Origin: an uncultured Schlesneria sp. | GTDB taxonomy: Bacteria; Planctomycetota; Planctomycetia; Planctomycetales; Planctomycetaceae | DNA length: 64,000 bases | Direction: 5' to 3' | Assembly (NCBI GenBank): GCA_903871875.1 | Contig: CAIQIR010000057.1 | Location: 62,001 to 126,000, forward strand | Notes under the pieces: model-generated | The model's input: only the letters and a program-made list of their open reading frames with translations | Told to the model about the DNA's origin: nothing | Database searches by the model: none | In this document: positions 1 to 64,000 of the stretch, in pieces | Numbering within the stretch: position 1 is the first letter of the stretch | Layout of the letters: each line of letters begins with the position of its first letter | Position numbers and translations under genes: made by a program

Positions 1-833
1 TGATGCGTCAATCCCGAAGCGGCGGGGCACAGGGCCTTTCCTTCGCCGTCGTAATAGGCATCGATGATTCCGATCGGCTTGCGGACTCGCATGTCGACAA
101 CGAAACGACGAATCCGCAGTTGCTGTTCGCGGCTTAACGAAAGTTCGGGCTGGGGATCGGGGCCCATCGGCCGGTAAACATGAAACCAGGCATACATCAC
201 GCCCATTTCGATCAGCCGATCGAGCCACGCTTCGTTGACCAGGTCGTCAATGTTCGTCTGGCAGACGCTGGTACAAACGCCGGTGATCACCTTGTGATTC
301 AGGCAGTTTTGCAAACCTTGCAGCGTTTTCGACAGCACTTCCGGCCGGCCGCGACGTTCGTCGCTGACAATCTCTGTTCCTTCCACACTGATCAGCGGCG
401 TGACATTTCCCATCCGCCGCAGTTCGGCGGCCACTTCGGGCGTAATGAAGTGACCGTTGGTGAAGACCTGGAAATAGCAATCGGGATGAGCGGCCAGAAT
501 CTCCAGCAATTGAGGATGCATAAACGGCTCGCCGCCGACGATTCCAAAAAAGTAGTTGCCCGCTTCTTTGGCTTCGGTCAGCAGACGATTCATCGATTCG
601 ACATCGATGATCTGTTGCTTGGCCGACACATCCACCCAGCATCCCTGACAGCGCAGGTTGCAGCTATTGATGACCGAAATGTAGATAAACGGAGGAAAGA
701 ATTCGCCCCGCTTCATCCGACGTTTGAACCGCTGGACCGACATCATCCCTTTGAAACCGAAATTGTAGGCCAGCTTCCACAACAGACGCTTGTCAGTTTC
801 CAGCACCAGACGACGGGCCATGCGAAGATACAT
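1..833 (-). CDS. Radical SAM protein with SPASM-like C-terminal region (3' end beyond left edge)
   Basis: A radical SAM enzyme binds a 4Fe-4S cluster and cleaves S-adenosylmethionine to start radical chemistry. The cluster motif CNLRCQGC (CX3CX2C) lies about 55 residues in, preceded by the strand FIYISVINS. It is followed by the glycine-rich GIVGGEPF segment and by NGHFITPEVA, as usual for the family. Near the window edge the motif GKALCPAASG looks like the start of a SPASM-type auxiliary cluster region. The ATG at 833 is the only in-frame ATG after an upstream stop near 955. The gene is open at base 1, so its C-terminus is not seen. The substrate cannot be told. It runs in the same direction as the GTPase gene upstream, about 120 bp away. 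Confidence 0.85.
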   Translation of the reverse strand, partial: MYLRMARRLVLETDKRLLWKLAYNFGFKGMMSVQRFKRRMKRGEFFPPFIYISVINSCNLRCQGCWVDVSAKQQIIDVESMNRLLTEAKEAGNYFFGIVGGEPFMHPQLLEILAAHPDCYFQVFTNGHFITPEVAAELRRMGNVTPLISVEGTEIVSDERRGRPEVLSKTLQGLQNCLNHKVITGVCTSVCQTNIDDLVNEAWLDRLIEMGVMYAWFHVYRPMGPDPQPELSLSREQQLRIRRFVVDMRVRKPIGIIDAYYDGEGKALCPAASGLTH

Positions 834-953
834 CAATTTATCCTGACGCGGGTGATTCCCGCCGATCGAAAACGCGAATCGAACAGCCGTTTGCGAGTCC
901 CGATCAGGGGTCCGCAAAACGATCAGGCCAGTTCGACCAGAACACTTGGCCGA

Positions 954-2099
954 TTATACGGTTCCCGCCGCCGTCATGCGATGCGTCGGCTGCGGACGGC
1001 CCGGACGGAACATCTGTACCGCGCCGAATTCCGGTGACGCCTGCCGCAAAGCACAGATTTCACGAATCGTCTCTTCGACATGTTTGCCCAGCTGAACCGG
1101 ATCGCAGGCGACGCGAGCATTCACCACCAGATCCACATTCCGCGTACTGGCATGCGAGGCCAGCGACAGTTCCGGCGGCAGGTCGCGGCTGACCAGGTTG
1201 GCGACCCCGAACGCGGCCGGACTTAAGCCGATCAGCTTGAGATGCGCCACCTCGAGACCATCTTTGACCAGTCGCTCTTTCAGTCCGCGGATCAGATCGA
1301 GCAACAGGTCGTCCAGTTTGAATTCGGTCGGGGCCGTCACCTGGACGCTGCTGTTCAACCAGCCCAGTTCCGCTTCCCCCTCGGCGTAGGAGTCATAGTC
1401 GATCTCCAGCACGCGACGACCGAAGTCACCCACCTGATCGAGAAACTCGAAATAGGCGTCGAACCCCTGACCGGTCTTGGCGGAAATCGCCAATCGCGGC
1501 GTCCGGGGATATTGTTCATCGAGCAGCGTCTGCAGTTCCTGCAATTCACTTGGCTTCAGTTCGTCGATCCGATTGATCAGAATCAGATCCGCCTCTTCCA
1601 ATTGCTTCTGCAGAATGTACGCCGCCTTGGGAGAAAACCCCGTTCCCGGTTCGTTCTTCAGAATCTTGCGGCCCTGGCTGGGCTTGAGGATCACACCATA
1701 CGGAGCGATTTCGAACCGCGTCTGATAGAGCTGTTTCAGCGGCTGGATGACGGTCGCCACCAGGTCCGTACAGCTGCCGACCGGCTCGGCCAGAATCACA
1801 TCGGGTGCCTGGTCGCGCCCAATCGAATCGATGGTCGAGATCAAATCGTTGAAGCGGCAACAGAAACAGGCCCCGGCCACTTCGCCCACATCAAACCCCT
1901 GTGAACGCAGGGATTTGGTATCGACCAGATCCGCCGCCTGATCGTTCGTGACAATTCCCACCTTCAAGCCCTGGTCCATATACCGTCGAGCCAGTCGAGC
2001 CAGTGTCGTCGTCTTACCCGCTCCTAGAAATCCGCCGACCATGATAAACCGCAAGTGATGGGGCATTTCGCTGTTTCTCGTATGAAGTTCGTTTGACAT
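954..2099 (-). CDS. CobW/COG0523-type P-loop GTPase, possible metal chaperone
   Basis: A 381-residue G3E-family GTPase. The P-loop [10 protein letters not shown] is near residue 22. The CFCC motif (residues about 78-81) is the CxCC metal-binding signature of COG0523 proteins, which deliver or sense metals such as zinc or cobalt. NRID (about residue 175) matches the G4 base-recognition motif. The C-terminal third, from about residue 240, is not a recognised CobW_C domain. The start is the first ATG; a second one (MPHHLRF, residue 12) sits closer to the P-loop and could be used. It is divergent from the aminotransferase gene at 2198 with about 100 bp between them. The metal and client protein cannot be inferred. 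Confidence 0.85.
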
Positions 2100-2197
2100 C
2101 CACCGTCAGGCGGCAACATAGTACATATCGTCATAGTAGACAGCGTCGCGGCAGCGGCAACAACCAATGTGGGTCAACCCGTTTTGATGGCCGAAGC

Positions 2198-3367
2198 ATG
2201 AATTCAGCAACGCGACCGGCCATTCTAAACGGTCTGCCGGTTCGTCCCAAGGGTCCGCCCGATTGGCCTCGCCCCGATCCACTCGTCCAAACCGTGTTCG
2301 AACGGCTGGTCAAAACCGGTGACTGGGGACGCTACCACGGCCCCCACGGTACCGAATTGTGCCAGCAACTGGCCCACTATCACAGCCTGGAACAAGTCCT
2401 GCTGTGCAGCAGCGGCACCGCCGCCATGGAACTCGTACTGCGAGGCCTGAATATCAGCCCCGGTGACGAAGTCATTCTGGCTGGATACGACTTCAAAGCC
2501 AACTTTCAGAATGTGCTTTGTGTGCAGGCGATTCCCGTACTGATCGATCTCTCGCCAACCACCTGGCAGCTCGATCCCACGCGAATCGATCCGGCCATTT
2601 CCGCGAAAACCCGAGCCATCATTGTGTCGCATTTGCACGGCGGAGTCGTCGCGATGCCGCACATCCTGCAGATCGCCAAAGCGCACGGCATTGCCGTGAT
2701 CGAAGACGCCTGCCAAAACCCCGGTGCGATGATTCATGGCCGGCGATCCGGCACCTGGGGTGATGTCGGCATCCTGAGCTTCGGTGGCAGCAAGCTGCTG
2801 ACGGCCGGGCGGGGCGGGGCCGTGCTGACCAACCGTGCTGATGTGGCCGAGCGAATCAAGCGCTACGTCCAGCGAGGCAACGACGCTTATCCGCTCTCCG
2901 AAATGCAGTCGGCCATCCTGGTGCCTCAACTAGGGCAACTTGATGCATTCAACCAGCGCCGCAGCCAATCGGTGCAAGACCTCTGCCGACAATTGAGCGA
3001 TTTTCCGGGACTGACCGTCCTGCAACCGCCGACAGGCGACGTTCAACCTGCCTACTATAAAGTCGGCCTGCAATATCGATCTGAATGCTGGGCCGGGCTG
3101 ACCCGCGATGGTTTTGCCGCGTCACTGCGAGCCGAAGGAATTGCCATCGATCCTGGTTTTCGCGGGCTGCATCTGATTCACGCCTCACGACGATTCCGAC
3201 CAGCCGACTCCTTGCAGGAAGCCACACAAGCGGATGCCGGAATGCTGACGCTGCATCATCCCGTGCTGCTGGAAGGAACGTCCGCCATCGCCGAAATCGT
3301 AACCGCGATTCACAAGATCCACGCTCACGCCGCCGAGATTGCCGCGACAGCCCCGACCTGCGACTGA
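2198..3367 (+). CDS. DegT/DnrJ/EryC1 family PLP-dependent aminotransferase
   Basis: A 389-residue member of the family that transaminates keto-sugars and related substrates with pyridoxal phosphate. Visible landmarks are the cofactor-loop segment SSGTAAMELVLRGL, IEDACQNPGA (the usual EDxAQ position), and SFGGSKLLTAGRGG, where the lysine is the expected PLP-binding residue. The ATG at 2198 places the protein start just before NGLPVRPKG, the common opening of this family. An in-frame extension upstream to 2093 would overlap the divergent GTPase gene and has low-complexity basic sequence, so it is rejected. No sugar-nucleotide genes are nearby, so the substrate is unknown. Confidence 0.88.
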   Translation: MNSATRPAILNGLPVRPKGPPDWPRPDPLVQTVFERLVKTGDWGRYHGPHGTELCQQLAHYHSLEQVLLCSSGTAAMELVLRGLNISPGDEVILAGYDFKANFQNVLCVQAIPVLIDLSPTTWQLDPTRIDPAISAKTRAIIVSHLHGGVVAMPHILQIAKAHGIAVIEDACQNPGAMIHGRRSGTWGDVGILSFGGSKLLTAGRGGAVLTNRADVAERIKRYVQRGNDAYPLSEMQSAILVPQLGQLDAFNQRRSQSVQDLCRQLSDFPGLTVLQPPTGDVQPAYYKVGLQYRSECWAGLTRDGFAASLRAEGIAIDPGFRGLHLIHASRRFRPADSLQEATQADAGMLTLHHPVLLEGTSAIAEIVTAIHKIHAHAAEIAATAPTCD

Positions 3368-3403
3368 GAGACCATTCCCGTCACGGCGCGGATCATACCG
3401 CCC

Positions 3404-4855
3404 TCACGCCAGCAGCTTCGAGACGATGTTGCCATGCACGTCGGTCAGGCGATAATTTCGCCCCTGGAACTTGTAAGTCAGCTTCAGATGATCGATGCCC
3501 AACAGGTGCAGCAACGTCGCATGCAGATCGTGCACGTGGACTTTATCCTCGACCACGTTGTAGCCGATCTCGTCCGTGGACCCGATCGTTTGGCCCGTCT
3601 TGATACCGCCCCCGGCCAGCCACATCGTGAAGGCTTCGACATGGTGATCGCGGCCCATCAGATCACGCGGCTCGCCCTGCGGAGTTCGGCCGAATTCGCC
3701 GCCCCAGATCACGATCGTATCATCGAGCAAACCACTCCGTTTCAAGTCCCGCACGAGTGCCGCCGATCCGCGGTCGACTTCCAGACAACGCTCGTCGAGC
3801 GACTTGCCCAGTTCGGTCCCCGCATTGCCGTGATGGTCCCAATCGGTGTGGTACAGCTGCACAAACCGCACGCCGCGTTCGACCAATCTCCGGGCCAGCA
3901 GGCAATTATTGGCAAACGAATGCTTGCCCGGCTCGGCACCGTACAGTTCCAACGTTTCCTGGGTCTCGCCTTTCAGGTCCATCAATTCCGGCGCACTGGT
4001 CTGCATCCGATACGCCATCTCGTACGAGGCGATGCGAGTCGTAATCTCGGGATCTTGCGTCAGCTCATGACGCAACCCATTCAGATCATTGACGGCCGAA
4101 ATGAAATCGCGTTGCCGGCCGGAATCAATCCCTGGCGGATTACCGAGATTCAGGATCGGTTCTTTTCCCGATCGCAGCGGAACGCCTTGAAAGTTCGACG
4201 GCAAAAAACCACTGGACCACAGCGGTGCTCCACCCCGCGGACCGCGCGGTCCCGATTGCAGTACCACAAAGCCGGGCAGATTCTGTGATTCGCTGCCAAT
4301 GCCGTAGCTGACCCACGAGCCCATGCTGGGACGTCCCATGAACTGGGGCGAACCGGTGTTCATAAACAGCTTGGCCGGACCATGATTAAACACGTCGGTC
4401 GACATCGATCGCACCAGGCAGATCTCGTCCGCGACCGTGGTCAGGTGCGGCAGACACTCGCTGATCACCGCCCCCGATTCGCCGTGAGTGCCGAATTTGC
4501 GCACGGTTCCCAGCAGCTTGGCATCCGGCTTGATGAAAGCAAACCGTTTTCCCTTCACATACGATTCGGGAATGACCTGGCCATTTAATTCCTGCAACTT
4601 CGGCTTGGGATCGAACAGTTCCAGCTGACTGGGCCCACCCGCCATGAACAGGAAAATCACCGACTTCGCTTTCGGCACACCATGCAGCCCGCGGCTGCCG
4701 TTGGTGAACCCCGGCGGCTGGAGTTCGGCCATGGCCTGCCGCTCACCGGCCAGCATCGTGCCGAGTGCCACACTCCCCAGACCGACCTGGCAGTCGTGAA
4801 AGAAATGGCGACGAGTGATGTCGCGTAACAGGCGTTGTTCTTGGGAGTCGTGCAT
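3404..4855 (-). CDS. DUF1501 family protein with Tat-type signal
   Basis: A 483-residue DUF1501 protein, a family found in high copy in planctomycetes and related to the sulfatase/alkaline phosphatase fold. The N-terminus has TRRHFFHDC followed by a hydrophobic stretch, which fits a twin-arginine export signal. Family landmarks are FLFMAGGPSQLELFDPKP, LARRLVERGVRFVQLYH, DWDHHGN and VIWGGEFGRTP. It is expected to act outside the cytoplasm. DUF1501 genes are often paired with DUF1549/DUF1553 cytochrome-like genes, but no such partner is next to this one. The ATG at 4855 is preferred over the TTG two codons upstream. The biochemical role of the family is not established. Confidence 0.92.
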   Translation of the reverse strand: MHDSQEQRLLRDITRRHFFHDCQVGLGSVALGTMLAGERQAMAELQPPGFTNGSRGLHGVPKAKSVIFLFMAGGPSQLELFDPKPKLQELNGQVIPESYVKGKRFAFIKPDAKLLGTVRKFGTHGESGAVISECLPHLTTVADEICLVRSMSTDVFNHGPAKLFMNTGSPQFMGRPSMGSWVSYGIGSESQNLPGFVVLQSGPRGPRGGAPLWSSGFLPSNFQGVPLRSGKEPILNLGNPPGIDSGRQRDFISAVNDLNGLRHELTQDPEITTRIASYEMAYRMQTSAPELMDLKGETQETLELYGAEPGKHSFANNCLLARRLVERGVRFVQLYHTDWDHHGNAGTELGKSLDERCLEVDRGSAALVRDLKRSGLLDDTIVIWGGEFGRTPQGEPRDLMGRDHHVEAFTMWLAGGGIKTGQTIGSTDEIGYNVVEDKVHVHDLHATLLHLLGIDHLKLTYKFQGRNYRLTDVHGNIVSKLLA

Positions 4856-5039
4856 GAACAAGGTCCCAGCAGGATCAGAAGCAGGATCCCCTCGCGGGGA
4901 TTGGTACCGGGCAGGTCAAGTTTTCGAGGTCGCCATCAATGCCACCGCAATTCGGCGGCGAATTTCCGGCGATGCAAAAGCCAGTTTTGATATAATAAGC
5001 TGTCCGTCCGCCAATGCACGAGACTAAAGGAGGAAAATC

Positions 5040-5417
5040 ATGACTGCTCAGACAATTGAACAGCTGCGAACCAAGAAATGCGTCCCTTGCGAAGGGGGCG
5101 TACCCAAATTGACCCCGTCCGAGGCCGAAGCCCAACTCGCGAAGCTGACCGGCTGGAAAATCACCGCCGATGGCCAACGAATTCGCAAAGAATGGGTGGT
5201 CAAGCACTTTATGGCCGGGATGCGGTTCTTTAACGAAGTGGCGGAAGTGGCCGAGGCGGAAGGTCATCACCCCGACCTGCACATCGTCGGCTACCGGAAC
5301 GCTGCCATCGAAATCTGGACCCACGCCATCGGGGGACTCTCCGAAAACGACTTCATTCTGGCCGCCAAGATTGACGGGCTACCCGTCGAACTGAAGTCCG
5401 CTCCGAAACCCGCGTAG
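5040..5417 (+). CDS. phhB: Pterin-4a-carbinolamine dehydratase
   Basis: A 125-residue enzyme that dehydrates 4a-hydroxytetrahydrobiopterin (or a related pterin) to recycle the cofactor of aromatic amino acid hydroxylases. The active-site motif EGHHPDLH is clear, followed by IEIWTHAIGGLSENDF, which matches the family C-terminus. There is a roughly 20-residue N-terminal extension containing a CxxC pair (CVPC). A strong Shine-Dalgarno AAAGGAGGAAAATC directly precedes the ATG. No aromatic hydroxylase gene is adjacent; the enzyme may act with one elsewhere, or in molybdopterin or other pterin metabolism. Confidence 0.93.
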   Translation: MTAQTIEQLRTKKCVPCEGGVPKLTPSEAEAQLAKLTGWKITADGQRIRKEWVVKHFMAGMRFFNEVAEVAEAEGHHPDLHIVGYRNAAIEIWTHAIGGLSENDFILAAKIDGLPVELKSAPKPA

Positions 5418-5467
5418 TGCTTTACCACGACGCGATGATCGAACGACACCACAGCCTCTTCGGTATT

Positions 5468-5507
5468 GTGGCACTGCATCGGAGTCTTCGGAGACGCAGT
5501 GCTCTTC
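5468..5507. repeat. Single hairpin, diverged relative of the REP-like repeat
   Basis: The stem GCACTGC (5471-5477) pairs with GCAGTGC (5496-5502) and is followed by TCTTC. The sequence CACTGC...GCAGTGCTCTTC matches the outer parts of the repeats at 17213-17311 and 49264-49357, but the loop is longer and no second inverted copy is visible. It lies just after the phhB stop codon. Confidence 0.4.
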
Positions 5508-5550
5508 GCTTTGGTTATTGCGAAGAAGTCCCTGCGTACCAAAGACAAGA

Positions 5551-5582
5551 CCCCTGCTTGATCCAAAGCGGTCAAGCAGGGG
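5551..5582 (-). terminator. Hairpin between convergent genes, likely terminator
   Basis: Perfect 11-bp stem CCCCTGCTTGA / TCAAGCAGGGG with a 10-base loop, between the ends of phhB (+) and the secreted protein gene (-). Read on the minus strand, the stem is followed by TCTTGTCTTT, a modest U-rich tract, so it best serves the minus-strand gene ending at 5611. Confidence 0.5.
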
Positions 5583-5610
5583 CACACCCGCGGTTGAATT
5601 TGGCAAACCA

Positions 5611-6147
5611 CTAAAAGCCCGGATTTTTCGACCCGCGCGGTTTCACGATCTGGGGCGACGAACGCTGAGGCGTCCTGAAAGTGTCGGCGCTGGGAATATC
5701 ATCTTGTTGGAATGTCGCCTCATCCGGAACCGGCCGCAACGCCGGGCCCTTTTCCAGCATGTTTTTGGCACGCGCAGCTGCCTGACTTCCAGGGTGTTCC
5801 AGGATCAGCTGTTGCAACTGCCGCTCGGCCTCCCGCAATTTACGAGTTGCCTGAAGTTCGAGTAACTCCATACGCAGACTCTGAGTCTCGCGACCCAATT
5901 CTTCAGGGGTCAGCAGCTGAATCTTTTGCCGAACCAGTTCCAGATAAACATCCTGCGGGTTGGCTTCGATTTCCTGACGATCTTCATCAGCTTTCTGAGC
6001 AGGTCCAATCACGATCAAATCGACATCTTCAAACGGCTTCTCCTGAGCCATTACCGGCAGCGCCAAAGAGCCAACCAACGAAAACAGCAGCGGGGTCGCC
6101 ACAATCCCCAACCCCAAGACCAGCCACACCAGTTTTCGCACGCTCAT
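5611..6147 (-). CDS. Secreted or membrane-anchored hypothetical protein with coiled-coil segment
   Basis: A 178-residue protein of no recognised family. An N-terminal hydrophobic segment, LVWLVLGLGIVATPLLF, followed by LPVMAQE, looks like a signal peptide with cleavage after the alanine. The middle (about residues 70-130) is charged and helix-prone, rich in Glu, Leu and Arg with heptad-like spacing, and HPGSQAAARAKNML resembles one TPR-like helix pair. The C-terminus is proline-rich and probably disordered. The start at 6147 is chosen because GAAGGAGGG sits a few bases upstream; a longer frame to 6219 lacks this. Role unknown. Confidence 0.7.
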   Translation of the reverse strand: MSVRKLVWLVLGLGIVATPLLFSLVGSLALPVMAQEKPFEDVDLIVIGPAQKADEDRQEIEANPQDVYLELVRQKIQLLTPEELGRETQSLRMELLELQATRKLREAERQLQQLILEHPGSQAAARAKNMLEKGPALRPVPDEATFQQDDIPSADTFRTPQRSSPQIVKPRGSKNPGF

Positions 6148-6297
6148 CGGACGGCCCTCCTTCAATAAGTCGAGACATTCACCACCAACTGTCTTGAGCA
6201 TATCCCAGGCGGACTGCAAATTACCAGCCGAGTCTTGGGGAAGTGGAAGGCCGGATTCCGCACCAGAACGAGAAATCCTACGCCGCCGCAGGATGCC

Positions 6298-6996
6298 TCA
6301 CCCCAACTCCTCGTCGCCCGGTGATGGCGAAATATCCGCCGGCGTGATTCGTTCCGGATCTTCGCGCCAGATCAAGTACGAATAGATCACCATCCACGAC
6401 AGCGAAACGACAAACACGGTCGCCGTCAGCGCGATCATCCAATAAGTTTGAATCAAACCACACAGGCCGACCGCGATCCCCATCGCCGCAAGCAGCCACC
6501 TCGCCAATCGGTGGGTCTTGTTCCATGATCGGCGACTCGACAACGTCCACGGTGTCCGGACGCCGACAAACCCATTCGGCCGAATTTTGCCCATCACGTT
6601 TCCGATCACCATCAACACCAATCCCACCGCCAGGGGAAGGATGGCCGCGACATTGATGCCACGTCCAAATGCCGTCAACAAGATGCAGGCATAGACCAGG
6701 ACCAGCAGCGACAGGATTGAGAAACGAACCGTCGCATAGGCGCCGCGGAACGAGGAAAAGTTCGCCCGACCTCGATCGAATAAAGGCACCACCAATAGCA
6801 AGACGTAACACCCGACCGCGATCAATGGCAACGCCAGCAATCCTTCCAGTTTGCCGCCGTAACGATCGACCTCGCCAAAAATATTCCAGTGAACTGGCAT
6901 CCTTTCCGGTGCAAACGGCCAGACCACGACGGCCGCAATCAACATCCCCAGGACCAGCAACAATTCCGGAACTTCGCATCGCAGTTTGGCTTGCAT
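6298..6996 (-). CDS. sdpI: SdpI-like multispanning membrane protein (DUF1648 plus SdpI domains)
   Basis: A 232-residue polytopic membrane protein. After the first membrane helix it has PVHWNIFGEVDRYGGK, the DUF1648 signature. Further helices and the segment IRPNGFVGVRTPWT, then SWNKTHRLA, are the hallmark of the SdpI family. In Bacillus subtilis SdpI gives immunity to the SdpC toxin and also sequesters the repressor SdpR. The ATG at 6996 follows AAAGGTGATC; an in-frame GTG two codons upstream is less well placed. An sdpR-like gene is upstream in the same direction, but no sdpC-like toxin gene is visible within the window, so here it may be a general envelope-stress sensor or an orphan immunity gene. 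Confidence 0.85.
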   Translation of the reverse strand: MQAKLRCEVPELLLVLGMLIAAVVVWPFAPERMPVHWNIFGEVDRYGGKLEGLLALPLIAVGCYVLLLVVPLFDRGRANFSSFRGAYATVRFSILSLLVLVYACILLTAFGRGINVAAILPLAVGLVLMVIGNVMGKIRPNGFVGVRTPWTLSSRRSWNKTHRLARWLLAAMGIAVGLCGLIQTYWMIALTATVFVVSLSWMVIYSYLIWREDPERITPADISPSPGDEELG

Positions 6997-7138
6997 GATC
7001 ACCTTTCTGAATTCTCGTCAAATTGGGACCACACGTGACGTGCGATCCCTGGCCCCTCTTCGTGGGGCAGGAAGAGCCTGGTGAGAAATCGGGCGCAGAG
7101 CCCCCCCCAAAAAATTGGGCGTCTTGCTCGAACGATCG

Positions 7139-7450
7139 TCACGTCGATCGTGGCGTGGGGACCGCTCGTTTCTTCAACGCACCGAAATCAAAAATCTCCA
7201 TCATCGTCGCGACGGTTTCTTCGACGATCGACAGGTTCAAGCTGTAAACGATGGTCGTGCCCGTCTTCTCGGCCACGATCAGTCCCGCATGCTTGAGCGT
7301 TCGGAAATGTCCCGACAGCGTCGATTTGGCCAGCGGAAACTGTTCGGCGATTTCACCCGCCGTCATCTCCCGCTGACGCAACATCCGCAGGATCTCCCGC
7401 CGGGTCGGATCGCTGAGTGCCTGAAACGCATCATTCATTTGCACCACCAT
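7139..7450 (-). CDS. sdpR: ArsR/SdpR-type winged-helix repressor
   Basis: A 103-residue DNA-binding protein. FQALSDPTRREILRML and MTAGEIAEQFPLAKSTLSGH give the winged-helix core with the recognition helix, and HLKTL-type residues (HFRTLKHAGLI) follow. No metal-binding cysteine pair of classic ArsR proteins is present, which fits the SdpR branch. The frame is open to 7471, but that codon falls at the predicted transcription start, so the start must be 7450 or 7438. A 7-bp inverted repeat overlapping the promoter suggests autorepression. It is 142 bp upstream of sdpI, probably co-transcribed. Confidence 0.87.
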   Translation of the reverse strand: MVVQMNDAFQALSDPTRREILRMLRQREMTAGEIAEQFPLAKSTLSGHFRTLKHAGLIVAEKTGTTIVYSLNLSIVEETVATMMEIFDFGALKKRAVPTPRST

Positions 7451-7457
7451 TGTTCTG

Positions 7458-7479
7458 TATTTCGCCAACAACCGAAATA
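7458..7479. promoter_or_regulatory. Inverted repeat, probable SdpR operator
   Basis: Perfect 7-bp inverted repeat TATTTCG-N8-CGAAATA that overlaps the -10 box and the predicted transcription start of sdpR. The size and position fit a dimeric ArsR-family repressor blocking its own promoter. Confidence 0.6.
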
Positions 7480-7504
7480 TACGATCGAGTCACAAGCAAG
7501 TCAA
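7476..7504 (-). promoter_or_regulatory. Sigma-70-type promoter of sdpR-sdpI
   Basis: On the minus strand TTGACT (7504-7499) and TATATT (7481-7476) are separated by exactly 17 bases. This predicts a transcript start near 7469, about 20-30 bases before the sdpR start codon. Confidence 0.7.
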
Positions 7505-7776
7505 GCACTTTTCCGTCGTCCAGGTGGCAATGTCTGCAGGCCTCCCCGACACGTCACTCCTCGATTCGATCTTCACGCACCCCACCATCGCCGCAGGACT
7601 GGTGACATTGTTTTCCAGCGTTCGCGATGTTTGATCGTTGACGTTTGATCCGAACCGACCACGGCGCAGTGACGCGAAGGATTCAAAAAATGATCCCCGA
7701 TCCGTCATCCCTGCGTCTTTGCACCCTCGCGCCTTTGCACTGACTTCCCCCGACGGAGACACGATGCCCCGCGCGG

Positions 7777-8244
7777 TTATTGAGCGGTCGCCTGCGGCAA
7801 CGTCGTACCCAGCGCAATTTCCGAAAGTGGCAGTAGACGCGAATCCTCCACGGCGGCGGTTCGGTGTCCCATTCCGGCCAGATAGTCTTTGTTCGACGCG
7901 AACGCCAGAAATGACTCAACGCTGTGTTGTCGGACCAGCATCGCGAGATCCCAGCGTTCGGCGGGCGGTCCGATCAGGAAGGGACCACCGGAGCCGAGAA
8001 ATACCAAATCGCCGCCCGTCTCGCGCAAGAATGGCAGGGTGAAATCGATGTACCGCTGAAAGGCTGCCGCACCGCTGATCGGTGCTGTCGGAGCCAACTC
8101 GGGGGTCGCCGAGTAATCCGCCGTCACGCGAAACCGCAGCAGATTCAGCATGACCACGTTGCCGGTCAACTGCCGCATCACAAAGGCTCGCCCCGATTCT
8201 TGTGTCGGTGCGAGATAGCATGTCGCTTGATCTGGGTCTGTCAT
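7777..8244 (-). CDS. DUF1330-like protein (ferredoxin-like dimeric alpha-beta fold)
   Basis: A 155-residue soluble protein. NVVMLNLLRF near residue 25, AAAFQRYIDF, and the late segment WDLAMLVRQHSVESFLAFA followed by DYLAGMGHRTAAVEDSRLL match the DUF1330 pattern of small ferredoxin-like dimeric proteins. Function of the family is not established. The ATG at 8244 is chosen because AAAGGA lies 10 bases upstream; the GTG three codons earlier has the same motif only one base away. It is followed in the same direction by sdpR but probably forms a separate transcript. Confidence 0.75.
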   Translation of the reverse strand: MTDPDQATCYLAPTQESGRAFVMRQLTGNVVMLNLLRFRVTADYSATPELAPTAPISGAAAFQRYIDFTLPFLRETGGDLVFLGSGGPFLIGPPAERWDLAMLVRQHSVESFLAFASNKDYLAGMGHRTAAVEDSRLLPLSEIALGTTLPQATAQ

Positions 8245-8347
8245 GGGGCTCACGTCCTTTCGTCAGTCGTGAAGAAAAAAAGCGGACAGGCCCACCTGAC
8301 AACCAAAAATGGATTTGGTTCGCGCCACTGCGAAATTGGAAGCGGCA

Positions 8348-8863
8348 CTAAATACTCTCGACGTCGCCGGTGAACTCGGCGGGGTGTTCAAAGCAGTCGC
8401 GATACAGGTCGAAATTTAACGCAATCGATTCTCCCATTTCACCAGCCGCATCCAAGGTCTTGGCATATTCGTCGGCGTCCTCGACCACAAAATATTCAAT
8501 GAAAAACTTCAGCGTTCGGCCCAGCTGAATTTCATGAGCGTGGGGCGGCAAGGCCATGGGACGCATCTGAATGTCGTGGCCGCTACGCGCCCAATCTCGC
8601 ACCCACCACGCCAGAAACTCCAGACTCAACCACGCACCGGGTGAACGGTCAAAGATGACTTCGGTTTGAATCAACACTTCGCGTTCACGACCGCCGTTCG
8701 ACCGACGGATGGCCACTTGTGGCAAGTCACCAAACTCACCCGGCAACGAAAGATGTTCCAATTCGATCCCCGCTAGTGGCTTCGGCCCACAAAAGCAGCC
8801 CGCCACACCCGGCAATGCCGAAATGGCATCCATCAGTTTCTGAACTTGTGGCGGGAAATCCAT
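8348..8863 (-). CDS. Hypothetical soluble protein
   Basis: A 171-residue protein not recognised. It has no signal peptide or membrane segment, is acidic, and is rich in Phe and Trp (LSLEFLAWWVRDWARSG near the middle). A single CFC motif (GCFCGP, about residue 23) is the only cysteine cluster. It lies about 100 bp upstream of the DUF1330-like gene in the same direction. The ATG at 8863 is the first in frame. Coding character is good: the other frames of this strand are broken, and the composition is typical of a globular protein. Confidence 0.6.
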   Translation of the reverse strand: MDFPPQVQKLMDAISALPGVAGCFCGPKPLAGIELEHLSLPGEFGDLPQVAIRRSNGGREREVLIQTEVIFDRSPGAWLSLEFLAWWVRDWARSGHDIQMRPMALPPHAHEIQLGRTLKFFIEYFVVEDADEYAKTLDAAGEMGESIALNFDLYRDCFEHPAEFTGDVESI

Positions 8864-9259
8864 GGCGTGTTTCCGAAAGGGGGCGTCGTTGAAGAATTCA
8901 CGAAGGGAACAGAATTAGCCTGATCGTGAACGACAAAATTAACCCGCCCCAGCCGCGAAGAAAAGTGTCCGGGAAGGGCCGATACGATTGGCCGATTGAG
9001 AAAGGCAGGGGAGTTGGAAACGGAAACCAAACCAAGCCCGATCTCGCTTCTCCAATCGCATTTTTCCTGCGACCCGACAAGCCGGCCCACTCGGTACGTC
9101 TGCTGACGAGATGACTGGCCGACTTGATCACCACTCGAAATAATGTCGTTGGCTTCATTCCCGTCCTGAAGTCCAAATCGGCAATCACCATTCATTTCTG
9201 CAACCATGCCTCATCGTGAGCATGATGCGTTACGCAATGATTGAGACTCACAAGGCTCC
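8864..9259. other. Intergenic region without a supported gene
   Basis: About 400 bases between divergent genes. Short open frames exist on the minus strand but their composition is not protein-like. No tRNA, clear hairpin or convincing promoter was seen. Confidence 0.5.
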
Positions 9260-10063
9260 GTGAACATGAACCAATCCCGTCGTTGCCTGGTGTTCGTCGG
9301 AATCGTCGCCTTGGTGGTCCTTAACGGGTGTGGAAAACATGGCTACTCCAAGATTAACGGCAAGTGGGTCTGGGTGGCGGGCAATGCCGCGGTGGGGCGA
9401 TACGAAGTCGACCCGAATGCAGACACAAAATCATTTGTGGTGCTGGAAGACCCGCAGTATGCCAAGGACAGTTCTCACGTGTTCTTCAAGGGTGGTCTCA
9501 TCCGGAACGCCGATCCGACGTCGTTCGTGGTCCTTCCTGTCGTGGTCGGTCAGTCGAGACGACTCTTTGCCAAGGACCGGTATCACGTCTTTTTAAATGG
9601 TTTTGAGATCTTTGGAGCGGCCCCCGATTCCTACGAAGTGATCAAACCGCCATTTGGCCGCGACAAACGGCAAGTGTACTGCGGGACGATTCCGGTCCTC
9701 GAAGCAGACCCGGCAACCTTCCAACTCACTCGCACCACATCTCGCTGGACCACGACGTCCAACAAGGAGTTTTTCATCGAATTCCACGGCTCGGCATTCA
9801 ACATTTTCGACATTTCGGAGACTCACCCGGCAATCACCTCCGGCGGCACATGGTCCAAGGACGCCACGCATCACTTCTTCGACGCGGCAATCGTCGAGGG
9901 CGCGGATTATGACACATTCCAGCCGATCGACGACTGGTACGGCAGGGACAAGGACCACGATTATCACACCAGGCTGCGCAAAGAGGAGTTCGACCGCCAG
10001 TCAATACTCCGCGGCGAAGCGGCAAAAGCCAGAGGGGAAGCCCTCAAACAGGACGCAAAGTAA
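9260..10063 (+). CDS. DKNYY-repeat lipoprotein
   Basis: A 267-residue protein with a lipoprotein signal: a hydrophobic stretch ending VVLNGCGK, where the cysteine would be lipidated. The rest contains degenerate DKNYY-type repeats, each a K/RD pair followed by a Val/Tyr or aromatic strand: YAKDSSHVFFKG, FAKDRYHVFLNG, FGRDKRQVYCG, WSKDATHHFF and YGRDKDHDYH. Such repeats are known from surface and lipoproteins of many bacteria, with no set function. The start may be GTG 9260 or ATG 9266; AAGG at 9252 fits either only loosely. The C-terminus is charged and helical. Confidence 0.82.
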   Translation: MNMNQSRRCLVFVGIVALVVLNGCGKHGYSKINGKWVWVAGNAAVGRYEVDPNADTKSFVVLEDPQYAKDSSHVFFKGGLIRNADPTSFVVLPVVVGQSRRLFAKDRYHVFLNGFEIFGAAPDSYEVIKPPFGRDKRQVYCGTIPVLEADPATFQLTRTTSRWTTTSNKEFFIEFHGSAFNIFDISETHPAITSGGTWSKDATHHFFDAAIVEGADYDTFQPIDDWYGRDKDHDYHTRLRKEEFDRQSILRGEAAKARGEALKQDAK

Positions 10064-10607
10064 GCAGGCGAGCAGCGAAAGAATTTGCGACTTACATTAG
10101 CATCGCCACAAGAACAGTCCCGGAACATTTCCACGCAGCAAGAGAGAAATTGAACCAGATCCACTATTCATCCTCAGATCGCATTGCCCTGCGGCAAGGG
10201 ACCAGTCAGCCCACGAGCCAGATATCAATTTCCGTGATCGATCCCTTTCGGCTGACAGCGCGGGCGGACCATGCTTTTCAGGCCAGTTGTTTGACTATTT
10301 TCTCAGACGAACGCTCGTCATCGATGGGGTCGCTTTGGAGCACACTCATCAGCAGTGCGGCTTCAGTCCCCGGTTGCGCAACGGGCTACATCCCATCTGT
10401 AGAACGGGAGATCAAAAGTCGATTGGGTCCATCGTGCTGGACCGTCGACCGCTCGTATTGTTGCTCCGATCGTCGACAACCCACCGTGACGAAGACGAAT
10501 TACGTTTCTTCCGTACTTGCCGCATTTTTCCCCCCGTCGGGAGACCATACCGCGAGACCACTGCAAAGCAACAGTGGTCTTAAAACGACAGCGCAGCGGC
10601 GATTCGC
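10064..10607. other. Intergenic region with one hairpin
   Basis: About 540 bases between the lipoprotein gene and the 3' end of rloB. Plus-strand open frames here (for example 10150-10650) are rich in Ser, Arg and Cys, overlap rloB, and are judged non-coding. The only structure seen is the hairpin at 10555-10580. Confidence 0.5.
10555..10580. terminator. Hairpin downstream of rloB, possible terminator
   Basis: Perfect 9-bp stem AGACCACTG / CAGTGGTCT with an 8-base loop, 27 bases past the rloB stop codon. No U-tract follows on either strand, so it may be an RNA-stabilising hairpin rather than an intrinsic terminator. Confidence 0.35.
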
Positions 10608-11173
10608 TTATCGCTCTGGACCGCGTATTATTAATTCCGTCAAATCATGAACCGAGGTTGATGGATTCTGCTCACGCAAGAGTGTCTTCGTGGCGATCGC
10701 CTGATTTCTCAATCGACCAGCACGCTTTACAGCAGCATCGTAACCCGGCGGAGACTTCTTGAAGTCGACGTGCTTCTCGTAATCTGGATCAAATTCGCGG
10801 AGCATCTCGACGATCTTGTCGCGATGGGACGCACCTGGAGGTTCTCTGTAGTGCAACAACAACCAGATCTCAAAACAAGGGTTTGAGATCGCACAATTAA
10901 TCTGGTTGTCACTTGCGCAATCACACGCCTCAGGGACATTCGGATGCTCATCGATATCAAAGACGCACCATACCGAGTTATAAGCAAGAAACGAGTCGTC
11001 TGCAGCTTTCGCTCGCTTTATCGCTCGTTTTTTTAGCTCACTCGCAAGTCTCGCCAGTGTCAGTGGAACACCATGCTGGTCGCCAATTTCAATAGTCACT
11101 CTCGGATTCTGACAGGCCGCTTTGAGGCCTCTGAAAAACTCGACCTCCGTCACCGCCCCTTCACAGACTACGG
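10608..11173 (-). pseudogene. rloB: RloB family protein, 3' portion (gene split by IS element)
   Basis: About 188 residues of an RloB-family (AbiLii-like) protein. It begins, right at the IS boundary, with VVCEGAVTEVEFFRGLK, has CVFDIDEHPNV at about residue 70, and the family signature SNPCFEIWLLLHY. The glutamate of VCEG and the DID pair resemble the acidic residues of Toprim nucleases (inference). The first ~28 residues lie on the far side of the IS at 12514-12596. A TTG at 11183 inside the IS end could restart translation, but the initiation signals are weak. In Lactococcus the AbiL pair aborts phage infection. Here the system is probably inactive unless the fragment is expressed. Confidence 0.85.
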
Positions 11174-11194
11174 TGGACCCCAAAAACTGGACCA
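11174..11194. repeat. IS left inverted repeat
   Basis: Pairs with 12493-12513. Nine bases, TGGACCCCA, are identical at the outer end, and GACCA is shared further in. Confidence 0.85.
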
Positions 11195-11234
11195 GAGTTT
11201 AAGATAGAAAAATCTGGAACAGAAGGGGGCTTTG

Positions 11235-11528
11235 ATGGGGAAGAAGCGGAAGATTCATTCGGCGACGTTCAAGGCGAAAGTGGCGTTGGCGGCCGTGAAG
11301 GAGTTGGAAACGGTGAGCGTGTTGGCGTCACGTCACGGTGTTCATCCGACGCAGGTGCATCTGTGGAAGAAGCAGCTGCTGGAAGGAGCCGAGGAGATTT
11401 TTGGTGATGGGCGTCGGGGCCCGTCGAAGGCCGAGGACGGTTGTTCCACGGCGGAATTGTACGAGCAGATTGGTCGGTTGAAGATGGAACTGGAGTGGCT
11501 CAAAAAAAAAGCGGACGGAGTCGGTTGA
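11235..11528 (+). CDS. IS3-family transposase OrfA (helix-turn-helix protein)
   Basis: A 97-residue protein of the HTH_Tnp_1 family that binds the IS ends. RKIHSATFKAKVALAAVKE and VSVLASRHGVHPTQVHLWKK form the helix-turn-helix. ELYEQIGRLKMELEWLKKK is the leucine-zipper-like C-terminus used for oligomerisation. AAGGGGG lies just upstream of the ATG at 11235. A run of nine A (11502-11510) near the 3' end is a likely slippage site linking it to OrfB. It is complete and undamaged. Confidence 0.92.
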   Translation: MGKKRKIHSATFKAKVALAAVKELETVSVLASRHGVHPTQVHLWKKQLLEGAEEIFGDGRRGPSKAEDGCSTAELYEQIGRLKMELEWLKKKADGVG

Positions 11529-11544
11529 ATCTCGTCGGGGCCAA

Positions 11545-12363
11545 TTGGAGTGGGATTCTGGCGGCTTGAGCGTTCGGCGGCAATGCGAACTGCTGGGCCT
11601 GAGTCGGGCGACCGCCTATTACGAAGGTGTGGGCGAAACGGAAGAGAATTTATGTCTAATGCGGCGGATCGATGCGCAGTACTTGAAGACGCCGTTCTTC
11701 GGAAGTCGGCGGATGATGATCTGGCTGCTGAAGGAGGGCTATTCGGTCAATCGGAAACGAATCCAGCGGTTAATGCGGTTGATGAATTTGGAGGCCATCT
11801 ATCCGCGTCCGCAGACGACGCAAAGGAATCAAGAACACCGTGTTTTTCCGTATCTTTTGCGGGATCGGTCGATCACTCGGCCGGACGAAGTGTGGGCCGC
11901 CGACATCACGTACATTCCGATGTCTCAAGGGTTCATGTACCTGGTGGCGATCATCGACTGGCACAGTCGATACGTGATTGGCTGGCGGCTATCAAACAGT
12001 TTGGAGAGCAGTTTTTGTTTGGACGTGTTGAACCAGGCGTTGGAAAGGAGGAAGCCGGAGATCTTCAACACGGATCAGGGTGTTCAATTCACGAGTCGGA
12101 TCTTCACGGGCCGGTTGGAGTCGGCGGGCGTGCAGATCAGCATGGACGGGAAAGGTCGGGCGTTGGACAACGTGTTCATCGAGCGGCTGTGGTGGAGCGT
12201 GAAGTACGAGAACGTGTACCTGCACGACTATCGGACGGTGCAGCAATTGCATCAAGGCTTGAGTCGGTACTTCGAGTTTTATTGTCGGGAGCGTCCGCAT
12301 CAGTCGTTGGAGTATCGGACGCCGGAGACGGTGTATCGAGCAAATCGTCGGAGAAACACGTAA
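11545..12363 (+). CDS. IS3-family transposase OrfB (rve integrase catalytic subunit)
   Basis: A 272-residue DDE transposase. LSVRRQCELLGLSRATAYY is the usual OrfB opening, followed by the HTH_21 segment FGSRRMMIWLLKEGY. The catalytic triad is visible: Asp in VWAADITYIP, Asp in FNTDQGVQFTS, and Glu in DNVFIERLWWSVKYE. It ends with RPHQSLEYRTPETVY, a typical terminus. The frame is +1 relative to OrfA and is open back to about 11482, so a fusion OrfAB by slippage at the A9 run is possible; otherwise translation starts at TTG 11545. No inactivating change was seen, so the element may still be active. Confidence 0.92.
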   Translation: MEWDSGGLSVRRQCELLGLSRATAYYEGVGETEENLCLMRRIDAQYLKTPFFGSRRMMIWLLKEGYSVNRKRIQRLMRLMNLEAIYPRPQTTQRNQEHRVFPYLLRDRSITRPDEVWAADITYIPMSQGFMYLVAIIDWHSRYVIGWRLSNSLESSFCLDVLNQALERRKPEIFNTDQGVQFTSRIFTGRLESAGVQISMDGKGRALDNVFIERLWWSVKYENVYLHDYRTVQQLHQGLSRYFEFYCRERPHQSLEYRTPETVYRANRRRNT

Positions 12364-12492
12364 TACATTTTCGCGCAAAATGGGGGGGAGTCTTTGGTGT
12401 CGGCTGCGCCAAGCGACGCTCAACGGCCGCGCCATGCCTATGGAGGGCGGGCGGGCCTTGCGTTTACGGTCTCTCTAAGAAACTGCGTTTCT

Positions 12493-12513
12493 TGGTCTAG
12501 ACAATGGGGTCCA
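12493..12513. repeat. IS right inverted repeat
   Basis: Inverted partner of 11174-11194, with the same outer nine bases on the opposite strand and 16 of 21 positions shared. Confidence 0.85.
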
Positions 12514-12596
12514 CCTCCGACAATCAAGATTTTCGGCAACGGCTCTTTGTAGGCTTTCTTCCTGGCGGGCTTCCGCTTGCGATCTGCAAAACCCAT
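12514..12596 (-). pseudogene. rloB: RloB family protein, 5' portion (gene split by IS element)
   Basis: Encodes MGFADRKRKPARKKAYKEPL and then PKILIVGG before running into the IS right end. A basic N-terminus leading into a beta strand is how RloB proteins begin. The ATG at 12596 lies 6 bases after the rloA stop codon, so the two genes were one operon with likely coupled translation. If read through, the frame stops inside the IS after about 20 foreign residues. The strand ILIV should lead into the VVCEG motif now found at 11173. Confidence 0.75.
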
Positions 12597-12602
12597 TTCA
12601 GT

Positions 12603-13904
12603 TCATTCCCCGTCAACACGGAAATTACCCAAAAACGGAATCGCGCCAAACCGGCCTTCAAGATACCCTCGCTCCAGGTTTTCCGCCTTGCGTGGCTTGT
12701 AATCTGTAAGCGGATACAAAATCGACGCACCTTCGTCGTCTTTTTCGGTCAACCAGACTTGATCACGCCGAAGCGCTGGTTCCTCAATCATGGCGCCAAG
12801 CAGGTTGGTATCGTGTGTTGTGAAAATGAGCTGGGCATTATTGGGATTTGTGACAGGATCGTTGAATTGAGTCACGATTTTTTTTGCGAGTAGAGGATGC
12901 AAGCTTGACTCTAATTCGTCGACAAAAATTGCCGTTCCTCGCTCGATTGCACTCAAAATGGGAAGAGCATTCATAAACAATGTTTGTGTTCCTTTTGACT
13001 CTCTTCGCAAGGGAAGCCACGCATCGTCAGTATGACTTTGATGTTTCAGATAAAAATTGCCTCCGCGGCCTCCGTCCTCGTTCTTAACGACCTTGACGTC
13101 GAGAATTCCAAGATCCGCTCTTTTGATAAAATTACAGAAGCGATCTTTAAATGAGCCAGAAATCTCATCATCGAACAAAGTGAGCTGTCCGTTGGTCTCC
13201 AAATCAAGCATCCGCATCAGGTGTTCCGTCTTCACTTCCATGCGAACTCGCAGAGGTTGATGCGAGGACGAGGAAGACGACGACGAAACTGGGAACGCCC
13301 ATTGAAGCGCCGGGATATTGAGCGGTTGAAGGTTACGAAACCATGAGTAAACGCCAATCGCTTGCAAATGTTTGTTTTGCGTCGCCGCTGACAGGAACAA
13401 GGAATTCGGGCGGGTGATTGCCTCAATCAGCTTGTTCTCCCCGTGAAAATGCTCGCCAAAATTAAAGGTGTCCATCTCCCGATGGAACCAACATTGTTTG
13501 TGCTGATTCGGCCAAGCGTAAAGCCATTCCTCCAAAACACGATGGTCGTCGACACAAAATCCGTATCGATAGCGAATCTGATTGATGATCAACGTGACTT
13601 CAAAGAGGGATGGCTTACCGTTTGTCGGCCCCCAAGCGAACGCATCTCGCGGCACGGAAAGTTCGGGGGGCCAGATTCGATGAGAAGACAAGACCGCCTC
13701 GCGCATGAAGTTGAGACCGTCAAGGACGTTACTTTTTCCACTTGCATTCGGGCCGTATAGCGCTGCAACCGTCAGCAACGGCTTATTCGCCCCGACCACT
13801 TGGCGAAGTCGTACATCTTCCGGATGCAACCGTCCGGCCTCTAAAGTGAGCGCTTGCTCGTCCCGGATGGACCGATGATTTTCGATTCGAAATTCGACCA
13901 GCAT
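12603..13904 (-). CDS. rloA: RloA / AbiLi-like AAA ATPase
   Basis: A 433-residue ABC-type/SMC-like ATPase of defence systems. MLVEFRIENHRSIRDEQAL is the typical opening. Walker A is LYGPNASGKSN (near residue 50), the signature is LRRESKGTQTL, Walker B is AIFVDELESSLHP and the H-loop is FTTHDTNLL. A run of nine serines near residue 208 is a low-complexity linker. The ATG at 13904 has a G-rich ribosome site (AAGGGGGGGG) 5-7 bases upstream, better than the GTG at 13910. It lies immediately upstream of the disrupted rloB. In AbiL-type systems the ATPase is thought to sense infection and license the RloB effector. Confidence 0.9.
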   Translation of the reverse strand: MLVEFRIENHRSIRDEQALTLEAGRLHPEDVRLRQVVGANKPLLTVAALYGPNASGKSNVLDGLNFMREAVLSSHRIWPPELSVPRDAFAWGPTNGKPSLFEVTLIINQIRYRYGFCVDDHRVLEEWLYAWPNQHKQCWFHREMDTFNFGEHFHGENKLIEAITRPNSLFLSAATQNKHLQAIGVYSWFRNLQPLNIPALQWAFPVSSSSSSSSHQPLRVRMEVKTEHLMRMLDLETNGQLTLFDDEISGSFKDRFCNFIKRADLGILDVKVVKNEDGGRGGNFYLKHQSHTDDAWLPLRRESKGTQTLFMNALPILSAIERGTAIFVDELESSLHPLLAKKIVTQFNDPVTNPNNAQLIFTTHDTNLLGAMIEEPALRRDQVWLTEKDDEGASILYPLTDYKPRKAENLERGYLEGRFGAIPFLGNFRVDGE

Positions 13905-14134
13905 ATTCACCCCCCCCCTTCGAACTTAATTGTATATCGAATTAGGGCCAATTCCGCACGTATCTCGCGGAAAACACTCCAAAAACCTAATTTCTTGTGG
14001 TTTTTGGCATCGAAACCGTATTTATTGCGATTTCTGCTGGCCAAAATCGCCCGATACTTGCGAATCGCGCCAGGCAATTTCTTTCAAGGGAGCCAGATAA
14101 CAAATGTCAGCCGCCCGCCTTTCCGACTCCCGCC

Positions 14135-15979
14135 TTAACCCTCACGAACCGTGCCGGACCTGACCACGATCGTTTCCGCCGCGCGATCACCCAGACGTTT
14201 GTGCTGTGGGGACAAGATCATGCTGATCACCGCGGGCAGTGGAGTGGCGAATAACGGAAAATCGAGGGCCAGAAAAAGATTGCGCAACAGTGATCTCGCG
14301 ATGCCGCAGGGACGGAGTGTCGAATGAAGCGTGTGGATTCCCAGTAGCCATTTGCCCGGCGTCCTGCCCGTTCGTCCTTCTTGCACCACCCGAACGAAGA
14401 ACCAGAGTCCCATTGCGATCGACAGGACCTGCACGCAATGCCAATTCTGGTTCGGGTCAGGCAAGAATTGTTTTGCTACCAGCGGAATCGCCCGCCAGAA
14501 GCTCGTCCGAAACGGCGAGCGGAGCATTTCCGACAGTCCCAATTCGACGGACAACAGTGCATACGAACGGTCAGCATTCGAAGGCGTCGGCCAGACCACC
14601 CCGATGATCATTAGCAGGACACCCGCCGCGACCAAAGCCAGGAACAAGTCGAAACCGAGTGCCAAGGCACGGCGCCCGTGCGAAGCCAATGTCACGCCCT
14701 GATCCCCAAAGTAATAACGATCGGCGTTGACCGAAGTCCGACGTCCGAACCAGATCGGTCCTGCAGTGACAATCGCCAGATGCGCCAGCCAGACCAGAAC
14801 AAGGCCGACAGCCAGAGTTTGCCAGCGGCCCAGATATTCGAGTTGAATGCCGGCTTTCGTCAGACACACCGGGCCGATCGTATTGTTCTCGAGCCGCTGG
14901 AACGTCGTGTCGTACATTCGGACATCTGGACCGATCAGGTACGACGTCGACTGTGCAGGATCGGCCATCACGACGCCGCGACCCCGTCGATGCTCCGGCG
15001 GTGGAGTCAACGTGACCCAACGCCCATCGGACAAACGTCGCACACAAGCAGGCGCTCCGAAATAGGAACTGAAAATCGGCCCCTCACGATCGCAGGCCAT
15101 TCGATACGAGCAGGCACTGTTCGCCGCCGATTCAATCGGCTCCCACCCCGAAACCTCGTGTTCGAAATTTTCGGGGGCGAGGGCCGAGCATTCCTCCTCC
15201 TTGTCATCCCGGAATTCGAAGCCCGACCGATAGGCCACGAAATGGTTAAATTGCGAATACAAGACGTGCATCTGCGAGCCCTGGGGGATCACATGCAGAA
15301 ACGATTCGTTGATGATTTTTTTCGGGCTCGGAGCCTGAGCGGACGAGAGTGGCAATAGCGAGGCACGCCCCCGCTGGGCATCCTCGGTCCACACTCGGTT
15401 GAGACCCGGCAACAGAATTGCACGCCCCTCGATCCAATGCCCGTCGACCAGCTGAGTCAACCGATATTCGCCGGCTTTCGACCGCAGGACGAGTGTCAGG
15501 CGACCGTCATCGACAAACAGATTCGAAAAAAAAGTCCATGAAAAAGGAGGGGCGGTCGCCAGCAGTTGCAATGACGATCCGACCGCCTGGTACACAGCCT
15601 CGCCGGTGTAAACATAAAGCCGATCGTTCATCCACACCAGTTGGCATGCTTCCGCCGTCACGGCAAAACCGGTTTCGCGCTCGATTCCCGTTGCCAAATC
15701 CAGCCGCTTCAGCCGACGTTCTGCCCGGCTGGTATGAGGCCAGTCGAGCGTCGTGAGTTCGGTGACGAACCACAACTCTCCGTCCTTGAGTGCTCCCTCG
15801 GTGTAATGCGCCTCCTCGGCGGCGGGACACCCGAATGTTTTGCCCGACGTCGCTAAGACGACCGACCAGGCGACGATCCCCGCCGGTAACAGAACGCTCA
15901 AACAAACCATCACCAGGACCGCGATCATCGGCCGTCGAGGGAATTCGGGATTGTCCGCATCAGGCAACGTCGCAGCCAC
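14135..15979 (-). CDS. RDD-domain membrane protein with large extracytoplasmic N-terminal domain
   Basis: A 614-residue protein. A signal-anchor helix (residues about 18-43) is followed by some 350 residues likely outside the cytoplasm, beta-rich with repeated short strands around GELWFVTELTTLDWP and DDGRLTLVLRSKAGEY, suggestive of a propeller. Then come membrane helices at about 390-415 and an RDD domain: RRALALGFDLFLALVAAG, GRTPGKWLLGI, ARSLLRN and HKRLGDRAAETIVV. RDD proteins are thought to transport ions or small solutes. The start is GTG 15979, with AAGGTG five bases upstream. No operon partner is evident. Confidence 0.75.
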   Translation of the reverse strand: MAATLPDADNPEFPRRPMIAVLVMVCLSVLLPAGIVAWSVVLATSGKTFGCPAAEEAHYTEGALKDGELWFVTELTTLDWPHTSRAERRLKRLDLATGIERETGFAVTAEACQLVWMNDRLYVYTGEAVYQAVGSSLQLLATAPPFSWTFFSNLFVDDGRLTLVLRSKAGEYRLTQLVDGHWIEGRAILLPGLNRVWTEDAQRGRASLLPLSSAQAPSPKKIINESFLHVIPQGSQMHVLYSQFNHFVAYRSGFEFRDDKEEECSALAPENFEHEVSGWEPIESAANSACSYRMACDREGPIFSSYFGAPACVRRLSDGRWVTLTPPPEHRRGRGVVMADPAQSTSYLIGPDVRMYDTTFQRLENNTIGPVCLTKAGIQLEYLGRWQTLAVGLVLVWLAHLAIVTAGPIWFGRRTSVNADRYYFGDQGVTLASHGRRALALGFDLFLALVAAGVLLMIIGVVWPTPSNADRSYALLSVELGLSEMLRSPFRTSFWRAIPLVAKQFLPDPNQNWHCVQVLSIAMGLWFFVRVVQEGRTGRTPGKWLLGIHTLHSTLRPCGIARSLLRNLFLALDFPLFATPLPAVISMILSPQHKRLGDRAAETIVVRSGTVREG

Positions 15980-16264
15980 GAGACACCTTGAATAAAGACC
16001 GTACAGAAAAGAGAGCAGAAGAATTCCTGTGCTCTGGAACGCACCGCGTCGACATGGCGCAAATCATAGCCAAAGCAGGCCGTTTTAAGTCATCGTGTCA
16101 GATCAGGATTTTGATTTGGCCGGGGAATGCTTCAGGCCATGACGCCCCTACGGCAGCCTTCACCAACGGTACAAGAAAGACCTCGTCCGTCCCGACGATC
16201 AGGATCGCCCGATCACCCCGACGGCACATTACGACATTGCAAGAATACACAGCGACAGCTTGTA
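15980..16264. other. Intergenic region, nothing recognised
   Basis: About 285 bases upstream of the RDD gene. No protein-like frame, hairpin or RNA gene was seen. Confidence 0.4.
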
Positions 16265-16292
16265 TTGACACATTTTGTCGTCACCATATCAT
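16265..16292 (+). promoter_or_regulatory. Sigma-70-like promoter
   Basis: TTGACA (16265-16270), a 16-base spacer, then TATCAT (16287-16292). The -10 box lies inside a short inverted repeat GTCAC-N9-GTGAC. It points toward the ATG at 16335, which has its own Shine-Dalgarno. Confidence 0.5.
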
Positions 16293-16334
16293 AGTGACAG
16301 ATTCGGATTTGAAGAATACAGGGGAGAGATCACA

Positions 16335-16943
16335 ATGAACCGTGACCACACAAATCAGCCGCGCGGATCAAGATCGTTAACGGCCGTCGTAGCGAAGTCC
16401 GTTCATGACCAGCCAGCGCAGGCGGGTCGCGAAACGAGCATCGCTGATGATCGCCCTCGGACGGGGATGATTGGCGGAACGGTCGCGGGTGACGGTGGCG
16501 ACGGCCCGGTGCGACCGACCGCGCAACGGGGTGTCGTTGGTCCGCCGTTCTTTCGGACGGCACGTTGCCGCCTGTGGTTCTGCGGACTGCTGGGACTGGG
16601 TCTGTTATTCGGAAGCCAATTCCAGTTCGATGGCGCGATACATGTCGCTGAAAATGTCTGCCGCCAGTTCGCAGACCAGGACGCACTCATTTTCCAGGAC
16701 GGTGAATCGACCTGCGCGTGGGCGCGGTTCGTGGCGGCCCGGCGCTCGGAAAATCAGGGCGTTGGCGCATCGAGTCTTTCGCAAGTCCTACAAAACAGGG
16801 AAGGTTGCCAACTTGGCCAAACGCAAAAGTGGCTCAAACGCTACAAAACAGGGATGTTGGCCAACTTGGCCATGTTTGCCAACGAATTTGCAAAAAATCA
16901 GCCCGCGACAACAGTAACTCTGGCTCGTAGGTGTGCGTTGTGA
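16335..16943 (+). CDS. Doubtful 202-residue open frame, possibly a decayed gene
   Basis: The frame has good start signals: a promoter-like sequence at 16265 and GGGGAGAGATCACA just before ATG 16335. The product opens MNRDHTNQPRGSRSLTAVV and has one hydrophobic segment (LWFCGLLGLGLLFG, about residue 85). Its second half, however, runs antisense over a more protein-like fragment at 16605-16784 and then over the 32-bp direct repeats. Its composition (Arg, Gly, Cys rich) is not convincing. It may be a real 5' end joined to unrelated sequence. Unrecognised. Confidence 0.25.
   Translation: MNRDHTNQPRGSRSLTAVVAKSVHDQPAQAGRETSIADDRPRTGMIGGTVAGDGGDGPVRPTAQRGVVGPPFFRTARCRLWFCGLLGLGLLFGSQFQFDGAIHVAENVCRQFADQDALIFQDGESTCAWARFVAARRSENQGVGASSLSQVLQNREGCQLGQTQKWLKRYKTGMLANLAMFANEFAKNQPATTVTLARRCAL
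16605..16784 (-). pseudogene. Fragment of an unknown acidic protein
   Basis: A 59-codon open frame from TTG 16784 to TAA 16605 that ends FTVLENECVLVCELAADIFS followed by DMYRAIELELASE. The second half has a strikingly protein-like, amphipathic acidic composition, unlike other frames of this region. There is no ATG before the middle of the frame, and its upstream end abuts one of the 32-bp repeats. It is best read as the 3' remnant of a truncated gene. Family unknown. Confidence 0.35.
16788..16872. repeat. Two direct copies of a 32-bp motif containing a palindrome
   Basis: Copies at 16788-16819 and 16841-16872 match at 29 of 32 positions, spaced 53 bases start to start. Each runs from CTACAAAACAGGGA to CCAACTTGGCCA. 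The second contains the perfect palindrome TGGCCAACTTGGCCA. No known repeat family is recognised. Confidence 0.7.
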
Positions 16944-17212
16944 TCTCGTCGACGTCTGAAACATGACAACGGCAGACGCGGATCGCTCAGCAAACAACCT
17001 GCGGAGCACCGTTTCTTCTCATCGGTTCTTTGACAATTTGATGCAGAGTGCAAGCTCCGGTCGTGTTCCGATCCGCTCGTGGGGTGGATGCGGTGCGGTG
17101 GACAGACCGACTCGACCGGAGCTCACCACCTGACCCACGAAGGACTCCGACCAGCAGGCAACGCGGTGAAGTTTTTTTCTCGTCAAAGCGGCGGATTGCG
17201 GGCGCCTTACGT

Positions 17213-17311
17213 GTGCCACTGGTTCTCCGAAGCAGTGGCTTCCTCTTTCAGTATCGAATATCCTCTTTCAGTATCGAATAGAAGAGCACTGCTTCAGAGA
17301 AGCAGTGGCAC
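17213..17311. repeat. REPIN-like double hairpin
   Basis: Two 25-bp arms, each itself a hairpin (CACTGCTTC / GAAGCAGTG type), in inverted orientation at 17213-17237 and 17287-17311, with 23 of 25 bases matching. The 49-base spacer holds a perfect 20-bp tandem duplication (17241-17260 and 17261-17280). It lies downstream of the mnmE stop codon. A second copy is at 49264-49357. Confidence 0.75.
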
Positions 17312-17388
17312 ATTTTCCCACACGCTCTTCAACAAATTCTTCCCCGCATTGACCGTCATCCGACATTTCTCGTCGTCCACCAATGCGG

Positions 17389-18816
17389 TCATTTGCCGAT
17401 ACAGAATTTACTGAAGATGCGATCGAGAATGTCGTCGGTGTAGATCACTCCCAGAATCACTCCGAAGTGATCCAGCGCATCGCGCAAATCCACGGCGATC
17501 AGTTCATCACCGACCTCGCGCACGTTGGCCGATGCGATGGCCCGTCCGAGCGAGGCTTCAATCGATTCGAGCGTCTCGCGACAGCGTGCGGCGGTGATCC
17601 CCAGCCACTGTCCCGATCCTGATTGCTCGGTGCCCAGACGACTTCGTAGCAAGTCTCGTAATTCGGACAAGCCCCGGTCGGTCACGACACTGATGGCGAG
17701 CGAATCAAGCCCGCCAGACGACGGCAGAGGGTTCGCCGGGGAATCGGGATCAGCTGAAGAGGGCCGCACAGCCAAATCGACTTTTGTCAGCAAGCGGATC
17801 GTCGCCGGCGACTGACGCTGGGCTTCGTCAAACAGTTGATCGTCGAACTGTCGCTCGGCCTGATCCCGGTCGGCGGACGAACACCAGACCAGCAGATTCG
17901 ATTGTTTTAGTTGAGCGATCCGCTGGTCCTGCGCCTCGGCCTCGATCCCGCTGCTTCCTTCCTCCCAGCCGGCCGTGTCGATCAGGTCGAACGACAAATT
18001 GCCCCACGTGATGCGACGGATCAAAAAATCGCGCGTCGTTCCTCGCTCGGACGAGACCAATGCCGAATGTGCTTCGGCCAGTCGATTGAACAGCGTGCTC
18101 TTTCCCGCGTTCGGCAGACCGGCTAGCACCACCTTCAGGCGGACAGCCGATTGCATTCGGTCGCTCGCCTGCTGCAGCAACTCTTCCACAAAATCACGGG
18201 CGGCCACCAACCGATCGACCACTTCGCGGCGGCTGACAAATTCGATGTCTTCGTCCACAAAATCGAGGCCCGCTTCCAAGTCGGCTAATAACTCGAGCAA
18301 GTCGCGACGCAGCTCGCTCAATCGTCCGGAAATCCCACCGGCCAATTGCGCCAGTGCCGTCTGCAATTCGGCGGGATTCTGGGCGTCGATGACACCCAGC
18401 ACCGCTTCGGCCTGTAACAGATCCAGCTTGCCCGCCAGGAAGGCGCGCAATGTAAATTCCCCCGGTCGAGCGGGCCGCGCCCCCCGTCGGTACGCTTCGC
18501 CCAGTACCAGTTCCAACAGACAGGGCGAACCAGGCAAATGCAGTTCCACCAGCGGCTGACCGGTGTAGCTGCGCCGGTTCGGCCAATACATGACCTCCAC
18601 CGGACAAATCATCGGCCTCGACGCGTCACCCAGATCCAGCTTGCCCGCATGCGAGCGGGCCGTTTTCGCGGTGATCCAACCCTCGGGGTCGTCGGGCGTG
18701 AACCAACCGGCCAGAACCTGCTGCACTCCCGCCCCGGAAATTCGCACGATCCCGCGCAGCGACCCACCGGCTGGCGACGCCAAAGCCGCAATCGGTTGAT
18801 CGACGTTCAGATCCAT
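17389..18816 (-). CDS. mnmE: tRNA modification GTPase MnmE
   Basis: A 475-residue enzyme that works with MnmG to place the aminomethyl-type modification on U34 of certain tRNAs, binding a folate cofactor through its N-terminal domain. Landmarks: opening ASPAGGSLRGIVRISG, PGEFTLRAFLAGKLDL, G1 GLPNAGKST (near residue 230), G2 region RGTTRD, G3 DTAGW, G4-like TKVD, and the C-terminal CIGK whose cysteine is essential in the family. Length is normal. The first ATG is used. mnmG is not adjacent. zwf lies upstream in the same direction with 245 bp between, so they are probably separate transcripts. Confidence 0.96.
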   Translation of the reverse strand: MDLNVDQPIAALASPAGGSLRGIVRISGAGVQQVLAGWFTPDDPEGWITAKTARSHAGKLDLGDASRPMICPVEVMYWPNRRSYTGQPLVELHLPGSPCLLELVLGEAYRRGARPARPGEFTLRAFLAGKLDLLQAEAVLGVIDAQNPAELQTALAQLAGGISGRLSELRRDLLELLADLEAGLDFVDEDIEFVSRREVVDRLVAARDFVEELLQQASDRMQSAVRLKVVLAGLPNAGKSTLFNRLAEAHSALVSSERGTTRDFLIRRITWGNLSFDLIDTAGWEEGSSGIEAEAQDQRIAQLKQSNLLVWCSSADRDQAERQFDDQLFDEAQRQSPATIRLLTKVDLAVRPSSADPDSPANPLPSSGGLDSLAISVVTDRGLSELRDLLRSRLGTEQSGSGQWLGITAARCRETLESIEASLGRAIASANVREVGDELIAVDLRDALDHFGVILGVIYTDDILDRIFSKFCIGK

Positions 18817-19061
18817 GTTTCGACCTACGCCGTTGACGTTTTCAGCTCACGGCACAACAAGACTCTTCCGACGCCGCCGATGAACAGCGTGACACAGCAA
18901 TCGCCATAGGGCAATTCACTGGGGCACTCTCGATGACGGCTTGCCCCTCGTCGATCGACCCGCACCGAGTTCGCTCCGCCATGCCCGGATCGGTTTAGGG
19001 ACCATCTTCGTCCGATCCGTATGCGGCGTGGGGAGAACTCGTTTGCCGTGATCGCCGACGA

Positions 19062-20639
19062 TCACTGCGTCGGTGATCGCCAACTGCGCCCGTCGTTTTG
19101 CAACAGTTCGTCCGCAGCCCGCGGCCCCCAGGTTCCACAACGATAAGGTTCCGGCATCGTCTTATGTCGGTTCCAGTAGTCCAGAATCGGCGTGACGAAT
19201 TGCCAGGCCGCTTCCAGTTCGTCGCTGCGCATAAACAGCGTGGAATCACCGCGCAAGACATCCAGCAGCAGACGTTCGTAGGCTTCGGGCAGCGGCTGGG
19301 TAAACGTCTTGTAATTGAAGTCCATCGTCACCGGATGGATCTGGTATTGCATCCCCGGCCGCTTGGTCGAGAACGACAGCTTGATCGATTCGCTGGGCTG
19401 AATGCGGAAGACCAGCTTGTTGGGCTGGGCTCCGACCAGGGCACAGATATCGCCGTCGCATTCGACGGTGTTGAACAGATTCAGCGGCGGCAGTTTGAAT
19501 TGAATCGCGATTTCCGACACGCGTGAGGGCAGTCGTTTACCGGTTCGCAAGTAGAAGGGCACACCGGCCCAGCGCCAGTTATCGACCTGAACCTTCATCG
19601 CCACGAACGTCTCGGTCCTGGAATCGGCGGGAATCCGGTCTTCGTTCAGATAGCTGACGGCGGGTTGCCCATCAACAACACCGGCCGAATACTGTCCTGG
19701 CACCACCCACTTCGTAATGTCGCCCTTGTTGCCGTTGCTAAGTGCCTTCAATACTTTGAGCTTCTCGTCATGCAGATCGCGGGCATGAAACAGCGCGGGT
19801 GGCTCCATGGCAATCAGGCAAAGCAATTGCAAGACGTGGTTTTGCAGCACGTCGCGCAAGGCGCCCGAGTTGTCGTAGTAACCACCTCGACCGCGTTCCA
19901 GCCCCTGCGATTCGGACACGGTGATTTGCACATGGTCGACATGATTGCGATTCAGCAGCGGTTCGAAGATCGAATTGCCGAACCGGAACAGCAGAATATT
20001 CTGGACGGTTTCTTTGCCCAGATAATGGTCGATCCGGTAGATCTGCTCTTCGCGCAGCAGCCGCCGCAAATTGCCGCTCAGTTCCTGGGCCGATGCCAGA
20101 TCGTGACCGAACGGTTTTTCAAAGACGACTCGCAGCCATTCCGTACCGTCACGATCGGGGATCATCCGCGCAAAGCCCAGATGTTCGACGGCGGGCAGGA
20201 ACAGGTCGGGCGATGTCGCCATGTAGATGATGCGATTGCGACCGGTGCCCTGTTGATTCTCAATCGCCTCCAGTTCAGCCCGGAACTGGGGGTAGCCGTC
20301 GGGCGTGGCGATATCGAGTTGCCGGTAGAACAACCGCTCGGCGAACTTGGCCCACTGTTCGGGCGAGACCGATCCGTCGCGGACGCTGCCATTGACCGCT
20401 TCATAAATCTCGGCACGAAAACGTTCGTCGGATTTTCCTCGCCGAGCGACGCCGATGATCGGCGCGTGATCGGACAGATAGCCGTCTTTCCACAAATCGA
20501 ACAGAGCCGGCAGCAGCTTGCGCGCGGTCAGATCGCCCGACGCCCCGAAAATGATGATGCTGGCGGTCACGGGGTCTGGGCGAACCTGAGAACCATCCGA
20601 TTCCTGTGAAGCGGCTGGGGATTGAGCGGTCGTTGACAT
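19062..20639 (-). CDS. zwf: Glucose-6-phosphate 1-dehydrogenase
   Basis: A 525-residue enzyme oxidising glucose 6-phosphate to 6-phosphogluconolactone with reduction of NAD(P), the entry step of the oxidative pentose phosphate pathway. IFGASGDLTARKLLPALF is the nucleotide-binding motif, and YRIDHYLGKETVQN contains the active-site lysine and substrate-binding residues. The N-terminus carries about 30 extra polar residues before the Rossmann fold. ATG 20639 is used because AAGGAAG lies 7 bases upstream; an in-frame extension to 20663 is less likely. No pgl or gnd gene is next to it. Confidence 0.96.
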   Translation of the reverse strand: MSTTAQSPAASQESDGSQVRPDPVTASIIIFGASGDLTARKLLPALFDLWKDGYLSDHAPIIGVARRGKSDERFRAEIYEAVNGSVRDGSVSPEQWAKFAERLFYRQLDIATPDGYPQFRAELEAIENQQGTGRNRIIYMATSPDLFLPAVEHLGFARMIPDRDGTEWLRVVFEKPFGHDLASAQELSGNLRRLLREEQIYRIDHYLGKETVQNILLFRFGNSIFEPLLNRNHVDHVQITVSESQGLERGRGGYYDNSGALRDVLQNHVLQLLCLIAMEPPALFHARDLHDEKLKVLKALSNGNKGDITKWVVPGQYSAGVVDGQPAVSYLNEDRIPADSRTETFVAMKVQVDNWRWAGVPFYLRTGKRLPSRVSEIAIQFKLPPLNLFNTVECDGDICALVGAQPNKLVFRIQPSESIKLSFSTKRPGMQYQIHPVTMDFNYKTFTQPLPEAYERLLLDVLRGDSTLFMRSDELEAAWQFVTPILDYWNRHKTMPEPYRCGTWGPRAADELLQNDGRSWRSPTQ

Positions 20640-21298
20640 CAGGTCTTCCTTAACTGAGAACAAACAGTTCCAACTGGGGCCGGCGAAACGCCCGCCAAGT
20701 CAATCTTGGTATCGGATTGGGCCAAGCCAAAGTTCCATCATAGAAAGAGGAATTCAGGAGCTTTTGATCGCAATCAGTCATCTTGATTTCAGAATCCTGG
20801 CAGCCCTTGGGCAAACCCGGTAGAGATTTGACCAAACCACTCGATCGTCGATCAATCGTATGGCCGCCATGTCATACAAAATCGACTCGACGTTGTCTTG
20901 CCCGACGACTTTCGAAATTCGAGATCCCGGCATTTCGGATGGACGAACCGCAGCTCGCCCTGTTCGGCGAGGCTCGCGGTATTGGGGAATCATATCGGCA
21001 ATCGACGATCCCTTTCTTGCGTTCGGAAGGGACGACGACGATGATGCCGCGGCCCTGAATTGATCACGTGGTGCGTCGGCACAGAAGATCAGTCTGACGC
21101 CGTTTTGGCGAACGACTCCGCAACCGCCGTGAGGCTCGGACTGGTGATCAAAATCATCCCGCATCGCGAAACCCTGACAGATCCCAATCATGATGCGGGA
21201 CGGTCTGATCAATCGATGAATCGATCGGCAACGGCAATTTCAACGCTCATGGAACATGCGATCACGAATCGGCCCACAAACTTCGCAGGATCAATTTT
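20640..21298. other. Intergenic region without a supported gene
   Basis: About 660 bases between divergent genes zwf and the AAA+ ATPase. Open frames on both strands (such as 20778-21212) have poor composition, including a run of serines from a simple ACG-type repeat near 21030. No RNA gene or promoter could be assigned with confidence. Confidence 0.45.
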
Positions 21299-22780
21299 AT
21301 GGAATGGCGCGGCCCCGCCTGGTTGATATTTGTGCTCGTTGGTTTTGTCACCGTTCTCGTGGAATTGGGAACGGGTTACCCAGCTCCTTTGATTATGTTC
21401 TCTGCGGGCTGCTTTATTTTCGTCGGTATCGTCTTCGCGGTGACGGATGCCTCCGTCCGAGGCATCAGACGACACGCGAAACGTCATTTCCGAGCAGGGT
21501 GGCACAAGCTGATTGAAGTGACCAAACCCCTTCCCGAACGCGACTGGTTCAACATCGATCAGGCGCTGTGGGCCCTCAACGGTGAACAAGGAATGCCCCA
21601 ACCCTTCGGAATTCCGATCGCGACCAACGTCGCTCTCGATGAGGGTGACGACGAAATCGATTCACCGCACCTGCCGACGACTTTCCAGACGTCGCTGGCC
21701 GATTTAATTCGCTCGAATGCCAGTCGGCAGTCGCTGCAATACCTGACGTTGGCAGCCAAAGGAGATCGCCCCTTTCGAATTGCGACGAACGCGATGTTTC
21801 TGCTGCGAACAACGGGCGAGCGAGCCGAGGCCTTTGCCGCAAGTTTAAGAAATGGTCGTCTGGCGATCGCTGCAAAAACAGAGGACGCGGCTTACCGCGC
21901 CATTCAGTTTATTGAACTGCGATCCCAACAGAACAGCGTGTACCGCGGACATATGCTGCGGTGCAAAACCGCTCGCAAGCGGGGATTTCGGATTGAATTT
22001 GTCGACACTCCCGCCATCGCTCGCGAACAGTTAATCTTGCCACCGCAAACGTTGGAAGTCCTGGAACGAAACGTGTTGCAGGTCATCCAGCAATCACCAG
22101 AGTTACGTCGTTCGCGACGAAATCTGCAGCACGGAGTCCTGCTCTATGGGCCGCCAGGCACCGGAAAATCACTCGCCATCCGTTACCTGATCACCGCCAG
22201 TAAGCCGACGACCGTCATCACCGTGACCGGTCGACAGTTGCGTCTGATTCGCGAATCGTGCCAATTGGCCCGCCTGCTGGCCCCTAGCCTGGTGGTGCTG
22301 GAAGACATCGATCTGGTGGCGACCGATCGAGCCCAAAGCCGCCGAACGATGTTGCTGCATGACTTACTCGATGAAATGGACGTGACATCGACCGAATTGC
22401 CCATCGTCTTCCTGATGACCACAAATCGTCCGGAAGTCATCGAACAGGCCTTGTCGCTTCGACCCGGACGGATCAATCAGGCAATCCATTTTCCGTTGCC
22501 CGACGACGAATGCCGCCTGCGCCTGCTGCAACATTTCTTTCAGGGAGTTGATGCCACCGCAGTGGATTGGACCGCCATGGTGACCCGATCAAGCGGTGCG
22601 AGTGCCGCATTCATTGAAGAATGGGTCCGTCGATCGACGCTGTTCGCCATCGGCCGCCAGACAGCAGGCCCGAAAGAGGTCCGCATCACGATGGAGGATG
22701 TGGATGCCGCGATCCACGAAATTGTCGAATTGGGCGGAACCCTGACACGTAAGTTGCTGGGGCATTCCAACGAGAAATAA
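21299..22780 (+). CDS. Membrane-anchored AAA+ ATPase, Bcs1-like in layout
   Basis: A 493-residue protein. Two N-terminal membrane helices (about residues 8-24 and 30-48) are followed by a middle domain of roughly 180 residues with no recognised family. The AAA module then has Walker A YGPPGTGKS (near 285), Walker B LVVLEDIDLV, sensor-1 MTTNRPE, and the arginine-bearing RPGRINQAIHFPLPD. Order and spacing resemble Bcs1-type ATPases, which thread or assemble membrane proteins, but the middle domain does not clearly match. AGGA at 21284 lies about 10 bases before the ATG. There is no obvious operon partner; the next gene is convergent. Confidence 0.82.
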   Translation: MEWRGPAWLIFVLVGFVTVLVELGTGYPAPLIMFSAGCFIFVGIVFAVTDASVRGIRRHAKRHFRAGWHKLIEVTKPLPERDWFNIDQALWALNGEQGMPQPFGIPIATNVALDEGDDEIDSPHLPTTFQTSLADLIRSNASRQSLQYLTLAAKGDRPFRIATNAMFLLRTTGERAEAFAASLRNGRLAIAAKTEDAAYRAIQFIELRSQQNSVYRGHMLRCKTARKRGFRIEFVDTPAIAREQLILPPQTLEVLERNVLQVIQQSPELRRSRRNLQHGVLLYGPPGTGKSLAIRYLITASKPTTVITVTGRQLRLIRESCQLARLLAPSLVVLEDIDLVATDRAQSRRTMLLHDLLDEMDVTSTELPIVFLMTTNRPEVIEQALSLRPGRINQAIHFPLPDDECRLRLLQHFFQGVDATAVDWTAMVTRSSGASAAFIEEWVRRSTLFAIGRQTAGPKEVRITMEDVDAAIHEIVELGGTLTRKLLGHSNEK

Positions 22781-22877
22781 GCGGCCGGACAATCAGGGCC
22801 GGGGACCGATTAACGGACTTCGACCGTCCGCGGCGATGAATGATGTCGACGACCGTCGATGTGGCAGCCAGCCGACT

Positions 22878-23531
22878 TTAGCGCTGCTTCAGCCCGCGCG
22901 CTTCGCGGGGGATGCCGGCCGTCACGCAGCGCTCGGCCGACAGTTTTCCTCGCGACCACAGCGTACGTTCGACCATGACTCGCAGCAGGACTTCCAACTT
23001 CGCCTGGGCCTCGGGACTTTCCAGTTGGCCGATCGCGCGGGCGATCGCTTCCAGCGTACAGACCCCCGATTCGTGACGCTGCACCCGCAGGTGATATTCG
23101 GTGGGTGGGCCTGCAGGCAGTCGGACATGCGGAATGCCGATCAAAGCCGGTTCGCGGCGAACGAACTTGTGAGTTTGCCTCCAATTCGCGTCGGGGACAA
23201 TCAACGTCACGGGACTCGACAGACGCGAGACGAATTCGGCGTTCAGCTCGGCGGCATTCGGACTGGGATACAGCAACAGCGATTGCCGCCCCGTCTCGTT
23301 CAAGTCGGCGGATGACAACCGTTCGTCCTTGCGACCGTGAACTCGAATTTCACTATTCGTCAACGACCGATGCGCCAGTTTCGCCGTATTGGTCGTTAAC
23401 ACTTGCTCGAAACAGTGCATCAGAATGACCACGCGGGTCTGGAGTTCGATCCGGGGGATCATCGCACAGAAGCACAGCGGCTTGCGGATCTCACAGCCGG
23501 GACAGCGGTGGTCGGACAACAAATACCGCAT
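22878..23531 (-). CDS. DTW-domain tRNA-uridine aminocarboxypropyltransferase
   Basis: A 217-residue protein of the TapT/DTWD family, which adds a 3-amino-3-carboxypropyl group to uridine in tRNA (acp3U) using S-adenosylmethionine. The N-terminal zinc-type cluster CPGCEIRKPLCFC and the central PDANWRQTHK (equivalent of the DxTW signature) identify it. IPHVRLPAGPPTEYHLR and GVCTLEAIARAI match the SAM-pocket region. The ATG at 23531 (MRYLLSDHRCPGC) is chosen over a longer frame to 23624, because the family starts just before the cysteine cluster and GGAG lies close upstream. Confidence 0.85.
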   Translation of the reverse strand: MRYLLSDHRCPGCEIRKPLCFCAMIPRIELQTRVVILMHCFEQVLTTNTAKLAHRSLTNSEIRVHGRKDERLSSADLNETGRQSLLLYPSPNAAELNAEFVSRLSSPVTLIVPDANWRQTHKFVRREPALIGIPHVRLPAGPPTEYHLRVQRHESGVCTLEAIARAIGQLESPEAQAKLEVLLRVMVERTLWSRGKLSAERCVTAGIPREARGLKQR

Positions 23532-23669
23532 GAGACTCCGAGACGAACCGGCCGGGTTCGCAGTGAAAAGAGCGGGGATCGCAGCCAGGAAACACCAGGC
23601 GGCCATAGCCCCCAGATGATACACCGCCGATCCTCGTCTTCGCGTTCTTTTTTTGCAATCGTCGACCGA

Positions 23670-25100
23670 CTACGCCGCGCGACGGATGGTTTTGATTTCT
23701 CGCAGATCAACCATGTCGTGAATGTTGCCGCGGACCGGCTGAGATTGAAACTGTCCGTCCTGTCGATCGATCTTCATCATGATGCTGGTGGTCGGTCCCA
23801 GCATCGTGGAGATCACTTTGCCACTCACTTCCGAGTTAGGCACCGAAGTCAGTTTGAACTGTTGCAATAACGTGGGCAACGTCGTCTTGAGGATCAGCAT
23901 CGCGAGCGAGGCACCCAGGCACATGCGCGGCCCCGCGCCAAAGGGCAGATACTGATAGGGCGAGGGATTGATACGCCGCCAGCGTTCCGGCAGGAAGGCA
24001 TCGGGATCGGGATACAGGCTGGGCATGTGATGCGTAATGAATTGACTGAACACAATGCCGGATCCCGGTGCCAGTTTGAAGGGCCCCAGTTCCACGGGCA
24101 TCGCCGTGATGCGTTGTGAATAAGAGGATGCGGGCAGGATCCGCATACTTTCTTTGATCGCGCATTCGGTGTAAGACAATCGCTCGACTTGTTCCAACGA
24201 AGGAAAACCACCGTCCAGATGCGTCGACAGTTCCTCATGAACCTGACTCATCACACTCGGATGCTCGGCCAGCAAAAAGAGCGTCCAGGCGAGTGAATGT
24301 GCCGTCGTGAGATGGGCGGCCGCGAACATCAACGCCGCCTGCCCCACCAGTTCTTCTTCCGAGATACTGCCTTCGCCGTCGTGAGCATTGATCAGAATCG
24401 AAAGTGCGTCTTTGCCGGTCGAATTGGCCTTACGCATGCGGATCATGTTCAGGATCTCGCCCTCGAGATCATTGGCATAAGCCAGCAAGTCACCGTAGCG
24501 ATTGGCGATCGAAGTATCCGCGACGAAGGCGCCCATCCCCAGTTCGTGATTGAGATGAACCCAATGATCGATCATGTGACCGATTTTGTAGGCCACTTCG
24601 GGTTGGTCGATGCCAAACAGGATCGAACTGGTCAGCCGCAACATGAAGTCGGTCATGTCACGAGCGATGTCTCGTTCGGTACCGGGGACCCAGCTGGCCA
24701 CCAGGGACTCGACTTCCAACCGGATCGTGGGCAGATAGTCCAGGATCGCCTTCTTCATGAAGGCATCCATGACCAGCCGACGGTTTCGTTTGTGCTGGTC
24801 GCCGTTCATGCTCAGCAAACCCGAACTGAGTTTTCGCTGGGACGAATTGCGACTGCCACGAATGGCGAAGAACCGCGAATGAAACGCGCTGCTGTCGCTC
24901 AACACCTGGTGGTTGTATTCCTGGCCGAACACGAAATAAATTCGCTGGCCTTCTTCTTCCATCGCACACACATTGCCGTGCCGTGCATGAAGTTTTCTGA
25001 GGCAGGCAATGGGATCGTCAGGAAAATCCAGCAATCGCCCATGAGTGATCGGTAGCAGATCGTCCGAATCACGGACGAGCGAGAGTTGCGAGGGAATCAT
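23670..25100 (-). CDS. Cytochrome P450
   Basis: A 476-residue heme monooxygenase-type protein. The heme loop FGAGPRMCLGA supplies the cysteine ligand, the K-helix is IKESMRILP (ExxR), and PERWRR is the conserved PERF-type motif. The I-helix reads LMFAAAHLTTAHSLAW: the alanine-glycine and acidic residues of the usual AGxET/DT are replaced by Ala and Leu, though the threonines remain. Loss of the acid may alter proton delivery to bound oxygen. No membrane anchor or fused reductase is present, so it depends on separate redox partners. ATG 25100 follows AAGGTGG by about ten bases. Substrate unknown. Confidence 0.93.
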   Translation of the reverse strand: MIPSQLSLVRDSDDLLPITHGRLLDFPDDPIACLRKLHARHGNVCAMEEEGQRIYFVFGQEYNHQVLSDSSAFHSRFFAIRGSRNSSQRKLSSGLLSMNGDQHKRNRRLVMDAFMKKAILDYLPTIRLEVESLVASWVPGTERDIARDMTDFMLRLTSSILFGIDQPEVAYKIGHMIDHWVHLNHELGMGAFVADTSIANRYGDLLAYANDLEGEILNMIRMRKANSTGKDALSILINAHDGEGSISEEELVGQAALMFAAAHLTTAHSLAWTLFLLAEHPSVMSQVHEELSTHLDGGFPSLEQVERLSYTECAIKESMRILPASSYSQRITAMPVELGPFKLAPGSGIVFSQFITHHMPSLYPDPDAFLPERWRRINPSPYQYLPFGAGPRMCLGASLAMLILKTTLPTLLQQFKLTSVPNSEVSGKVISTMLGPTTSIMMKIDRQDGQFQSQPVRGNIHDMVDLREIKTIRRAA

Positions 25101-25585
25101 GCGAGTTGTCCACCTTGACGTCGATACGACCACATCTTGCGATCGAAACTGCGAGCGCGTCTTCTAGCAACTTTGACAATTGACCACTAGAGAAACCAGA
25201 AAATATTGAAAGCTACGGACTCCCAGCCGTCCCCGGTCCGTTTTTCGAAGCGACTTCCTGCGAAAAAGGCTGAATCCATCCCTTTGTCCACATTTCGGAG
25301 ATAGTTTGGAACACAGGTTGCTGCTTTTGGTCGATGAAATAGGTAAGCTGCTAAAACGACCCTCACCTGGGGGCGGCAATCCCGCTAATTTTCTGACTCG
25401 ATTTGCCCAAGGATTGGTTTTTCGCACTGTGGTGGTTCGAGTACGAGCGGCAAAATCTGCCTCGTTCGGACAGGTCGCATGTCGGTGTGACATGACAACC
25501 CATTTTACAGAGCAATCGCTGCTGACCGGTTTCTGAAAACGTGACTGAGTCGTCGTGTTAAGACGTCGTTCAGGAGATCCCTCCC
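25101..25585. other. Intergenic region between divergent genes
   Basis: About 485 bases upstream of both the P450 and the secreted protein gene, expected to hold their promoters. No strong consensus promoter, RNA gene or repeat was found by eye. Minus-strand frames entering from the neighbouring gene are antisense artefacts. Confidence 0.45.
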
Positions 25586-27358
25586 ATGCCGATACTTGGA
25601 ATTCACAAGATCTGGTCGAACATTGGCCTGGCTGCCGTGATGTCGATCGTGTTCGCGACACACAGTCTGGCACAATCGTTCTCTCAGATCGCTCCTCCTC
25701 CGGTTCCTTTGGGGTATTCCAGCCCACCAGTCGTCGTGGCACCATCCGCCACAGCCTTTGGTCCGCCCCCGATGGCGATCGGTCCGGCACCTTACCCGTC
25801 GAACTACGCCTATCGGGTTCCGTACGCTCAGCCCTATGGAGCTCGACCTTACATTGCCGCCCAGCCTTATAGCGCGGTTCCCCTGGCGTATTCCTCGCCG
25901 ACCTACCCGAATAACCCTGCTTGGGCGCGACGTTCGACACCGTTTGATGCGGGCCCGAACCCTTATGCCAATTCAGCGCCCCGGCTTGCTCCGCAATCGA
26001 TCAACCAACCCTTCGATTCGGGAATCCCCGTTGATTCGGGAACCGTCTGGAATCAACCGGTCGAACGCCAGACCCTGTCGGTACCGGCCTCCATCGGGAA
26101 CCTGCGGATTGTCGTCAGTGACCGTTTTCTGAATCGATTGGTCGCTCGCAACGAGCAAAAACCGGGTGACGTGCGCGACGTCATCCTGGGGGCAGAAGTC
26201 ACCGGCCATCAAACAACAGAGACGAATCTGCATTTGGATCTGCTGCCCAGTCCCGACAAAATCCGGGGAACCTTCATCCTGAATGGAGCGACGGAAAGCC
26301 AGACGACGGGCGTCACTCCTCAGGCGATGGTCGATGTCGCCAGTCAGCAGCGATTTGTGGCCACGAAGGACGTCTATTTCGATGGAATCAGCTTTTCCAC
26401 ACGACACGCCAGCGTGCACGTTCAAGCAAGAAACCAGACCCTGGGTGCCACGACACCGCTAAGCGGCACCTTATTCGGACGACTGGCCGATCGGATTGCT
26501 TATCGAACGGCCGAACGACGCCAACCCCAGGCGGAAGCCGAAACCCGCGATCACGTCGCGGATCGCGTGGGCCCTGAATTCGACGGGGAAGTCGATCAAA
26601 AGCTCGCCCTGGCCAACGATAACCTGGAAGGCGTCGTTCGACGTCGATTGCGCGAGATGAATATGATGCCGACCCAGTACCAGGCGTCATCAACAGATAC
26701 GGCGATCAGCTATAGCGCCCAATTTGGCACCGAGACGCCCACCGTCTCGTCCCCGGCGTTTGAAAATCAAGCCACCCGAGACGAAGGCGTCCGACTGCTC
26801 GTTCACGAGTCGTTCCTCAACGCACTGCTGAGTCACACCGGCGTGAAGGGCCTCAAAACGACGGACAAGGAAATCGACAAGTTCTTTGCCCCGTTTGTCG
26901 TCCCGCCGACGGAAGACGATTTGAAGAACACCCCACCACCAATCGCCATGCCGGGAATGGAAAACGTCGTCACGAACATCGAATTTGATGACATTCAGCC
27001 ATTGACGCTCCGCTTGGACAAAGACCGCGTCTACGTCACGATGCACGCCGTATTTAAACCGGCGGGGCAAGACTTGTTGCCTCCCTTGGCCGTGACCATC
27101 GAGTACAAGGCAACGTTGTCCGGCAGCAAAATCCTGGTAACACCTGGCCAGGTACAGGTGGCCCTGCAAAAGAACGATACCGCCGATACGGCCACAGGCC
27201 TCGCATTGAAATTGATCACACAGGCCGTCGAGTCGAACCTGTCGAAATTGGCCTTTGATCGGTCAGTACCCGCCAGCCTCTGGTCTTATAGCGGTATTGT
27301 CCCATCCGTGACGGGACTTCGCTCCCAAGATGGATGGACGGCCATTTCAATCGACTGA
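25586..27358 (+). CDS. Large secreted protein with proline/tyrosine-rich N-terminus and two similar lobes
   Basis: A 590-residue protein with a signal peptide (hydrophobic residues about 12-28, ending HSLAQS). Residues about 35-150 are low complexity, rich in Pro, Tyr, Ala and Ser. Two folded regions follow. The first opens LRIVVSDRFLNRLVA (about residue 170) and the second VRLLVHESFLNALLS (about residue 405); each continues into beta-rich sequence, suggesting an internal duplication. The family appears planctomycete-type but has no function known to me. GGAGATCCCTCCC precedes the ATG. It ends near a bidirectional hairpin terminator. Confidence 0.75.
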   Translation: MPILGIHKIWSNIGLAAVMSIVFATHSLAQSFSQIAPPPVPLGYSSPPVVVAPSATAFGPPPMAIGPAPYPSNYAYRVPYAQPYGARPYIAAQPYSAVPLAYSSPTYPNNPAWARRSTPFDAGPNPYANSAPRLAPQSINQPFDSGIPVDSGTVWNQPVERQTLSVPASIGNLRIVVSDRFLNRLVARNEQKPGDVRDVILGAEVTGHQTTETNLHLDLLPSPDKIRGTFILNGATESQTTGVTPQAMVDVASQQRFVATKDVYFDGISFSTRHASVHVQARNQTLGATTPLSGTLFGRLADRIAYRTAERRQPQAEAETRDHVADRVGPEFDGEVDQKLALANDNLEGVVRRRLREMNMMPTQYQASSTDTAISYSAQFGTETPTVSSPAFENQATRDEGVRLLVHESFLNALLSHTGVKGLKTTDKEIDKFFAPFVVPPTEDDLKNTPPPIAMPGMENVVTNIEFDDIQPLTLRLDKDRVYVTMHAVFKPAGQDLLPPLAVTIEYKATLSGSKILVTPGQVQVALQKNDTADTATGLALKLITQAVESNLSKLAFDRSVPASLWSYSGIVPSVTGLRSQDGWTAISID

Positions 27359-27477
27359 GCGTCGACCACTTGAACACAGCTTGAACTCAGATCGCACAGT
27401 TCTGGCCCTTGGAGTTGAGAAGAACCTGACACGTCGCAACAAGGGACACGCCGAGATTGGTCAGGGCCGAAATGACA

Positions 27478-27504
27478 ACAAGCCTTGATTTAATCAAGGC
27501 TTGT
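27478..27504. terminator. Bidirectional terminator hairpin
   Basis: Nearly perfect palindrome ACAAGCCTTGATT / AATCAAGGCTTGT (13-bp arms) between convergent genes ending at 27358 and 27534. On the minus strand it is followed by TGTCATTTC. Position and symmetry favour termination for both genes. Confidence 0.6.
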
Positions 27505-27533
27505 GTCGAAATCGGTAGGTTGTCGGGTCTATT

Positions 27534-27863
27534 TCAGACGGCGACTTCCAGATCGTGCAGCTGCAGAACTTGGTCGAGCTTGGTGATTTCCAAGACTTCG
27601 CGAATATCGGCCGAAGGGTTGTAAAGATGTACTTCGACCCCTTGTTTGCGGATCGAAGCCAACAGACCCAACAGGCCGCTCGGAATCAATCGGACCCGCG
27701 TCAGATCAAACGCCAGCACCTGACAGTTATTCTCACGAATGAGCTCAACCAGCTCATCACGACAATCCGCCACGTTCATATCATCGAGAACTTCCCTGCC
27801 GCCAAAACCAATGACGGTGAGTTCCCCCGCCTGGTAGACCTCAAGGGCCGAAACACTGTGCAT
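27534..27863 (-). CDS. STAS-domain anti-sigma factor antagonist
   Basis: A 109-residue single-domain STAS protein, of the kind that releases a sigma factor or other target by binding an anti-sigma kinase when dephosphorylated. The conserved region reads AFDLTRVRLIPSGLLGLL; Ser62, just before the glycine, occupies the usual phosphorylated position. AAGGAATTAAACG precedes the ATG. No kinase or PP2C phosphatase is adjacent. The receiver-PP2C protein at 48046 could be a partner by inference only. Confidence 0.88.
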   Translation of the reverse strand: MHSVSALEVYQAGELTVIGFGGREVLDDMNVADCRDELVELIRENNCQVLAFDLTRVRLIPSGLLGLLASIRKQGVEVHLYNPSADIREVLEITKLDQVLQLHDLEVAV

Positions 27864-28295
27864 CGTTTAATTCCTTCGACTGAATACTGAGATAAGACAA
27901 AAACAAGCAAACCAACCGCTGGCAAATTCGCCAGCAACACAATCCCCTCACGAAAAAAATGTGAAAGGGCAAAATCTGAATTAGCAGTAATCATACCATT
28001 CCCGTGAAAAAAACCGCAAAGTGTTCTTTTGACAAATAATGATACATTATGGCAATCCGGCTCACCAAGAATAGCGAAAATATCCCGGCCGCATAGCCTG
28101 TTAGCCTTTTGTGTTAAGGGTTTGTGAAAAACCTTACCGAGAGTGCCAAATCTGCCAGTTGTTTTCGATGCAGAGATCGGCACCAAATTTATTGCTGTCG
28201 CGCCGTGCATCGCTTGCGAGAAAATGCAGCGGATTTGATCGCCAGAGCAAACGGAACAGGCGTTCACCAGTAAAGGCGATCGTCAGGGTCGGCTC
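27864..28295. other. Intergenic region upstream of the STAS gene
   Basis: About 430 bases, more AT-rich than its surroundings. No reliable open frame, tRNA or hairpin. It presumably contains the STAS gene promoter, but no consensus could be fixed. Confidence 0.4.
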
Positions 28296-28775
28296 TCATG
28301 TGAACCAAAGCGGATTCACAACCCAGCGCAGATGCCCGCCGCTCCGCAAAATTGGACCACCAAATTCAATTTCGGCCATGGTCCCCGGGGAATAATGAAT
28401 GTGCCCTCCGCCGATCATCTCGGCCAGACAACGACTCATATCGGGTTGATGCCCGACACAGAGGATTCTCTCGGCAGTGGTGCTCGCGAGACACTTCAAC
28501 AATTCCTCCGTCTGAATGCCGGGCGCGAGTCGATTTTCGACGCGGACCAAACCGGACTCCAGACCAATTTCGCCCGCAATGACTTCGGCCGTTTGTCGTG
28601 CTCGCACGAGCGGACTATGGAGGATCAACTCGGGCGGCTGCTCACGTTCCAATAACCACCGGGCTTGAGCGGCCAGTCGCTTTCGACCCGCAGAGGTCAG
28701 GGCTCGATCAAAATCCGACTTGGCCAGGTCGGGATCGACCGCTTCGCCATGCCGCGAAAGCCAGAGTGTCAGCAT
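28296..28775 (-). CDS. sixA: SixA-like histidine phosphatase
   Basis: A 159-residue member of the histidine phosphatase superfamily. WLSRHGEAVDP carries the catalytic RHG, and LVRARQTAEVIA and CVGHQPDMSR (second catalytic histidine) follow. Length and the GHQPD form fit SixA, which dephosphorylates phosphohistidine domains such as Hpt or PTS proteins. The ATG at 28775 begins MLTLWLSRHG; an upstream extension to 28847 is unlikely. Hpt domains are encoded at 43785-47654, a possible but unproven substrate. AphA- or GpmB-like metabolic phosphatase activity is an alternative. Confidence 0.88.
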   Translation of the reverse strand: MLTLWLSRHGEAVDPDLAKSDFDRALTSAGRKRLAAQARWLLEREQPPELILHSPLVRARQTAEVIAGEIGLESGLVRVENRLAPGIQTEELLKCLASTTAERILCVGHQPDMSRCLAEMIGGGHIHYSPGTMAEIEFGGPILRSGGHLRWVVNPLWFT

Positions 28776-28879
28776 CAGAACCCCCGTCTTCGACGCATCC
28801 CCGACCACCGAAGTTCGGGTGCCCATTCTCAAGCATGATCGGACCAAACGTCAATGACGGGACGATCCTCGTTCGGCGG

Positions 28880-30271
28880 CTACTCGGGACTGGCCGCCGG
28901 AGCTTCGGACGCAGGCGCCGTGGGTTCTTCCGCCACCGTATTGAGTGACAGCGGTTCCACCGAATTGGAATCCAATGGGGCGACGACCGAGGCAGACGTG
29001 GATTCAGGAACCTCTGCCGAAGAATCGGCTTTCGGAGCACTCGTCGAAATCTCGATCGGCCGTGTGGCGAGTTGTGGAACCGGGATGGCCGGCGTTGCCG
29101 CGGGTGCTGGCAAGACAGCGGGCGGCAGGACAGTCGGATTGGCAACAACGGCCGCCGCGGCATTCGGCGGGGCAGTCACTGCGGGAACCACGGGAGTTGC
29201 CGGCATCTTGCCCACGGGAACCATTTGTAGTTGGGCCGGAGCGGGTTGAGTTTGAGCCGTCGTTGCGGCGGGTTTTTGTGCCACTTGTTGCGGAACCGGA
29301 GGACGATAATTTCCGGTCGCCACATAGACCTTCGGATCATCGACGATCCAGCGAGTCGACCAGGTGCGGCCATCGTCCTGATTCACAATGTTGAAGAAGT
29401 ACGTACTGGTCTGTTCACATTTATAGCCGTACGGGAAGTTCGAATACAGATGATCCCGGGCCGTGAGGTTCGCGACGCCTTCATGGGCGTAGTAGTGGAC
29501 CTTTCCATCCGGGGTAAACGTCATCCCCAAGGTCCACCAGCCCGCATGCGTGATCTTGGGTCCGGGAATATCATGTCCAAGTTCGTCCCCACGCATCAAC
29601 AGGATGGCGCTATCTTCTTTCTGGCCCGTCATCTGCTTGGTGTTCAGCTGGATGAAGAAGCCCGGCCAATACTGTTCTTGCTTCTTGAGCGACCCGAAAT
29701 TCTTGAAGAAGCGACCCACCGATTTTGTCGTGGAAATCGTCGTCATGCAGTCGGCTCGAAAACCAAAATGGCTGCCATGTCGTCGCTCCCATTTGTCAAA
29801 GGGAGGAACATAGACCCGGCAAACGTAACTCGGCGTCCACGAGACGGGCATGACGTAGCCCAGTTTTTGCTGCACGCCAGCAATCAGATCGTCTTGCTGG
29901 AACTTGTGCGAAACCTCACCTGGGATACCGGAATTCATCGTCTGCATCGCCAAGGCACCCGTACTGCCGGGAAGACCGCCGGCCGGCGTTTCGACTCGAC
30001 GAACGAAGTCAGGTGTTCCGCGATACATGCTTTCCAGGAACAACCGATTTGCAGCGAAGCCGGACGGATGCCGTTCGACTTTGTCGATATTCGCACTCGA
30101 CTTTGGCAGATTCAGCGTGAAGCTCCAGTTGGGATCTTCAAAATCGTCGAAGACTTCGACGATTTGCTGACCGGTCCCCGGCACAACTTGCGCCTGAGCT
30201 TGCATGACAAGATGGGGAAAAGCGAACGCGAAAACAATCGGTAACGCCAAGCGAAGATTCATGTGAGGCAT
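28880..30271 (-). CDS. Secreted protein of unknown family with Pro/Ala-rich C-terminus
   Basis: A 463-residue protein with a signal peptide (LRLALPIVFAFAFPHLVMQA then QAQ). Residues about 30-330 look like one beta-rich domain: VFDDFEDPNWSFTLN near its start and HAGWWTLGMTFTPDGKVHYY in its second half are reminiscent of concanavalin-like, carbohydrate-binding jelly-roll folds (inference). The last 130 residues are Pro/Ala/Thr/Val-rich and probably disordered. GAGGAACAGG directly precedes the ATG at 30271. It is divergent from the gene at 30790. Function not recognised. Confidence 0.72.
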   Translation of the reverse strand: MPHMNLRLALPIVFAFAFPHLVMQAQAQVVPGTGQQIVEVFDDFEDPNWSFTLNLPKSSANIDKVERHPSGFAANRLFLESMYRGTPDFVRRVETPAGGLPGSTGALAMQTMNSGIPGEVSHKFQQDDLIAGVQQKLGYVMPVSWTPSYVCRVYVPPFDKWERRHGSHFGFRADCMTTISTTKSVGRFFKNFGSLKKQEQYWPGFFIQLNTKQMTGQKEDSAILLMRGDELGHDIPGPKITHAGWWTLGMTFTPDGKVHYYAHEGVANLTARDHLYSNFPYGYKCEQTSTYFFNIVNQDDGRTWSTRWIVDDPKVYVATGNYRPPVPQQVAQKPAATTAQTQPAPAQLQMVPVGKMPATPVVPAVTAPPNAAAAVVANPTVLPPAVLPAPAATPAIPVPQLATRPIEISTSAPKADSSAEVPESTSASVVAPLDSNSVEPLSLNTVAEEPTAPASEAPAASPE

Positions 30272-30368
30272 CCTGTTCCTCAAAACCACACAATCAGTCA
30301 CCGAATGGGGTAACGTCCTGTGAAAACTGTTCGCGAATTGTGTTCAACTCGTGGCAAACGCCTCGTTC

Positions 30369-30396
30369 GTGACCTGAAGCGCGGATTTCAGGTCAC
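30369..30396. promoter_or_regulatory. Inverted repeat between divergent genes, possible operator
   Basis: Perfect 10-bp inverted repeat GTGACCTGAA / TTCAGGTCAC with an 8-base gap, about 100 bases upstream of the start at 30271. Between divergent genes it is more likely a protein-binding site than a terminator. The rest of 30272-30789 shows nothing else recognisable. Confidence 0.4.
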
Positions 30397-30789
30397 AAGC
30401 TTCATGGCCTTCGGGACTTTTCCGGTTGGGCAATTTTTAACAACCGTATCGAGTGGAACCCCTTTGCAGGCATAGCTTTCCGTGCTATATGCATCCGGAG
30501 TATCGGATAGCCCTGCCACGTCAGATCAATCAATTCTGCTGTGCCGGAACGGACGTGAGGGAAGTGAGCCGGAAAAAGTTGGGGTATCCGGATTTTCAGG
30601 AAACTGCTACTTCGTCCGCAAAATGTGGTGGCCAAACCTCTTGTTCCACTTGGTTGGTCACCTCTTCATGACCACTTTCCTCGGCTCCGGTTGTGGGGAC
30701 TTGGAAGTCAAGTGGCCCCAGTCGAGCGCGATATTTCAGACTTTGGCCAGCACGAAAAGACAATTCCGCTTTCCTGGAAGGAAATCGAC

Positions 30790-31914
30790 ATGTTCGCCGC
30801 AAGGATGCCCGGTATTGCGTTCACCTTAATTTTGGCAGCGATCTGGCCTGCCATCGCTAGCGGGCAAGCCACAAAAAGCGCGCCCAGTCGCGGAGGCGTT
30901 CGTTGCTGCGGGCTGATGATGCGGACCGAATTTGGTCATCCCGAGCGGATGGCGGAATTGTCAGTGAAGGCCGATTCCGCGCTGGGCAACTGCATCGATT
31001 CGGGAAAGCCCGACGGATTGATCGAAGGCTTTGAGGCCTATCTCAAAAGCGTGGAAACCGAATTCGGTGATGCGGAACAGCGAGACGTCGTCAGAAGCCG
31101 GCTGCTGAAATCCTTTCGCCCTGCCTGCAAAGATCCCGCACGCTGCGCACAGTTACTCGAAGGATTTCGAAAATTTGCCTTCGCGTCGGTATTGCTTTCG
31201 AAAGGCATGTCCGCCAAAGCGATCGAGGAAACCAAGCAAGCCCGACAAACGATGCTTCGCGGGGTTCCCGCCGATTCGTTTTGCCTGATGCCAGTAGACC
31301 TGTATCTCGTCACCGCCCTGGCCGAAAGCGGTGATCCGAACGAAGCGGTCACCATCGCCCAATCGGTTGTGAATCGCGCACGGACAACTTATGGCCCCAA
31401 GGACGAGTTTGTCGGAATCACCCTGGTGGGTTTGGGCAAAGCGCAAATGGCAGCCGGTGATGCCAAGGCGGCGGAAGCCACTGTTCGCGAGGCCCTCGGC
31501 ATTCTCGGCAATGCTTTAGAGATCCAGCCCAGCGGGTATTTGTTGAACTGCAACGTCCTGGCCGAATCGCTCTTGGCCCAATCCAAGCATGCGGAAGCGG
31601 CCGAATTGATGGCTTACCTGGAACCACAGATCCGCACACTGCTGCACGATCAGTTGGTTCCTCCCGTACTGAACGCCATCATGATGCACGCAAAGGCGTT
31701 GAATGGGTTGGAAAAATATGAAGAATCGGAAGCCGTACTCGGCAAGTATCCGGAATTGATCCTCAGCATGAAGGAGCCAGGCTTGGCAGGTCGAAACCTG
31801 TTGGAAGTTTCGGCGGTCCTGCTGGAAAAGACTGACCGGGCCAAGCAAGCGGCGCCCGCGCGGAAATGCATCGCTCGCATTGATGCCAAACTTGCGAACA
31901 CAACACGACGGTAA
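30790..31914 (+). CDS. Secreted TPR-like repeat protein
   Basis: A 374-residue protein with a signal peptide (GIAFTLILAAIWPAIASGQA). The mature part is almost all helical, with TPR-like pairs such as TALAESGDPNEAVTIAQSVV, GLGKAQMAAGDAKAAEATV and AESLLAQSKHAEAAELMAYL. Such repeats mediate protein-protein contacts. A CC pair (VRCCGLM) lies soon after the signal. AAGGAA is six bases before the ATG at 30790; a longer frame from 30625 has non-protein-like sequence and is rejected. No recognised enzymatic domain. Confidence 0.75.
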   Translation: MFAARMPGIAFTLILAAIWPAIASGQATKSAPSRGGVRCCGLMMRTEFGHPERMAELSVKADSALGNCIDSGKPDGLIEGFEAYLKSVETEFGDAEQRDVVRSRLLKSFRPACKDPARCAQLLEGFRKFAFASVLLSKGMSAKAIEETKQARQTMLRGVPADSFCLMPVDLYLVTALAESGDPNEAVTIAQSVVNRARTTYGPKDEFVGITLVGLGKAQMAAGDAKAAEATVREALGILGNALEIQPSGYLLNCNVLAESLLAQSKHAEAAELMAYLEPQIRTLLHDQLVPPVLNAIMMHAKALNGLEKYEESEAVLGKYPELILSMKEPGLAGRNLLEVSAVLLEKTDRAKQAAPARKCIARIDAKLANTTRR

Positions 31915-32146
31915 TTGGTTGCAACTCACCCAATCGAAGGGAAATATCGCCAAAGACGGTTTATCCTCTAGCCAGTTCTCTCATTGGGGATTACCGTATC
32001 ACCCGTCAGCCCGCCGCCAGAAAACGGCAGAAAACGGCTGATTTGGCATAAAAACAGGCTTTTGATAGTGTTCTTTGGTCTGGTGTTAGAGGAACGAAGA
32101 TTTTCGCTGCCGTACCGCAAAGGGATGGTGGCAAGGGCGTACGATC

Positions 32147-32608
32147 ATGATGTGTCCGTTTTGTCGACATGAAGACACCAGCGTCATTGATTCACGCGCA
32201 AGCCAGCAGTTCGTCATCCGCCGCCGTCGGAAGTGCCTGAGCTGTGAGCGTCGTTTCACCACCTATGAAAAAATCGAAGAATCGCCGCTCAAGGTGGTGA
32301 AAAAAGATGGTACTCGCATCCCCTTTCAACGCGAAAAGATCAAAGCGGGCCTGGAAAAAGCCTGCTACAAGCGACCGATCAGCGACGAGATGATCGAAAA
32401 TATCATCTCCGACATCGAAGCAAATCTTTACGAGCAATTTGACCGCGAAGTGCCCTCACGCGAAATCGGCGAAAAGGTCATGGAGTCATTGCGGCATCTC
32501 GACCATGTCGCGTTCGTTCGTTTCGCTTCCGTCTATCGCGAATTCCAAGACGTCAACGATTTCGTCGAAGAACTGCAACCGATTCTTCGCGGTGATCATC
32601 CCCGCTAA
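32147..32608 (+). CDS. nrdR: Ribonucleotide reductase regulator NrdR
   Basis: A 153-residue repressor that senses ATP/dATP and controls ribonucleotide reductase genes. The zinc ribbon is CPFC near the start plus CLSC (about residues 31-34), followed by RRFTTYE. The ATP-cone begins [16 protein letters not shown] and runs to about residue 140. Size is standard. The start is ATGATG; either codon may be used, with AAGGG about ten bases upstream. No nrd gene lies in the window. Confidence 0.96.
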
Positions 32609-32636
32609 ATCAGCAGACGCGATTGCCAAGGACCGC

Positions 32637-33554
32637 CTATCGGGTCCAGACGAAATGAGCGTCATTCAGCTTCTGCTCGCCCTGCCAACGATAGGCGCAC
32701 AAAAAACCGCCTTGGGCGACACTGAAGTCGAGACAGGCGACGTTATCGGCCAGCACTCGCGGCCGGTCGGCTGACAGCCAGTAATGTCCGACAAAGACAG
32801 GTTTGGCATCACGAGGGTAGGGCGAAGCCGTTTCTCGCAACGCCCCGTCAATCGGCATGTTGCACTGGATGTCATCGGAAAGTGCATACGACTGGTAAGT
32901 GTGGTGGTCGGGGGCCAGGTACCAGCGGACACGCATGTTGGCACGAATCTGCCCATAGCGGTCGCGAAAAAAGAAGCCCTTGGGCAATGCCGCTTCTTTG
33001 CCTTTCAGGACGATTTCCACAGGATCGAACAACTCACCCTCGCGTTTGCAGGCCGAATGCAAAAAGTCGTTTGTCAAAGGCCCCGACGGACGCACAAACG
33101 GTTCGATCAGCGCCATCGACTGTTCGTCCCAACAGGCATGAACAGCTCGCAAACCGTCGAATTCCAACCAGATCGGCAAGGTCCGAAACCAGGTCAGATA
33201 CGAGGCCAGTTCAGCAGGTGACAATTGTTCCATCGTCACCCGGTGCTGCTGATAATTGTTCGGCGTGTGTCGACGGAGATATTCCCCTGGCGCATCGGGA
33301 TCCTCGGTGTGATAGGCGAGGGCATTGAGTTCGTGGTTGCCCATCACGGCCAAAGCGCTGCCCGATTCGACCATCGGCCGGACGATTTCCAGGACTTGCC
33401 GAATCTGGGCGCCTCGATCGATGAAATCGCCCAGGAAAATCACTTTTCGTTCGGGATGCCGATAAATGCCGTGGTGATTTTCATACCCCAACACATGCAG
33501 CAGTTGAACGAGTTCGTCGGCATGGCCGTGAATGTCGCCGATCAGATCGTACAT
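32637..33554 (-). CDS. Calcineurin-like metallophosphoesterase
   Basis: A 305-residue metal-dependent phosphoesterase related to ApaH/PrpE and bacterial Ser/Thr phosphatases. All core motifs are visible: YDLIGDIHGHADEL (DxH), VIFLGDFIDRG (GDxxDRG), AVMGNHELNA (GNHE), AVHACWDEQ, and VFVGHYWL near the C-terminus. It is longer than PrpE because of an insertion between the GNHE and later histidines. GAGGAG lies about ten bases before the ATG at 33554. It is convergent with nrdR, 28 bases between stops. Substrate not predictable. Confidence 0.9.
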   Translation of the reverse strand: MYDLIGDIHGHADELVQLLHVLGYENHHGIYRHPERKVIFLGDFIDRGAQIRQVLEIVRPMVESGSALAVMGNHELNALAYHTEDPDAPGEYLRRHTPNNYQQHRVTMEQLSPAELASYLTWFRTLPIWLEFDGLRAVHACWDEQSMALIEPFVRPSGPLTNDFLHSACKREGELFDPVEIVLKGKEAALPKGFFFRDRYGQIRANMRVRWYLAPDHHTYQSYALSDDIQCNMPIDGALRETASPYPRDAKPVFVGHYWLSADRPRVLADNVACLDFSVAQGGFLCAYRWQGEQKLNDAHFVWTR

Positions 33555-33735
33555 CGCGCTCAGACTCCTCAATCCCAAACGATTCTTGTCCGTTCGAAAG
33601 AGATCATGGTGTAACGTATTGGCCCCGTTTTGGAATGACTGGAGATCATGTTATAAGTAATCTTCAGGATGCCGTGGAAACAGTGACGGCGCCATGGTTG
33701 ACTCGACCTCCAACGGCGGAAATGGATTTCAACGC

Positions 33736-34740
33736 ATGAGGATCATGACAGTCATGCCAATCAGCGGCTCGCAGGCGTTCCGAACCGAATGGGCAGCGGC
33801 CTTGTTGCTGCTTGGAACCTTGACGTGCTGTGCGTCGGGACAGGAAGCGGTCCTGCAAGCGACCGCCGCGACGGAAAATCCCCGTCGATTGTGCGTCGGC
33901 GACCACACGCTGGAGCTCGCGGTGGGTGATTTGAAACGAACGGCCATCGTCCACGTTCCTGCCAGTTATGATCCGGCGAAACCGATGCCGGTGGTCCTCG
34001 CCCTGCACGGCGCCGCGATGAATGGCGCCGCAATGATCTCGTTCTGCGGCCTGAATGAAACGGCCGAAAAACGGAGCTTCGTGGTGGTTTACCCCAGCGG
34101 CACGGGCCCTGGTCCGTTACTGACCTGGAATGCCGGCGGCTTTACAAAAGGCCTGGGAAGCCAGGTCGACGATGTCGCGTTTCTCGGACAATTGCTCGAC
34201 GAAATCGAACGGCTGATCAACGTCGACGTCAAACGCGTATACGCTTGCGGGATGAGTAACGGCGGAATGATGTGCTATCGTCTGGCGGCCGAATTGTCCG
34301 ACCGAATCGCAGCGATTGCGCCCGTGGCCGGAACAATGGCGATCGGTGAAGCGCAGCCGCACCGGCCCGTGTCGGTCATTCACTTTCACGGAACGCTCGA
34401 CACGCTGGTTCCGTATGACATGGGAACCAGCAATACTCCGTTCTGGCTGCGGCTGAAATCCGTCGAGACGTCCGTGCAAACGTGGGCCAAGCTGGATGGC
34501 TGTGACGAGCAACACCCGGTCACGAACCTTCTCTCCAAGGATGGTGACGAGCTGAAAGTGACTCGCCAGACATACGGCCCGGGTAGCGCAGGGACCAGCG
34601 TCGTTCTGGTCACCATTGATGGAGGCGGGCATACCTGGCCCGGACAAGTACCACCGGTCCGGTTCCTGGGCAAATCGGCGATGAACATTTCGGCCAATGA
34701 TCTGATCTGGACTTTTTTTGAGCAGCATCCCTTACCGTGA
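33736..34740 (+). CDS. Secreted alpha/beta-hydrolase, LpqC / PHB-depolymerase-like esterase
   Basis: A 334-residue esterase with a signal peptide (WAAALLLLGTLTCCASGQ). The alpha/beta fold is marked by MPVVLALHGAAMNG (oxyanion region), the nucleophile motif CGMSNGGMMCYRLA, and GGGHTWPG with the likely catalytic histidine; HFHGTLDTLVPY precedes the probable acid. This combination matches the LpqC group of esterase/PHB depolymerase-like proteins, which includes feruloyl esterases. Several in-frame ATGs exist (33694, 33736, 33745, 33754); 33736 is a compromise. The cysteines at the end of the signal also allow a lipoprotein reading. Confidence 0.85.
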   Translation: MRIMTVMPISGSQAFRTEWAAALLLLGTLTCCASGQEAVLQATAATENPRRLCVGDHTLELAVGDLKRTAIVHVPASYDPAKPMPVVLALHGAAMNGAAMISFCGLNETAEKRSFVVVYPSGTGPGPLLTWNAGGFTKGLGSQVDDVAFLGQLLDEIERLINVDVKRVYACGMSNGGMMCYRLAAELSDRIAAIAPVAGTMAIGEAQPHRPVSVIHFHGTLDTLVPYDMGTSNTPFWLRLKSVETSVQTWAKLDGCDEQHPVTNLLSKDGDELKVTRQTYGPGSAGTSVVLVTIDGGGHTWPGQVPPVRFLGKSAMNISANDLIWTFFEQHPLP

Positions 34741-34889
34741 CGCGGGATCGACTGCTTTCGCCAGGACATTGCCGTTGAGCCAAATTCTCTTACGAATTGT
34801 TTTGGCACCGGTATCATCCACAGCGTGATCCCGGATTGTTATTCTACGTCACGCTGTTTGAGAATCATTTAGAACTTGGAATGGACATT

Positions 34890-35993
34890 ATGAGCAACCG
34901 AGTCTGTCGCTGGGGCATTCTTTCTTCCGCCAATATCGCTCGCAAGAATTGGCTGGCGATCAAGAATTCCGAGAATGCGGTCGTGACGGCGGTGGCCAGT
35001 CGCGACGTCGCCAAGGCGCAGCAATTCATCGACGAATGCCATGCCCATTCGTCGTTTGATCCCAAACCCGTTGCGCTGGGAAGTTACGAAGAACTGCTCA
35101 AGCGACCGGACATTGACGCCGTTTACCTGCCCATGCCCACTGGCATCCGCAAAGACTGGGTGATTCGCGCCGCCGAAGCCGGTAAACATGTCCTGGCAGA
35201 AAAGCCGATCGGTTGTACGGTCGCGGAAGCCACCGAGATGACCGCCGCGTGCAAAAAACACAACGTCCAATTTATGGACGGGGTGATGTTCATGCACAGC
35301 CAACGGCTGAACAAGCTGCGTGCGACGCTGAATGATGGTCAGAGCGTCGGCGAACTACGCCGCATCGCCAGTCATTTCAGCTTCTGCGGCTCCGATGAAT
35401 TCGCCAAAACCAACATTCGCGCCAGCGGCGAGTTGGAGCCGCTCGGCTGCCTTGGTGATCTGGGGTGGTACAACATCCGCTTTACGCTGTGGACCATGAA
35501 CTATCAGATGCCACAGCGCGTCAGTGGACGAACGTTGATGGCGGCCAAGCGTGCCGACAGTCGTACGCCGGTCCCAACCGAGTTTTCAGGGGAACTGTTC
35601 TTCGCCAATGGCGTTTCGGCCAGTTATTACTGCTCGTTCATTACCGCCAACCAGCAATGGGCCAGTATCAGCGGAACCAAAGGCTGCGTGTTCGTTCCGG
35701 ATTTCGTTGTCCCCTACTACAGCGACGAACTCTCGTTTACGGTTTCGAATCCCGCTCTGAATCAGAAGAGCTGCGATTTCAATATGGAAGAACACGCCCG
35801 CAAAGTGACTGTTCCCGAATACAGCAACGGTTGGGGAAACTCGCAGGAAACAAATCTGTTCCGCAACTTCTCGCACCTGGTGCTGTCAGGTAAGACCGAC
35901 AACACTTGGCCGGAAATCGCCGTGAAGACGCAGCAAGTTCTGGAAGCCTGCCTGAAATCTGCGGCAGAGAATGGCAAGATTGTGGAAATGTAA
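34890..35993 (+). CDS. Gfo/Idh/MocA family oxidoreductase
   Basis: A 367-residue NAD(P)-dependent oxidoreductase. The Rossmann domain begins CRWGILSSANIARKNW, continues with DAVYLPMPTGIRKDWVIRAA, and has the signature HVLAEKPIG with the conserved lysine. The C-terminal half includes ELEPLGCLGDLGWYNI, where the usual active-site D/H residues lie, and YYCSFITANQQW. Family members act on sugars and cyclitols; many exist in planctomycetes. ATG 34890 is preferred over 34881 for ribosome-site spacing. It starts about 150 bp after the esterase gene in the same direction. Confidence 0.92.
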   Translation: MSNRVCRWGILSSANIARKNWLAIKNSENAVVTAVASRDVAKAQQFIDECHAHSSFDPKPVALGSYEELLKRPDIDAVYLPMPTGIRKDWVIRAAEAGKHVLAEKPIGCTVAEATEMTAACKKHNVQFMDGVMFMHSQRLNKLRATLNDGQSVGELRRIASHFSFCGSDEFAKTNIRASGELEPLGCLGDLGWYNIRFTLWTMNYQMPQRVSGRTLMAAKRADSRTPVPTEFSGELFFANGVSASYYCSFITANQQWASISGTKGCVFVPDFVVPYYSDELSFTVSNPALNQKSCDFNMEEHARKVTVPEYSNGWGNSQETNLFRNFSHLVLSGKTDNTWPEIAVKTQQVLEACLKSAAENGKIVEM

Positions 35994-36184
35994 TATTGGC
36001 CGATCGCCAATCGGACGAAATGAATCCAGCCAGATCCGAAGATTCCGGCAGGCGAAACCTGCCCGACATCGGCCGCCGCCGTGGCAAATCGTGTTGAATT
36101 GTCCGATTCGAGGTTTGATCAGTCGTTTTCAAAATGGAAACTGCGGGGAGCCGAAGCACCAAATTGGAGCTTTTTTTGTCTTGC

Positions 36185-37371
<1,187 letters not shown>

Positions 37372-37405
37372 GGTTGCCGGAAATAGCCATCGTCGAATGA
37401 ACTTG

Positions 37406-37440
37406 AGCCCGGTCGCGGAAACGCGGCCGGGCTTTCTCGT
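37406..37440 (+). terminator. Intrinsic terminator of gap
   Basis: A 12-bp stem AGCCCGGTCGCG / CGCGGCCGGGCT (one G-U pair) closed by a GAAA tetraloop and followed by TTCTCGTTT, 34 bases after the gap stop codon. Confidence 0.8.
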
Positions 37441-37574
37441 TTGGATTCTTGGATGCGTCACGCTTTAATCATCACTGTCGATTTCGTCTGCTGACTTCTG
37501 GTTGATCAACAAATTCGATTCGTGGGATCGCGGGCCCCGACGGGCTCGCTTCGAAGACTTCGTCTGGAGAAATC

Positions 37575-38945
37575 ATGTCTTGCCGCTGGACCATCGCGAC
37601 TTCGGGTCTGTTGTTCAATTTGATCGCTTCCATTGCCATTTCGGCAGAGCCGTTGCGACTGGCGACGTTTCAAGTCGATGCGACACCGCCGCTCGGTTCG
37701 GCGCTCTGTGACGGGCTCGTTCCCGAAGCCACTTCCGTCGACGATCCCCTGTTCGCTCGCGGCATCGTTTTATTGGGTGCCGGAGAACCGATCGTGCTTT
37801 GTGCAGTCGATTTTGTGGGCATCGGGAATGGGGGTTACGACACCTGGCGCGAAACGCTGGCGAAAGCAGCTGGAACTTCGCCCTCCAGGGTGGCCCTAAA
37901 CACGTTGCATCAGCATGATGCGCCCGGTTGCGACCTTGATGCCGAAGAACTGCTGGCGGCGGCAGGCATCGGCGGCGCGTCGACCAATGTCCGCTTCGTG
38001 AAAGACCTGCTGCAACGCGTCGATCTGGCGGTCAGGAAGTCGCTGACATCCGCACGCCCGTTTACACACATTGGCACGGGCCAGGCCCGCGTTGAGCGAG
38101 TCGCTTCGAATCGACGGATTCTGGGCGATGACGGCAAGGTGAAGATCGTCCGTTTCAGTTCGACAAAAGATGCGGCAGCAATCGCGGCGCCCGAAGGAAT
38201 GATCGATCCCGAGCTCAAATTGTTGAGCTTCTGGAATCAGGATTCACCACTCGTTTCGATAACGTTCTACGCCACGCACCCGCAGAGTCACTATGGCAAG
38301 GGAGCCGTCAGTTCCGATTTCGTCGGCCTGGCTCGTGCGGCGAGAGATCGCGCCGAACCGGGCATGTTTCATGTTCACTTCAACGGGGCGAGTGGTAATC
38401 TGGCCGCCGGGAAATACAACGACGGTTCTCCTGAAGCCAGAATCGAACTGACCGAACGATTGGCCGCCGGAATGAAACTGGCTTGGGAGAAAACCAAACG
38501 CGTTCCGGTGACGGCGGCCGATGTCGAATGGCGAATTGAACCGGTCTCGTTCCCACTCAGCCACCGCTTAAAGAACCTGACTGACATCGAGAAGGTCTTG
38601 CTTGATGAAAAAGCGATACCGCGTGAACGCGCCCGGGCGGCGAGAGATATCGCTTATGCGAAGCGGGTCTCGTCAGGTCAAACAATTGACCTGACGTCAT
38701 TGCGAATCGGCCCCGCGGTGATGTTGGATCTACCGGGCGAATCGTTCATCGAATACCAACTGGCCGCCCAGCAGATGCGACCAGATCGATTTGTGTGTAC
38801 CGCCGCCTACGGGGATTACGGTCCCGGTTATATCGGCACCACCATCGCGTACTCGCAAGGCGGCTACGAAACAAGTCTTGTCTCACGAACCGCACCAGAA
38901 GTGGAATCCGTCTATCTGGCCGCGATCGAGAAGCTGTTGAAGTGA
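37575..38945 (+). CDS. Secreted neutral/alkaline ceramidase-like protein
   Basis: A 456-residue protein with a signal peptide (TSGLLFNLIASIAISAEP). The body resembles the N-terminal catalytic region of neutral/alkaline non-lysosomal ceramidases: TFQVDATPPLG at the start, LNTLHQHDAPG, FYATHPQSHYGKGAVSSDF and HFNGASGNLAAGKYN. The His-rich motifs would be the zinc and active-site regions. The C-terminal immunoglobulin-like domain of true ceramidases is missing. Planctomycetes carry many such proteins; real substrates may not be ceramides. ATG 37575 precedes a good signal peptide. Confidence 0.8.
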   Translation: MSCRWTIATSGLLFNLIASIAISAEPLRLATFQVDATPPLGSALCDGLVPEATSVDDPLFARGIVLLGAGEPIVLCAVDFVGIGNGGYDTWRETLAKAAGTSPSRVALNTLHQHDAPGCDLDAEELLAAAGIGGASTNVRFVKDLLQRVDLAVRKSLTSARPFTHIGTGQARVERVASNRRILGDDGKVKIVRFSSTKDAAAIAAPEGMIDPELKLLSFWNQDSPLVSITFYATHPQSHYGKGAVSSDFVGLARAARDRAEPGMFHVHFNGASGNLAAGKYNDGSPEARIELTERLAAGMKLAWEKTKRVPVTAADVEWRIEPVSFPLSHRLKNLTDIEKVLLDEKAIPRERARAARDIAYAKRVSSGQTIDLTSLRIGPAVMLDLPGESFIEYQLAAQQMRPDRFVCTAAYGDYGPGYIGTTIAYSQGGYETSLVSRTAPEVESVYLAAIEKLLK

Positions 38946-39063
38946 CCGGGCCAAGATCGTTCAGCCCGTGTACTTCAGGACGAATCGTAGGAGGGCTGAC
39001 ACTCGTCGTGACGAACTCACTCGCCAATGAATTGTGGAATCCAGATGTCGGAACGATCTTCGG

Positions 39064-39939
39064 TCACAGGATCGCGGGGATTTCCTGGACCTTTCGGTAA
39101 ACGAATGTCTGACCAATCTGTTCGGATTGAAACGGCGTCTCTAGCCCGTAAAGACTTTCGGCCGCGCCCAGGATGAGCAGACCGCCCATTGATAAGAGGC
39201 GATGAAATTGATTCCCCAGGCGTTCGCGGGTGGGGGCGTCGAAGTAGATCAGTACGTTGCGACAGAAAATCATCTCGAACGGCCCCAGGCTGGTGATCCG
39301 ATCCATGAAATTTAGCTGACGAAATTCAATCGATCGTCGAATGTCATCACGGATCACCCAGTGCTCGCCGTCTTGACGAAAATAGCGGGCGCGTTGCACC
39401 GCGGTGACGCCCCGTTCGAGGTCGCGTTCGAAGTAACGCCCTTCTTTCGCCACACTCAGTGACTTGGCGGACACGTCTGTTGCCAGGATCGGAAAATGGT
39501 CCGGCCGCAAATCGTTCGCTGGAAGACTTCCCACGAAGTCGCGCACCGCCATCGCCACACTGTATGGCTCTTGACCCGTCGAACACCCGGCCGACCAGAT
39601 TCTCGCCAACGGAATTGGATAATTGGATTCACGACGCTGTCGAATGGTCTCCGCCAATTCCGGCAGAATCCGACGTCGCAATTCGTCAAACAGATGGGAA
39701 TCGCGATTGAACGACGTTTCACCTGTCGTCAGTGCTTCGACCAGTTCATCGCGCATTTGCACGGCGTTGATCTGCTGTAGTCGACCAAGATACTCGGAAA
39801 ATGTGGCGCACCCATGAGCCTCGACAACCGACTCCAGCCGCGTCCGCACGAGATAGGTTTTGTCGTCCGTCAGGACCAGACCGCACAGCGAGCGGACTAG
39901 CGATTGGACATCTCGAAAATCCTGAGACGAGATCTCCAT
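39064..39939 (-). CDS. cheR: Chemotaxis protein methyltransferase CheR
   Basis: A 291-residue enzyme that methylates chemoreceptor glutamates with S-adenosylmethionine. The N-terminal all-alpha domain (MEISSQDFRDVQSLV) leads to ALTTGETSFNRD, then the SAM-binding IWSAGCSTGQEPYSVAM, ILATDVSAKSLSVAK and MIFCRNVLIYFD. It is the last gene of the chemosensory operon, four bases after the cheB stop. ATG 39939 fits the family start; the long upstream frame overlapping cheB is rejected. The receptor in this operon lacks the C-terminal pentapeptide tether for CheR. Confidence 0.95.
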   Translation of the reverse strand: MEISSQDFRDVQSLVRSLCGLVLTDDKTYLVRTRLESVVEAHGCATFSEYLGRLQQINAVQMRDELVEALTTGETSFNRDSHLFDELRRRILPELAETIRQRRESNYPIPLARIWSAGCSTGQEPYSVAMAVRDFVGSLPANDLRPDHFPILATDVSAKSLSVAKEGRYFERDLERGVTAVQRARYFRQDGEHWVIRDDIRRSIEFRQLNFMDRITSLGPFEMIFCRNVLIYFDAPTRERLGNQFHRLLSMGGLLILGAAESLYGLETPFQSEQIGQTFVYRKVQEIPAIL

Positions 39940-39943
39940 GCCT

Positions 39944-41011
39944 TTACCCTCCAACTCCCAGATGAGTGAGCAAGGCCGGCCCGATGTCGTCGATCGGCAG
40001 GATTTCATTGGCGGCGCCCGCGGCCACCACGCTGCCGGGCATTCCCCAAACCACGCTAGTCGCTTCATCCTGAGCGATGACATAAGCCCCCGCGCGTTTC
40101 AGTACAGCCGCCCCTTTGGCACCGTCGCAGCCCATTCCGGTCAGCACCACAGCCAGCACCTGTCCGGCGTAGGCCACCGCGGCCGAGCGAAACAGGACGT
40201 CGGCTGCGGGGCGACAGCCGTTTTCCGGCGGGGAATCGCTAGTTCCGAGAACCACCTGCCCCTCACTCGCGTTAATCACCAGGTGCTTGCCGCCGTGAGC
40301 AACATACAGGACTCCCGGTTCCGCAATCGCCCCCTCACGAGATTCCACGACCCTTGTGCCACAGCGACGCGACAAGCTCGAGGCAAAGTATTGCGTGAAG
40401 TCCGATGGCAAATGCTGCACCAAAAACATGGGAACCGGACAAACGGGAGCCAACACGGGAAGCAATCGACTGAGTGCTTCCGGTCCACCGGTCGATGAAC
40501 CAATCACGACGGCCCGAAAACGGCTTAACCGACGGACCGCGGAGGTGGATCGTGTGGATGGCGACCTGCCGACCGATTCCACTTGTCGGCGAGATCGAAA
40601 CGCGTCGATTTTCTCGAACAGTTGCTGGCGCAGCGATTCTGCGTTGGCATCCTGGTTGGCTCCTTCCGGCTTGGTGATGAAATCGAAGGCCCCTTCTTGC
40701 AAGCCTTCAATCGTCACGGCCGCCCCGCGCTGGGTGTATGAACTGATCAGCACCACACCCAGGAGATGCCGTTGCAGATGAGCGAGATCACGCAGGGCTT
40801 TCAGCGTCGCGATCCCGCCCAAGCCCGGCATATTGATGTCGAGCGTGACGAAATCGGGCAGAGACTTCCGGGCGAATTCCAGGGCCTTCTCGCCACTCCA
40901 GACCGAACCGACGACTTTCACGTCGTCACGCGTCGCCAGCGCCTCTTCGATGACGCTACGAAAGATGCGCGAGTCATCAACGATCAGCACTCGCAGGGGT
41001 TCGGGCTTCAT
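39944..41011 (-). CDS. cheB: Protein-glutamate methylesterase CheB
   Basis: A 355-residue response-regulator enzyme that demethylates or deamidates chemoreceptors. The receiver starts [15 protein letters not shown] and has the phosphoacceptor Asp in VTLDINMPG. The esterase domain has the nucleophile Ser in [11 protein letters not shown], His in [10 protein letters not shown], and Asp in GMGCDGAKG. Its start overlaps the receptor stop by four bases (ATGA), which implies translational coupling. Full length, no abnormal features. Confidence 0.96.
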
Positions 41012-43251
41012 TCGACGTCTGTATTTTCCGTATTAGTTTTGAATCGCCCGACGAGCTTCTTCAGCTCGTTACCGATCTGATCGAGTCGTTCGGCCGAATC
41101 GTGAACTTTCGAAGCTGACTGGTTTGTTGCCTTGGATGCCGTACTCACACCATGAATATCGGACGATATTCCGCCCGCCGCCTTTGCCGCCTCACCCACG
41201 TTTCGTGAGACATCCGTCGCGCCACGAGCCGCTTCGGCGACGTTTCGAGACATGTCTCCCGCGGCTTTCGCGACTTCCGCGATCGACCGTGCGATGTTGC
41301 CCACTCCTTTATTGGCTTCACCCACATTTTGAGAAATCATAGTCGCTGCCCGCGTTTGTTTCTCTACCGAGAGCGAGATTCGTCCGGCTGACGAATTGAT
41401 ATCCTTGATGATTTGCGAAACGTTTTGAATGACCTGCACCGCTTGTCGAGTGTCATTCTGGACGCCTTCGATCTTGCGAGCAATGTCTTCCGCCGCTTTC
41501 GCGCTCTGATTCGCCAATTCCTTGATCTCGTGAGCGACGACGGCAAAGCCCTTACCGGCCTCGCCTGCCGACGTGGCTTCGATTGTCGCATTCAGGGCCA
41601 GCAAGTTCGTTTGCAACGCGATCATTTTGATCGCTTCGGTCACTTTGCTGATTTCCGTGCCTGACTGGCTGAGCAGCTGAATCGTCGCGGTGGCCGAATC
41701 GGCCATCCGGCTGGCCTCGCCAGCCACGCGTGAGCCTTCACGCACGTCGTTCAAGACGTCGGTAAACGAACTGGAAATCTCACCCACCGCAGTCGAGACC
41801 ACGCTGACGTTATTTGACGTCTGCTCGGCCGCGGACGAGATTGTTCCCACGTTCATGCTCATCTCTTCGCTGGCGGAACTGATCGAGGCGACATTCACGC
41901 TCATCTGTTCCGCCGCGGCCGCCATCGTACTGATGTTGGATGACAATTCTTCCGACGCACTGGCCACATTGGCCGCTTTCATCGAGGCGGTTTCACTTTG
42001 AGACAGCAGATGATTAGAGACGCCCGTGAGATCAGTGGCCGAACCCGCCAGACCGGTGGAGACTTGTTGGATCTGCGTCACAATTTTGGTCAGCGAGTCG
42101 GCCAGTGAGTTGGTCGCATCGGAAAGCTGCCCCACTTCGTCCAGTTGCTTGAGCGAAATCCGCTGGCGCAAATCGCCGCCGGCCATCGCCTGCGCGAGAT
42201 TGCGGACTTCTAACACCGGTTTGACGACGGATTGCGTCACCAGGTAGGCAACCAAGAAGCCGAAAATGACACCAGCCACCGTGACACAGATGATCCACCA
42301 TAGCGAGCTGACGTAGACGGCTTCACTTTGATCACGACCGATTTTCGCTTCCGCGACCAGCAGCTTATCAAGCTCACCGATGCGTTTCACACATTCGTCA
42401 CCAGCCATTTTCGATTCGTTCAGTGACAAAGCGACAGAGCGATTATTTGTGTCGAGTCGCGACAGCTTCGTCATTTTGGCCAGCAACAGTTTGAGATCGG
42501 ATAATTTGGCTCGTGAATCAACCTGGTTGACCACGTCACCCACAGAAGCGATCGCCAACCCATTTTGGATCTGCTCCAGCAGTTCGTCCAGCTTCTTTTC
42601 CTGAGCCGACATTTCTTCGTCACCCGACGATTCGATGTGCTTGATGGCATTCGATTGAATTCGCATCAGGCTGTCGTGTACCTCGTAGAGAGTTTTCAAT
42701 CGCTTAACGCCTTGAGCGTCGAGCGTCTCTTTGGAAGTGACTTCGTCATCCCATGCCTGCAATCGCGCCGACAAGACGTCCGTCAATCGCTGGATATCCA
42801 TCGACAACAAACGTCGGGCTTTGATATTCGTGTTTTGAATCGCCAGATCCAAGATCTGTTCGTTGATCCGCCCCGCTTCATTCAGCGCTTTGATAAAGTC
42901 GTCAACCGCCTTCGATTGCGCGTCGTTGCGATCTCGGCCGATCAGTTCTTTTAATCTGGCCGCCTTATCCGTCGCTTCTGCCTGAAAGGCGCGGGACGCC
43001 GTGGCGAACGCTTTCGAGATGTCGTCTTCGGGAGAAAGAACCGCATTCTTTTGCGCTCGCACGCCTCCCAGGAATTTGACGTGCGACTCGGAAAGCTCAC
43101 TGACTTTCGCCATCGTCGCATCGACCAGATGCCGCACCTGAGCGTTGACGGTCGCCAGTCGATTCACTGCCACGTAGGCGACAGCCATGACCGACACCAT
43201 CAGGATGGTCGTCAACAAAAACATTTTACTGGCGAGTTTAAAGTTCTTCAC
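41008..43251 (-). CDS. Methyl-accepting chemotaxis protein
   Basis: A 747-residue membrane chemoreceptor. Helix 1 is at about residues 10-30 and helix 2 ([20 protein letters not shown]) at about 318-338. The roughly 280-residue periplasmic part is helical, with a four-helix-bundle look. A HAMP domain follows, then a long signalling coiled coil with the hairpin tip [20 protein letters not shown]. The coiled coil contains runs of near-identical heptads ([13 protein letters not shown], then [13 protein letters not shown]; later [36 protein letters not shown]). No C-terminal CheR tether. It is the only receptor in the operon. Confidence 0.95.
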
Positions 43252-43299
43252 GGCGGCACCTGCAACAAAAATGGTCTGGAGAATTTCAGCGTGGACAGT

Positions 43300-43788
43300 T
43301 CAGGCAGAGACAGTAAAGTTCTGTTCAACGATGGTCAAAAATCGACGGGGATTCAGTACGACAAGTAACTCTTCCGGCAGCTTACCGATCGCGGCGATCA
43401 GATCGACCCGGCGCAACAGAGACGAGACTTGGCTATGTTCTGTCGCGGAAAAGACCTCGATTTGATCCGGTGTCACCGCATGCACTTCAGAAATCTCGTC
43501 CACGAGCACTCCGAATGGATGCCCCACAACCGGTTTGAACAACACCAGGCGGGTCTGGTCAGTGACGACCGCCGGGGACAACCCTAGCAGTTGACGCAGA
43601 TCAAGCGTCAGGTAAATGTGACCGCGAATATTCACCAGTCCCAACACTTCGTCGGGCGCATGCGCAATTCGCGTGCATCGGGTCTCAGTGGTCACCTCTT
43701 TGACATCAAGCATGTCGACGCCGAAAAGATGCCCTTCCAGGCGAAAGGTGCAAAACAGGCGCGGCATTTCCGTGACATTTTCCTTCAC
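43300..43788 (-). CDS. cheW: CheW coupling protein
   Basis: A 162-residue adaptor linking CheA to the receptor. CTFRLEGHLFGVDMLDVKEV opens the beta-barrel fold, then EVLGLVNIRGHIYLTLDLR and VVGHPFGVLVDEISEV, all standard CheW features. The start codon is GTG, overlapping the cheA stop (GTGA), so translation is coupled. It reaches residue 162 with a short C-terminal helix. The receptor gene follows after 48 bases. Confidence 0.95.
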   Translation of the reverse strand: MKENVTEMPRLFCTFRLEGHLFGVDMLDVKEVTTETRCTRIAHAPDEVLGLVNIRGHIYLTLDLRQLLGLSPAVVTDQTRLVLFKPVVGHPFGVLVDEISEVHAVTPDQIEVFSATEHSQVSSLLRRVDLIAAIGKLPEELLVVLNPRRFLTIVEQNFTVSA

Positions 43789-46700
43789 TTCATCACCTCT
43801 TGAGCGGCGAGTAGATTCCGGACTTTACGAACCAGCCGATCGTGGTCCAGTTTGACTTCGTATCCGTCGAATCCGCATTCCATGGCTTTGGCCTCGTTCT
43901 GTTCACCGCTGAGCGACGTCAGTGCGAGCATCTTGGTTTTGATTCCACGACGACGGACTTCGCGAGCAAACTTCCAGCCATCCATCACCGGCATTTCGAT
44001 GTCCGAGACGATCAAGTCAAAGTCGGGACCGGCGGACAATCTGTTCAATGCGTCCTGACCCTGAACGGCGGTCACGATTTCGTATCCTTCGGCGCCAAGA
44101 TAACGCTTGATCACTTCGCGAAAAAACGCCGTATCGTCGATTAGCAACAATCTCTGCCGACGATCAGTGGATTCGCCCGGTTCCGGCGGCGTCACTGGCA
44201 CGGCGCCGAACAGCCTTTCGGACAGATAGTGCATCTCTAAAAACAGGGTCAGTCGATCTCGTACCGTCGTCGAACCGAGAATCCCCAATCCTTCGTCGGC
44301 GTGAGCTTGTAAATCGAGCGCCAAAGATTCCGTATCGACGATGCGCGACACCAGAATCCCCATCGGCTGCTGCACGAACTTCGGCAAGATCAACGACATC
44401 AGCGGTGGATCGGACTTAAGTGACGAAGCATTGATCACGTGATCGAGGCGCAGCACACGAGTCGACACACCGTCCACCGTCACGTATTCGCGATCCCCAA
44501 CCCGTTCAATGCGGCTGGGTGTAATCATCTCGACGCGACGGATCTGCACCAGCGGCAACGCAAATTGTTCGTCGGGGCCGTACTCGAACAACAAGACACG
44601 GTGCGCCTGCGACGCGTCGCGCACACCGTCGGCCGTCGTCGCGGCTTCGATCGCCGCAGCAAAACTTTGCTGGGCATGTTCGGAAATGCCTTCGGCGTCG
44701 GTGATCAATGCGACGCGACCGTCTCCCATGATCGTCGCACCGGTAAAGATCCCGACGCGTTTCATTGAGGGATGCATCGGCTTGACGACGATTTCCTGAG
44801 TGCCGCGAACTTCATCCACCAGCAAACCGAATCGGCGGCCGGAGGATCGCAGGACCAAAATGTATTCGATCGGTTTGGCAGATTGATCAGCAGCATGAGC
44901 GGCCAAAATCTCGGACTTATCGGCGGGCGTAAACCGCCGCTTGCGACGGAGAACTTCTGACAATCGGACGATCGGCAACAACGTCTCTCGCAGACGATAC
45001 ACTTCCGTATCAAAGGCCTGCTCGATTCGCCCCGTGGATTGGGGATGCAGACAGACGACTTCTTCCAGATCGCGCTGGGGTACGGCAAATCGTTCTTCGT
45101 CCACCGTCACAATCAGACAGGGAATGATGGCCAATGTCAGCGGCAAACGCAGCACGGTCTCGCTTCCGACGCCGAAGGTCGAATCGATGCTGACGGTCCC
45201 TTCCAGCTGTTCGATGTTGGTTTTGACCACATCCATCCCGACGCCGCGTCCCGAAACTTCGGTGACTTTCTTGGCGGTGGAAAAGCCGGGCAACAAGATC
45301 AGCGAGAACAATTCACGGGCCGACATCCGGTCCAGTTCGGCTTCGCTCTTCAACATCAGCGACAGCGCTTTGGCTTTGACCGCCTGGGAATCAATTCCGC
45401 GACCATCATCGCGAATGTGAATTTGAATCTGGCCGTCCTCGTGTGTGGCCGACAACAGGATGTGACCAATCCCCGATTTCCCTTTGGCAATCCGTTCCTC
45501 CGGCATCTCGATTCCATGATCGACGCTGTTGCGGATGAGATGCATCAGCGGATCACCGAGTTGCTCCAGAATCGTTTTGTCCATTTCGACTTCGCGACCT
45601 TGCAAGTCGATTTCCACCTGTTTGCCAAGTTGCCGGGCCAAATCCCGGACCATTCGCGGAAATTTATTAAACAGAATCCCCACCGGCTGCATTCGCGACC
45701 TGAGGGTCACGTCCTGCAGTTCCGAAGTGACCGAATTCAACCGCTGAATGATCGCCCGCTGTGCGCCGTCTTCGTCGGCAAAGGCCAACAGCGATTGATT
45801 GCGAACCAAGGTCAATTCGCCGACCAGTGTCATCATGCGATCCAACAGTTCCACCTGAATTCGCAAGGTGGTCGGCTTGTCGGGTGTCACGATCGGCGGC
45901 AGTGCCGCCGGACTCGTCAAATCGGCAGCGGGTTGAGGACGGTCCTGACGAGATGACGTCGTCGGCGATTCCATCGCGGCGTACGAGTTTCCACCATCGG
46001 CTGCCTGCAGTGGCTTCGGCGAATCAAACGCGAACCCAAACCGACGCGTCAGTTCTGATGGGCTCAGACTTGTTTCGCATTCGCCAGACCAGATCACACG
46101 ACCGGACGGCAGTGAACGCCTCAGGTCTACTGCGGGGAATTCGATTTGCCCCGCACGAATCCGTACGACCGATGCCAGCTCTCGAAACGGCCCAGACAAT
46201 CCACGGTGCGTCTGCGACCACGCCGTCAAATCGGCTGACAGCAATATCGCCTGCGACGAATCGCTGGTCGCAGACGCGACGAACGTCGGCACGAATTCAT
46301 CAGGACCGGCCGAAGTCTCCAGGGCCGCTGTCCAGCGCACGGCACCCGTCGGCAAACCCATCCGCAAATCACACGCATCGAGCTGAATTTGTCCGTGACG
46401 GATTTTTCCTTTCGCCCACGTCTGTCGAATGAAATCAACCAGACTACCGGGGTACGAGGACTGCAGTTCTGTCAAATCGACATCGATCGAGGTTCGATGG
46501 AATTCGATTCCTCCAGTGCGCAACTGCGCCAGAATGTCGCTGATCTCAATCAGCGAACCTCGGCCGGGGTCATCGATCAGTACGGCCAATCGATCGCGAG
46601 CAGCCAGTAACAACTCAATCACCCGAGGCGAATTCCCCGGATGAGTGCCACTGAGCAGCGATTCCATCGCGTGGGCCAGTTCGTGAATGTGCGACAGCCC

Positions 46701-46868
46701 GAGAAACCCCGCATCACCTTTGATCGAATGGATCGACCGAAAACAGCGATCGATGCAGGCCGACGCATCGACCGAGCCTGACGGCTTTTCCAAAGCCAAC
46801 AACGACTCTTCGACAATGCCAAGGTGCTCGCGCGCATCGATGATGAATTCTTCGATTCGATCGATCAT
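43785..46868 (-). CDS. cheA: Hybrid CheA histidine kinase with two CheW domains and a receiver
   Basis: A 1,027-residue kinase. Domains: Hpt at about 1-110 with His47 in RSIHSIKGDAGFLG; a middle region about 120-280 with two similar ~40-residue units (starting near 155 and 236: IRHGQIQLDACDLR and IRAGQIEFPAVDLR); dimerisation helices about 335-395; ATPase about 400-580 (HLIRNSVDHGIE, GRGVGMDVVK); first CheW domain about 575-735; second CheW domain about 755-890; receiver about 905-1025 with Asp956 (VSDIEMPVMDGW). CheA proteins usually have one CheW domain and no receiver; the receiver could act as an internal phosphate sink. It sits 6 bases after the Hpt-STAS gene. Confidence 0.94.
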   Translation of the reverse strand: MIDRIEEFIIDAREHLGIVEESLLALEKPSGSVDASACIDRCFRSIHSIKGDAGFLGLSHIHELAHAMESLLSGTHPGNSPRVIELLLAARDRLAVLIDDPGRGSLIEISDILAQLRTGGIEFHRTSIDVDLTELQSSYPGSLVDFIRQTWAKGKIRHGQIQLDACDLRMGLPTGAVRWTAALETSAGPDEFVPTFVASATSDSSQAILLSADLTAWSQTHRGLSGPFRELASVVRIRAGQIEFPAVDLRRSLPSGRVIWSGECETSLSPSELTRRFGFAFDSPKPLQAADGGNSYAAMESPTTSSRQDRPQPAADLTSPAALPPIVTPDKPTTLRIQVELLDRMMTLVGELTLVRNQSLLAFADEDGAQRAIIQRLNSVTSELQDVTLRSRMQPVGILFNKFPRMVRDLARQLGKQVEIDLQGREVEMDKTILEQLGDPLMHLIRNSVDHGIEMPEERIAKGKSGIGHILLSATHEDGQIQIHIRDDGRGIDSQAVKAKALSLMLKSEAELDRMSARELFSLILLPGFSTAKKVTEVSGRGVGMDVVKTNIEQLEGTVSIDSTFGVGSETVLRLPLTLAIIPCLIVTVDEERFAVPQRDLEEVVCLHPQSTGRIEQAFDTEVYRLRETLLPIVRLSEVLRRKRRFTPADKSEILAAHAADQSAKPIEYILVLRSSGRRFGLLVDEVRGTQEIVVKPMHPSMKRVGIFTGATIMGDGRVALITDAEGISEHAQQSFAAAIEAATTADGVRDASQAHRVLLFEYGPDEQFALPLVQIRRVEMITPSRIERVGDREYVTVDGVSTRVLRLDHVINASSLKSDPPLMSLILPKFVQQPMGILVSRIVDTESLALDLQAHADEGLGILGSTTVRDRLTLFLEMHYLSERLFGAVPVTPPEPGESTDRRQRLLLIDDTAFFREVIKRYLGAEGYEIVTAVQGQDALNRLSAGPDFDLIVSDIEMPVMDGWKFAREVRRRGIKTKMLALTSLSGEQNEAKAMECGFDGYEVKLDHDRLVRKVRNLLAAQEVMK

Positions 46869-46874
46869 GAGGGT

Positions 46875-47654
46875 TTAGGTTCCTCCCGATTGAGCCGTTT
46901 GATCGAGCCCCGTCGCTTCCAGCACGCCACGCATGTCGGCGGTGAGTCCGGTCAGTTCCACCGGAGGGCCACCCAGCGTTCGTTGCGCGGGAAGGGCAGC
47001 CAGCAGGGCCAGGCCCGTGGCATCCAAGTCGTGCGTCAGGGAGAAATCGAGTCGGACCAGGGGAATCCCCGCATCCCAGGCAGACACGTAGGCGAGGCGA
47101 ACCGTCTCGGCCGCCGCCGCGTCCAGCACGGCCGGCACGACAATCACGCCTTGATGCAGTGGGGCCTTCGCTAGTGTCACCGTTTCTGGCAGCGGCATCC
47201 GATTGTCGATCGGAGCGCTGGCGGAGGGTTTCGGAATTGGCGAAGGTTCTCCCGCGAGAGACGCCTTGATCTCGACAACTAAGGATTTTGCCTCACGGTC
47301 GAATGACGACCAATCAACGATCGGCTCTTTGGACGCATTCGCAATTCGATTGAGCAGATCCACTCCGCGCAGCAGGACGTCAACATGTTCTGAGCGCAGA
47401 GTCAATTTGCCGTTCTGTGCGGCAACGAAACCATCTTCCATCACGTGAGCGACGCGTACCGCCGGATCGATACCGACGATTCGCGCCGCACCCTTGATCG
47501 AATGCGCGCCGCGCATCATTTCATCGATCTGCCCCGTCTCTTGAGGATCGCGTTCGAGAGCCAGCAGGCCGGACGTCAGCGATTCGACGTGCGTTTCCAC
47601 TTCCGCACGGAAAATCTCCATCATCGACGCGTCATTGAATGTCTCGCCACTCAT
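46875..47654 (-). CDS. Hpt-STAS fusion protein
   Basis: A 259-residue protein joining two signalling modules. The Hpt domain (about 1-120) has His51 in MRGAHSIKGAARIVG. After a Pro/Ser-rich linker (about 132-155), a STAS-like domain (about 155-255) shows LRLDFSLTHDLDATGLALL-type sequence, with Thr213 before the glycine at the position phosphorylated in STAS proteins. It is the first gene of the operon, with GAGG eight bases before the ATG. A divergent gene encodes a receiver-PP2C phosphatase, the usual enzyme acting on STAS phosphoproteins. It could thus link CheA phosphotransfer with partner switching. Both assignments are from motifs only; the STAS call is less certain than the Hpt. Confidence 0.82.
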   Translation of the reverse strand: MSGETFNDASMMEIFRAEVETHVESLTSGLLALERDPQETGQIDEMMRGAHSIKGAARIVGIDPAVRVAHVMEDGFVAAQNGKLTLRSEHVDVLLRGVDLLNRIANASKEPIVDWSSFDREAKSLVVEIKASLAGEPSPIPKPSASAPIDNRMPLPETVTLAKAPLHQGVIVVPAVLDAAAAETVRLAYVSAWDAGIPLVRLDFSLTHDLDATGLALLAALPAQRTLGGPPVELTGLTADMRGVLEATGLDQTAQSGGT

Positions 47655-48045
47655 GGCCAGCCTCAGTAAATCTTTTCATCAGGGCTCCATCATGTTTGAC
47701 GGAGGTGATCCAGACTGGGAAAGTGCGTTCCAAACTCCAGCGGTTTGAGAGGAACCCGACAAAACAGGGTGACACGTCGCGACGAAAATGGCTTTTCGAA
47801 TCGACGCAACACCACAAATGAACACTTTCTTCTATCCAATCAATATAGCCCAGGACAAACACTCATCCGACGAAATGGTTTGTTGGCGACGACGGACTCC
47901 GGTTTCGCCAACGGATTCGCTACAGCTGTGACGACAGTCATAATCGATAATTCCGTCAAATCTCAGAATGTTGTCCCTTTGGCGAAGATACTTCCGGAAT
48001 CCCTGCGTTGCGTTCCACAGAATTCGAGTGGTACAAGAGATCATC
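47655..48045. other. Divergent control region of the chemosensory locus
   Basis: About 390 bases between the Hpt-STAS gene (-) and the receiver-PP2C gene (+). It must carry both promoters. AT-rich stretches near 47830-47860 and 47935-47965 are candidates (for example TATATT on the minus strand near 47845), but no well-spaced consensus was found. No coding sequence. Confidence 0.5.
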
Positions 48046-49227
48046 ATGCCCGATTCAGTACGTGCGGATCATCGAGTCAAAGTATTACTCATCGACGACC
48101 AACCGATCGTCGCCGAAGCCATCCGCCGGATGCTCGAGCCCGAATCGGACATCGACTTTCATTATTGCGCCGACCCGGCCAAGGCCCTGGCCGTCGCCAA
48201 AGAGCTCTCGCCAACCATCATTCTGCAAGACCTTGTAATGCCCGACATCGACGGGCTATTGCTGCTGAAGTTCTATCAAGGAAACGCCTCGACTCGAGAT
48301 ATTCCGGTCATCGTTCTGTCATCACAAGAAGAACCGGTCACGAAAGCCAAAGCGTTTGAATTGGGTGCCAGCGACTATCTGGTCAAGCTGCCCGATCGCA
48401 TCGAATTGGTCGCTCGCGTCAAGCACCATTCCCGTGGCTATATCCATCTTCTCGAACGCAATGAAGCGTTTCGCGAACTGCATGAAAGTCAACGGGCACT
48501 GGCCGAGGATCTGGCTCAAGCGGAACGGTACGTCACTTCGCTGCTGCCGGACAAGATTGCGACCGAGAGCGTGGTGACCGATTGGAAGTTTATTCCGTCG
48601 TCAAAACTGGGTGGCGATTCGTTCGGCTATCACTGGATCGATGACGATCATTTCGCCTGCTATCTGCTCGACGTCTGTGGCCACGGAGTCAAAGCGGCGT
48701 TGATGTCAGTGTCGGCGATGAATGTGCTGCGTGCCCAAAGCTTGCCGGGTTGCGACTTCCGCGATGCCAGCCAAGTCCTTTCGGCACTGAACAACGCCTT
48801 TCTGATGGAAAAGCACAATGACATGTACTTCACCATCTGGTACGGCGTTTACAACAAAACAACGCGCGAATTGAATTATTCCGGGGCAGGGCATCCCCCG
48901 GCGTTGCTACTGTCCGATTCGCAGATCACGTGCCAGCAATTGGAAAGCCAGGGTCCGATGACCGGCATCATGGAAGATATGCCCTATGAGGGTGTCCGAA
49001 CCACTGTGGAACCCGGGTCGCGGTTGTATCTTTACAGCGACGGCATTTGCGAACTTCACAAACCCGATGGCTCGATGTGGCCTTTTGCCGAATTCATCGA
49101 CGCGATGTCGGCCCCACAACAACACGGGGAATCGGTCCTCGAGCGGATTCATACCGTCGGACTGCAAGTTCAAAACGGCAATCCCTTCGTCGATGACTTC
49201 TCGATTCTCGAAGTGAAACTCGTCTAG
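48046..49227 (+). CDS. Receiver-PP2C (RsbU/SpoIIE-type) phosphatase response regulator
   Basis: A 393-residue protein. The receiver (about 10-130) starts VKVLLIDDQPIVAEA with phosphoacceptor Asp62 in ILQDLVMPDIDG. A helical linker (about 130-165) leads to the PP2C domain with LGGDSFGY (Asp191), YLLDVCGHGVKAAL (Asp209), YSGAGHPPALLL, YSDGICEL and VDDFSILEVKL, so metal-binding residues are intact. Such proteins dephosphorylate STAS antagonists when the receiver is phosphorylated. The start at 48046 is just before the receiver; upstream frame rejected. Likely partners are the Hpt-STAS protein next door or the STAS protein at 27534. Confidence 0.94.
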   Translation: MPDSVRADHRVKVLLIDDQPIVAEAIRRMLEPESDIDFHYCADPAKALAVAKELSPTIILQDLVMPDIDGLLLLKFYQGNASTRDIPVIVLSSQEEPVTKAKAFELGASDYLVKLPDRIELVARVKHHSRGYIHLLERNEAFRELHESQRALAEDLAQAERYVTSLLPDKIATESVVTDWKFIPSSKLGGDSFGYHWIDDDHFACYLLDVCGHGVKAALMSVSAMNVLRAQSLPGCDFRDASQVLSALNNAFLMEKHNDMYFTIWYGVYNKTTRELNYSGAGHPPALLLSDSQITCQQLESQGPMTGIMEDMPYEGVRTTVEPGSRLYLYSDGICELHKPDGSMWPFAEFIDAMSAPQQHGESVLERIHTVGLQVQNGNPFVDDFSILEVKLV

Positions 49228-49263
49228 GCCTTTGTGACGCCGTCCTCTGGCGCATATCGATTT

Positions 49264-49357
49264 GTGCCACTGCTTCTCCGAAGCAGTGCTCTTCTGTTCG
49301 ATGCCGAACGCGGAACGGTCGAAAGAGAAAAACACTGCTTCGGAGAAGCAGTGACAC
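49264..49357. repeat. REPIN-like double hairpin, second copy
   Basis: Arms at 49264-49288 and 49333-49357 are inverted and match at 24 of 25 bases; each is a hairpin (CACTGCTTC / GAAGCAGTG). The left arm plus its inner flank CTCTTCTGTTCGAT matches the right arm and flank of the copy at 17213-17311 in inverse orientation. It lies between the convergent ends of the phosphatase and hpnD genes, so it may also aid termination. Confidence 0.8.
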
Positions 49358-49467
49358 ATTCGGAGACATCGTGGCATCCCCGATGCAGACGGCCCCCGTC
49401 AACCCCCGGCAACGGTTTCGAGTTTGCTGGCCATGACCGCGCATTCCACGACCGTTAGACCGCACCG

Positions 49468-50382
49468 TCAGGCAGACGATGACCGCGTCACTAACATCGC
49501 GCGTGCCGCGAACCACAGCTTCTTCCATTTGGGCAGCGAGATGCGTTTCGAGAAGACATCGAAGTGCCTGCGTTCGATTTCCTGCAACAGTCCACCATAG
49601 ATGTCGATCATCGCCCGAAGAATCCGCCGGCCAGGCGGATCAAGATATTGAAACAACCCTTCGGCGCGTTTGTAGTAGGCCTTCGCCCGGGCGGTTTCAA
49701 ATTTCATCAATTCGATAAACGAATCGTTAATCACTTGCGCCCGCAAATCGTCAACGGAATACCCAAATCGATCGAGGTCTTCACGAGGAAGATAAACTCG
49801 TCCCAAGTCTGCATCTTCGCGGATATCTCTGAGAATGTTCGTCAATTGCAGCGCCAGGCCGCAGTCGATCGCCAGCGGGATCGCCTTCTCGTCTCGAAAA
49901 CCCCAGACATGAATGCAGCACAAGCCAACGGCTCCGGCGACGTGATAGCAGTACCGTTCTAGCTCGGCAAACGTCGCCATCTCGACCGGTTGCAAATCCA
50001 TTTCCACTCCGTCGATCACCGCGAACAGATACTCCACCGGAATGCGACACCGAATCGCCATGTCGGCAATGGCGGGCTGAGCGGGATGATCCGGAAATGT
50101 CGCGACTTCGGACGCGCTGGGAGTTCGAATGCTTGTCAGGCCCTGGTCGCGACAGAGAGCGATTCGCAGCGATTCGCGCCAGGTCGTCAGTCGCGCTCGT
50201 CGCAGTTCCAGTGGGACATCTTCTTCGTCCCCCAAATCATCGGTGATCCGATTGAAGGCATAGAGGGCGTCCATCGAACGACGCTTGTCGCGCGGCAAGG
50301 TGAGAAACGAAAAACGAAAATTATGGGCCGTTCGTCGGGTCAGTTCACGGCAATAATCGTAGGACGCGAGCAGCGGCGGCAT
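49468..50382 (-). CDS. hpnD: Presqualene diphosphate synthase HpnD
   Basis: A 304-residue prenyl synthase of the squalene/phytoene synthase family. In the HpnCDE route HpnD joins two farnesyl diphosphates into presqualene diphosphate. The aspartate motifs are FNRITDDLGDEED and NILRDIREDADLGRVYLP, and the opening DYCRELTRRTAHNFRFSF is characteristic. ATG 50382 lies 17 bases after the hpnC stop; a frame back to 50532 overlaps hpnC and is rejected. Squalene would feed hopanoid, sterol or C30 carotenoid synthesis. The third enzyme, HpnE, is not in the window. Confidence 0.92.
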   Translation of the reverse strand: MPPLLASYDYCRELTRRTAHNFRFSFLTLPRDKRRSMDALYAFNRITDDLGDEEDVPLELRRARLTTWRESLRIALCRDQGLTSIRTPSASEVATFPDHPAQPAIADMAIRCRIPVEYLFAVIDGVEMDLQPVEMATFAELERYCYHVAGAVGLCCIHVWGFRDEKAIPLAIDCGLALQLTNILRDIREDADLGRVYLPREDLDRFGYSVDDLRAQVINDSFIELMKFETARAKAYYKRAEGLFQYLDPPGRRILRAMIDIYGGLLQEIERRHFDVFSKRISLPKWKKLWFAARAMLVTRSSSA

Positions 50383-50399
50383 GATCAAATTCACCAGTC

Positions 50400-51404
50400 T
50401 CAAGAATGTTCGCGGGAAGTGGGTTGCCCCTGATTTTGTCCGGGTCGACTCCGTCGAAACAATTGCCGCCAAAGAGCGCCCATCACCAACCCAACGGCAT
50501 CCAGTTTGGAAACCTTGGGTCGGGTTTCCCAAACGCGGTATCCGATCGCTTCAATCCGATCCAGGATCCGCAGACCACCGTGCGCAAACAAATCGATGTC
50601 GACCTGCAGACGGCCGGGAAGTTGCTCGACCAGTGGCAGTCCCTGTCGCAAAAACTGACGTGCGCGATCGACTTCGAATTTCATCAGTTCGAGAAACGCC
50701 GGGTTGATCCGCCGGACATCGAAGTCACGGCGGTCATATCCGAACCGCAAATAATCCTCTTTCGGCAGATAGATGCGACCAATGGCAAAATCGCGTGCAA
50801 CATCCTGCCAGAAATTGGCCAATTGCAAACCGGTGCAAATGGAATCGGACCAGATCACGTTTTGTTCGTTGTACGCGCGGCAAAGAAACAACACCAACCG
50901 CCCCACGGGATCGGCGCTCCGGCGGCAATAATCGCGCAGTTGGTCAAACGAGTCGTATTCGAGAATCGACTGATCCTGCTCAAACGCGGAAATCAAATCC
51001 AGAAACGGCTGACGGGGAATCGAAAACGCGTCGATGGTCGGTTTAAGTGCGATGAACACCGGATGCCGTAACCGCCCTTCGTAACAGGCATTCAATTCAC
51101 CTCGCCACCAATTCAGCAGCTCCAGCGATTTCGCAGTGTCGCCGACTTCGTCGCCCAGATCGTCGGCCCAGCGGCAGTAGGCATAGACGTTGTAAAAGTG
51201 CTGATGCAAGCCTTTGGGCAACAGCCAGGACACGACGGGAAAGTTTTCGTAGTGCGATGTGGCCAGGGTCCGGCAATACACTTCGGCCGTGCATTGATCG
51301 AACGGGATCGCAGGGGGAGGGGCCTGGGGGCCGTAACGTTCCAGATCATGAGCAAACAACGGTAGACGACTTTCTGTTTCGTGGACCCGACCACCATCCG
51401 ACAT
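50400..51404 (-). CDS. hpnC: Hydroxysqualene synthase HpnC
   Basis: A 334-residue relative of squalene synthase that converts presqualene diphosphate to hydroxysqualene. HYENFPVVSWLLPKGLHQHF is the HpnC-type opening, with aspartate motifs YCRWADDLGDEVGD and NFWQDVARDFAIGRIYLP. It is longer at the N-terminus than HpnD. The start is uncertain: ATG 51404, ATG 51431 or TTG 51437, none with a clear ribosome site. It is followed by hpnD, a conserved gene order. Confidence 0.92.
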   Translation of the reverse strand: MSDGGRVHETESRLPLFAHDLERYGPQAPPPAIPFDQCTAEVYCRTLATSHYENFPVVSWLLPKGLHQHFYNVYAYCRWADDLGDEVGDTAKSLELLNWWRGELNACYEGRLRHPVFIALKPTIDAFSIPRQPFLDLISAFEQDQSILEYDSFDQLRDYCRRSADPVGRLVLFLCRAYNEQNVIWSDSICTGLQLANFWQDVARDFAIGRIYLPKEDYLRFGYDRRDFDVRRINPAFLELMKFEVDRARQFLRQGLPLVEQLPGRLQVDIDLFAHGGLRILDRIEAIGYRVWETRPKVSKLDAVGLVMGALWRQLFRRSRPGQNQGQPTSREHS

Positions 51405-51705
51405 GGTGAAACGAAACGCGGGGACAATCATTCGCAAGGCGGTGATTGTGATCGAATTGCCGTTGAATTCCCACCTTGACCGGTTTCGAAGAATCGCGAA
51501 TCATGGTCGCCTTGGCGCGGGGTGTCCTGGTTCCCTTGGGCGACCTCGGCAAAATGGGCTGCGATCCTCGTTCGCAATCCGTTTCAAATGGGGTTCCTTT
51601 AGTTGGGGATGGTCAAGATAATCGCCGCCTCGCGACGCGACCAATGAATGGCCCCGCGTGTGCTGCTCGAAGCCTTCAATCGTGTCCTCAGGGAAGAAGA
51701 CCATC
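51405..51705. other. Divergent intergenic region
   Basis: About 300 bases between hpnC (-) and the TAXI protein gene (+). No RNA gene or consensus promoter seen. Confidence 0.4.
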
Positions 51706-53079
51706 ATGGCTCGCGACGTCTCGACAAATCGCTCTCATTTGTGGGTCTGGTTGGCCATTTTGGGAGCATCTGGCCTGGGCTTACTGGGCACGTACTTCCT
51801 GTTCGTCGAAGCGCCACCACCACGCCGGGTCGTCATCGCCACGGGAAGCCCCGACGGGGCCTATTACCGCTTCGCTCAGCGCTATGCCGAGTTGCTGAAA
51901 AAAGAGGGCGTCGTGCTGGATGTCCGCACCACTCATGGTTCCGTGGAAAACGTCAAACTGCTGTTGGACGAACATTCCGACGTCAGCGTCGCATTTGTCC
52001 AGACCGGGATTGTCGATCCGGCGAATTCTCAATCGTTACAATCGCTGGGCAGCCTGTATCGGGAGCCGTTGTGGATTTTCTACCGCCACTCCGAGACGGT
52101 CGACCGGTTGACCCAACTGAAAGGTCAGCGAATTGCCATTGGAACGGAAGGCAGTGGAACCCGCGCGATCGCCTTGCAACTTCTCGAAGCCAACGGGATC
52201 GGCGCGGACCAGACCGAAATCCTGAATACCAGCGGAATCGCCGCGGCCGAGGCGTTGATTAAACACGAAATCGACGCCGCGTTCTTCGTCGCGGGAATCG
52301 ACGCCGTTTACATTCAACAGTTACTGCGCGAGCCCGGTATTCGCCTGGCCGAACTGAATCAGGCCGCAGCGTACGAGCGTCAATTCCGCTTCCTGTCGAC
52401 GGTCACGATTCATGCCGGATTGCTTGATATTAAGCACAATATCCCGGCGAAAAACACCGTTTTGATCGCTCCCGCCGCGACCTTGGTCGCACACGGTTCG
52501 TTACACCCCGCATTGATCTCACTGCTGCTGAAGGTCGCGACCACGGTCCACCGCAGCGGTGATTTATTGGCCACAAACGGCGAATTTCCTTCGCCGTCAT
52601 TTACCGATGTGCCTCTGAGCGATGAGGCCGATCGCTTCTTCCGCGTTGGGCCGCCGGTCCTGCAACGCATTTTGCCGTTTTGGCTGGCATCCATGGTCGA
52701 TCGCATGAAGATCATGGTGATTCCCTTGATCATGCTGCTGATGCCGCTACTGCGAATTGCCCCTCCGCTGGTGCGCTGGCAAACCCGCCGCAAGATTTAC
52801 CTGTGGTACGCGCAACTGCGAAAAGTGGACCAGATGGCGCTCCATGGCATGTCGACGCTGGAGGCACAGCAGTCATTGAATCAGCTGCAGATTCTCGAAC
52901 GCCAGATTGCACACGTTGGCGTTCCGCTCAGCTACATGGAAGAGTACTACAACCTGAGGTTGCACCTGAATCTGGTCAGCAATCAGGTGACTTCGATCCT
53001 CACCCAGGCAGATCCGATTCGCGATTCATCGTCAGCCCGCGAGTCGTCGTTTATGCTGCCAACCAAACGGACTGCCTGA
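51706..53079 (+). CDS. Membrane-anchored TAXI-family solute-binding protein
   Basis: A 457-residue protein. An N-terminal membrane helix (WVWLAILGASGLGLLGTYFL) is followed by a TAXI-type binding domain: RRVVIATGSPDGAYYRFAQR, VRTTHGSVENVKLLLD, AFVQTGIVD, IAIGTEGSGTRAIALQLL. After about residue 325 a second hydrophobic helix (MVIPLIMLLMPLLRIA) leads to a cytoplasmic helical tail of about 100 residues. TAXI proteins normally deliver solutes to TRAP permeases, but no permease gene is adjacent, and the double anchoring is unlike a free periplasmic protein. AGGGAAGAAG precedes the ATG at 51706. Confidence 0.87.
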   Translation: MARDVSTNRSHLWVWLAILGASGLGLLGTYFLFVEAPPPRRVVIATGSPDGAYYRFAQRYAELLKKEGVVLDVRTTHGSVENVKLLLDEHSDVSVAFVQTGIVDPANSQSLQSLGSLYREPLWIFYRHSETVDRLTQLKGQRIAIGTEGSGTRAIALQLLEANGIGADQTEILNTSGIAAAEALIKHEIDAAFFVAGIDAVYIQQLLREPGIRLAELNQAAAYERQFRFLSTVTIHAGLLDIKHNIPAKNTVLIAPAATLVAHGSLHPALISLLLKVATTVHRSGDLLATNGEFPSPSFTDVPLSDEADRFFRVGPPVLQRILPFWLASMVDRMKIMVIPLIMLLMPLLRIAPPLVRWQTRRKIYLWYAQLRKVDQMALHGMSTLEAQQSLNQLQILERQIAHVGVPLSYMEEYYNLRLHLNLVSNQVTSILTQADPIRDSSSARESSFMLPTKRTA

Positions 53080-53184
53080 CACGCGAGAACGATTTGGCTT
53101 TCCACCTGGGATTGCGCACTTCGGCCAGCGTTTCCCCTGGAGCGCGGCGCACCGTTCACTTCGAATGACCTCTGTGGGCGATGA

Positions 53185-53676
53185 TCAACGAACGGGCGCG
53201 GTGGCCTGAACCTGCTGAACTTCCGCTCGTTTTTCAAGAGCGGCCGTCAGCTTCGATTGAAACTCTTTGGCTTCCGCAAAGCCGACGGATTTATGCAGCA
53301 GGTCTGCTTCCGGAGTCAGAATCACCAAGCAAGGCAGTCGTTCGACTTCCAGAATCTTGACGATCTTGGGTTCTTTTTCGTAGTCGAGATGGACCGGGAT
53401 AAATTCTCGTTCGATCATCGCAACCGTGCGACGGTCACAAAGCGTCTCGTTCTCGAGCTTACGGCAGGGCGGACACCAACTGGCTCCGAACACAATCAGA
53501 ATCGGCTTATTTTGCTGAAGTGCCAGCTTCTGAGCCGCTTTCAGGCTGGTTTGCCATTTCACCTTCGAACTGATCGCACCCGCCGGATGAGGCGAATCCG
53601 CTCCCATGGACTGTGTAAGGGACGCCGCAATCAGGCCTGAAGCCAGCATTTGTTGGAAGAAAACGCGACGGTCCAT
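53185..53676 (-). CDS. Exported thioredoxin-like protein
   Basis: A 163-residue thioredoxin-fold protein with the redox motif GASWCPPCRKLE near residue 67 and the cis-proline region EVERLPCLVILTPE. The N-terminus MDRRVFFQQMLASGLIAASL resembles a Tat or Sec export signal. It probably acts in the periplasm on disulfides (DsbD-gamma or TlpA-like role, inferred). AAGGGCCGG is a few bases before the ATG at 53676. Single gene, no partner. Confidence 0.88.
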   Translation of the reverse strand: MDRRVFFQQMLASGLIAASLTQSMGADSPHPAGAISSKVKWQTSLKAAQKLALQQNKPILIVFGASWCPPCRKLENETLCDRRTVAMIEREFIPVHLDYEKEPKIVKILEVERLPCLVILTPEADLLHKSVGFAEAKEFQSKLTAALEKRAEVQQVQATAPVR

Positions 53677-53856
53677 AACCGGCCCTTCTGAAACTGACGA
53701 TTGCCAGAGACCCAATCCCTAGAATCTCTATCGGCGCTTCCGGCCGCATTTCTGGCACAGTTTCGTTAATCAGCACGGACAATTTGCGGTGTATCGGCCT
53801 GTCGTCTACGATCCAGCAAACTTCGCAGATCAAAACCTGGATCACCCAACTACGAC

Positions 53857-54111
53857 ATGGCCCCCGCTCATCCCAACAACCCGTTGCACGGTATCACGCT
53901 CGCCGTCCTGCTTGAGCGACTTGTAGACCACTATGGTTGGGACGAATTGAGTCAGATCATTCCGATCCGCTGCTTTATCTTTGATCCCAGCATCAAGTCC
54001 AGCTTGCAGTTCCTGCGACGAACTCCGTGGGCGCGAACCAAAGTCGAAGCGTTGTATCTGCGTTTCCTCGAGGAAAGCACGCCTCCCGCCGACGATGCCC
54101 CCGCTCCCTGA
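53857..54111 (+). CDS. VF530 (DUF2132) family protein
   Basis: An 84-residue protein that is almost entirely the VF530 domain: [54 protein letters not shown] and VEALYL. Family members are small helical proteins suggested to bind DNA. The C-terminal dozen residues are Pro/Ala-rich. ATG 53857 is the first in frame and directly precedes the conserved NNPLHG. Not in an evident operon. Confidence 0.9.
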
Positions 54112-54322
54112 TATTTGCGGCAATTGTGGTTTCCATCGCTGATTTGGGGCCTTTCGGGGTTTTCCGAAGGATGTGCAGGCAGTAAACTTCGGGTCATCCG
54201 CGCAGGGACGGTGCGGTCATTCGGTCTGAATCATGGCCGTTCCTGCCGGTGCGCCACGGTCAAAATCCGCGGATGCAGGATGTTGGTGGGTCGCCGAAGG
54301 ACCTGACGGAAGGGATGCCGCT

Positions 54323-55591
54323 ATGACTTCGAAGCCGCTGCGATTGTTGCATGCCGCGAATGTTCATCTGGATTGCCCGCTGCGCGGTGTTGGTCCCGTG
54401 AACGATGAAATTCGTGAAATCGTCGATACGGCGACGTTGATTGCATTCGATCGCATTGTGACCACGGCGATCGACAAAGACATCGATGCCCTGCTGATCA
54501 CCGGCAACACGTTCGATGGCAGCTATCCAAGTCTCGCCGCGGAAGTCGCACTGCGAGCCGGTTTCGATCGACTGGCCGAACGACATATTCCCGTCTTTAT
54601 CACCCCTGGTGAACTCGATCCCCCAACGGCCTGGCATGAGCTTCCTCGACTTCCCGACAACGTCACCGTATTCACCGATATCAACGATCCCCCGGTCGAT
54701 CTCACCGATCAGGGCCACCTATTGGCGACGCTGGTACCGGTCACGGCCGAGACGTCGATCGAACCCGAGGAACTGGCCAACATTCTGGGAGGGCGAACAA
54801 CCTCCAAAGGTGATCGCCCGTTCGTCGTGGGATTGCTGCTGCTGGATCGCCCCTCCACACGACACGAACGTTCCAAGCTGATGCCCAGCCGTTTCGCAGC
54901 CCTTGACTGGTTGGTTTGTCCGGCCGGAATTAACACCGATTCTCTGCCGCTGACCGACGGGCATATCCATGCTCAGGCCGCTCCCCAAGGACTGACTTTG
55001 GCGGAATCGGGCGCTCGCGGAATAACACTGCTGGAAGTCGATTCCCATCGCAAATCGAAACGCACCACCATCCCCCTGGCGCCCGTCCGCTGGGAACAAA
55101 TCGTCCAACCGATCGATCGCGTTCGTGGACGCGATGACTTGCGGGAACGAATGGTGGCCCAATTGGAACGGCTGCCCAATTTCAAGGGCGAACTACTGCG
55201 AATCATCCATTGGAAGCTGGACCGCACTGCAGGTGATGCGGGTGGCTGGGATGCCGAGACCGCAGCACATGAGCTGGCTGTCGCCCTGACGGAATTAAGC
55301 GATCAGCCGGACGGCCTACGATACATTCATCGCGTACATCCACTGGAGCCGGACCTGACATTGGTTGAGCCGGCGCATCGCGAAGTCCTGACGGAGTATC
55401 TGTTGGCATTGGAACGTCGGCCTGCGGCGAATCACGCCGCGTATGCCAAATGGATTGCCGATGCTCGGGTCGGTGATCTATTGAATGCCGGTCGCTGGGA
55501 ACAATGGACGGAATTCCTCTCGCCAGAACAGATCACAGAACGGGCGCAGCAATTGGGATGGAAGTGGTTCGCCACAATCGGAAAGAAATAA
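54323..55591 (+). CDS. SbcD/YhaO-like phosphoesterase-fold protein with degenerate active site
   Basis: A 422-residue protein with the overall plan of SbcD/Mre11-type nucleases: LRLLHAANVHLDCPLRGV at the N-terminus and RGITLLEVDS closing the phosphoesterase domain near residue 240. However, the metal-binding motifs are altered: Asn13 replaces Asp in DxH, Asn62 replaces Asp in the GDxxD motif (ITGNTFDG), GELD (96-99) replaces GNHD, and the later GHxH region reads CPAGIN. A GHIH string at 213-216 is displaced. It is likely catalytically dead or repurposed. AAGGGAT precedes the ATG at 54323. The SbcC-like gene starts 15 bases after its stop. Confidence 0.82.
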   Translation: MTSKPLRLLHAANVHLDCPLRGVGPVNDEIREIVDTATLIAFDRIVTTAIDKDIDALLITGNTFDGSYPSLAAEVALRAGFDRLAERHIPVFITPGELDPPTAWHELPRLPDNVTVFTDINDPPVDLTDQGHLLATLVPVTAETSIEPEELANILGGRTTSKGDRPFVVGLLLLDRPSTRHERSKLMPSRFAALDWLVCPAGINTDSLPLTDGHIHAQAAPQGLTLAESGARGITLLEVDSHRKSKRTTIPLAPVRWEQIVQPIDRVRGRDDLRERMVAQLERLPNFKGELLRIIHWKLDRTAGDAGGWDAETAAHELAVALTELSDQPDGLRYIHRVHPLEPDLTLVEPAHREVLTEYLLALERRPAANHAAYAKWIADARVGDLLNAGRWEQWTEFLSPEQITERAQQLGWKWFATIGKK

Positions 55592-55606
55592 AGGAGGGAC
55601 ATCCCG

Positions 55607-58600
55607 ATGCGGATCACCGGGATTGAGATCGAACGATTCGGAGTCTGGCAGAACTATCGACAGCCGCTTAACCGCAACGGCCTGACGGTGTTCTACGGCC
55701 CGAACGAAGCAGGCAAAACGACGCTGCTGCGCTTCATTCGAGGTGTTTTGTACGGCTATCCTTCCGACGATCAACTGGGTCCCAAACAGAAAAAATCTCG
55801 CCGAGAATCGCAAACGGGATTGTTACGCGTCGAGCACCATGGACGCGAGTACGAACTGCGGCGAACCGGATATGGCGAAGATCAAGGCACGCTGTCGATC
55901 AATGGAGTTCCCGCGGGAGAATCGACTTCCACGTTCATGGAGGAACTGCTGGCGTCGACGGACGAGAAACTGTTTGAATCGGTTTTCGCCGTCGGATTGC
56001 CGGAACTGCAACAGTTCGCAACGCTGACCGCCGATCAGGTGGGCAATCATCTTTATGGCATGACGCTGGGCCCGCAGGGCCGTGTCCTGATGGAATTGCC
56101 TAATCGCGCTCACGACGAGCTGCATCATCTGCTTTCCAACAGCGGCCACGCGCAGATTCCCGCGTTGATGAAACGGCATGAAGAACTGTTGCGGCAATCG
56201 GCCAACACCGCGCGACAACGCGATCGTTATCGCGAATTGCTCAACAAGAAAGACGAACTCGCCGAACGCATTGCCAAACAACGGGCTCGACAGGCGGATT
56301 TGCAAGCGAACCTGCACGGCTTCAGCCATCTGGAAAAGGTCCATCCCCCCTGGTCACGCTGCCGAGACTACCGTCACGAACTGAATACGCTGCCGGACTT
56401 CAGTGCGTTTCCCGCAGACGGTGTCGCTCAGCTGGAACGACTGGAACGCGATATTCATTCGGCCAACCAGACGCGTGAATCGTTGCTGTCCGAGGTTTCG
56501 CACATCAACCAGCGGCTGGCGAACATTCGCATCGATCCCGAAATTCGCCGCTTTTCCGGGGCCGTTCAAATCGTCGTCGAGCAGCGAGCGTTGACGCGTG
56601 ATGTCGAGCCCCGCGTGTACGAGTTGGAATCACAGGCCGACCTGGTCCTGCAGGAATTGACCGAACATCTCGCCGCGCTGGGCCCGCACTGGTCGCTCGC
56701 CCGGTTGGATGCCGTGCAAGATTCGCCCGAATCGCACGCTCGATTCGTCCAGGCCGCTCGCGAGTTTCAAGCCGTCAGTTCCAAGACACGACGGATGCAG
56801 CGGCGGTACCGTAAAGCCAATAGCGCGACTCGCGATCGGGAACTGGCGCTGCGCACCGAACTGCAAGGACATGGCGTTCCCGCGGAATCATTAAACGATT
56901 CGATTCACGTCGCGCAGGAACGGCTCGGACAACTCGTGCAGCTGGGGCGCTGGCATTCCAAAGCCACGGAGCTGGAACATCAAACGGCCGGCGTCGATGA
57001 CCAACTGGAACGACTGAATGATCGAAACGGCGTCCCCGACTGGATCTATGGGATGTTGGCCTGGTTCACGATTGCCGGCTTTGCCCTGTTCGTGGCGGGG
57101 CTGTATTCGGCCGTCTACACCGGCTGGCTGGTAGGATTGATCTTTATCTTCCTGTCGGTCTTCGCGGGCGGCACCGCCTGGGCCTTTCGCACGCACTTCG
57201 AACGCAACCTTCAAGATCAGGTGGCTCACTTACGCGAACAACGACGCGAGTATGAAACCGGCCGCTGGTCAATTCTCTCGTCCCTGCAAGCCTACATCGA
57301 TCAGACGGGCTTGCGCGAATGGTGGGGTCAGAAATTGACCACCGAAGACATGGGCAGCGGTGAATTGCTGGCCGAAGCGGCCAAACGTACCGCCGATCTC
57401 GAACGAGCCCAACGGGAATTCGTGCACATCCTGCACGTTCGCCGTCGGCTAAGTGCTTTTCGCGGACAACTTCAGCTGCAGCAGCGTGAGCTGGGTAACT
57501 CGCGCAAAAACTGGTGTCATACGTTAGCTCAACTCGGCTTTGACGAAACCGTCGACGTGGAGGCAGCGTTCCGACACTGGAAACGAGTCATCGCCGCCCG
57601 TGATCGCCGTCGACGACATCTGGCGTTGTTGGAGCAATCACGCGATATTCGCCTGGGGTTTGATCGCTTTCGAAAACAGGTCGAAGATCTTGGCCACCGC
57701 ATGCAGCGCCCGACTCTCAACTATCACAGCCCCTCGGAAGTCGTCGATCTGTGGGAACAGGAACTGCGCAACACGCGAGAATCGTTACACGAACGCAAAC
57801 AACTGCGAAAACTTCACGTTCGACGTCGTCGGGAAGCCGCGGACTGGCTGCGAAAGATCGACATCCTGCGTCAAGATCACGACCGGCTGCTGAATTTGGC
57901 CGGCGTCACGCATCGCTCACAGCTTGATCATCGCCTGGAACTGATGGAACGCCGCAATCAGGTGGAGGCACTGCTCGAACAAACCCAGCGAGAATTGGAA
58001 CATCTGGTCAATTCGCAACCGGACCTGAATTTCGCCGAAGAGGATTTGCTGCGGTACAACCCGAAAGATGCCGCCGGCCTGATCAAGCAGTTCAATCACG
58101 AACACGACGAATTGGAACATCTACTGCAACAGACGTTCGAACAAGTCGGCACGATCAAACAGGAATTGAAGCAACTCGAAAACGATCGCCGTGGTACACG
58201 CATCCGCCGTGAACTGACCAATGTCGAACATGACCTGCGCGACGCCTGGCATACCTGGTTCTCGGCGTCACTCGCCGAAGACGCGATTCACGATGTGGCC
58301 ACTCAATTTGAACAGGCCAATCAGCCCGAGATGTTGGCCGCTGCGATTCCCTTCCTGCAAAAGCTGACACTTGGGAAATATCATCATCTGTGGACGCCCT
58401 TGGGCCGCAAACAACTGTTTGTCGATGATGACAAGAATGAATCCCGGCCAGCCGAACAGCTGAGCGGCGGCACGCGAGAGCAACTCTTCCTGTCGATCCG
58501 TCTGGCGATGGTGAAAGCATTTGCCAAAAACAACGTCGATCTGCCGATGGTACTGGACGATGTGACGGTGAACTTCGACCAGGATCGGTCGGACGCCGCG

Positions 58601-58762
58601 GTGGAAACGCTGCTCGATTTCACCCGCGACGGACAACAGCTATTGGTCTTCACCAGCCACTTGCACTACGCACAACTGTTCGAGAAGCGCGGAGTGAAAC
58701 CGATCTACTTGCCCTCACGGAACACGCCCAGCACCGCAGTCGAAGAACGCCGTGCCGGTTGA
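55607..58762 (+). CDS. SbcC/Rad50-like (YhaN-type) ATPase with central membrane segment
   Basis: A 1,051-residue SMC-like ATPase. It opens MRITGIEIERFGVWQNYRQP, with Walker A FYGPNEAGKTT (near residue 30). At the C-terminus are the signature EQLSGGTREQLFLSIRLA, Walker B LPMVLDDVTVNFD, and the H-loop FTSHLHY. Long coiled coils fill the middle. Instead of a zinc-hook CxxC there are two membrane helices at about residues 477-530 (AWFTIAGFALFVAGLY and LVGLIFIFLSVFAGG), as in YhaN-type proteins. AAAGGAGGGACATCCCG is an excellent ribosome site. It forms an operon with the degenerate SbcD-like gene; a role in DNA repair or nuclease complex at the membrane is inferred. Confidence 0.9.
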   Translation: MRITGIEIERFGVWQNYRQPLNRNGLTVFYGPNEAGKTTLLRFIRGVLYGYPSDDQLGPKQKKSRRESQTGLLRVEHHGREYELRRTGYGEDQGTLSINGVPAGESTSTFMEELLASTDEKLFESVFAVGLPELQQFATLTADQVGNHLYGMTLGPQGRVLMELPNRAHDELHHLLSNSGHAQIPALMKRHEELLRQSANTARQRDRYRELLNKKDELAERIAKQRARQADLQANLHGFSHLEKVHPPWSRCRDYRHELNTLPDFSAFPADGVAQLERLERDIHSANQTRESLLSEVSHINQRLANIRIDPEIRRFSGAVQIVVEQRALTRDVEPRVYELESQADLVLQELTEHLAALGPHWSLARLDAVQDSPESHARFVQAAREFQAVSSKTRRMQRRYRKANSATRDRELALRTELQGHGVPAESLNDSIHVAQERLGQLVQLGRWHSKATELEHQTAGVDDQLERLNDRNGVPDWIYGMLAWFTIAGFALFVAGLYSAVYTGWLVGLIFIFLSVFAGGTAWAFRTHFERNLQDQVAHLREQRREYETGRWSILSSLQAYIDQTGLREWWGQKLTTEDMGSGELLAEAAKRTADLERAQREFVHILHVRRRLSAFRGQLQLQQRELGNSRKNWCHTLAQLGFDETVDVEAAFRHWKRVIAARDRRRRHLALLEQSRDIRLGFDRFRKQVEDLGHRMQRPTLNYHSPSEVVDLWEQELRNTRESLHERKQLRKLHVRRRREAADWLRKIDILRQDHDRLLNLAGVTHRSQLDHRLELMERRNQVEALLEQTQRELEHLVNSQPDLNFAEEDLLRYNPKDAAGLIKQFNHEHDELEHLLQQTFEQVGTIKQELKQLENDRRGTRIRRELTNVEHDLRDAWHTWFSASLAEDAIHDVATQFEQANQPEMLAAAIPFLQKLTLGKYHHLWTPLGRKQLFVDDDKNESRPAEQLSGGTREQLFLSIRLAMVKAFAKNNVDLPMVLDDVTVNFDQDRSDAAVETLLDFTRDGQQLLVFTSHLHYAQLFEKRGVKPIYLPSRNTPSTAVEERRAG

Positions 58763-58950
58763 ACGGAACACCAATCACGGGTCGCAGGTAGCAAATAGAC
58801 GCCTTGCGACATAACGGCCCAAGTCCACGACGCAACTCTCGAGATCGCACTGCTCAGGCGAACCTGGGCTATCGCGATCGTCGGCAGCGGGACGACTCGC
58901 TCTGGTGGGCCACAGGAACTTGGCGGCCAGGCGACTCGAGCAAAAAGAGA

Positions 58951-58985
58951 AAGACAAGAGGCGGGAAAACCCGCCTCTTGTCTTT
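58951..58985 (-). terminator. Strong intrinsic terminator of the small basic protein gene
   Basis: Perfect 15-bp stem AAGACAAGAGGCGGG / CCCGCCTCTTGTCTT with a 4-base loop. On the minus strand it is followed by TCTCTTTTTG. It lies 45 bases past the stop codon at 59030. The rest of 58763-59029 has no other feature. Confidence 0.85.
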
Positions 58986-59029
58986 AATGATATTCAGCAA
59001 TTCCGGTTCGGCAAAGGCCGACGACCGTA

Positions 59030-59128
59030 CTACACTCCCAGCTTGCGACGTCGAGCCTTGCGAGCCTTCGAGCTGGCGGGACGGGTACCGTGATTTGCTT
59101 TGTTAACCTTGCGTGTATTCTTGGCCAT
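59030..59128 (-). CDS. Very small basic protein, possible ribosomal protein (bL37-like motif)
   Basis: A 32-residue protein MAKNTRKVNKANHGTRPASS followed by KARKARRRKLGV, with 13 Lys/Arg. AGGAG lies 11 bases before the ATG. A strong terminator follows, and a perfect 17-base palindrome lies in the leader, so it is probably a well-expressed single gene. From memory, KANHGxRP recalls the actinobacterial large-subunit protein bL37 (KANHGKRPN), and the RRKLG end recalls small basic ribosomal proteins. This is an inference. It might also be a nucleoid or RNA-binding peptide. Confidence 0.75.
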   Translation of the reverse strand: MAKNTRKVNKANHGTRPASSKARKARRRKLGV

Positions 59129-59154
59129 GGCGAGATCTGCTCCTGAATTTCCGA

Positions 59155-59171
59155 GCGACAACAGTTGTCGC
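59155..59171. promoter_or_regulatory. Palindrome in the leader of the small basic protein gene
   Basis: Perfect inverted repeat GCGACAAC-A-GTTGTCGC, 27 bases upstream of the start codon. It could be an operator or, as RNA, a leader hairpin ahead of the ribosome site, as used for autoregulation of ribosomal protein genes. Confidence 0.45.
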
Positions 59172-59642
59172 CTAATCGACGAGTTCACTTTCGGCATCTT
59201 TTGACGCCCTAATTTCTGGCCCAGTAGAATAGCAGGCCGGCAACGCGGTGCAAAGTGAAAGGCCGCCCTGGAAGCCGGTTTTTGAAATTCCCCCGGTTTC
59301 TGGAACTAACGGCCGGCAAACAGCGAAAATCCACGGTTTTTGCTATTTTTCCAGGGATCATGAACATGTGGGGCGTGGTTGCAGGGAAATTCCGTCCAAG
59401 TGCCCAGAGAAACAGGTCGAAATTCAGGCCTGATCGGGTCTATTTCGGGGGGGGCTTCCGTCACTAGAGCGGCTCCACGATATTTGTGGCGTCCCGTGGA
59501 CCTCAATTCGTGACGTTTAACCCATGTTTCAACGCGACGCGGAGGTGCAAACCTGCACTAACCCCGATCAACACCGCAGAAGAGATCGTCGGCCGACGTA
59601 ACTCAAGGCATTTCTTCAGTCGACGACCGGTTGCTGATCGCG
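59172..59642. other. Intergenic region, nothing recognised
   Basis: About 470 bases with short open frames of poor composition only. It should contain the promoter of the small basic protein gene; no consensus was fixed. Confidence 0.4.
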
Positions 59643-59747
59643 TCAGCTTAGCCACCACCAAGTCAGCCAGCACAGCAGCGGAAACAGCACAAACACGATC
59701 ACAAATCCGACGAAATTCGACTTCCAGTTGTCAGGCCAGCGAGCCAT
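59643..59747 (-). CDS. 34-residue single-helix membrane protein
   Basis: Encodes MARWPDNWKSNFVGFVIVFV and then LFPLLCWLTWWWLS. A short positively charged or polar head is followed by one membrane helix of about 22 residues, ending in a tryptophan-rich cap. GGAAGG lies six bases before the ATG, an excellent ribosome site, and composition is clearly non-random. It lies about 75 bp upstream of nothing else on this strand, with the outer-membrane-type gene behind it in the same direction; the two could share a transcript. Function unknown. Confidence 0.6.
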   Translation of the reverse strand: MARWPDNWKSNFVGFVIVFVLFPLLCWLTWWWLS

Positions 59748-59821
59748 GAAGGGCCTTCCAACGCCAGATTCGTTTCGAAGATAACAGGACCGTTTTTTCG
59801 CTCGGCAGCACATCGCCGCGA

Positions 59822-60967
59822 TCAGAATCGGACCCCGGCACGGGCCATGATCCCATCGCCGACATCGAACGAGGGTGTCGAATGCAAAAACTGATCGTGA
59901 CGGCCAAGAACATAACCGACTTCGACGTACTTGTCATACCATTCGTGATCGCTTCTCAAGCCGATCGCAAAACGATAATCGCTCAGCTGAATCTGGTTCT
60001 CTGCCGACATGCCGGGCATTTGGATCTGGTACGACTCAACGTGGTATTCAGCTGACCCGTACAACCAGTGAGCCGCGTTACCAAAGTTACCCAGGAAATA
60101 ACTGATTCGTGACTTGGGAAAGAGCAGTCTCGCTTCCAGCCGATCATTGGGATTCCAGACCACCCCCGCGTTCGGAATGAAGATTTTCTGCACGCGGTCC
60201 CAGTATTGAACACCCATGACCAACAGCAATTGAGGCGACACGCGGTAGAACGCGGTGACATTTCCATCCAGATTTAGCGCTTCACGCCCCAGAGCGGCTT
60301 TCATGTCGGCATTTAACGACGGATTGAAGTCCAACTGGGCACTCCACGGCCCCGCTTGCGGGGAACTCAGCAAGAAGTCCCAGCCCGCACGATAGACCGC
60401 GCCGGGAAGATTGGGTGCTCCCGGCCCATCCCACAGCCGTGCACCACCCTGCAGTGTGTTCGTGAAGACCCAATCGGGCACCAACATCGAGACATGCCGC
60501 AACCCGCCATCGTATTCTTGCACGCTCATATACCCATTGCCGGGCCCTTTCGCTCGCGCGGGAGCGATGTAACCTCCGTCGAAGACCGTTGTAAATCCAA
60601 AGCGATGCGGTTGGGGACCGTTAATTCCCGAGATGACGGTCGGCCCGGGATCGTTCAAATAAGGAAGAGCCGGATCCCCACCGTTCCAAAAAGGATTCTG
60701 CGGCGCGTATCCCGGTGGAGCCCCCATCGGAGCCCCAAGTGGAGCCGTCATCGGTGGACCATAAGTTCCACCGGGGCTTTGTCCGCGAATGACCGGCGCA
60801 TCAGGATTTGCCACGAGCCACTGCGGCCGATCCAGCATTGGCGCAATCGAGACATCGCTTTCGTCACGAAATACGGCAACCACAAGATCCGGCTCAGCCT
60901 CGGCTGCGTCGGTTTCTGGCAGGCCGCTGGCAACCAGGGCAAGCACGCTCAGAAGAACATTGTACAC
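59822..60967 (-). CDS. Outer-membrane beta-barrel-type protein (DUF6268-like)
   Basis: A 381-residue exported protein. A short signal-like N-terminus (VLLSVLALVASGL) is followed by a Pro/Gly-rich stretch to about residue 105. The rest alternates amphipathic beta strands (RFGFTTVFDGGYIAP, LLLVMGVQYWDRVQ, SRISYFLGNFGNAAHWLY, KYVEVGYVLGRHDQF) and ends GIMARAGVRF, with the terminal Phe typical of barrel insertion signals. The strand pattern recalls DUF6268 outer-membrane proteins. The start is GTG 60967, with GAGG eight bases upstream. Substrate or role unknown. Confidence 0.75.
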   Translation of the reverse strand: MYNVLLSVLALVASGLPETDAAEAEPDLVVAVFRDESDVSIAPMLDRPQWLVANPDAPVIRGQSPGGTYGPPMTAPLGAPMGAPPGYAPQNPFWNGGDPALPYLNDPGPTVISGINGPQPHRFGFTTVFDGGYIAPARAKGPGNGYMSVQEYDGGLRHVSMLVPDWVFTNTLQGGARLWDGPGAPNLPGAVYRAGWDFLLSSPQAGPWSAQLDFNPSLNADMKAALGREALNLDGNVTAFYRVSPQLLLVMGVQYWDRVQKIFIPNAGVVWNPNDRLEARLLFPKSRISYFLGNFGNAAHWLYGSAEYHVESYQIQMPGMSAENQIQLSDYRFAIGLRSDHEWYDKYVEVGYVLGRHDQFLHSTPSFDVGDGIMARAGVRF

Positions 60968-61359
60968 CGGATTAGCCTCGTTACCGAGTGGAAATGATGC
61001 GACCGCGAACGCGACCGCGAAGTTTGGGCCGGTTTTTTTCAGAAATCCGAATTCGCGTCAACACCAACTCCGGCAAAAAATGCCAGACCGGTTGCGCCGC
61101 CCCCGCCTGTTTGGACTGAAATGGATCAATCGCGGAAATTGGCTAAATCTTTATGGAAATCGACATTGTGTTGAAACAGCATCGGAACGAATATTCGTTT
61201 CCGGCGACATCCCCGCGGATTTCGGGCCGGGGAAGAACGGTCCAGGCCGATGGGTGTCTCGGTACCGAAGTTGCAATCACGAGTCGCAATTGACATGAAA
61301 GACGACTTTCCAGCAAAGCATGACGCTCGCCAATCGGAACCGTCTGAGGGATTGAATCT
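60968..61359. other. Divergent intergenic region
   Basis: About 390 bases between the outer-membrane protein gene (-) and the peptidase gene (+). A TTGACA at 61291 has no matching -10 box at the right distance. Nothing else recognised. Confidence 0.4.
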
Positions 61360-62937
61360 GTGAGCAAGGTGTCGAACCGGTTATGCCGATGCGCTGTGAT
61401 CGGCTTATTGTTGTTCAGCGCGATCTGCCATCCGAATCGGAAGGTACTCGCCGAAGAAGCGGTCGCGATTCAACGAGGCTTATCGCAGATCAACCTGGTT
61501 GATTTGAAACGACATGTCACCACGTTAGCGAGTGATGCATTTGAAGGCCGGGAAGCCGGCAGTCGCGGTGGCAAAGCGGCGCTCGCGTATTTACGTTCGG
61601 AACTGAAGGCACTCCGCGAACTCGGCCCCTTGCCGCGCGAACAGACACAGGAATTCAACCGCGAATGTCAGAACCTGCTGGTGCTGCTGCCCGGCTCTGA
61701 CGAAACGTTGAAACACGAAGTGATCGTCATCGGAGCCCACTATGATCATGTGGGATACGGGAAACCGACCAATAGTCACGGACCGTTTGGACAAATTCAT
61801 AATGGAGCCGACGATAATGCGAGCGGTTCGGCGGCGTTGATGGAGCTCATCAAGGCCTTCTTGTCGCTCGAAAGTCCACCACCTCGATCCATCCTGTTTG
61901 CCTTTTGGGATGCCGAGGAAGCGGGATTATTGGGCTCCAAATACTGGGTGGGACATCCGACGATTCCTCTGAGCCAAATCCGCTTCGCTTTGAATATCGA
62001 CATGCTAGGACGCCTGCGCAACGGGCGAGTCGTCACGGTCGGCTGGAGATCGGCCCCTGGCCTGCGCGAGATGCTGGCATCGCAGAATGTGACGAACGAA
62101 TTGAATCTGGCCTTTCAGCCGCGCGTGAATGCCGACAGCGATCATCATCCGTTCTATGCCGTGGGCATCCCCGTCATCCACATGGACACGGATAAACACG
62201 CCGACTACCACCGCCCGACCGACGATCCCGAAAAGCTCAATTGGGATGGCCTGCTGCTAATGACACAATTCGCTTATCGATTTGCGATGGATGCTGCCAG
62301 CCGCCCCGAATTTCCTCAATTTCGCAAGGACGCTCCCCAAGAGGGCACTCCCAACTGGATGACTCCTCATGCCGCGGTGCAACCTCCCGTTCGACTGGGC
62401 GTCAACTGGGACGCAGAACAAGTGAAGCACAACATCGTTCAGATTTCGCAGATCACCCAGGACTCACCGGGCGCTAACGCCGGACTTCGGATTGGGGATC
62501 GAATTATCCGTTTGGGGCCCTGGAACAACGGAACATTCGACGACTTCAAAACGACTCTGCAAATCGTGAAAAATCCGGTACCGATCCGCGTGAGACGCCC
62601 TGGAACCGACACCCCAATCGATCTCACCGCCACACTCTGGGGCACACCCGTTCGTTTGGGCGCCGGCTGGATTGATGACCCCGCACTCCCCAATTGCGCG
62701 GTGATCACACACGTCGTAGCCGAATCACCCCTGGACCGCGCAGGCATCGCGGCGGGGGATCTCATCTTGGACATGGGCGGCCGATCGTTCGCTTCCGCGG
62801 AAGAATTGCGACAACGCGTGGTCGACGAACCAGGACCATTCGTCTTTCGAATCGAACGACAGGGGCGCATCCGTGAGATCACCGTCGAATTGTTCGACCA
62901 GCCATCAACGAAAACGGAACCACCCCAAAGGCCTTAA
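61360..62937 (+). CDS. Secreted M28 zinc peptidase with two PDZ domains
   Basis: A 525-residue peptidase. The signal peptide is VIGLLLFSAICHPNRKVLAE. The M28 domain has the zinc and active-site residues in VIGAHYDHVGYG, HNGADDNASGS, FWDAEEAGLLG, NIDMLGR and DKHADYHRPTDD. Two PDZ-like domains follow: about 365-420 (ITQDSPGANAGLRIGDRI) and about 455-515 (VVAESPLDRAGIAAGDLI). Aminopeptidase activity is expected; the PDZ domains may bind substrate termini. The start is GTG 61360 with GAGGG about nine bases upstream. It stands alone. Confidence 0.92.
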   Translation: MSKVSNRLCRCAVIGLLLFSAICHPNRKVLAEEAVAIQRGLSQINLVDLKRHVTTLASDAFEGREAGSRGGKAALAYLRSELKALRELGPLPREQTQEFNRECQNLLVLLPGSDETLKHEVIVIGAHYDHVGYGKPTNSHGPFGQIHNGADDNASGSAALMELIKAFLSLESPPPRSILFAFWDAEEAGLLGSKYWVGHPTIPLSQIRFALNIDMLGRLRNGRVVTVGWRSAPGLREMLASQNVTNELNLAFQPRVNADSDHHPFYAVGIPVIHMDTDKHADYHRPTDDPEKLNWDGLLLMTQFAYRFAMDAASRPEFPQFRKDAPQEGTPNWMTPHAAVQPPVRLGVNWDAEQVKHNIVQISQITQDSPGANAGLRIGDRIIRLGPWNNGTFDDFKTTLQIVKNPVPIRVRRPGTDTPIDLTATLWGTPVRLGAGWIDDPALPNCAVITHVVAESPLDRAGIAAGDLILDMGGRSFASAEELRQRVVDEPGPFVFRIERQGRIREITVELFDQPSTKTEPPQRP

Positions 62938-63006
62938 TCAGGCGAGACGATCAGCATCGGCATCAACGATCAGCCGTGAGACGCGCGGCGAGCACAAATT
63001 GCTCGA

Positions 63007-64000
63007 TCACGAGTGCCAGCCACATGCCTCTCGCACCTTCAACATCGTTGCCAGAATGGTGTTCCAGGTCTTGGGATCTTCCAACGTGGCGTTGGGGAAC
63101 ATGCAGCCGTCCCAGCAAATGTGATGGATGCCGCGATCAGCAGCCCCCTTCAGCCAGTACGCCGCAGTCGCGACGATGTCGAGCTTGCCATTGGGATCAT
63201 CGGCCAGGCAATGTCGACCAGTCTTATCGTGTGAACCCGTCCCGTGAACGGTTCCATCGTTTTGAGCCACATGAAAATCGATGGTCCAAGGACGCAAGGC
63301 GTCTGTCATTTTCGTATACGCGGCATCGAACTCGGCGGCTGTATACCCTTCCTTCAGCAACGCATGCTCAGGAGCGTTATACCCCATCAGGTAGAGGTAG
63401 GTGTGAGCCTGATCCGCCTGGAAGCCGACTGTCCCCGGCATATCGACTTGCTCGAGCAGATCGACCATATTCTTCCAGGAATGCATGCCACCCCAGCAGA
63501 TTTCGCCTTCCGCGGCCAGACGTTCGCCATGGGCGGCCGCAACAATTCCGGCCTCACGGAAGGTCGAGGCGATCTTCTTGGTGTTCGCCACGGGATTTTC
63601 CAGCCATTGAGCCGGTCCACCCGCCGCATCAATCCGAATCACGCCGTACTTTCGTACCCCGTGTTTGTTGAAGATCTCGGCGATGCGGCAAGCCTTCTTT
63701 ACCGCCAGCACAAACTTGGCCCGTTGTTCGGGTCCACCCATCGCACTATCGCCGACAGTACCCGGCCAGACGGGGGCCACCAGCGACCCCACAGCCAACC
63801 CCTCATTCGCGATCTTGTCGGCAATTCGCTTGACGTCATCTTCGCTCAGATCGATGTTGATGTGCGGATCGAACAGAAACAGATCCACACCATCGAACTT
63901 TTGCCCGTTGACGCTCGCTCGCTTCGTCAGTCCCAGCATATGGTCCAGCGAAATGAACGGTTCAGCCCCCGGTGAACCTTTACCAACCAGTCCCGGCCAC
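63007..64000 (-). CDS. Sugar phosphate isomerase/epimerase-like TIM-barrel protein (5' end beyond right edge)
   Basis: About 330 residues of an AP-endonuclease-2/xylose-isomerase-like TIM barrel. Visible landmarks are [36 protein letters not shown] (a likely metal-binding histidine and glutamate), [18 protein letters not shown], and [19 protein letters not shown]. The coding frame is open through base 64000 and reads [15 protein letters not shown] at the edge, so the true start lies outside. Internal ATGs, such as that at 63939, would cut the barrel. Many planctomycete relatives are annotated as sugar isomerases; substrate is unknown. Confidence 0.88.

Follow-up and report, generated by a model that had tools for sequence, protein, structure and literature searches.

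The locus described here raises the question of what a STAS domain does at the head of a chemosensory operon, where it is fused to an Hpt domain and lies opposite a gene for a receiver-PP2C phosphatase. STAS genes in che clusters are commonly regarded as sigma-factor switches, and a first-pass annotation read this arrangement by analogy with the HptB-HsbR-HsbA phosphorelay, with Thr213 at the STAS phospho-site. The window, i.e. the whole stretch of 64,000 nucleotides that was analysed, corresponds to positions 62001–126000 of contig C57 of genome G000, which is 7.6 Mb in size.

Organisation of the locus and its two divergent genes

The features of the locus, with the evidence for each, are as follows.

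39064–40083, minus strand: CheR, with an uncertain start codon and a reading frame overlapping cheB (Pfam)
39944–41011, minus strand: CheB, receiver and methylesterase (Pfam)
41008–43251, minus strand: chemoreceptor of 747 aa with 4HB_MCP_1, HAMP and MCPsignal (Pfam)
43300–43788, minus strand: CheW (Pfam)
43785–46868, minus strand: CheA of 1027 aa (Pfam, motifs)
45894–46481, minus strand: CheA residues 130–325, two P2-like repeats, a putative STAS docking region (repeat HMM, model)
46875–47654, minus strand: Hpt-STAS protein of 259 aa, first gene of the operon (ORF, Pfam, AlphaFold model)
46902–47144, minus strand: STAS domain, residues 171–251 (Pfam, PDB profile search, Foldseek)
47019–47021, minus strand: Ala212, the canonical STAS phosphosite, Thr213 being the next residue (SpoIIAA alignment)
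47355–47624, minus strand: Hpt domain of WspE type, residues 11–100 (Pfam, identity to PA7 CheA, tree)
47502–47504, minus strand: phospho-acceptor His51 (Hpt motif)
47655–48045, no strand: intergenic region with divergent genes on either side (ORF map)
48046–49227, plus strand: receiver-PP2C response regulator of 393 aa (Pfam, PDB profile matches, tree, site check)
48082–48423, plus strand: receiver domain of the receiver-PP2C (Pfam)
48640–49218, plus strand: PP2C domain of the receiver-PP2C (Pfam)

The genes of the operon are joined by 4-base overlaps or by gaps of 6–48 bases, with the exception of cheR, whose start is uncertain; the Hpt-STAS reading frame (46875–47654, minus strand) ends 6 bases ahead of cheA. 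CheA comprises its own Hpt (His47), the P2-like repeats, a dimerisation domain, an ATPase domain, two CheW domains and a receiver, as assigned by Pfam and by motifs. The receiver-PP2C gene is divergent from that of Hpt-STAS with 391 bases between them, and a scan of this interval (47655–48045) for the sigma-70 consensus gave no match.

The Hpt domain of the first protein was recognised in residues 11–100 (Pfam, E 6.8e-15), with His51 inside an H-S-[IV]-K-G motif that is kept in 25 of 25 Hpt-STAS proteins. The C-terminal part matches the Pfam family STAS_2 over residues 171–251 (E 2e-6) with 28.3 bits, slightly below the curated cut-off of 29.2, and the family STAS with E 2.9e-4 and 21.0 bits against a cut-off of 22.6. 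Some relatives lie above the cut-offs, for example L040 (STAS_2 1.3e-11) and L170 (2.2e-9), and others, such as L038 (0.038), lie below. A profile made from 17 homologous C-terminal domains matched in the PDB the structures of SpoIIAA (PDB codes 1tid, 9.9e-8, and 1th8, 4.2e-7), RsbV (6m36, 1.3e-6) and MlaB (2e-5). The AlphaFold model of the whole protein has a mean pLDDT of 84.9, and the Foldseek comparison of this model returned CheA P1 domains (1tqg, TMt 0.87) and SpoIIAA/RsbV (TMt 0.66/0.76); E fell below 0.001 in two matches only, the STAS ones having E of 4e-3 to 3e-2 and a probability of 1.00. A STAS (SpoIIAA-like) fold of the C-terminal domain, suggested by the first-pass annotation together with the Hpt domain and its His51, is confirmed at the level of profiles and of a predicted structure. 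No earlier description of Hpt-STAS proteins was found among the papers listed in full-text searches of the open-licence part of PMC.

The divergent gene had been read correctly as a receiver-PP2C, since it contains Response_reg (E 1.1e-20) and SpoIIE (E 6.8e-42) domains in Pfam and its sites are intact. Its homologues favour a start at the ATG at 48046 over that at 47968. These two are the only Pfam domains on the 393-residue protein, which shows no anti-sigma-kinase domain of the kind found in HsbR and CrsR. Sixteen positions of the receiver and the phosphatase, compared across 19 receiver-PP2Cs, show only three exceptions, which are Thr for Ser92 in one protein, Ala for Gly189 in one, and a C-terminal Asp pair made unreadable by a contig end in one. 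The receiver Asp62 and the metal residues of the PP2C domain are conserved in the 19 proteins read, so that the protein is probably a working phosphatase that requires a substrate; this is probably a STAS protein phosphorylated on Ser and encoded at another locus. Other contigs of the genome carry genes for Ser-bearing STAS proteins and for RsbW-type kinases, among them a STAS/RsbW-like pair of neighbours on contig C162; the RsbW-type kinase family PF13581 has 14 matches in the genome, with none on the contig of the window.

The window contains another STAS gene (27534–27863), with Ser at the site. A link between this gene and the che operon was rejected, because its best matches in the six Hpt-STAS relatives searched are either more than 1 Mb away from that operon or on a different contig, and because it is also present in G001 and G008 of the same genus, both without a detected Hpt-STAS protein.

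The STAS phosphosite and the kinship with Wsp

The phosphosite of SpoIIAA named in a review of STAS proteins is Ser58 (PMC8256260), which is the first residue after the Asp of the motif when counted from the alignment coordinates. In the profile alignment, D57-S58-S59-G60 of SpoIIAA (PDB code 1th8) corresponds to D211-A212-T213-G214 of Hpt-STAS, so that the canonical site is Ala212 and not Thr213, where it had been placed at first. The Ser of the RsfB motif G-S-V-G falls in the Ala212 column too, and the best PDB match of the STAS profile, the 1tid chain, itself has Ala at the phosphosite. An HMM read-out of the 25 Hpt-STAS proteins gives Ala in 12, Val in 6, Pro in 6, Thr in one and never Ser at the canonical site, with Thr at the position of Thr213 in nine. 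The same read-out of 11 other STAS domains of the genome, some of them aligned at weak scores of 4.8 to 9 bits, gives Ser in 10 and Asp in one; two further STAS domains of the genome, inspected by eye, have Glu and Ser. The STAS domain of Hpt-STAS is thus unusual and cannot be phosphorylated at the canonical site. Judged from the aligned residues, it has lost the usual phosphorylation site, 24 of the 25 proteins having no acceptor there.

Over residues 1–104, the Hpt part has 57% identity to a CheA from P. aeruginosa PA7, the gene of which precedes a REC-GGDEF gene. A scan of genome contigs confirmed 155 relatives, of which 80 were retained and annotated. Among these 80, there are 10 Hpt-STAS proteins, all in Planctomycetota records, and almost all the remaining ones are CheAs carrying this type of Hpt near the N-terminus, many of them, that of P. 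aeruginosa PA7 included, followed by a receiver-GGDEF gene, a few of the loci being cut by contig ends. These genes are presumably wspE and wspR, as judged from their architecture and gene order. In the Hpt tree (116 rows, 100 columns), the 28 rows for the CheA-own P1 domains of the lineage are separated from the Hpt-STAS and WspE-type Hpts with an SH-aLRT of 99; the Hpts of Hpt-STAS do not form one clade among the WspE-type Hpts, and there are three label changes.

The receiver of the divergent gene has its best PDB matches in 3bre (E 7.3e-56) and 3i5a (E 4.9e-51), both taken to be WspR, and behind them comes the receiver-PP2C 3eq2 (2.8e-28), presumably the RssB-type protein of P. aeruginosa. 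The receiver tree, thinned at random from 92 to 20 distant receivers and from 46 to 25 WspR ones, places 70 WspR-type receivers apart from the 20 sampled others with a support of 95 and with long-branch warnings. As far as sequence comparison can tell, the Hpt is of WspE type and the receiver of WspR type, which is a family tie to Wsp and not to Hsb.

The outputs attached to WspR-type receivers vary. In the Wsp-like operons of class members, a receiver-PP2C replaces the receiver-GGDEF protein in seven of the eight fetched (L041–L047), and none is seen in L048. A WspR-type receiver is combined with a class III cyclase in G027 and in a Desulfobacterales contig, with an HD domain in L136, and with histidine kinases in Oscillatoria and Verrucomicrobiales.

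Conservation of the cassette and the repeats in CheA

A search with CheA residues 326–735, in which up to four first-look candidates were scored per genome, assigned at least 24 of 397 genomes of the class to this CheA lineage; their scores are 439 bits and above, and the best score outside this set is 387. In 23 of them the locus is assessable: 22 have a separate Hpt-STAS protein, 20 of these coming from the Hpt-STAS genome search (up to six first-look candidates scored per genome, again a lower bound) and G220 and G057 being recognised separately, and in the remaining one, G263, Hpt and CheA are fused. G254, in which a contig ends inside CheA, was left out, as was G625, a more distant genome treated below, at a contig edge. 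The order Hpt-STAS/CheA/CheW/MCP/CheB/CheR is complete in 21 of the 22 genomes, and in G299 neither cheB nor cheR follows the receptor gene. By gene order and domain content, this is a conserved planctomycete cassette. Of 15 genomes searched in the genus of the window, five contain a full Hpt-STAS protein.

Seventeen of the 23 genomes have a directly divergent gene with a WspR-type receiver, which codes for a receiver-PP2C in 16 (G263 included) and for a receiver-cyclase in G027 (L040), where Hpt-STAS is retained. G014 has its receiver-PP2C on the same contig about 7 kb past cheR. Five genomes of family f2 have no WspR-type receiver gene within the approximately 20 kb fetched around the operon. 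Their receiver-PP2Cs were located at other sites: G155 has it in a Wsp-like operon, G075 in a different che cluster, G120 and G135 next to a cheB, and G094 in surroundings where no che genes were detected. The proposals that the receiver-PP2C is conserved next to the operon and that the chemoreceptor/CheA operon is tied to it have thus held up, the former through the 16 of 23 assessable genomes and the latter through conserved gene order and domain kinship.

A sample of 392 genomes of the phylum yielded four further, less closely related CheAs of this lineage (G536, G416, G522 and G625), which appear to fall outside the Hpt-STAS group in the CheA tree (fork 85/77). In G536 a stand-alone STAS gene of 115 aa (Pfam STAS 1.5e-11) lies directly ahead of cheA, and in G416 one of 129 aa is in the same place, detected by a custom profile only (2e-6) and by nothing in Pfam. 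No STAS gene precedes cheA in G522, and G625 is cut by a contig end. The stand-alone STAS of G536 has Ser at the canonical site, and for this reason the ancestral STAS may have been phosphorylated. Within the group, G263, a single genome that is 94% complete, is sister to G045 (95/95); there the Hpt1 is fused to CheA, the STAS is absent, the linker is 23 residues long and without repeat, and the receiver-PP2C is retained. G311, placed beside G220/G057 on a long branch (93/94), has no STAS, no extra Hpt and no repeat in the stretch fetched. The simplest reading is that STAS was at first a companion of CheA and that a WspE-type Hpt then joined it, and that later in the lineage STAS and Hpt disappeared or the Hpt was transferred to CheA.

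The CheA of the window contains two repeats of ~70 residues between its own Hpt and the dimerisation domain. The repeat region has a model pLDDT of 73.5 and no PDB match with E below 0.001, and on these grounds a naming of the repeats as P2 was dropped. The repeat HMM, made from five seeds out of four of the 26 CheAs that it later matches, detects the repeat at a domain E of 0.05 or less in all 26 readable CheAs that have a STAS partner, i.e. 24 with Hpt-STAS as well as G536 and G416, the weakest match being G364 (E 0.039); L084, with a cut CheA, was left out of this count. The repeat is found in none of 10 CheAs without STAS, these being G263, G522 and the eight next-closest CheAs, which have no STAS in the stretches fetched and no repeat at a domain E of up to 1; none is found in G625 either. 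The CheA of G522 has a linker of 150 residues with the repeat undetected, and in view of this length the repeat may simply have diverged. The STAS and repeat labels, which were assigned by hand, coincide in 36 of 36 rows. Their co-occurrence corresponds to two independent pairs on well supported branches and four on all branches; the pairs tested all point in one direction with a sign test p of 0.5, there being too few independent events.

The own Hpt motif is present in 29 of 29 CheAs, including that with His47 in the window, i.e. the kinase is not without its own Hpt. Because CheA has an intact P1 of its own, the kinase is complete without the extra Hpt.

A proposed docked Hpt, its alternatives and known systems

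The explanation preferred here, with confidence a little better than even, is that of a Wsp-related cassette in which STAS docks a detached Hpt on CheA and phosphorylated His51 serves the receiver-PP2C. A chemoreceptor-CheW array would control the hybrid CheA, and a second, WspE-type Hpt would be carried by its own protein and not by the kinase. STAS would dock this Hpt onto CheA, most likely via the P2-like repeats, and the CheA ATPase would phosphorylate His51 in trans. From there the phosphate would go to the WspR-type receiver encoded by the divergent gene, switching its PP2C domain, which would probably act on the Ser-phosphorylated STAS protein postulated above. As the usual phosphorylation site is lost, STAS probably serves to clip the relay domain onto the kinase rather than to switch a sigma factor. 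The docking role is favoured by the joint absence of STAS and repeat and by the reported binding of CheS to CheA, by analogy with which STAS may dock a detachable Hpt on the kinase.

Several observations count against this explanation, namely the intact P1 of CheA, the Ser of G536, the scatter of the Hpt-STAS Hpts among the WspE-type ones in the tree and the five genomes without a nearby WspR-type receiver gene. Against docking itself there are also the small number of independent STAS/repeat events, the weak G364 match, the origin of the repeat seeds in CheAs that the model then matches, the G522 linker, the G416 STAS that Pfam misses and the dependence on a single genome in the case of G263.

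A wider proposal is put forward more tentatively. The non-phosphorylatable STAS could be a general CheA plug that recognises the P2-like repeat, with the array accepting an exchangeable Wsp phosphotransfer module. If true, the borrowed module would bring its own receiver and the output of that receiver (PP2C, cyclase or HD), and STAS genes of che operons would gain a function unrelated to sigma-factor partner switching. The lineage provides a natural series, with STAS alone before CheA, then Hpt-STAS, and Hpt fused to CheA without STAS, with which docking can be put to a direct test on purified proteins.

The docked Hpt might also receive its phosphate from an Asp and not from ATP, in a multistep relay from the P1 of CheA to the C-terminal receiver of CheA, to the Hpt of Hpt-STAS and to the receiver-PP2C, with STAS still docking. 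An intact own Hpt together with a C-terminal receiver is the layout of a phosphorelay kinase, and the extra Hpt resides on a protein other than the kinase, which is frequent for Hpts in relays. A receiver match is missing only in the outgroup G416 among the 29 CheAs read, so that the presence of the receiver in the other 28 is not an argument against the relay. However, the Hpt is kin to kinase-fused WspE-type Hpts, which presumably receive their phosphate from the kinase that carries them, and the relay is considered a minority possibility.

An improbable alternative is that STAS is a permanently unphosphorylated antagonist of an anti-sigma factor, binding an RsbW-type kinase elsewhere with an affinity altered by phosphorylation of the Hpt. 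RsbW-type proteins are encoded in the genome, Ala is also found at the site in the SpoIIAA chain 1tid, and the S56A variant of HsbA mimics the unphosphorylated state (PMC6482189). However, the site has Val or Pro in 12 of the 25 proteins, the contig has no RsbW-type kinase gene, and the STAS alone before cheA in two outgroups of the lineage points to CheA as the partner.

Least credible of all is that Hpt-STAS is the partner-switch protein itself, phosphorylated on Thr213 and dephosphorylated by the divergent PP2C: the phosphatase does act on the STAS protein in reviewed systems (PMC8256260), the receiver-PP2C is directly divergent in 15 of the 22 genomes with a separate Hpt-STAS, and Thr213 is kept in all five members of the window genus having Hpt-STAS, but this residue lies one beyond the canonical site and is Thr in only nine of 25, G388 and G360 (genus g39) retain the receiver-PP2C (72 and 70% identical) with Val and Met at that position, Hpt-STAS is beside a receiver-cyclase in G027, and none of the 14 PF13581 matches is on the contig of the window.

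Partner switching of the Hsb type through this STAS, the analogy originally drawn, was rejected on the phosphosite, the swapping of outputs and the G263 fusion. The STAS stays with a cyclase output and in the five genomes without a nearby WspR-type receiver gene, the PP2C stays where STAS is absent (G263), 24 of 25 proteins have no acceptor at the canonical site, no anti-sigma-kinase domain is found on the receiver-PP2C, and by kinship the Hpt belongs with WspE and the receiver with WspR.

The cassette shares with the Wsp system (WspABCDEFR; ACF class) the WspE-type Hpt, the WspR-type receiver, MCP, CheW, CheB and CheR, and a hybrid CheA with a C-terminal receiver. Unlike in Wsp, the Hpt is on a separate STAS protein, and the gene order is not that of Wsp, with two CheW genes and the Hpt on the kinase. 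The CheA core is also different, complete WspE-type cores scoring ~140–185 bits over P3P4 in phmmer, as opposed to 281–439 bits in the relatives with Hpt-STAS and 293 in G263. Here a Wsp-type Hpt/receiver pair goes with a CheA of another lineage and is joined to several outputs. In the cassette the output is PP2C (SpoIIE) or a cyclase, not GGDEF or the WspH histidine kinase; a survey of beta- and gammaproteobacteria describes WspR or WspH as the only outputs (PMC8552884).

The RssB-type receiver-PP2C (PDB code 3eq2) has the same two-domain layout as the divergent protein, with 102 bits over residues 12–337, but the match to the RssB-type family (NCBIfam NF045505) is 111.9 bits against a cut-off of 700, and the receiver is nearer to WspR.

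HptB-HsbR-HsbA and CrsR-CrsA likewise bring together an Hpt, a receiver-PP2C and a STAS protein, and the CrsR/CrsA genes lie in a che locus. In contrast, the receiver-PP2C of the cassette has no anti-sigma-kinase domain, and its STAS is without the canonical phospho-Ser/Thr and is fused to the Hpt. That a chemosensory locus can encode a partner switch is already known from che1 of Shewanella with CrsR/CrsA (PMC9855816), which anticipates the combination of chemosensing and partner switching that had been thought new; its authors qualify the involvement of Che1 in RpoS regulation with ‘could be’ and ‘probably’ (PMC9855816). An uncharacterised STAS gene is mentioned for che2 of Shewanella in the same source. 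Che operons with a separate Hpt gene and ACF-class CheAs with several Hpts have been described (PMC10782961), in a text that nowhere uses the term STAS. STAS-only genes appear for Campylobacterota classes in a che gene-order figure.

CheS of S. meliloti is a STAS-only protein that binds CheA (PMC12654446). By description, CheS of S. meliloti and A. fabrum resembles the cassette in that a STAS protein is encoded in a che cluster; STAS-only genes precede cheA in G536 and G416, and in the cassette the STAS part adjoins cheA. Unlike CheS, the STAS of the cassette is fused to an Hpt. CheA3/CheA4 of R. sphaeroides is a split kinase with the phospho-accepting Hpt on a separate protein (PMC3591291), as in the cassette; the CheA described here differs in retaining its own Hpt, and docking would be accomplished by STAS and not by P5.

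STAS and possible partner-switch genes away from the che operon

The window also encodes a STAS protein that stands alone:

27534-27863, minus strand, stand-alone STAS protein of 109 amino acids

The residue at its phosphosite is Ser, and relatives are present in all nine genomes searched. A tie between this protein and the che operon was rejected, as the two are unlinked.

Elsewhere in the same genome, contig C154 carries a locus (L190) in which a STAS protein (an ORF of 287 amino acids), a receiver-HATPase_c_2 protein and an Hpt-bearing protein are encoded consecutively on the minus strand. It is possibly a separate partner-switch locus.

Downstream of the receiver-PP2C gene

Immediately past the receiver-PP2C gene lie two copies of the palindrome CACTGCTTCTCCGAAGCAGTG (49268-49288 and 49333-49353), which may be an intergenic repeat or a terminator pair. 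Two adjacent minus-strand ORFs (49468-51437) resemble, as judged by eye, squalene/phytoene synthases.

Outputs of WspR-type receivers and Wsp-like operons

Two WspR-type regulators follow the Hpt-STAS operon of locus L136 (18473-20847), one with a PP2C and the other with an HD domain. Among three further loci (L085 14126-15490, L082 7735-9957 and L089 13923-15377), the WspR-type receiver is fused to a histidine kinase in Oscillatoria and Verrucomicrobiales, and to a cyclase in Desulfobacterales. In Wsp-like operons of planctomycetes (L041-L047), where one or two WspE-type Hpts were detected in CheA, a receiver-PP2C protein replaces the GGDEF protein.
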